36,086 nt of DNA, from the NCBI GenBank assembly GCA_025201365.1, contig JAIXMF010000121.1, positions 1-36,086 of the forward strand, read 5' to 3'. Both the position numbers and the translations under genes were made by a program. Of this stretch, positions 1 through 36,086 are shown piece after piece (position 1 is the first letter of the stretch; each line of letters starts with the position of its first letter). The notes below the pieces were generated by a model. That model had not been told where the DNA came from and made no database searches. It was given only the letters and a program-made list of their open reading frames with translations. Source of the stretch: Syncephalis plumigaleata (taxonomy: Eukaryota > Zoopagomycota > Zoopagomycetes > Zoopagales > Piptocephalidaceae).

Positions 1-47
1 TACCGCTAAGCCACCACCGAGCCCACCACCCGTCCTACCACCCACCT

Positions 48-744
48 CTTTTAGGAAGCTAAAGCTCTCGCTTATATCAACAAGCAAAGATGATCAAATG
101 CTGATCAAAGAGCTAACTAAGAAGTTCGTAAGGATGCGGTATTTGTGATGGCAACTGGTCAGCTCCTCACGCCAAACACCACGAGCCCATTCGTGTGTTG
201 GCTTTAGAAGACTTATACAACAACATTTCAAAGTCTTTCTAATTGATGAGCATAAGACCAGCAAGTGCTGTCCGAGTGCAAGAATCCCTCCCTCGAGACA
301 TACAAGCCAGTCGATAATCCTCGGCCCGATCAACGGAAAAAACGTCCTAAAGTTATTCGACATGGTCTCTTAAGGTAAGTACAATTTATTACACTTTGCT
401 ATTTATCATGATATATTAATTAATTATTTATTAGATGCACACATCGAAATTGTAAAGAGGCCATGAAGAATATCAAGGACAAGAAGGTTCAAGAGGGTAT
501 GATGGACACGGAGGACGAGAAGGTCGAGCTGGATAAAGACAACAAGCCAATTAAAAAATTCGAGTATCGTGTATGGAATCGGGATATGGCTGCATGTCTG
601 AACTTCATTCAGATTATCCGCAGTCTTTGTAAGGAAGACCGTATTCCAACACAATTCCAACGAAGTACCGTTCCTTCTAAACGTTCAAGCAATGATGAGC
701 AAGATCAAGAGGGAACCAAACAACAAAAAACAATTCATCCGTGA
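48..744 (+). pseudogene. Decayed Fanzor (TnpB-like) nuclease, C-terminal part, copy 1
   Basis: A remnant of the eukaryotic TnpB-like (Fanzor) RNA-guided nuclease family, read by joining frames. Recognisable pieces in order are a GNWSAPHAKHHEPIR block near 153-196, FKVFLIDEHKTSKCCP near 227-273, CKNPSLETYK from 279, HGLLR before an intron at 375-434, then RCTHRNCKE and WNRDMAACLNFIQI near 574-620. The Cys pairs fit the zinc ribbon that interrupts the RuvC domain, and the RD-x-A-x-x-N motif fits the final RuvC acidic motif. Frame changes are needed at about 130, 154, 197 and 275, so the gene is dead. The N-terminal half is absent or lies left of the window. Frames and motifs are seen directly; the family call rests on motif order and remembered conservation. 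An IS607-type TnpB-derived gene is the alternative. Confidence 0.68.
375..434 (+). other. Intron relic inside Fanzor copy 1
   Basis: It has a GTAAGT donor and a TTATTAG acceptor. Splicing joins HGLLR to CTHRNC in frame (phase 2), giving the zinc-ribbon pair RCTHRNC. The aligned position in copy 2 (about 3524) has lost the donor: AAGGTAAGT has become AATATGAGT. Confidence 0.6.
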
Positions 745-1715
745 TAGTTATCGCTATCTACACCCCAAAATACAGGGTAATTGTAAGTGTTAACATCATC
801 ATTATTTATTCGTAATAACAGAAGGCTAACTGCGCAAATTGGATGGAAAAAGCCTGTAGCATCGGCCAGTTACACCTCTAGTTCTTTGAAGTTTTTTGTT
901 CACTAATTTGCTGCGAGTGCAACACTAGTGTCGCTACGCTTTGCGTGTAGTGCATACTAGTAATCTATGTCGCTTATGCTATTATTGACGAGTGCGTTTT
1001 GTACGAGTTAGTAATGGCTACTCGCCTTCCCAACAGTGATAGAGCAAATATTAGCGAGTCCATAGTACGTGAAACGCTCGTGTCTTTTTGTAAAGACATC
1101 CTCGCGTGTCATGCCTCCAATGATCGCAACATTCATTCGTAATCATATATAAAAATATTGTCAATTTGAATAAGAAAAACCTCATTGTTTTATCGCGTAT
1201 TCGTACATCAAACTACATGGGTTCTTCCAACCAATTAACAATGTTAGGCTTTAACTTTTGCTGTTTATTAATAAATAGATTAACACCATTATTGCATTGC
1301 TATTATTATTGAGTAGTTGTCATGGCTCTAGCAGTTGAGGGAGATGTTAATGATCGCTATATCATATATTACAATAGTTCTAACAAGCTATGATGAATTG
1401 ACAGCAACATTTAGTAAAGGACAGTATGGATGCTTATTTTATTCAGTGCATTGTTATAATGGCATTAAAGAGGATTCAGATAGCAATCTTCAACCAAGCA
1501 GAATGAAATGATGCCCTAGTACATGCGCTATCGAGCAACGTCCTCTATGCATTGAGAAGCATTCATCAGTTTGTACAGTTTGATGCCTCAATTGCTACTA
1601 TAGCTGATTATTCGATTAATCATCCAGTTCATAGAAAGTATTAGCATGTGTTATGATTTAATGATGTATAAACACTACTCTCATTGACTAATATAGTATG
1701 ATTTATTGATGCTTG
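745..1715. other. Intergenic AT-rich region, no confident gene
   Basis: This stretch lies between the first Fanzor relic and the 3' end of the F-box-like gene. The first ~80 bp still resemble the 3' flank of the second relic (shared AGAAGGCTAACTGCG-like segment near 821), so the duplicated unit extends past the coding part. Beyond that I see only a 42-codon ORF at 1014-1142 (MATRLPNSDRANISESIVRE start) without recognisable similarity. Confidence 0.5.
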
Positions 1716-3356
1716 TTATAGTTCACCGTATTCATGTATAATTTCCACATGACTGTCAAATGGACTATATATCGTACCAGCCATTGTATCAATCTCCAAA
1801 TACCCGCGTGTACTTGATGCTTCCATTTGGCGTATTATTTCTTTTGTAGTGATGTCTACAAGCAATCGACTGTATAGACGCTTACGAGCTTTTACAATAA
1901 ACATATATAAATATCCAATGATATGTCTGATGAAAACTGTATCTGGTATTTGTAATACTTGATCATCATTGTAGGATAAGTCTGTCCATACTTTTCTTGG
2001 TTTGAAATTAAACATTAAATATCTGCATCCAATCCTTAACAATGGGATAGGCATATGTTGCCTAGATGTAGTGTAGCAATGACGTGGAGTATGGCTTTGA
2101 TCACTAGATGTTACGCTATGGATTATGCATGGATAATAATCAGAATGACCAAATAATCCAATTATCATATGCGAATTGCATGGATTACGAGCAAGATGCA
2201 TTGACGTAGCCATTACCCCTTCAGGCAGTTCAAACGAGCCATTTCGCAATTGTACAACAGGATTGTTGCTCGAGAACTGATATAATGCCCATTCAATACG
2301 ATCTGTATAATCATCTTTGACTAGTCTTGCCGTGTATACTACTGCTGTATCATTGGTTGTTTTATAGAAACGAATCGCATGCCATGTATCATCGATGCTT
2401 CCTGGACACATGATACTGTTATCTATATCGAATACCATTATACCAACTGAATGTATTGATAATTATTACTTGTTACATTACATCATGGTACAATTATCAC
2501 ACTTACTTATACAAACTGGTGAATCGTGGAATAAATCCTCTCTCTCATACACTAATAGTATCCATTTCCCTTCGACTGTCATCATTTCATATGGTATTGG
2601 GATATTGAATGTAGTGAACACGCCACCATGCTTGCGAGTAAGTATTTTTACAGTATAGTGGGTATCACTCTCGAATATATCAGGACGTACAGCTATGTAA
2701 TGGTCGCCCGCAATATAAATACACTGAGCATCAGTACCGCTACCCAGAGAAAGAAAGTTTGACGATGTGGATAACGTACTGTTATACACTGTATTGTTGC
2801 TTGATCTAAGATTTGAATGTGGCAAATATTCTAAAATATAATTATGCCCTGGCGTTTCGTCTGAGCGATCTTGATGTATGGTGACTAAACTATTATACTC
2901 GGTTCCTACACTATAACATGATCCATTCTTGTCCGGTTCCATATTGATGTACGTGGTCTTGCATCGTCCAAATCGCCAATTATTCTCGGTGCTCACTCGT
3001 CGACGATATGTGTTGTACCAGTCCACGTTCTCTAGTAGATCGGCTCGTTTATCCGATGTACATGGATTGTTGACATCCGTGCGTACACACCACAATACGA
3101 AATCCATTTCTTCAGCATAATAGGTTCCTGATAGGAAATCCCTATGGTATAGTGCTTGCCATAATGCTCTATCATTTCGAATACTGCTTCTTAACGAGCG
3201 ACAACATGCTGATAAACGCAATAATTCGATATGATCAAGTTGACTACGGAAGGCACGCTGGTCATGAAATGGAAGAGTATTCAGACAAACTAGTAATCTA
3301 CAAGACGAGTTGGGATTACTCGATATTTCAGTAGTAGTAGTAGTAGTAGTAGACAT
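1716..3356 (-). CDS. F-box-like protein, two exons
   Basis: Exons are complement(1716..2446, 2507..3356), encoding 526 residues. The 60-nt intron has a GTAAGTGTG donor and TTCAG acceptor (phase 1); splicing reads DSPVCI-I-GIMVFDIDN without a break. Residues about 35-70 (LDHIELLRLSACCRSLRSSI then ALWQALYHRDF) resemble an F-box, whose known role is to bind Skp1 in SCF ubiquitin ligases. The rest has alternating beta-strand-like hydrophobic stretches (YIAGDHYIAVRP, TVKILTRKHGGVF) that could be a repeat or propeller substrate domain, but I cannot assign one. The N-terminus is a Thr run encoded by a (TAG)n minus-strand triplet repeat. The gene sits between two same-direction Fanzor relics. Gene reality is likely; the F-box call is moderate. 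Confidence 0.68.
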
Positions 3357-3454
3357 AGTGGAGTGGAATAAGAAAGGCGATATGGGATAGAGTAATACAA
3401 TGATGTTATTTTAATCAAGAATACATAAATAAATCATACACAAGCGTAGATAAC

Positions 3455-3845
3455 AATGAAGCATGGTGTTCAAGTATTTCTAATTGACGAGATATCCTAT
3501 TGTCACTTGTCATGCCTTCTTAATATGAGTACAATTTATAACAATATACTAATTCATTATACTGTTAGATGCACACATCAGAATTGTAAAGATGACATGA
3601 AAGGTAAAGGATTCGAGTATCGTGTATGGAAACGGGATATGGCAGCATGTCTGAATGTTATTCAGATTATTCTCAGTCTTTGCAATGGAAACGGTGTTCC
3701 AACACAACTACATCAAAGTGCCATTACTTCTAAACATTCAAGAAATGAAGGACAACAAGAAACAACTTATTCGAGATTGTTATCGCTTTCACATCTAAAT
3801 ACGTATTATCATAGCTATTATTTATTAGTAGAAACAAAAGGCTAG
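3455..3845 (+). pseudogene. Decayed Fanzor (TnpB-like) remnant, copy 2
   Basis: A second, shorter remnant of the same family as the one at 48-744, in the same direction. It reads HGVQVFLIDE near 3464-3493, then jumps to RCTHQNCKD (about 3567) and FEYRVWKRDMAACLNVIQII (about 3611-3670). Compared with copy 1 it lacks the block between LIDE and HGLLR, which holds the first zinc-ribbon Cys pair, and the linker between the second Cys pair and the RuvC motif. The former intron donor is mutated so the intron is read through. Similarity to copy 1 continues to about 3845. It cannot encode a working nuclease. Confidence 0.65.
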
Positions 3846-4108
3846 CTGCGTTAATCAGGAGGTATATCCTTGTATATGAAATAGGTTTATAATATTTGTT
3901 AGTTATCACTACTTTAATATTCCAATAGATTCAAGTGTTATTTTGTTGTAATATTTATCGTTGTTAATGATGACAATGATGTTTTTTAAGCATTACTATT
4001 ACTACTAACATTGCGATTACTATTACGAACTACAACTAATGGGAATGATAGGGAAAATCAATGTTCTTGTTGATGTTGATGTAATCATACTTGGTTTCAT
4101 TTGTAAAT

Positions 4109-5880
4109 TTAGAAAAACTCGTCAGAATCATATTCCATTTGTTCAAAGTTAACCTTGTAGCGTAGTAGACCACCGATACCACCGAATCCCTTTACGAATT
4201 GCGCGCCTTCTTGCGATCTGTTCGTGACAAACTCGAGTGCAGTACCGAATTCCTTGTAGTGCTCGGTGAACCATTCCAGCAATTGCATTTTATCGACCAC
4301 TTCCATCTCCTGGCCAGTGCTTGGATCCATAAATAATTCACGATTCTTTTCTTGTTCCGGTGTCAAATGAAGCACTGTCTCCTCTGTTGATATCATTCGC
4401 ATCATTAATAATCGAGTATATTTTACCAATTGATAATCGATATAGAAGGAAACTTACCGCCTGCTTGATTTTTAAGTACAATACGGCTCATATCAAGATT
4501 CTCGAAGATGATCAATGTATGAACAGCACCCAGATCCAATGCCTATATAGAGGGGCAGTTATTACTATTGCTACAATGGGTTGTGTATTCTATCAATGTC
4601 CTACCTTAAGCGTGTCATCAATACCAAAGCAGTATTTGCCAGTATCAAGGGAGATCTCGTCAAAGTATTGTTGAATCAACTTCTTTTCTTGTACGAATTT
4701 CACATTGGATAACACTTCGCCACTTAGTTCAATGGCCTATATCATCATACATGACGCATAGAATTGTTAATATACAACAATAATAGTAATCAATCCTATT
4801 TACCTGATTGAATCCGTTTTCACCACCATATGAGACATCCACTAGTTTGAGCACCTTTGCTTGTAGACGACCGTCAAATACATCGGAGGTACTTAGCACT
4901 GACTTGAAATCGGCAGAACCTGCCAGGATCAAACCGGTGACATTGACCTTATCCTGAGTGATGAAGCATTGAACGGCAATTTCCGCCACCTTTCTAACGT
5001 AGTTGTGTCGACTTTCCTCACGTAAACGAGCGAAACGTAAAGCGGACTGACCACCACGGCCTGTATACATCATACATGGAATGGATCAGCAATCATGATA
5101 TTCGCGATAGCTAGTCATCATCACCACTTACCGTGCTTCTTTGGCAATTCCACGCTCAACTTGTGCAATATCTCACGAGTGTTACCGCTTAGTGTGCCGA
5201 ATAGCGTACCATTACCATCCATGACAATGAAACCGAAACGAGAATCGGATTCCAACAGTTCAGCAAGTGCTTCAGTATGGAATTTATTGTCACATAGATA
5301 CAATGACGTGTTGATCGGTCGGAATGGTTCAAATGATATGTTGACCTTTTTCTCCTTGCCTTCATCCGTGATAATCGTACCACAATAAACTACTAGACCA
5401 TTGGGTGGCACTATATGTATATAGAAATAAAGAGAAATCAATACAAGATTAAACATACGCGTAATAGTAGTAATAACAAAACATCATCTTACCCTTGGTG
5501 TACAGCTTCAATCGCTGTTGCGTCGAAGTAATAGCCGATAATACAGACAATCGATTGACACGACTTTTAATATTGGAAGCAGTACCGTATTCATCGGCCA
5601 ACATACGTGTAACACGATTGATCTGATCTTTAGGTGGAATGATCAACGAAATCATGGAGGTGCCAGCACTAGAATGCATAGTGTTGTCGTCAGTAACTGC
5701 TATTCCCTACTCTCCAGATAGATTGACAAGTATTGACAAGTATGCATATCTCTCTCTCTCTCTTTCTCTTGCCTGCTAGACTTACCCGCGAGCAGCCTGT
5801 AGACTCTTGATGAGTCGCTTAATCTTCCACATCTCGACATTTTTATCGGTGCCATTAGCATCTGCTCCTTGTGAACTCAT
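4109..5880 (-). CDS. SUP45: Eukaryotic peptide chain release factor 1 (eRF1)
   Basis: Exons are complement(4109..4383, 4458..4542, 4605..4736, 4804..5060, 5132..5410, 5493..5668, 5786..5880), giving 432 residues, close to the 435-440 usual for the family. The start [20 protein letters not shown] fits eRF1 N-termini. eRF1 recognises all three stop codons in the ribosomal A site and triggers peptidyl-tRNA hydrolysis with eRF3. Diagnostic elements are present: NIKS at 64-67 and YxCxxxF at 128-134 (stop-codon decoding, N domain), GGQ at 186-188 (hydrolysis, M domain), and the acidic C-terminal tail YDSDEFF that belongs to the eRF3-binding domain. All junctions are GT-AG and keep frame. Complete decoding motifs agree with TAA, TAG and TGA all being used as stops in this window. 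Confidence 0.97.
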
Positions 5881-6276
5881 AGTGACAAGATACTAGCTGT
5901 ATAAATAATAGAATAGTAGTAGTAGTACTAGTACTAGATGGTGGTTCTACCAGTAGCTGAATAAGAGTAAGAGAGGCAGAAAAGAGGAAGAAAAAAGAAG
6001 AAATAATAAATGGCTTATCGTTTCTCAGTAACACTCAATTGGTACACACTAGTATAGTTATATCGTCTGCGTATACACTATAACAAGAATCCAAAGAGTG
6101 GAAAAGAAAGAGAAAATTCGTGTGTGTGTGTGTGTGTGTGTGTGTGCATGTGTATATGCGATATTTTATACGATTTACTAGATCAGTATTTATAATGCAG
6201 ATTCCTTTCAAATCTCACTTATTGCTTTCTCTTTATTTTATGCATTACAATCATATGTCATAGAATATCGTCATGA
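5881..6276. other. eRF1 upstream region with (TG)13 microsatellite
   Basis: This spacer lies between the 3' end of the TIP41-like gene and the eRF1 start, both on the minus strand. It holds a perfect (TG)13 run at 6121-6146. On the minus strand there is a TATAAAATA-like element (plus 6163-6173), about 285 bp upstream of the eRF1 start. No ORF of interest. Confidence 0.45.
6121..6146. repeat. (TG)13 dinucleotide microsatellite
   Basis: Thirteen uninterrupted TG units in the spacer upstream of eRF1. Confidence 0.95.
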
Positions 6277-7464
6277 TTACATCATGGCCGTCGGCGTTGT
6301 CGCTATCGTTATAACATCTGTTTGACTTTGTAATGGTGATGGCAACACGGTTGATACCCAGTCAGCATCGGTTAACGCGCTTTGATCTTTCCATTGAGGT
6401 ATTTTCTAATACAAATAGATTAATAAACAAGTTTACTCCTGTTCATTCATTCATTCACTTACTGCTGCTACAATGGCATATCGATCTTCACGTATGCTAT
6501 ATTCGCGTAACACCACGTTATCCTCAAATGAATGATATACACGAGTCTCGTTCATACGAAGTAGTACGCCATCCACTCGCATAAAGAATCGTTGTAGAAT
6601 GAAGAAACCAGATGGCATGACTCGCTATCAAATTGTATATAGTTAATTATTACTGCATCTAAATAAATCATTATGAGCACTTACTACTTTGACATCAAGC
6701 ATTGCAGTACCATTGTCGGCCAGTTCATCTTCAAATAGAATTACTTGATCAAAGAAATGAATGGGCTCACGTTGCTTCAATCGTTCATAGTCGATACGAT
6801 GTGTTGTACTCGGTGTAAACTATAGATACATCAAGTAACTTGCTACTTAATACACTGATGAATATACATCATCATTGTCATCACCAAATTACCTCATAAG
6901 ATGTTGGAGTAATGGTACCGCGATAGTCTGTAGAGTATGTCCAATCGTACGGTTTAACCGATTGTATATCCTCTTCCAAATCACTATCATAATAGTTAAT
7001 AAATGATCGATCATCAATGAATAGATGATTGCTTACTGTGCTTTATTCCAGTCTTCTGCGTAGGCCACCTGAACACTAGTGGCAGCCTCCTTACTCTTAC
7101 TTACATGACGTAACGCGTCCAATGCACAGAATTTGAGTTGGAATCCCGTTTTAGTATGTTCAACAGTAAGATAGTTATGTCCAAATATCATTTCAGGCAT
7201 TGGTAGTTCTAGTTCTGCTTCCGCTCTATTAGAATAGTTACTCGCATAATTAGACAAGTACAGAATAGAGCAAGTCTAGTTAATAAAGGCTTATTACCGG
7301 TGAATCTCATCGGAATTGAGTATTGGTCGTTTACACGTTGTAATTCGCCAATCGTGTATTTCTATACTACGCAATGGTGGTTCCTCAACAATACGAGGAG
7401 TCGCTGCAGCTGCAGCAGGTGAACTACTAGCACTACCTGGACGCTTTAACGGTGTCTGGAACAT
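6277..7464 (-). CDS. TIP41: TIP41-like PP2A/TOR pathway regulator
   Basis: Exons are complement(6277..6405, 6463..6624, 6685..6819, 6893..6983, 7037..7225, 7298..7464), 290 residues, all GT-AG introns of 53-73 nt. In yeast, Tip41 binds Tap42 and type 2A phosphatases and acts in TOR signalling; the human homologue is TIPRL. Hallmarks seen are IEIHDWRITTCKRPILNSDE, LPMPEMIFGHNYL, LDALRHV, KPYDWTYSTDYRGT, IHFFDQVILFEDELADNG, then VMPSGFFILQRFFMRVDGVL and the aromatic RVYHSFE block. Length and domain order match the family. The N-terminal 25 residues (Ala/Ser/Pro-rich) are not conserved. The ATG at 7464 is the start that leads straight into this reading frame. Confidence 0.95.
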
Positions 7465-7644
7465 AATAGTAAGACTAGAGAGAAAGAGAGTAGTAGCAAC
7501 TCGATATATATATATATATATATTACTGCGTGAAGAATGAAAATGATAACAATCAAGTAAACAAAATGAATAATAGTAATAAAAATGACACATGTTTATC
7601 ATTTGAATGAATGAAGATTAATTAATTAGAAATGCCATCGTCGT

Positions 7645-10600
7645 CTAATTTTGACCATCTGATGCTTTACGTCGTTCCATACGTCGTCTAGCTGATCCTC
7701 GTAATGAACCTGCTGACGTCGAGTCTATATCGTCGAATCCTGCCGCGCTCACTTCCTTTAACAATTCGCGTGTTCGTATAGACACGGATATGCGACGAGA
7801 AGCAGCATCATTATTGCCGACTTGTAATGTGTTGCCACTCTTATTAGAATTACTGCCACTACCACTAGTGCTGGTGGTGTTGACTCCTCGGACACCTCGT
7901 TTCCGTTTCGATGCCTCAGAATCACTGCCTTTACGTAAGGATTCGAGTAAGGAATCCATAACACCTTTATCATCATTCGTATCTAATAAGAATAATATTA
8001 GTATCATGTAATAAAACATCTAATGAATAGAGGGGACACCTACCGTCTTTAGCATCTTTGTCTTGTTGAGCACGTTGTGCCAATTGTTGTGCTCGTTCCT
8101 CTTCCGCTTTCTTACGTCGTTCCATACGCTCATCCCTCTCCATTTTGTCTTGATTCTCACGTTGTACACGCTACACTAAGCATTAGACATGCTATTCTGC
8201 ATGAATAATCGTGTTCACCCACCTTGAATGATAGTATAAATGTATGGAAGATGTTAAAGTACTCGTGGGGTGACATCGTATTAGGATCCTCGCCATACAG
8301 TGTTACCGCACGCTCATAGATTTCTTTCATTTCTTGATAGCGTTGATCCAATGCCTCAAATCGAGCCTTGGCTGTTTCTATGAAATTGTAAACATATCGG
8401 TTAAGGTATACATTCTAGTGATGAGTTTTAGACAACAAGTAACATAAAGGATATCTTCATCACAGTGCCAAAGGCATCCTCAGGTGATTTACTCTTCTTG
8501 CCCTTGTAATGAGTGTCTAATTCCGTTATAATCTCCGAGATACGCACTTTCATCTCATTATACTCGAGATTCAATTCCGTAAATGCCACTATTATCAACA
8601 GATTAGCTATTCTATTTCTACTTATTCAATCGATGCTTACCTTGACGTGCATCAGATAGTGACGCTAATTCATCCATAAATGATAATAAATCAGGGAATT
8701 TATTCTCAAGTACAGTAGCCAAAAAGTGTAACAATGTCGTAGAACCATCTTCAGCTTTCGTGTCGATCAACTAGTAGTTACAATAGACAACAACAACAAT
8801 AATGATTAATATATTGTATATCAATGCTATTCAACATTACTTACTCGATTAATACTTTGAATCTTAATGGCTTGTGCATTACCACGGAATCCTTGACCAT
8901 TCATGTAGTTACCCATCATTAGAATAACTTCAAGAATCTTGGGGAATGATCGACTGTTTTGCAGATCAGTTGCAGCACGATGTACTGCCTCCACAGCCTA
9001 TATTACATATATATATATGTGTGTGTTATTAGTAAATACGCAATTAATGCTATGTAAATACGTACATTATCAACATCAATAAATCGTTCTTCAAATGTTT
9101 TACGGAAGTTCATTGCTTGTAAACGTTGTTCATATCGATCAATTTGTATAATCTATAAGAATGATTAATAACAAAGTAATCATAATACAGTGTTAAATAT
9201 TACTTACCTCAATCATAAATGCATCTGCACGAGCTAGTCCACTAGTATCATCTGTGTACTTGGCAAGTGCCACACGCTATAATACATATTATTGTTACTA
9301 CTCAATATATTATAATGTACAAGCAACACTTACTTCTTCCGCTGTAGGTGTAAATGTAGCCAATTGACGAAGTAATGGTTCAGTTAACATTTCATGATCA
9401 ACTGATAGGATTGCCTGTCGAATTTCTGTATTTGAGTATTGCTTAAGACGACTTAATACAATATCTTTATATATGTCATAAATACTTGTTAATGATCGAT
9501 GCTTATAGTTATATAAACAACACTTACTGATATTCTGACTGCGTTGTGAATCCAATACAGATATCAGTTTGACTTCTTCCTGTACCTTTTCCGCTATTAC
9601 ATGAACAACTCATTAGTTTGATTGCAAGTGTATGTTCATAGAATGCTTACGTTTTGGTTTACGCTCGAATACCTTGGCACTGAACATATCCTCGATCTGG
9701 TCAAAGATACCTTCATCGCCAAACACCTTACTGAACATTTCCTCATCTAATTCACGTCGCTCCATTTCACGTGCCCAAATGGTTTCCTTGAATGCATGGC
9801 CAGCCAGTTTATCCCATTGAAGTGGTTTGAGTTTGCCACGAGCTGTATATTTGGATTCCTTGGCAGGTATGATGCCTATAATAGCATGATGTTAGTTTAT
9901 ACGTATATACACACTATTATTATTAGATACTTGCCAGTAGCCATCTTTGGTGCTGATGGTGGTGGAGGTACATTTGAACCAAATGGAGGAGGAGGAGGTG
10001 GCGGTGGCGGTGGAGGTCCCGTCGAAGAAGATGGTGTACCTGGAAGTGGCGGTGGAGGTGGCGGTGGAGGTCCTGTCGAGGATGGTGTACCTGGAAGTGG
10101 AGGAGGGGGAGGAGGAGGAGGCGGCGGCGGTGGAGGAGGAGGTCCTGCTGAAGCAGGTGATACACCAGTAGAAGCTGTACCAGGGAAAGGAGGTGGAAGT
10201 GGAGGTGGCGGTGGAGGGGGTGGCAGAGGTATAGCTGTATCCTTTGTATCTACTACTGCAGGTTTCTCCACCGGTAAGCTTGTTGTATCTGGCGTGGCCT
10301 CCACTGGACTAGACACCACCACATTTTCGGATTCTTTCTCATCGTCACTCTCCTCATCCTTACGCTTTTGACGAATCGATTCCATTAATGCCTCGCGTAA
10401 TGGTTTCGACGAGGACATTTGCGTCTCCTTAATATCACTAAATGAAATGGTCTGACGTTTACTCGGCGGTACTGGCAATGGTTTCATAGAGCCACTACTG
10501 TTACGTCTATGAGATGATGTGGCATCATCAGTCGGTGATGTAGGCGATGTAGGCGATGCTAAACCATTACTATCGAATTCCGTAATAACTGCTTGCAATG

Positions 10601-13371
10601 ACTCTAACTTGTCGATAGAACCGGCCAATGATGGTGTACCTGCCAAGCTGAACTTTCTACGTGATCGACGACCTGCACCACTTGTTGGCGATGTAATAGG
10701 CGATGATGTCGTCGACGATGTCGATGATCCAAATGTTGTATCCTCCTTACCAAATGTTGTAGCAACTGTTGTTGGTCTAAGCGTTTCAATGAATGCCTTC
10801 TTATTACGCATTGCAACAGTGTCAACACCTGAACCTGATAATCTTGGTCGATTGCTCTATTATTCATATATATATATATATACATTGTTATCCCTCTAAT
10901 TATTGTTATTGTCATCGTTGTAACTAACCTCATTCCATATCATGCCACGATCTTGTTTTAGTTTTTCAATTTCCTTTAACAATGCATTATGCGTAATATT
11001 CGGTACACCTTGTACAGCTGTTTTACCGGGAATTGCCTTATCATTATCCGGCCATAGCATTTGCTTCATAAGACGATTCTCTACGATTAGACTTTCACGC
11101 GCATTGACAAGTAGCGTGTTCTCCTCGGCTTCATCCTTCAATGCATCGTACAACTGCTGCAACTGCTTATCTTGTTCGCACAATTTCAAGTGATATTGCG
11201 TACGTAATTGAGACACTTGATCCTGAAGCGATTTAACCGTTGTACGCGACATACGCAATAGATCCTCTAATGATTTATTGCGCTCTTGCAACTGGTTCAC
11301 CATACCATCTGGTAATAGCAATTAGTCTAACATCAACTTGAATCTACATCGAATAACCGCCCAATCTACGTACCTGCACCCAATTTGACTTGTTGTTCTA
11401 GTTCAACATTTCGTTTATGTGTTTGATCGAGTTTCCGCTTGATGGTGACAAAGTCTCGTTGCATTCGTTGCAACTTCTCCTCGTTATTGAATCCGGAAAT
11501 AACCGATTTTACAGAAATGCCGTATGTCGTCGAGAATTCATCGTTTATGCCACGACGATCGAGAACAATTTGCGTGATTAGACGATCGATTAAATGGAAA
11601 TACTGTACACGTGTGTCGTCATCGTCGCGCAGCAATAGCAAATGCTGTAGTGCCGATAGTAAATGATCATGCGCCTTGGTGCCCTCCACCGATTTGAGCA
11701 GTGTCTCCATGATTTCTGCCGGACTATTCATATCAGGCATGGCAAATGCATGGTTAAAGTCCATCAACTCGGCCTGATCATCTTCTGATTCGCGTTGATA
11801 CTTGTTCAACTGAAGTATAATCAAGTCATTTGCGAACTCCTTGATCGTACGTAATAGACGTGCCAATCCACAGGCATTCAACTGGTTGCGGTAGTGTTGT
11901 CGTAGATCGACTTCATCGCACACACCCACGACAGCATTGACTAGAATGATATTTGATAGCTAATAAAAAGTATATTAATGTCAAATTATGTATATACCAT
12001 TTCAATAGATTCTAATTACTTACCACATACTCTAGTAATTCTCGATCGGATCCTAGACGACGATATTCGTCGCTAGCACCAACCATACTACCCATACGAC
12101 CACGACCCTCGATTGTCTGCTCGAGTACTCCCATCCAGGGACCGAAACGATGTCGACTCTGTCGCACCGATTGCAACTTGTCCATGGCACGAACGACAAG
12201 AGCGTGTCCATGTGGAATATCACAGTAACAAATAAATGTTAACACTTCCGCCACCAATCGGCGTGTAATAATGCTAGGACTGTCCAGAGAAAGTGCCAAA
12301 TTGAATATGGACACTTCATTGTTGAGAGCATCGCGTGTACCCCACTATATACATATATACGTAATTAGTATTGCTTTTTATCGTACAATTAATGATGACA
12401 GATTATAACTAACCTTATTATTTAGTAGGGATTTTAAACATTTGACAATCTCAATCTCAATATTAATTTCATTTTCTCGTCTAATCCAATGTTTACATTA
12501 TAGATTAGCTATCCTTATCAAATACATGCTCATTACTTTTACTTACCGATTCATACGACTATTAATAACACCTAATGCATCCCATACAAGTTGTGTGCCT
12601 CGTAGATCGATGAATTGACGTACCCATCTATATTGATCATAACAATTAATTAATTATTACTAACAACTAGGATATAACTTACGCTATGGGTTGAGTAGTC
12701 AAAGAGACACGAAGTGCTGTCCATGTCTTTAGTGGAATACTTCGTACATCTGATTCTGCCATTTTCTTAACATAATACTCGGGTGTTGACCGATCCTTAC
12801 TACCATTACGATTGGCTTTATCCTATTCATATTATTATTACAACTAGTTCTACATACATATGTATATATTCATTCACTTACCGCGCTAATCTGCTTGAAC
12901 TGACTAGATTGAACAATTTTCAATTTGTTTTGAAAAGACATTTCGCGCATTTGCTTTCTTTGTGCTTCGCCTAATCCCATGGATTCCTATAATCATGCAA
13001 ACAAACAAAATAGCTTAAGTTTGCAATCCTATACTATTCAGCAGTTATCTTACCATAATTTGCTCTAGCATTTCATCGAGTACCGCTTGTTCACTAGGAC
13101 GGTCAGAGTTCAAACTACCCGAACCATCTGATATATTCGACATTCGACTGGACACGGTAGACGATGCAGATAGCGATGAATTACGCGCTTCTGCCCATGA
13201 TCCCGATGTATGTGACGGCGACATTGGTGTTGCTGAGCCATGTCCACTAGGACCAGTATCGTTACCTGTCGGCGATACGGTAGGTGCCGATATGGACATG
13301 GCCGTCACCGGGGGAGTGATACTACTCTGACTCCCCCCTTTATTACGCTTGCGACGGAAGAACGGCTCCAT
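7645..13371 (-). CDS. Diaphanous-related formin (Bni1/SepA type)
   Basis: Twenty exons encode 1514 residues: complement(7645..7982, 8044..8170, 8223..8387, 8455..8588, 8641..8770, 8845..8997, 9066..9152, 9208..9276, 9334..9464, 9528..9593, 9651..9875, 9935..10856, 10929..11308, 11374..11959, 12024..12344, 12414..12480, 12547..12627, 12683..12822, 12882..12986, 13054..13371). Formins nucleate and processively elongate actin cables for polarity and cytokinesis. In order: Ser/Pro-rich N-terminus; GTPase-binding/FH3 armadillo region (about 100-540, with WVRQFIDLRGTQLVWDAL); coiled coil (about 545-630); Pro-rich FH1 (about 875-970); FH2 from KLKPLQWDKL, containing GNYMNGQGFRGNA and TTLLHFLA; and a textbook DAD, GVMDSLLESLRKGS followed by KRKRG, implying Rho-relieved autoinhibition. 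Intron 8388-8454 is AT-AC and 9876-9934 is GC-AG. The upstream in-frame GTG at 13389 was rejected in favour of the ATG. Confidence 0.95.
8388..8454 (-). other. U12-type AT-AC intron in the formin FH2 domain
   Basis: Read on the minus strand, the exon ends ...GTGATGAAG and the intron opens ATATCCTTT, matching the minor-spliceosome 5' splice site exactly. CCTTAAC (plus 8400-8406) matches the U12 branch-site core and lies 13 nt before the terminal AC (TTTAC). Using this AC joins GTVMK to NFIETAKARFEALD in frame, as expected for FH2. The nearby AG 10 nt later would shift frame and hit a stop. Confidence 0.9.
9876..9934 (-). other. GC-AG intron between FH1 and FH2 of the formin
   Basis: The exon ends KMATG with ACTG|GCAAGTATC, and the acceptor is TATTATAG|GC. 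Only the GC donor (phase 1) keeps frame into IIPAKESKYTARGKLKPL. The GT two bases further in changes frame and leads to an early stop. Confidence 0.88.
9955..10235 (-). repeat. Low-complexity poly-proline tract of formin FH1
   Basis: GGT/GGA/GGC-rich on the plus strand, encoding blocks of 7 to about 15 consecutive prolines separated by GTPSST- and GSNV-like spacers on the minus strand. FH1 prolines bind profilin-actin. The near-repeated spacer GTPSSTG/GTPSSSTG points to growth by replication slippage or unequal exchange. Confidence 0.9.
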
Positions 13372-14570
13372 CACGAGCGATTTAACCACGCGTGTTAATC
13401 TAACACGTACTCTTTTGATGCAATCCCCGTCGTATAAATAGAATCAAGTTTCTTGTCGTAGTTTATAAGAAAGAAACAAGTATGCAATTGACTGGTTCAA
13501 AACTAAATGGAATAGCGAGTTGACTATAGATAATCAGACCAATACAGTATATTGAAATCTAATAATAGCTAGCCAACTAGTTAGCAATACCACCAAGTTG
13601 ATTCAATAATAGATAAATAAACAAGCAGTAGGTGATTAATAGTGATAAGTGATAATAATCATTTACTAGTCATCTGTTCATTCAAGCATCCTCAAATCTA
13701 TCCACTATGACTATTACTTACCAGTTGTAATAAAGACCTAGACACAAGATAATAGTGCGAGTAGTTGCGTAGATTCGTTCAATGTTAATAGAAGATACAG
13801 AGTATTCACCAACAAGAATACAAAAGATCTGCTTGTCAATGTCACAAAGATGAAACTATTCAACTGGTATATCTTTCAATCGTGTACATAAATGTATAGA
13901 TATAGATATATAGATATATAGATATATAGATATGCCACTGCTAAGATTAACACTCGTGCACAGCTACTACACGACACGAATACAAGGGAATTACAAAAAA
14001 AGAATAAGAAGAGAAGCGGACAGTGTGAGTATGGATAGAAGGGAAAAGAAGCGGTGTAGTACAGTGAATACACTTGTGATAATATAGTGTGATATTTATT
14101 AAATGGGCACATACAAACATACACACATGCATGTATGCATCTATGCTCATTAATCATTTATATAACCATTAGTAACAATCATGGTATATTGACAACAATA
14201 AGCTTGGCTAGTAATCTATCTAGTATATCGGTAACCATCAGCTATTTACTTTAGAATAATCTAACAATAGGTAGATATTAATCTTTATAGTCAATGATCA
14301 TAGGCGTATACATCCTAATATTAAACGAATGCAGTTGAATCTATACACATTAACAGGGTAAACCTGTGAAGTACATTTACAAATGGATAAAACGTGTAGA
14401 ACGTTCGCGTCATCTCAAAATAAGCTGCCACCACTCTCCTTTCTTTCTTGCAGTGTCTCCATTGACTATATGCTGTGTCATCCCATCGACTGGTAACTCG
14501 TCTGACTATATCCTACTTCTTCTATTACTACTACTACTACTAGTATTATTCACTATACAAGTGACTGGTC
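13372..14570. other. Divergent intergenic region, formin / OST3
   Basis: A shared upstream region for two divergently transcribed genes. It contains an imperfect ATAGAT/ATATAGAT repeat at about 13895-13933. A minus-strand GTAAGT at about 13716-13721, with a GTGTTAG acceptor candidate near 13408, could mark a 5'-UTR intron of the formin, but there is no coding evidence to test it. No gene is supported; short ORFs here are compositionally random. Confidence 0.4.
13895..13933. repeat. Imperfect ATAGAT/ATATAGAT microsatellite
   Basis: Tandem TAGATATA-type units in the formin/OST3 spacer. Confidence 0.85.
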
Positions 14571-15922
14571 ATGAAGGCATTATCACAGATTCTATCGTTT
14601 ACTCTACTATTCCTATGGCTGGCCTGTGCTCATCATCAAGTACACGCCTCGTTAACGGAAGAGATACAGCAACTAGCTGATCAAACACCGGACAATATCG
14701 TTGCTCTGGATGATAAGACATTTCCAAAGTTCATTGAGAATGGTCACGACTATTCAGTATTGGTCGTTTTCTCTGTTCGCTCTAACGCGTTCAACTGTGA
14801 ACCTTGCATGTAAGTATATCGCATTAATAGATATATATATATGTATATAATGCTAAACTAATCTATGAATAGTCGTTTTGAACCAGAATATCAATTGGTA
14901 GCCTCAAGTTGGAGAAAGATGGGTTCGCCAAAACCGTTGTATTTTGTTCATGTAGATTTCGGTAACGGTCGTCATACTTTTGGCAAGGTAATTGATATAA
15001 TCTCTCTTTCATCCTAGGCTAATCAATCTACGAATAGTATAACATTAATGCTGCACCAGCTGCTCTTCTTTTCCATCCAACGTCGGGACCTGATGCTACT
15101 AAGGCGGATCCAATAGTGTATGACTTTGCACGACGGTAAGCAGTACTAATCATTAAGCAGGGAACACCAGAATACTTATTTCTCTTATTGTAGAGGTCTA
15201 AGTGCTGAAGATGTATCTGCATTTATTAAACAAACTATGGGCATTGAGGTAGGCTATGACTTGTTCAATAATGATCGCATATTAATGTGACCATATCTAT
15301 TTATCTATTTATCTATAGATGACTCTTTATAGACCTATTGACTGGCAAAAACACGGTATTAATGCAGCAATTGTGATTGCATTCTTGGTTGCCCTTCGAT
15401 TCTCATCGCAATATGTATGGGCTATTCTGTCGAATACTCGTGTCTGGAGTGCAATCACATTGGTATGTCATAGTATTGAGCAGCATAGCATTACATCTAA
15501 CTCATCAATAATGATTTATTCTGCATACATCTAGGTATTCCTGCTTATCATGATGTCTGGCTTTATGTGGAATCAGATTCGTATGCCACCTTATCATGGT
15601 GGTAGTCCTCAGAATCCGGAATACATCTCTTCAGGATTCCAACAGCAATTTGTTGCAGAAACTCAAATTGTAGCTTTGCTATGTAAGTGCTTCCTTGATG
15701 TATACGCGTGTCATTCCTCGTGTGTGCTTACAGTTTTACATAGATGCTGGATGTGCCTTCGCTACCGTTTCATTAGTGACACGCGTACCCGCTATCAAGA
15801 ATAGTATGTTGCAAAATATTGCCGCTCTCGTTTGGACTATTATCCTAGTGGTCATCTACTCATTGCTACTACGATTATTCCGTGTCAAGAATGGTGGCTA
15901 CCCATTTAAACTACTATTCTAG
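14571..15922 (+). CDS. OST3: Oligosaccharyltransferase subunit OST3/OST6 (TUSC3/MAGT1 family)
   Basis: Exons are 14571..14809, 14873..14987, 15038..15135, 15194..15248, 15319..15462, 15535..15682, 15744..15922; 325 residues. This ER membrane subunit has a lumenal thioredoxin-like domain that holds substrate cysteines by mixed disulfides so that N-glycosylation sites stay exposed. A signal peptide (about 1-25, hydrophobic LSFTLLFLWLACA) precedes the thioredoxin fold; the redox CxxC is C76-E-P-C79. The lumenal domain ends near MGIEMTLYRPIDW. Four membrane segments follow (AAIVIAFLVALRF, ITLVFLLIMMSGFMWNQIR, LLYAGCAFATVSLV, AALVWTIILVVIYSLLLRLF). The conserved block GFMWNQIRMPPYHG lies between TM2 and TM3. 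Length is normal. An AATAAA at 15947 is a likely polyadenylation signal. It converges with the MFS gene, 126 bp between stops. Confidence 0.95.
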
Positions 15923-16048
15923 ATGTGTGTCTATTGTGTTAGGAATAATAAATGACAAACACATACGTTTATTTACTTTACATTTGTTTGAATAATCATT
16001 CTTTTTATTTGAATTGCACCAGGCAGTTCATTTACAACGCATAAAGAC

Positions 16049-17822
16049 TTAATTATGCTTTCGTATATTTAATGGTCGATCCGGTCCTACCGCGTAGACA
16101 ATGGCAGCAATGACAAGCACGCCAATTGCACCACTTGTATAACAGAACACTGGTCCTGCCAGCCAGTAAATGGTGCAAGCCAGCATGGGACCGGCAGCAC
16201 GACCAAGTTGACCAAGAGATCGGAAATGACCAAGTGCCATACCGCGAGTTAATTGACTTGCTAATCGTGTAGTAGTAGAAGAGGAATGAGATATCTCTTT
16301 TCTATTGTTGTTGTTGCTGTTGTTGTTATTATTGGTAAGCTCGGCTTCATCATCACATTGCATGGAGGCGAGTGAGGTGAGACAGTTGACGACGGTAGCC
16401 GATGTAACCGCCAGGAATATAGCGGATATCCATAGCCAACTCTGCTTTCCTGTATGGGCTGATTGTGCCACCGCTAGGAGAGCAATGGCACAGGCGATAA
16501 TGCCTTGCAATACAATACGCTTCTCGCCGATACGATAGGCGGATCGACGTACATAACCACCTTGTACGGCGGCTGATACAATGCCCACTAGACTTAGAAG
16601 CTTTCCATTCTCCATAGGCGTGAATCCATGTACATCGTGTGTCAGGAAGGTGAGCGTATATTCCATTCCCGAGAAGAGGAATAAATGAAGGAAATGAATA
16701 CGATTGAGAATGTTTAGATTCTTATAGCGTAATTGCATGGACGATGCTGTTGCGGGTGTTGCTGGTGATGTTGTTGTCGTTGTCGTTTTACGATATTGTG
16801 ATGTTTCATCAAGCCATACCAAGATGATTATCGTCTCGATAATAATCAGTAACGAGGCAAATAGCGCGGCACCCGAGTATGGATTTAGATGCCAGTGAGC
16901 GAGTGTCGGGAATGTTTGCTGAATATCCCATGAGGCAAAATAGGCACCCATAGCAGGGCCTACGGTAAATCCTATAGCAAATGCAATGCCAACCATAGCC
17001 TTTAATGATATTAGCACTAGATAGACATGACAAGACAAACCATTCATATATCCACTGTTTTACATACCAATCCTCGTGATCGCGTAGTACGATGTGTGAC
17101 ATCAGTAATAATGGCTACTGCCAGTTGTACATTGCCCTCGGATAGACCGCCGACAATACGTGCAAGTAGGAAAACCGTGAAATCATTAGCAAATGCCCAT
17201 AGCAAACAAGAAAGTAGATTGCCGATCTAGTAGTACGTAGATAAGTAACAGCTAAGATAGAAACTTGGCATGCTAATAGTTAAGCTACTTACCAGCGTGT
17301 ACAAAAGAACAACACGTCTACCGAATCGATCGGATAAACGTCCAATAACAGGTGATATGATAAACTGAAGAAACGAGAATAGCGAGCCTAACGCACCACC
17401 TAGTAATACCGTATCTAATGGTGATCCACTAGGTCCACGCTTATCTGTAACTGGTGCCGATGCAGTATTGCTGGATAGCGTCGATGCTTCACTTGTCCAT
17501 GTACGAAACCGTGCTATTAACAAGAGTATCTGACCTAGTAATGTATCCTATGTATACATTTATACTATTCATTAGTCGCTACGTTTATCTATTGCTATCA
17601 TATATCCATGTCATTAGCTCTTACCTTGCTTTGCCCCTCTTGAGCACGATAGTAATCTATGAGTCGTGGTAACAGTGGCAGGATAATGGTAAAGGCTAGA
17701 ATATCCAATAGTAATGTAAGAAACACCACTCGCATAACACGTCGACTATTGGGTTGTATCGTCGTGGCAGACGACGCCGATAGAGGAGTCTTGTTCCCAG
17801 CAGCAGTAGTAGCAGTAGTCAT
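16049..17822 (-). CDS. Major facilitator superfamily transporter, MFSD10/TETRAN-like
   Basis: Exons are complement(16049..16999, 17068..17226, 17293..17547, 17625..17822); 520 residues. Similarity to animal MFSD10 and bacterial TetA-type drug/H+ antiporters is visible along its length: [20 protein letters not shown] (TM1), [10 protein letters not shown] (loop 2-3 MFS signature), [19 protein letters not shown] (TM4), [16 protein letters not shown] (TM5, antiporter-type motif C position), [17 protein letters not shown] (TM7) and [19 protein letters not shown] (TM11). Twelve membrane spans are expected. The substrate is unknown; efflux of organic anions or drugs is an inference from family. The central loop has a Thr/Ala/Ser-rich tract, and another loop a run of Asn (about 10, encoded by GTT/ATT repeats on the plus strand). 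A TATATATAAA-like element lies about 90 bp upstream. Confidence 0.92.
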
Positions 17823-19791
17823 TCTGTTTAGTGGAAAGGAGAAAGTAAAGCGATAGTTATTATCATGAGAATAGAACGGTAGTTATACGAGAGGAAAGGA
17901 AGGGGCGTTTATATATACGATTGATAGTCCTATTTTTATTAACGGACTCTGTGTAGTACTGTCACAACATCAGATTCCACCTTTTCAACTACCGTTAATT
18001 TGACGGACCTTTAAAATTCCATTACAAACACGATATTGTATTATACGTGTATATCCAAGTAAAACATAAAAGAATGCTAAGGAGTAGTAATACGTTGGTA
18101 TGTTTGCTTAGATTCGTGCATGCTCAGTTTCATGTAAGGCCTAGCTTAATACATATGCGCATGTGCATAAAACTATCACGAGTAGTATGATTACTATTAG
18201 TGATTTGACGATACAGCTAATGATTAACCATGTTGAAGCCAACTTAATATCTATTCATTCATAATGTAAATATCAAAGGCTGAGTAACCTGAAGAATAGA
18301 AGGCTTTACAGTGAGGATACTTGATTGTTATAACTATATTATAGTGATATCGTACGAATCGTACATGCACACACACACACCACATGGTATTCCTTTTTAG
18401 TACAACATCTACATAGATTGCAGCAAACATCTGCCTATGCCATTTGACTTGGTTGTAAAGCCGTATATACGTATATCTATTAGCAATGGCATTAAGACCA
18501 TGGACATCTAATGGAACTATAGAAGTTATAGGATATATATATATATAGTTTTTTATACATTTGAATGAACAGTTCATGTGACCTGAAGCTTTGCAGATTT
18601 ATGACATCACCATTGTGGACGAATAGTAACTACTTGGCGTCACATGTTGTTCTCGCGCGTTACACCTCTTCTTCTCTTTCTATTTCAACTCACCATTAAT
18701 CTACTTGCACCTGTTCGTTCCTTTTTGTTTTCTCCGTTTAAACCTTATTCTAGCGCCAACTCCTCTTATTCATCTTCGTTCTTTATTCTACATCGGTGTG
18801 TGTGTGTGTACATACGTACATACGTGTGTGTGCGGGTGTACGTACGTGCGTGCGTGCTAATAAACGTGCGGCCCCTTTGTCCACCGGTTTCGCCCTATTC
18901 CTTGAGAGTGCTCCTTTTCCCTCTTACTCGTTCGCTCACTCCATCCATCAATCAATCTATTCAGCAATCAATCTATTTCTGATTGATATTCGACACTTGT
19001 TATTGCCGCCGTTTACTTACGCAGTATTACTACACACTACTACATGTGTACATACGCGAGCATCCTCACCTAACCTACCTTGATCTCTATTTGTGATCAT
19101 TCGATAAGCACTTGTATCATATTATCCCACTTGTGTATCCCACGTGAGCGGTGAACCTATCGCCCTTGCAACTTGCTCTTTTTTTCCTTGCCATCCTACC
19201 TCCTATCCTTTACTAAGCACTCGTAGTAGTAATAGGAAAGCAAGGTAGCATCGATTTCTCTTTTTACGAATGGTGTGATATTGTGATCGATATGCTAGTT
19301 GCCATCATCATTACTATTACTCTACAACCAGCAGATATTCTTTTACGCTTCTCGCTACACCATTCGAGTGCTTCACTGTGAATCACATCATTGTTCACTT
19401 CACACTATTCACCTATTCACTCGCTTGCTCATTATTACACACGTACACGCACACTCGTACGTACAATCATCATTGATCGCTCATCGTTACTTGGCCTTGT
19501 TCATTCGTTCATTCATCTATTAGTATATGATACAACTTTTATTCCCTAAACACATTCAAGATAACTTTAAACCTGTATTGTTATTTCTTATACCCCAATC
19601 ACAACGATATATATATCCTTCCTCTTTACTCTTGAGTCTTTTATTCCTACTGCTTGTAAGACTATAGTTTTACCTCGTTCGTTCCATCAGTCTATAAGCT
19701 TATTATTTATTTATCGCTTGTTTCCATACAACACAATCCTATCTATTCCGTGTATCCCTGTGACTGCTGCTGCCTCATTCTAGCGAGCACG
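17823..19791. other. Divergent intergenic region with pyrimidine-rich leader and GT/ACGT repeats
   Basis: Nearly 2 kb between the MFS gene (-) and the next + gene. About 18640-19790 is strongly C/T-rich on the plus strand, as expected for a fungal promoter and 5' leader of the + gene. 18797-18857 is a GTGTGT / TACGTACATACGTG / GTACGTACGTGCGTGC alternating purine-pyrimidine tract. A TTTATATATA element near 17908-17917 reads as a TATA box for the MFS gene on the minus strand. ORFs here reflect open, T-rich sequence and show no conserved motif. Confidence 0.45.
18797..18857. repeat. Alternating purine-pyrimidine (GT/ACGT) tract
   Basis: GTGTGTGTGTGTACATACGT-like then GCGTGCGTGC-like sequence, mostly alternating purine and pyrimidine; capable in principle of Z-DNA formation. 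Confidence 0.75.
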
Positions 19792-20718
19792 ATGACAACT
19801 TTCATTCCAGTTCTATTGACACCAGCACTGTTGTTGATCGGCTGTATGTTGGCGCCGTTCCTATTGATTCTAAGCTTCACCTGTCTATTCGCTCTACTAT
19901 TTATCTATGCGCTTGTATTGAAACGCCAATCCAGAACGGCAGCGTATTCCTTTCAGCAATGGTCGCGCGAACATCCCAGTCATCATCATCATCATCCATC
20001 GAATGATTCCACCAACTCACCAATGTCATTGCTAGATCAACTGCGATCACACTGGGCCTATCAGCTTATTGCACGCTCCAAATCAGTAGTGCTGACAGGT
20101 CTACAGATTGCCAGTGGTTTAGGCGCATTATGGCAAGCAGGCGGCTTATCCAGAATTAGAGATAGACGTGCATCAGTCGTCACTAATCCTCATCTTATCA
20201 CCAATAACAGCAATAACAGCAATAACAGCAATAGCAATAACCACAATGCCTATGGCCATAGTAGTCATCCTATTAACAATCGTATAGACACAAATATCAC
20301 TGAATACAATAGAAAAGGACAAAATAGCAATAGCAACAATACCAGCAATAGCAGTAATATTAGTGAAACCACCTCACATACAACTTCAAATACCAATCAT
20401 ACTAATAATAGCAGTAGTAATAATCGGCATCATTATCGTTTAGATAACAAATTAGATACTGCACTATCCATACGAAAATACCATTCAAGACATACTACTA
20501 CCACTACTACTACTACTACTACTACATCGTTAATGGGTGTTGCATTTGTACGACGACCCACCACGAGTATGCTAGATGATACGCGTATTCTACCAACAAA
20601 AATATTGCCTGCTTCTTCTAGTCGACTAAAAAGCGGTAGGGATGATATTCATCGTTTACCATTTATGATGCCATCTAAAATAACCGCTAAACGTCAGTAT
20701 ACCACTCATTCATGTTAA
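19792..20718 (+). CDS. Putative membrane protein with Asn/Ser/Thr-rich tail
   Basis: A single exon of 308 residues; I do not recognise the family. Residues 1-48 are very hydrophobic and look like two closely spaced membrane segments (FIPVLLTPALLLIGCML and FLLILSFTCLFALLFIYAL), then a basic KRQSR stop-transfer, so a membrane hairpin with a cytosolic tail is likely. A short amphipathic segment (about 80-120, LLDQLRSHWAYQLIARSK then GLQIASGLGALWQAGGL) looks conserved-like. The remainder is low complexity: a His run, Asn/Ser tracts, and 11 consecutive Thr encoded by an (ACT)n repeat at about 20496-20525. The ATG at 19792 was chosen; the frame is open to a GTG at 19750. The good ORF length and an AATAAA at 20915 support a real gene. 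Confidence 0.58.
   Translation: MTTFIPVLLTPALLLIGCMLAPFLLILSFTCLFALLFIYALVLKRQSRTAAYSFQQWSREHPSHHHHHPSNDSTNSPMSLLDQLRSHWAYQLIARSKSVVLTGLQIASGLGALWQAGGLSRIRDRRASVVTNPHLITNNSNNSNNSNSNNHNAYGHSSHPINNRIDTNITEYNRKGQNSNSNNTSNSSNISETTSHTTSNTNHTNNSSSNNRHHYRLDNKLDTALSIRKYHSRHTTTTTTTTTTTSLMGVAFVRRPTTSMLDDTRILPTKILPASSSRLKSGRDDIHRLPFMMPSKITAKRQYTTHSC
20496..20525 (+). repeat. (ACT)n triplet repeat encoding poly-Thr
   Basis: Tandem ACT/ACC codons giving an uninterrupted Thr run in the preceding membrane-protein gene. Confidence 0.85.
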
Positions 20719-22276
20719 GGTAGATTCTGTTAAATGAACTTGGATAGATTCTTTTTTATTACTACTACTATTACTACTTCTATTATATACTATTTCAACA
20801 CCTTCATGTGTTCTACTTTGTTGCCAATACAAATCAACATTTCATCCAACTCTATATTTCATTTCTTGGTGTATTCCTATAAATTATTGTAACATTGTCG
20901 TATTGACACAATGAAATAAAGCAATGCTTCATGACATCTCCCTTGTCTTCATTGTACGATTACATTTGAATCAGCATGATACAATTTAGCCGAGTGTGAT
21001 CAAAAATGATAGATTTCTATCACATGCTAAGCATCATGGTTGCAATGCAGTAAGCATCGTATTATAGCACATAGCAAGCATGATAACAACCATTACTCCT
21101 GAATCGCTTACTGCCATTACATGACATGCGGTGTATGTATACACACACACACGTGTATCTCTATGACAAACACTATGGAGAAATGTACAACCGTGCCATG
21201 CGATGAATAAAGAAAGGCCGATGTGTGTGTATGTGCGTACACACACAAATACACGCTTACTGTCAAGTACTAAGCGTACAAGCATCCTTGATCCTTGTAA
21301 GGCTACTTTCTGTACTACTTCTCCTTTACTGTTAAACTTATTCGATAGTCAATGTCAAGTGTGTGTGCACAATAACTGCTGCAACTACCATTGCTGTTTC
21401 TTATTGCTGTTTCTTATTCTGCTTATTGTCTTTCACTTTTCTTTCCTATTCTATGGTCACTATCATTCCCATTTCCCTTTCCTTGTTTCATCGCCATATT
21501 GTCTCTAGGTTCTTAACGAGTAAATAACCACATTTGAAACTATTCACTACTATCGAGTTACTTACCACCTTCGGTATTACTTACTGTCCGATACAAAGAC
21601 ATACACGCGTGTGTGTTCTCCGACGCACACACCCACACAAGCGCTGTCTTCTCCGCCTCAGGTTTATCTTCAGCTGCTTTCCTTCTAGATTGCTAATATT
21701 TACTCTACCTTTCTATTTGTGCGTGCGTGTGTGTATGCGTGCCTATCTATTCCTCTGTTGCCTTACTTATAATATTGAATCTCGCTTTTTACATCTGTGC
21801 ACTACTACTAGTACTAGTACTTTTTCTTTTCCAAAAAGTGTGCTTACTCAGTGATTCAATCGTAGAACTCTTCATTGGTCTTGTTGGCATTGGTCTCATA
21901 TCCACCAAGTGTAATAGCAGTATTTGTTAAAACTGCAGTAAATCAGCGTTATTCAGTAATTGGTGGCATATACCGATTGCGTTGCAGCATCTCTCTTTCG
22001 CTCACTCGCTCACTCACTCTTCCTTTCTCTCGCTTTCGCTCTCTCTCTCGTTTTCTATCTATTCACAGTCCCTTCTTATTCTATACTTGAATTCATATTT
22101 TATTATAGTATTCATTATTACATTGCCGTTATAGTTGCACAGCCCTCATCATTTTAGTTTATACGTTTGTTAAACACAATAACAGTTGTCGTAGTTGTTG
22201 TTTTCGTTGCTATATTTATCTAGCATATTCTATGCTGTATACCTTGGTCGTTTAGCGCGGTTATTCACGTCAAATC
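20719..22276. other. Intergenic region with pyrimidine-rich leader of the TBC gene
   Basis: It begins with the 3' flank of the membrane-protein gene (AATAAA at 20915-20920). From about 21290 to 22270 the plus strand is C/T-rich with CTCTCTCGCTTTCGCTCTCT-type tracts near 21990-22060, resembling the leader in front of the previous + gene. Short CACACA/GTGTGT runs occur near 21138-21160 and 21220-21250. No conserved ORF or RNA gene seen. Confidence 0.45.
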
Positions 22277-24629
22277 ATGTCGGTCGTCGCTGCAATGACA
22301 ACTAATGCCAGCTCGTCTTCTACCGCCACCGCCACTACTGCGGAGGTTACGAGCGCCGAGACGGCCACCACCTTCATCGATACTATAATTGGAGACAATA
22401 AGGGGTTGTCTGCACTGCATTTGGACAATGCAGACGAATGTGGCAATACCACGCCGATAGTAAATATCATCAAGGACGACACGGTCTATGGCGAGGATTC
22501 AGACGATGAAAGTCTTCCCGTAACACCGGATCCTGGAGATACTAGTGCTGAACTCGATTCACATCTACCACTACCTAATGCATCGAGCACTTCATTGTCA
22601 TTAGACGCGGAAACGGAATCACTATCGTCAACTGGTGACCAGAGCGGGAAACGACGTCGTCGAGCGGCTAACCCACCACCTCGTCCATCAGACGGACTAG
22701 CTACTCCCGATGAGCTATTACCAACCAGTCGACCTAGCAGCGGTATACGCCGATCTCTGCTGGACCTCCCGCATAATGTTAGCTCGCACATTGTTAACCT
22801 AATGCCACGTCCGATGTTAACACGATCACGTAGTGAGGGTGCTGGTCGATTTCGTCTTCGTAGTTCTCGTTCGCAAACGGATCTACGTACCGTTTATGGC
22901 CCGCAAGCGAACAAACCGATACGTGTTCCTAGTGCCAATGTTGTTACCGGATCACGACGTAGCGGTCAATCGAAACGTCGGAGTAAGCAGGGTGCATCTA
23001 GCGGATCAATTGGCGGTCGACCAGAGGCGCAGACTAACGGTAATGACGATGATCCCGCTGAAGTTGAACGCGATCAATACGGATTCCGTAAGGGCAATCA
23101 GTATTTATCACTCGAGGATATTCATAAATTCGAGGCTCAGTATGAACAGGTACTTCAACGACGACAAGAGAAATGGACGGCATTACTGCGCGAATATGAG
23201 AATGGTCAGTTACCGCCACTCTCCTCGAAGGTGAAACGATTTATTCGTAAGGGAGTACCCGCAAATATACGTGGTCAAGTAGGTAGAATTTATAATATAG
23301 TAAATGAATCAACCTACTTACTTACGTATATATATTCAATTAGTGTTGGTTGCATTATAGCGGTGCTGCCGATTTAATGAAACGGAATCAAGGACGCTAC
23401 CATCAATTGGTCGCACTCTCAGCTGATCGTAAATATCGCGAATGTCGCGACTTGATCGAACGTGGTGAGTATCTATTCCGGATTAAGGAGAGTAATCGAT
23501 CCAACTAATTATGAAAATAGATTTGCATAGAACATTCCCGGAAAACATACGATTTACATCGACAGCGGTGAAGGCGCCCTCCTCGAACGGTAGTATCACC
23601 GTTCCAACATCGAATGAACGACGTGATCGACGTCCCAGTCCGGTAACTTCGCGATTTAGACAGCAACCAGCTAGTTCGACTGTACCCATACTACAACAAT
23701 TGCGTCGTGTGTTGACAGCATTCGCCGTACGTTGTCCGAGTGTCGGCTATTGCCAATCGCTTAACTACGTCGCCGGTCTGTTCTTACTATTTATGTCGGA
23801 AGAGGAAGCATTCTGGATGTTATGCACGGTCGTTGAACAAATCATGCCTGAAGGAATGTACGGCGTGAAAATGGAGGGAGTAACGGTGGATCAAGACGTA
23901 CTTATGCAACTACTCGAGGATCGTATGCCATCCATTTATTATCGACTGAATCGCGATGAAGAGGAAGTCGGTGCACCACCCATTACATTCGTCACTAGTC
24001 ATTGGTTCCTTACACTATTCGTTGATGTATTACCAGTCGAGGTAAGTAATACTAGGATGATATAGATATATGTATGTATGTATATTATGATTACTAACAC
24101 TATGAAATGTTCTAGTGTAATCTACGCGTATGGGATTGTCTATTCCTGTAAGTATACGATAACAATAACGAGTAAATTACTAACAACAGTATCGATCATC
24201 ATCATCATTATTACTACTGCACTATAGCGAGGGAAGTGAAGTACTCTTCCGTGTTGCATTAACACTATTCAAGATGCATGAACAGCAAATCTGTAGTATT
24301 GATGATTCACTAGAACTATTCCAATACTTACAGAATATGCCGAAACGAATGGTGGACTGTCATTCATTGATGGAGGTAATTGATATGAACATAATAGCTG
24401 CTTAACTAAAGTGTAATACTCATCATATACACATGTAATACTATGATTGTAGAATTGTTTCCGCAAATACGCTAGTCTCTCTCATGTCGGTGCCAAAGAT
24501 CTAGAACGTCGACGAAAAGCAGCTCGTGATGCAATGCGACGTCGTGTATCAAATGCAACAAATGTACCCGAAAAACTACCAACTCGCAATAAGATTGGTC
24601 ATGATTTCGGTTCATTTTTCCGTAATTAA
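22277..24629 (+). CDS. TBC-domain Rab GTPase-activating protein
   Basis: Exons are 22277..23278, 23344..23464, 23521..24041, 24116..24147, 24228..24375, 24453..24629; 666 residues. TBC proteins speed GTP hydrolysis by Rab GTPases through a dual-finger mechanism. Residues 1-250 are Ser/Thr/acid-rich and disordered-looking. The TBC domain starts near KGVPANIRGQCWLHYSGAADL (about 325-345). The Arg finger is R378 in DLHRTFPEN and the Gln finger Q453 in GYCQSLNYVAGLFLL, so catalysis should be intact. An insert of about 45 residues (SNGSITVPTSNERR...) separates the fingers. It ends with WFLTLFVDVLPVE, RVWDCLFLEGSEVLFRVAL and KYASLSHVGAKDLERRRKA. Resemblance is closest to GRTP1/TBC1D6-like proteins; the target Rab cannot be told. 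The AG at 23343 was chosen over a later AG because it preserves CWLHYSG. Confidence 0.93.
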
Positions 24630-25468
24630 GGCATCCTATATTTATTCTTATTACTATACTTCATATCTTTACTATTTACTATTACTATTCTTACTACTAG
24701 TATACTTACAGAGTCTCATTCTTTCTATCGACAAAGGAGTAGACTTTATTATATCACCTTTTTATTGTCATCTATTTTTCTTTTTCTTAACTCAAGTTGT
24801 TATTACACTACACTTACACAATGACGATAATGCATGCTAATTTACGAACAATTATTTTTATTACTCTTTGCCATTTTATTATTAATAATCTTGAGTTTAT
24901 TATATAATTCATTTACTGCATAAATGATTAGTTACTTGTCATTGTATTGTTTGTAATCAAATACATGTTAATGATCATATAGATTGATTAGATATCATAA
25001 TCATCTGCATTGTAATACGATCTTTTCTTCTCCGCTTTTCACATGAAAATATTTTAATAAAGCGTGTGATTAGCATCGTTACACGACCAATGCTTTCGAT
25101 TCTTAATCTATAAGCTAGTTTTTATTATTCTACTATTCTATCAAGTAGTACACTCGCGCGTATTCATAACAAGTTGTACATTTGCAGTAGCTTAAAATTG
25201 GTTGATAATCAACACTTGTAAAAGATCTACATGAACAAGTAGTGATAAATATATATGTACATACATACGTATATTATTAATTGAGGTTCCTTGACAACCT
25301 TTACTGCATAGACATAGTATCATTGTTGTTTCGATTGAATACACGTATAAATACATCATTGCTTGGCTATTGTACCTCGGGGGGGGGGGGAGATTACACT
25401 CATCCAATTCCTTATTATCATCACTTTGTAGTACGTTGACCGTTTCTTCATTGCAAACTGCAACAACA
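24630..25468. other. Intergenic AT-rich region
   Basis: It holds the 3' flank of the TBC gene and the upstream region of the following + gene. Notable only for a 12-G run at 25379-25390, 78 bp before the next ATG. No RNA gene or conserved ORF seen. Confidence 0.45.
25379..25390 (+). repeat. Homopolymer run of 12 G
   Basis: Twelve uninterrupted G in an otherwise AT-rich stretch. In-frame translation through it from a TTG is possible but unlikely; the run lies in the probable 5' UTR. Confidence 0.9.
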
Positions 25469-26511
25469 ATGGATACGCAGAAACTCGTGTCATTCTCGAT
25501 TTCAAATGTCATTACCACCGCAGCCATTGATGCAGCGAGTGTATTGAGTACAGCCACAAATGCCATGCTTAATGCTGTAAAACCATCAGCCAGTCTATAT
25601 GAATTGCGCGATTCGATTGCCATGAAAAGTAAAGGCACAATGGATCAAACGACCGAGAATAATGAGGATGCTGACACGCTAGCGAGTCCCAATGATGATG
25701 GTGATCATGATTCATCGCATTATACGCCACTTTCACCGAGTAATTTGTATGAAGCAGCATCAAAGTTGAGTCGAGCTGCAGAGGCGGCGACCAATGGAGA
25801 TGATGAAATTGCGTGTGCACACTATCGTTCTGCGTTAGCAAGTACATTAGCTGCTGTCACTACCACTACTACTTCTGGTGAGTTGAGTTTTGTGTGTAAA
25901 TACTGGTATCTAGGGTGGCATAGCCTACATACATACTAAATTATGCGTGACTTGTGCGATTAGACAACTATACAAATTGGTATTCGAAAGCCGTACACAT
26001 GATGCCAAATGTCAAGCCAGTGCATAATGACATGATAGCGATGCATGACATGATAGCGATGCATGACATGGAGCAACTCGTCTATAGCGATAATGGCATG
26101 CGATATAGGAAATCAAATGTCAATAGACATTCGTCACCCTCGATCGATACGAATGGTTCGTTGCATGCCTCGGATACATCGACGCCTCAGACTGCTGTAT
26201 CGTTAACGCAAGCAATTACGGATGTCATGGTAGCGCTAGCTATTCTAATTCGCCAATCACCCATACCATCGGCGTGTCAGGCCATTCTAGCTTATTTATG
26301 GCAAGTGTTGGTGCAACTGGAGGCCAAATGGAATCTACGAGGACAAGCGATGCAAGGCGTCATTTATCTGTTGAATGCTGGCATTGAGCTGGATCGTAAG
26401 CATCATTTAATGGCAAGATTAGGCCATATAGCTACGGGAGCAATTAGTGCCGTGGCTACTGCCGTAAAAGCCTATAATGATACCGCTCCTTATACTGAAC
26501 GAGCGAAATGA
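25469..26511 (+). CDS. Unrecognised helical protein, possible MIT-like segment
   Basis: Exons are 25469..25877 and 25964..26511 (GTGAGT donor, phase 1); 318 residues. I do not recognise the family. Visible parts: an Ala/Ser/Thr-rich N-terminus with alternating small residues (about 1-40), then a helical stretch LYEAASKLSRAAEAATNGDD...ACAHYRSALAS that follows the spacing of an MIT or TPR-like helical pair (A..L.RA...D..A...Y..AL). Next come a Met/His/Asp repeat (NDMIAMHDMIAMHDME) and a C-terminal helical region (AILAYLWQVLVQLEAKWNL, MQGVIYLLNAGIELDRK, GHIATGAISAVATAVKAY). MIT domains bind ESCRT-III tails; that role here is only a suggestion. The start is the first ATG in frame. It converges with the pseudokinase gene, 190 bp apart; AATAAA at 26658. 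Confidence 0.62.
26027..26071 (+). repeat. 18-bp coding tandem repeat, 2.5 copies
   Basis: The unit ATGACATGATAGCGATGC occurs twice without mismatch plus a partial third copy, encoding the repeated DMIAMH motif. Confidence 0.92.
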
Positions 26512-26701
26512 TACACAACGGGGGAAAGCGTGTTCATGTCCAGTTAATCTTCTATTCTATGATGCTTTATTTCTATGAAATAGTGCGGTTTGTTCCATCA
26601 TGCTTGCACGGCACTAATATTATTATAATATACTATTGAAATACATTTGAATTAAGCAATAAATGTTGTAATCCGTAGTCTATATTTTATTATTATCATC
26701 G

Positions 26702-28228
26702 TTAGTTTACTCTATAATGGCTTAGATAACTACTTGGCGTGTGTCGTTTATCGCTATCATCGATCATGATACGCTTTATCATATCGACTATCTCGGTGAA
26801 CTTGTCCAAATGGGCATAATGTACGGCATCCATATCAACGAGAATTCCCAATTTGAAGAACGTATTGAGTAGTAGTTTCGCATTATGGTCCCCCATAGCT
26901 GGATTAAAAAGAAAGGTAGCCCTCAATAGACTAGTCATTTTCCTTGGTATGCGTAATGCTTTGATGGTCTTGGAGAAGTAATCTAGAACGCTATTCTCCG
27001 GGAAACCTCCATTCTCATGAAGTATTATGGCAGCGGTCCGAGATGGTCTACCCCCATCATGCTGGTAAAACTGCCTGACATACACTGTAAACCTTTCCAT
27101 AGCATAATTGGCTATTCTATCGTCATCCTCTGTAACACCAAGAATTCTTTTGTCCACTATTTGCACCAGTGACGTTATCGTCATGTGAGCTAGATAAGTT
27201 TCCATTTCATTGGGCATTCTAGAAAACATGCCCAGGCATAGTAATTCACCGAGGAACCACATATCGGATTTCCGTGGATCAACATTTACTTGATTAAGCC
27301 ATTCTGGCGCGTATATAATGTGATTTGCAGCCGGCTGAATCGGTGGCATAAATTTACGACGATTGGTCTTAATCAATACAAAATCATCATGGAGATTTAT
27401 ATTGATACGGGGTTCCGGTCCATCTTGACCGTGCTTGACAATAATCGATCTAGGATCTAGATTATGGAAGGCCACACCATGCTGATGTACGTAGTTGATG
27501 CCTATTACAACAATAATTAGTAAGAGGTTGAGAAAATATCTTAGAACCTTATAATGAACAAACAAAAAAACAACCTTTCATTAACTTTATGATAAAACGT
27601 GGTAGTATGGTAGCCTTTTCTAATGGTTTCAAATCCTTCACGTAATTTATATACCAGTTCTCTTGTATTGCTGCAAAGATGTAGCAGTATGAACCGGCAT
27701 TGGGACGGAAATGACTTATGGGCAGATTAAGGTATTGTCGTCCCTCGAGACCTTGTAATGCGGAATCATTTCTGATCAATTTCTAATGTTACATCATTGC
27801 AGTGTTACTATGATGACTTTACATACTACGCGGTATTGATACATACTTTATAAAATGAGGACTTTACGTTCAATGGACTATCATCCCAACATTCAACGTA
27901 AACCCAAGCATTGTTGTATAGTTGGCCCCAGGTGCAGTCCAATGTATTCACATTGCAATTAGCGTGATAGTGGATACCTTCTGGGATATAGTAAGCGTGT
28001 TGCTGCTGCTGCTGTTGTTGCTCTGGAAGTGGCGTAAAATGTGCTAATAATCAATATGTCAGCTTCTCTTGTTTAGACTAATCCCTCTTGATACTTACTT
28101 CTAGCATCAATCGGTTTATCATTACTGCGCGGTTCACGTGGTATAGCTGTTGCCAAGCGAAAACAAGCGGCTAATACTAAGGTAACTGTAATCAGCATGA
28201 TATCATAAGTACTTCGTGTAGCAATCAT
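26702..28228 (-). CDS. Predicted secreted pseudokinase
   Basis: Exons are complement(26702..27501, 27575..27782, 27847..28043, 28099..28228); 444 residues. A signal peptide or signal anchor is clear (about 12-30, MLITVTLVLAACFRLATA) and is followed by a Gln/His run and a Cys-bearing stretch (NCNVNTLDCTW). The rest follows the protein-kinase fold: KGINYVHQHG (helix E), FHNLDPRSIIV at the catalytic loop, HDDFVLI at the DFG position, YAPEWL (APE), SDMWFLGELLCLGMF (helix F). Key residues are replaced: HRD is F190-H191-N192, the catalytic-loop Asn is S197, DFG is D218-F219-V220, and no glycine-rich loop or VAIK lysine is evident. It is therefore probably non-catalytic, acting in the secretory pathway or outside the cell. 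Binding partner unknown. The in-frame TTG further upstream was rejected for the ATG at 28228. Confidence 0.8.
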
Positions 28229-28758
28229 CCTCCAGGTGTATCGTTTTACGTAGAATAAATGTAGGAAAAACAAGTAATTTTTTACATTTCTTTGACTAGT
28301 ATACTTTTCGTGCTGTTTAAATAGTAGCTACCTTATCATTCTTGTAAACGTGAAACTAACCACGACTCAACTTCCTAATTGATTATTATTTACGCTTTTA
28401 GCTGTACCAGTGCACATTTGGATTACCTGATTTGTTATTGATATCAACTCTTTTATGTACGTCATATCAAGGAAGCTGGGTCGCAATGATACCGAAGTAG
28501 ACCTACCCGTTTGGATAGATGCGTATTAGATTGCGCATTGTGTAGTATTAGAATCTAGTGTATAATTTAGTTCAATTATAATTACAAGTGTCTATTTAAT
28601 GACTATATGACCATCACTATACGCTATTAATTGAGTATTTGTTTCTAAAGTGAATGGTTTATTTTTAGGTGTTAAACAATATAAAACGAATTGCTTTATG
28701 ATCTTTGACCCAAAAGAAAACATTTTTGTTTTTATTTCTTGCTCTATATGAATTTAAA
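28229..28758. other. Divergent intergenic region, pseudokinase / phosphatidylserine decarboxylase
   Basis: AT-rich spacer. A TATAAAAC element at 28680-28687, about 72 bp upstream of the decarboxylase ATG, is a plausible TATA box. No other element or gene seen. Confidence 0.4.
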
Positions 28759-30440
28759 ATGCTAACTACGCGATTAGCTTATCGTCGTGGACAGCATTTT
28801 CAATATGCGTTGACGCGATATGCGCGCACACAACACTTACGATCACTTAGCACTGCCACTATTCAGCATAATGCCACAAGTTTAGCTGCTAGACAATGTC
28901 AACGACGAACATTCGCCACGTCTTCCTCGCCCAAATCACGATCCTCCCGCCTCGTTCACTTATCGCTACTTGTCACCGGTTTGGGTATTGGTTATGTGGC
29001 GGGTAATGCATATCTTAATCCAAAGGGTGTGGTAGGTCCTTGGCAAGTAAGTCATCGTTTACTATTCACGTAGATTCATAACTTCGTATCTATGGTTGGC
29101 TGGTCGTGTTGCTTACTCGTGCTGCTCGTTAGGTTCATTTTGCCACGGCACTACCACTAAAGGGTTTGTCGCGTTTCTTCGGTTGGTTCAACGAGCTAAC
29201 GCTGCCCATGTGGTTTCGTCGTCCGGGTCTTCGTTTCTACGCCTGGCTGTTCGGTTGCAACTTGGACGAGATGAAAGATCCCAATTTGATGCATTATGAC
29301 AATTTGGCCGATTTCTTTTATCGCGAATTACGCGACGATGCTCGTCCCATCGATGACACATCCATTCTAGTAAGTAATACCTCGCATCGTAGCTGACAAT
29401 AGGATAAGCCTAACATTGTCGCTCTGTTACACTTGCTAGGTTAGTCCAGCTGATGGTCGTGTGCTACATTATGGCGTGGTGGTGGGTCGCCAAGTGGAAC
29501 AGGTCAAGGGTGTCACGTATAGTTTAGACGCTTTTCTCGGTACACGAATAGCGAAACTACCGCATGAAATTGAAAAAGTACTCAGCGATACGCATTCCTC
29601 CAGTGTGGCGGGTGATCGTGAATTCGCCGAGATTAACGGTATTTCCTATACGCTCGACGAACTATTATCCGGTGGTACTCGTGTAGAGACGAGCGATCAT
29701 GATACAGCCGCCACTGATACTACTACCGCCATTGCTACTACCGATTATAATAGCACGGTAATTACTACGACAGAGGATCAACCACGACCTGATCCAGTAT
29801 TAAAACTCTTGCAACCCGGCAATCGTCTTTACTATTGTGTTATTTATTTGGCACCCGGTGATTATCATCGATTCCACTCGCCTACCAACTGGGTCATTCA
29901 TAGTAGACGACACTTTGGTGGCGAACTCTACTCGGTGTCACCGTATATGGCCAACATTCTAAAGGATCTATTCGTACTTAACGAACGAGTGGCATTATTC
30001 GGTAGATGGCGTCACGGTTTCTTCTCAATGACACCGGTGGGTGCCACTAATGTAGGATCCATTCGTATTAGATTTGATAAGGCAAGTATAACTATGGTCA
30101 TCTAGTTGGATAGCATGATCATAAGCTACATTCTCTCTCTATTGACTAGCGTACTAATTATTATGGAATTCATTTTATTCAGGAATTGGCAACAAATCGA
30201 GTGGAGAAACATTTGCCGTATGGCACCTTTACCGAGGCTTCCTACGCTTCATTCAGTCAAATTCTAGGAGGCAAAGTAACCAAGGCCGGTGAGGAAATCG
30301 GTGGATTCCGTCTAGGATCAACGATTGTCTTGCTGTTTGAAGCACCGGAATCATTTGAGTTTACCCTTACACAAAACCAAAAAGTTCTAGTAGGCCAGAG
30401 TATAGGCCGATTAAAGGACACACGAACGGAAAACGAATAA
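28759..30440 (+). CDS. PSD1: Mitochondrial phosphatidylserine decarboxylase
   Basis: Exons are 28759..29046, 29133..29369, 29440..30081, 30183..30440; 474 residues. The enzyme converts phosphatidylserine to phosphatidylethanolamine at the inner mitochondrial membrane. An Arg-rich, acid-poor presequence (LTTRLAYRRGQ, RQCQRRTFATSSS) precedes one membrane span (HLSLLVTGLGIGYVAG). Conserved blocks are YDNLADFFYRELRDDARPID, VSPADGRV, LAPGDYHRFHSPTNW, NERVALFGRW, VGATNVGSI and GGFRLGSTIVLLFEAP. LGST at 433-436 is the self-cleavage site, where S435 becomes the pyruvoyl group; the proenzyme should split into beta and alpha chains there. A Thr/Ala/Asp-rich insert of about 40 residues (near 250-290) is unusual. 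The last intron is GC-AG. The stop overlaps an AATAAA (30436-30441). Confidence 0.95.
30082..30182 (+). other. GC-AG intron in phosphatidylserine decarboxylase
   Basis: GATAAG|GCAAGTATA...TTATTCAG|GAATTG joins IRIRFDK to ELATNR (phase 0), as the family requires. The GT four bases later gives phase 1 and an early stop. Confidence 0.88.
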
Positions 30441-30554
30441 AGAAATGCAAACTGTTTACTAGAATTGAGAAAGAAAGAAGAGAAAGAAGAGAAGAAAGAG
30501 ATACATGAAAGTAAAGTATACATTGACCTAATCAATTACTCGGCCAGTAAGGCT

Positions 30555-33500
30555 TCATTCCACCATTTGAGCCGGTAATTGCGGTAATGGCTTATCCTCC
30601 TTGGATGCTGATGATGGTGTCGATTCAGGCTTAGGTGATGGCTTCCTACCCCATGCAATGTAAATGTTAATGAATCCTTTGGTTTGTTCCGTTTCCTTCT
30701 CTAACGCATCGAGTGCTTGTTCCAACATGATACGCGTCACGCCAATGGCCGTAAAGTGCATTGCTAATCCTAGTATAAACTGACGATACGTTTGCTGATG
30801 CGTATTGCCAATGCGACCACCCCATTCGCCTAATGGGCATGGTAATGTTTGATCGCGTACACGTTCGAATTTAGATTTACGTAAAATACTACGTAATGTC
30901 TGTGGCATGTCCACTTGTATGGCGTGATGTTCGCATAGACGCTTGAACCAGTCATTCAACTGATCGCCCTGTGGTCCAATGGATCTCAATAAATGATCGG
31001 TCTCCACTAGTTCGATATGTCCACCGTGTGATAGGATACGCTGCCATTCCAGTCCGATAGTTGGCCATCCGTCATTAGTAGTAGGGAAGGCGAGTAGCAT
31101 TTGTCGTTGATAAACATAGTCGAAATAGCCATCAGGATAGGGTAGACCTATGTCATTATTAACATTAGCATTAACACTAATTAGTCATTACGACAGTGGC
31201 TTACCTTTCATAATATCGCCATATTGAAAACTGCATTGCGGACTAATGGATGCGGTTGGCATGATCTCTTCGTCATTATCACAACCGTGTATCTCGCAGA
31301 ATGGATACTCTTCCGCCATACTCTAAGCAATAACAAACAAGTGTACATGATGATGTTTAGCTTCTTCTTCATCTTCTATATGACAATGCCATGTTATTAC
31401 CTTTACCCATCCACCGGTGCCTGTGCCTAGATCTAATACACGTTTTGGTTGTGTAATAGGTGCCATGCATAGTGTGCCTAGAAAGTGTAGTAGCATGTTG
31501 TGTTGACTGTCCAATCTAGCATAATATAATATAATATAATTGATTAGTGAGCATAACCTTGTTGTACGTGTGGTTTACCTTTCCAATTCCTCGGTACATC
31601 TTGGTATCAAGTAGACACGCTGATGATGTACCGCCAATGATGACAGGATGTGATGTGGTGCCGTACCCGATCGTGGCCATGACCAACTGTTACGTAGTAC
31701 TTGGAATCCTTTCCTTACTCGTTTCGTTAGTACCTCTGCGGGTGGACGTAGTTTCGACGATGAAGACAGCACTACGGCATTTGACGTAATAATTGATGAT
31801 GTCGATGATTCCATGTCTATATGGCTGGAATTGTTGCCATTCTCATCGGATGGTCGATACGCCAAGTAGCAGTAGAGTTGCAGGTGGACATGATGCTTCG
31901 TGTCGCATTCCTCTTCCAACTCTTGTAGCATCGCATTCAATTCCTCTACCGTCACACCGAGTGTTTGTATAAATGGAAACAACTGTTCCACGCGTGCTCT
32001 ATAGTATCGCTTAGCGCAAATCCCTTCGAGTCCGGCCCATTTGCCCATACGCAGCTGACGAATAGTACGTGTGATGTCGTGGAATCCCGTGGACACTAGT
32101 CGACGATCGATGGTGGCCACTCGACCTACACCCAGCTTATGGCGTGCTGCCGCCGTTGTAATCAGTCCGTTCAGCTTACGACTCGCTTGACTCTTTCCGG
32201 TGATTTGCAAATCACACTCGATGATCTCGATTAATCCACCGGGCAATAGCATTCGGTACATTTCCTTGAATGCTGACAACCACTCGATTTCCGCATTGGC
32301 TACATCTAGTGCCATATCACGCTGATAAATATAATCGAAATAGGTATTAGGATAAGGTAGACCTAAGTACTAATTATTAGTATACATACATACATATACA
32401 TACATTATTGTTACAATGATAATTACCTTGAACAATGTTGCCCTTGGCTAGTATGCAATTAGATGCTAATGGAGTATGTGTATCGAAATGCTGTTCAATA
32501 AGATCAATACCGGTAAATTCAGTCATTGGATATTTATTAGCGGTATCCTATAATAACAGTAATAATAATAAAAGCAATATTATTGTTAATCTACTTTGGT
32601 ATATTATTGTAGCATCAATAATGATATCGTACCTTGATCCATACACCGGTACCGGTGGCAACGTTAAGAATACGACGTGGTTGTTGCAAGATAGCCGCAT
32701 GTGTACCGTGTAATGCAGTCATCATGGCTACATGAAGTGTATCCGCACTAATAATAATAACATCGATCGTTCATTACTACGACTATCCCGTATGACTTAT
32801 TCATATTACTTACTCGTGTACATGACGACCAAATCCCATGACTGTTTGTCGACGACGTATTGTACGCTGTTTCTTTAGCGTGCCAACAAACTGCGAGAAT
32901 GTATGAGCCACCGAGATACGACGCTGATGCGTGGGTGTGGCTGTCGTGGCAGTTGCGGCAATCATAGAATGCGGTCGATTATATATCACGGATCGTCTAC
33001 GTGCTTGGGCCAGAATAGATGGCGATGTTGCGGTATTGATGCTAGCAGCATTGATCTCCTCCGGTGAAGATGCACCACCGAACAGCGTGTGTCGCCATTG
33101 TGATGGTGAAGATAGTACCTTGTTCCTTAATCGAACGGGTACTGCTGATTCGGATTGAACTTGATCGACAGACAATGATCTAGTGCCATTGTTATTATAT
33201 AGTTATATATAGATAGCTGTATAGATAGATTGCTTACCTACGATGACTTGTCATTGGTATGGATTTGGGTGGTGATGGATGTTCATTCATGGAGGAGCAT
33301 GATGATGAGGATCGATGTCCTGATGACGATGACAGTCTAGGTAAAGTGGTGGCACGCCATACACTAATAAACATCTTACTGCCGGACTTTTGTATTGCTT
33401 CATGATACTCCTCGATGGCTGTGTCCAACTGCGATTCCGTCACTTCTGGCAAGGTTAGAATACGTTCGCGTAATTGCTGCCATGCTTGACGTGAACACGC

Positions 33501-34354
33501 TAATCCCACCGATGGACTGGATGTATTCATGGGAATGGCAATGACACTTTGTTGCACACTATTGCAATGTTGACGCAATGCCGTATTGATATGATCGGCC
33601 GGTATGATAATCGAGGTGTCACTGTCATCCGGACAATGGAGCCGTTTAAGCCATCCTCGCAGTTGATGTCCGGCCGGCAAGTCTAGCGGGATTAGATTCG
33701 GGGGTAGGAACAAGTCGAGACGAGCACCTGGTCGGGCTACCCGACACAACTCCGCGATAACTTGTGCCCAATTAGTAGGCCTATACTCGCTCCATAATAA
33801 TGGAACGCAAAAACGAATATAATCGAATTGGTGGTCAGCAAGTGACAGTCCTATGTGGAGTAAACAGATGAGTGATCACCGAATTAGTCTATATGTAGAC
33901 ATATGTAGACATATGTATGTGTATGTACATATGTAAGCTAGTGTGTTACCTTGTCGAATGTCTGCTTTAATGGCCACGCATCCCGGTGGCAGTGGGTGAT
34001 AGTCGGTGTTTTCACCTTGGCTATCACTCGTATTATTATTAGTGGTGGTAGTACTAGTAGTAGTATTGAGTAGCGAACCACATGCAATGTGTCGTCCACC
34101 CGGATGAGTCTTGACCGTCTTCTAAACTCTCGTCATTCGTGTTAGTTCACCTTGTTATATCACTCTTAAACAGGGAACAAAGCAGCTCGTATACTACGCT
34201 AACTCACCTCTATCCATTGAGTGTCGCAAGCCTCAACGTCCAACGTCGAGTTACTTGACGGTAATGGCGACCATAAATGACCCAAATGTGATTCCAACCA
34301 GTGGTTCTGTCTTTTGACAAGTTCGACACGCGCTTGCTCTGAAGCAACTGCCAT
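30555..34354 (-). CDS. Triple-module class I SAM methyltransferase fusion (LaeA/UMTA-like)
   Basis: Ten exons encode 1047 residues: complement(30555..31147, 31205..31322, 31401..31515, 31579..32362, 32427..32547, 32633..32747, 32814..33179, 33238..33850, 34121..34208 replaced by 33950..34121, 34208..34354), i.e. the last two exons are 33950..34121 and 34208..34354. Three successive Rossmann methyltransferase units are in one frame. Unit 2 (about 430-720) has motif I ILNVATGTGVW at 459-469, then GLPYPNTYFDYIYQR and LLPGGLIEIIE. Unit 3 (about 770-1020) has RVLDLGTGTGGW at 798-809, GLPYPDGYFDYVYQR and LSHGGHIELVE. Unit 1 (1-290) keeps GLSLADHQFDYIRF and VARPGARLDLF but its motif I is LDVEACDTQW, so SAM binding is doubtful. 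A Ser/Arg-rich linker joins units 1 and 2. Substrate unknown. Internal ATG-less junctions argue against three genes. Confidence 0.88.
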
Positions 34355-35601
34355 GACTAACTAGATAGATAGAGTAATATTATTATTATTATTGTTATAA
34401 TTATTTAAGGCAAAGGCAAGGAAAGAAGATAAGTGGTGGTGCGTGTGCTACAACTACAACAGTAATAAAAAGCAGTAAACGAAAACAGTGAACGTCCACT
34501 TGTGTACGAATAACCATAAAATAAATAGTGAATGAATGAATGGATGGATGGAGTGAGCTGCGTAAAAAGGACAGTTGGCGGCGTTTTTTGTCTTCCTTTT
34601 GATTTGGTCCGTCCCCTTTCGTGATATGTGCTTGTCACTTCTTTTCTTATGAGACGGGTAACCTATCTATCACTCACTCACTCACACCCATCCTCAACCT
34701 CATACTCTTCTCTCTCTCTCTCTCTCGCTGACTTGTTCAGTCGAGATGAATGACTGAGAGCGTAAATGAGTGCGCGCATCTTCTGCAGGTTTAACGGCAG
34801 ATAAATCCAGTTATTAAAACGAATAGCACGTGTATATGTAGTGAACATGTAGTAATGGTATACACCTCATTCATAAGCACGTGTATTAGTCAAAGAGTGG
34901 GCTACTTATCACATAACAATTGTAAATGTGCATATATACAATAGAACTATTGTATTAGAAACAAGAACAAAGTCATGTAGATTTAACAATTAGGCAGTTA
35001 AGATGATGGTAGGTGAGATCGTCGTTGTCACATTATGTCAACTAGTTCTGTATTGGCAATCATTACTGAAACCTTTTATACCTGCATGAATCATAGTGGT
35101 GTTATCACTACTTACTATTGCCAAGATGCAGTAGCACATACTCTCTTCTAGCTTCTCTATATATATATATAACTATAGATATTGATATTCATGCTATCTA
35201 GTCAATACATCATTTGTGTAGTAGTAGTAATAAAAGGGTAATCTATGAAGCGGTAATGACGTTTATCATTCATCATTACTAAAAGTGACGTCACAACTTG
35301 TTACTTCTATACTTTTCTATAACCGTCTCATTACAATCCGATTCTCGCTTATAAAACCAATTCGTTTCGCTTGCCATAAACACGATTCATCATCATCACA
35401 CTCCACTCTCTACTTGATTACAATAAACGTAAAATATCAATATCCATTTGTTTATTCATTCTTCACTCTTTCTTTTCTTCATTTTCTTAACAACTATTGA
35501 CTTGCCATCTTTTACGTCACTTTACCAAGTGTTAACCACCACTACCACCACAAGCTATTGTTTTTTTTGACTTACTGTTTACTCTACACAACATTATCAT
35601 C
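34355..35601. other. Divergent intergenic region, methyltransferase / Rtc3-like gene
   Basis: Contains an (ATT)n run at 34378-34393, a CTCTCTCT run near 34711-34726 and a CTTATAAAACC TATA-like element at 35348-35358, about 250 bp upstream of the Rtc3-like ATG. 35360-35600 is pyrimidine-rich on the plus strand, as in front of the other + genes. No ORF of interest. Confidence 0.42.
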
Positions 35602-36086
35602 ATGGTCAAACGCGCCTCAGGAAATACCGGTGACCGCGTGGTATACAAGGCCGATAACGGCGAGGAGTTCTTCGTATTCGTTGAACCTAACATGGTACGT
35701 GTTCAATAATAACTGTTGCTCATTGTCATAAGCATACTAGACACTCGTACTAATCATTGTTCTTTTCGTTCTACATTCCATAGTATACAAGGTACAAGAA
35801 AGGCAAGTCATACATATTATAAGTCTAGTGTATAATTTTAGCATCATACTTACCATTGAATCGTTTAACAGATCCATCTACTCCATTGGTAGAAGTAGTG
35901 CAATGTAAGTAGAGTAGATAAACTATAAACATTCTAGATGATTAACATGTAACTATTGACTAGCATTCGACGTCTTCTCCACTCTACAAGGTGCGGTACT
36001 GATGGTATTGCCGGACTGTTCACTGCAAAGTCTAAGGTAGGTAAACGTAATCAATAATGTGGCAATACGTCATCACCTTCCATTTT
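35602..36086 (+). CDS. Rtc3/SBDS-like protein, 5' part (cut by window end)
   Basis: Exons seen are 35602..35694, 35784..35802, 35872..35904 and from 35964. Translation runs MVKRASGNTGDRVVYKADNG, EEFFVFVEPNM, YTRYKKDPSTPLVEVVQ, SFDVFSTLQG, matching the fungal Rtc3 (YHR087W) type of SBDS N-terminal-domain protein, which in yeast is linked to RNA metabolism and stress. Intron 2 is GC-AG. After LQG (about 35990) the frame breaks: the conserved-looking TDGIAGLFTAKSK is one frame off and is followed by a good AAG|GTAGGT donor at about 36037. The frame read directly ends in TAG at 36038-36040. This could be a sequencing or assembly error, or a real mutation; family length (about 110) implies one more exon beyond the window. 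Confidence 0.75.
35803..35871 (+). other. GC-AG intron in the Rtc3-like gene
   Basis: AAAG|GCAAGTCAT...GTTTAACAG|AT joins YTRYKK to DPSTPLVEVV (phase 1). No GT donor nearby keeps this frame. Confidence 0.83.

Follow-up and report, generated by a model that had tools for sequence, protein, structure and literature searches.

The question raised by this locus is which spliceosome removes a 67-nt segment that interrupts the FH2 domain of a predicted formin gene. The window, meaning the whole 36,086-nucleotide stretch that was analyzed, comprises all of one contig (C26) of the Syncephalis plumigaleata (Zoopagales) assembly, a host that is zygomycete-grade, a grade in which, as a sequence-only reading of the window noted, some fungi have been reported to carry U12-type introns. 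Its minus strand carries a predicted gene of 20 exons (7645..13371, the gene ends being predictions), modeled with a small purpose-written gene-finder that gives a bonus for the U12 splice motif. In a Pfam search, the product matched Drf_GBD (152.5 bits), Drf_FH3 (151.8 bits) and FH2 (289.9 bits), all above cut-off, together with a DAD match at the C terminus that, at 19.7 bits, falls below its cut-off of 27.3; this is the GBD, FH3, FH2 and C-terminal DAD arrangement of a diaphanous-related formin. The closest FH2 match in the first protein search came from Basidiobolus, at 41%. The evidence set out below, drawn from sequence comparisons, indicates that the segment at 8454-8388 on the minus strand is almost certainly a U12-type AT-AC spliceosomal intron, which would be removed by the minor spliceosome.

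Taken in reverse complement, positions 8388-8454 give a 67-nt sequence, ATATCCTTT...CCTTAACCGATATGTTTAC, and the coordinates, strand and sequence originally claimed for the intron are right. On the minus strand, the 5′ splice site ATATCCTTT (8446..8454) agrees with the U12 consensus RTATCCTT, the branch-site motif CCTTAAC (8400..8406) is near TTCCTTRAY and lies not far from the 3′ end, and the terminal AC occupies 8388..8389. Counting this AC, there are 12 nt from CCTTAAC to the intron end, within one base of the 13 nt first reported. The full motif occurs a single time in the window and in none of 100 dinucleotide-preserving shuffles. The six gene models predicted in the window contain 54 introns, of which 53 are GT-AG and one, at 8388-8454, is AT-AC; a few may be artefacts because one model fuses two genes, eRF1 and a gene that we take to be MED18-like. 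When scored against the U12 5′ splice site, ATATCCTTT reaches 9/9, while the next best of the 54 introns reaches 6, and CCTTAAC scores 7/7 as a branch site compared with 5 or less for the seven other introns listed. The earlier view that the other introns traced in the window look U2-type is matched by the 53 GT-AG introns of the models, one of which, at 9876-9934 in the formin gene (minus strand), is better read as GC-AG (GCAAGT...TATAG, 59 nt), yielding ...KMATGIIPAKESKYTARGKLKPLQWDKL and bringing the product near the Thamnocephalis protein P0156. Since some AT-AC introns are U2-dependent, the major spliceosome could in principle excise the segment despite its AT-AC ends, a reading that the AT-AC ends, and nothing beyond them, favor. 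Yet its 5′ site is not ATAAG-like, 5′ site and branch site are both typical of U12 introns, and the 53 other model introns have GTAAGT-like 5′ sites, so that we consider removal by the major spliceosome very improbable.

Elsewhere in the window, two plus-strand open frames (424-744 and 3450-3845) have in common a cysteine-containing stretch ending YRVW.RDMAACLN and are possibly pieces of a mobile element. A minus-strand gene model at 30555-34354 (1040 aa) appears to contain repeated methyltransferase-like units, a name given by eye. The eRF1 encoded next to the formin gene shares 98% identity with the S. plumigaleata protein; in the same comparison, a 642-aa entry named Adineta steineri (P0035) outscores the Syncephalis eRF1 proteins in bits, at only 63% identity.

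Splicing between 8454 and 8388 would join an FH2 exon that ends ...GGC ACT GTG ATG AAG (8455..8588, minus strand) to one that begins AAT TTC ATA GAA ACA (8223..8387, minus strand), both exons being defined by the gene model and the sequence. The AT-AC ends restore the frame to give ...DAFGTVMK|NFIETAKARF..., with no gap at the junction in an FH2 alignment with 14 other formins (13 fungal and one from mosquito); the junction is flanked by the nearly invariant Met321 and the invariant Phe324, and the Pfam FH2 match extends across it. The sequence-only reading had held that only AT-AC splicing keeps the FH2 frame. This was too strict, as 31 splice pairs keep it (4 GT-AG, 4 GC-AG and the rest with AT-AC, AT-AG or GT-AC ends), but every in-frame pair other than 8454/8388 deletes FH2 residues or adds intron codons at the junction and so damages FH2. 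The in-frame GT-AG and GC-AG pairs nevertheless allow an alternative, in which the U2 spliceosome excises an intron with GT-AG or GC-AG ends, the U12-like motif lying within it by chance, and a Syncephalis pseudoplumigaleata formin model (P0155) that is without the residues matching VMKNFIE looks as though a different junction had been used. We give this alternative very little credence, given that these pairs would cost FH2 some of its conserved residues or add codons from the intron, whereas Met321 and Phe324 stand on either side of the AT-AC junction, and that the exact motif was absent from all the shuffles. The original proposal, a fungal formin with a U12-type AT-AC intron, is supported by the motif, by the FH2 junction and by the three Pfam domains found above cut-off.

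The same site is disturbed in related fungi. Three public formin models, found as shorter entries in a later protein search, are broken at the position of the intron, and two of them read ATATCCTTT as Ile-Ser-Phe right after Met-Lys: a second S. pseudoplumigaleata model (P0157) runs ...FGTVMK-ISF-MMMAVDD... and ends soon after, and the Thamnocephalis sphaerospora model (P0156) runs ...IIMK-ISF-GERVA-ASAKSRF. From these protein letters, we take the three models to reflect one shared intron, with a shared 5′ site, that gene predictors probably overlooked in two genera. Four metagenome proteins (P0158-P0161) show no such insert in the same alignment, which fits either correct splicing or loss.

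If the U12-type AT-AC intron is removed by the established mechanism, ATATCCTTT would pair first with U11 and later with U6atac, an order of contacts taken from that mechanism, while U12 would pair with CCTTAAC and bulge the branch adenosine. Provided that the gene is expressed and spliced, joining to the terminal AC would place Lys next to Asn in phase 0. A retained intron translates as ...MKISFMLLVV followed by a stop, that is, a few residues later and inside FH2; the formin should therefore depend on minor splicing.

We searched the 32.6-Mb assembly for similar introns. A strict AT-AC pattern gave 18 matches and a strict GT-AG U12 pattern gave 9, compared with 0 for the reversed control in both cases; merged by eye as gene copies, the strict matches correspond to 11 AT-AC and 7 GT-AG loci. 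With a looser pattern there were 84 matches, some starts being listed repeatedly, vs. 14 in the control, and 53 distinct cores were examined from the loci fetched among these 84. The gene-finder took 37 of the 53 cores as introns, copies included, which is a biased test because of the fixed bonus given to U12 introns. It used 15 of the 18 strict loci merged by eye, L003 and L015 with an AG end, and passed over the strict GT-AG loci L025, L027 and L028. An intron in an SMC3-like gene is present three times in the assembly (L002, L011 and L012). We then ran Pfam on 21 spliced models, namely 20 of 29 (one of them trimmed) plus the formin FH2, and in 12 of the 21 the junction is clearly spanned by a matched domain (Es2, ChAPs, MIF4G-like, DCP2, MoCoBD_2, BRCT, Dynactin_p22, CDT1_C, Prefoldin, Csf1_N, Alg6_Alg8 and FH2, the Csf1_N match being below its cut-off). 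The 9 models without a clear bridging domain include 3 with no match, 5 with matches that are elsewhere or too weak, and EXOSC1, which is marginal.

The sequence-only reading had also predicted that the genome encodes U11, U12, U4atac and U6atac. Candidates were found for three of them, U11 and U6atac above the Rfam cut-off and U12 below it, while U4atac was not found. The U6atac candidate (L001) scored 33.7 bits, where the cut-off is 33, with none of 14 prokaryote controls matching, and has AAAAGGAGAGA and a terminal stem, GTGTTGA/TCAACAC. The match, L001:1501-1683, covers 183 nt where the model has 126 positions, and some 50 extra bases follow the U4atac-pairing region. An intron inside U6atac was considered and set aside: because the minimum-energy fold accommodates these bases by lengthening a stem region and keeps the terminal stem, we treat the predicted U6atac as probably a long RNA rather than the product of a split gene. 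U11 (L029) reached 53.7 bits in the locus scan, compared with a cut-off of 39, and 35.7 bits, below cut-off, in the genome search; the sequence AUAAAGG at its 5′ end is able to base-pair with CCUUU. For U12, the genome search returned no match at E ≤ 0.001, and at E ≤ 10 it returned two copies (L032 and L033) with 27.4 and 22.8 bits against a cut-off of 53 and a best E of 0.0235, a setting at which 7 of the 14 prokaryote controls also matched. A GAGTAAGGA box and core are common to both copies, the candidate carries TTAATGAGTAAGGATATAAC and, as a possible Sm site, AATATTTGG, and over about 150 nt, between about nt 3 and nt 155, a single base separates the copies, with more differences toward the ends. 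Because the box is present and the two copies are conserved, we accept this candidate as a probable U12 gene in spite of its score. The U11 and U12 pairing energies were discarded as proof, other segments of both RNAs scoring equally well or better.

The Rfam search of the assembly for U4atac gave only matches at E 1.57 and 4.83, at a setting where 11 of the 14 prokaryote controls matched, and two patterns complementary to the U6atac of Syncephalis itself, designed with the human U4atac pairing as guide, gave 0 matches each, results that do not establish its absence. One reading is that Syncephalis lost U4atac, that U4 accompanies U6 as well as a U6atac that has partly converged, and that the system uses three dedicated snRNAs instead of four. 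Stem II of human U4 pairs with the Syncephalis U6atac at -16.2 kcal/mol, compared with -7.7 kcal/mol for human U6atac. The failure to detect U4atac in Lichtheimia as well, in the account given in PMC4133162, counts in the same direction. However, pairing with human U4atac is stronger again (-19.8 kcal/mol), and over 38 bases the Syncephalis U6atac is identical to human U6atac at 23 and to human U6 at 16. We thus view escort by U4 after loss of U4atac as unlikely.

Of the two minor-spliceosome proteins searched for, U11-48K is represented by a weak candidate and CENATAC by no match. The U11-48K family (PF05253) gave 15 sub-threshold matches, the best with 20.0 bits vs. a cut-off of 21.1, and matched 2 of 14 controls, one of them over the cut-off. 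In the four of these 15 loci that were read, a complete CHHC finger was seen in L077 only; the L077 peptide is closer to GTSF1 (E 0.0049) than to U11-48K (E 0.032), and we regard it as a weak candidate for a U11-48K-like finger. CENATAC (PF14968) had no match and no first-look candidate in the assembly, but no control matched either, so that this blank does not establish its absence.

Since U4atac and most minor-specific proteins were not found in the searches run, the intron could also belong to a genome that is losing its minor spliceosome, in which it is no longer spliced and the formin copies are truncated. The contig as a whole is a second copy of part of contig C373, and around the intron the two copies show 40 differences over 3067 positions, of which 4 fall within the intron; thus the middle of the intron varies (4 of 67 bases), whereas the 5′ site, branch site and 3′ end are identical. 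Like introns interrupt the conserved genes DCP2, ALG6/8, CDT1 and prefoldin, and U11 and U6atac genes are present. Taken together, these observations make a dead intron scarcely credible and, as judged from the genome, provide good circumstantial evidence that a minor spliceosome works in Zoopagales. Duplication is seen in other parts of the assembly as well: the small contigs C26, C61, C187, C189, C333 and C344 duplicate stretches of large contigs with slight divergence, as if two haplotypes had been partly assembled apart.

The formin intron is thus a genuine member of the known U12 class, in an order absent from the main text of a 2023 survey of minor introns (PMC10639083). This main text makes no mention of Syncephalis, Zoopagales, Piptocephalis or formin, and the supplement may list such genomes; among the titles and abstracts listed by searches of open-licence papers, none was on minor introns in Syncephalis. 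The result places a working-looking minor spliceosome in an order of mycoparasites and supplies minor-intron candidates in genes for decapping, replication, glycosylation, chaperones and the cytoskeleton. Moreover, the breakage of the public Syncephalis and Thamnocephalis formin models at the intron implies that AT-AC introns can distort gene models of early-diverging fungi, and intron surveys with them.

Minor introns have been reported in the Mucorales Rhizopus and Phycomyces (PMC2846911), numbering about 4 and about 20, respectively, as quoted in the 2023 survey, which describes a pronounced loss of minor introns in the ancestor of Zoopagomycota (PMC10639083). According to the same survey, Basidiobolus meristosporus, which is early-diverging and also belongs to Zoopagomycota, has 249 minor introns, compared with the few dozen pattern-found candidates here, and Rhizophagus irregularis, likewise early-diverging, has all four minor snRNAs and 205 minor introns, whereas in Syncephalis U4atac was not found and candidates again number a few dozen (PMC10639083). 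Lichtheimia, in Mucorales, resembles Syncephalis in its undetected U4atac and in the divergent second half of its U6atac, as described in PMC4133162. AT-AC loci outnumber GT-AG loci here (11 vs. 7), while about 26% of human minor introns are AT-AC (PMC10639083), a difference that is a lead only because our sample is small and pattern-found. With the U12-type AT-AC introns of animals and plants, the formin intron has in common the 5′ site ATATCCTTT, CCTTAAC near the 3′ end and the AC terminus, and candidates for U11, U12 and U6atac are likewise found in the Syncephalis genome.
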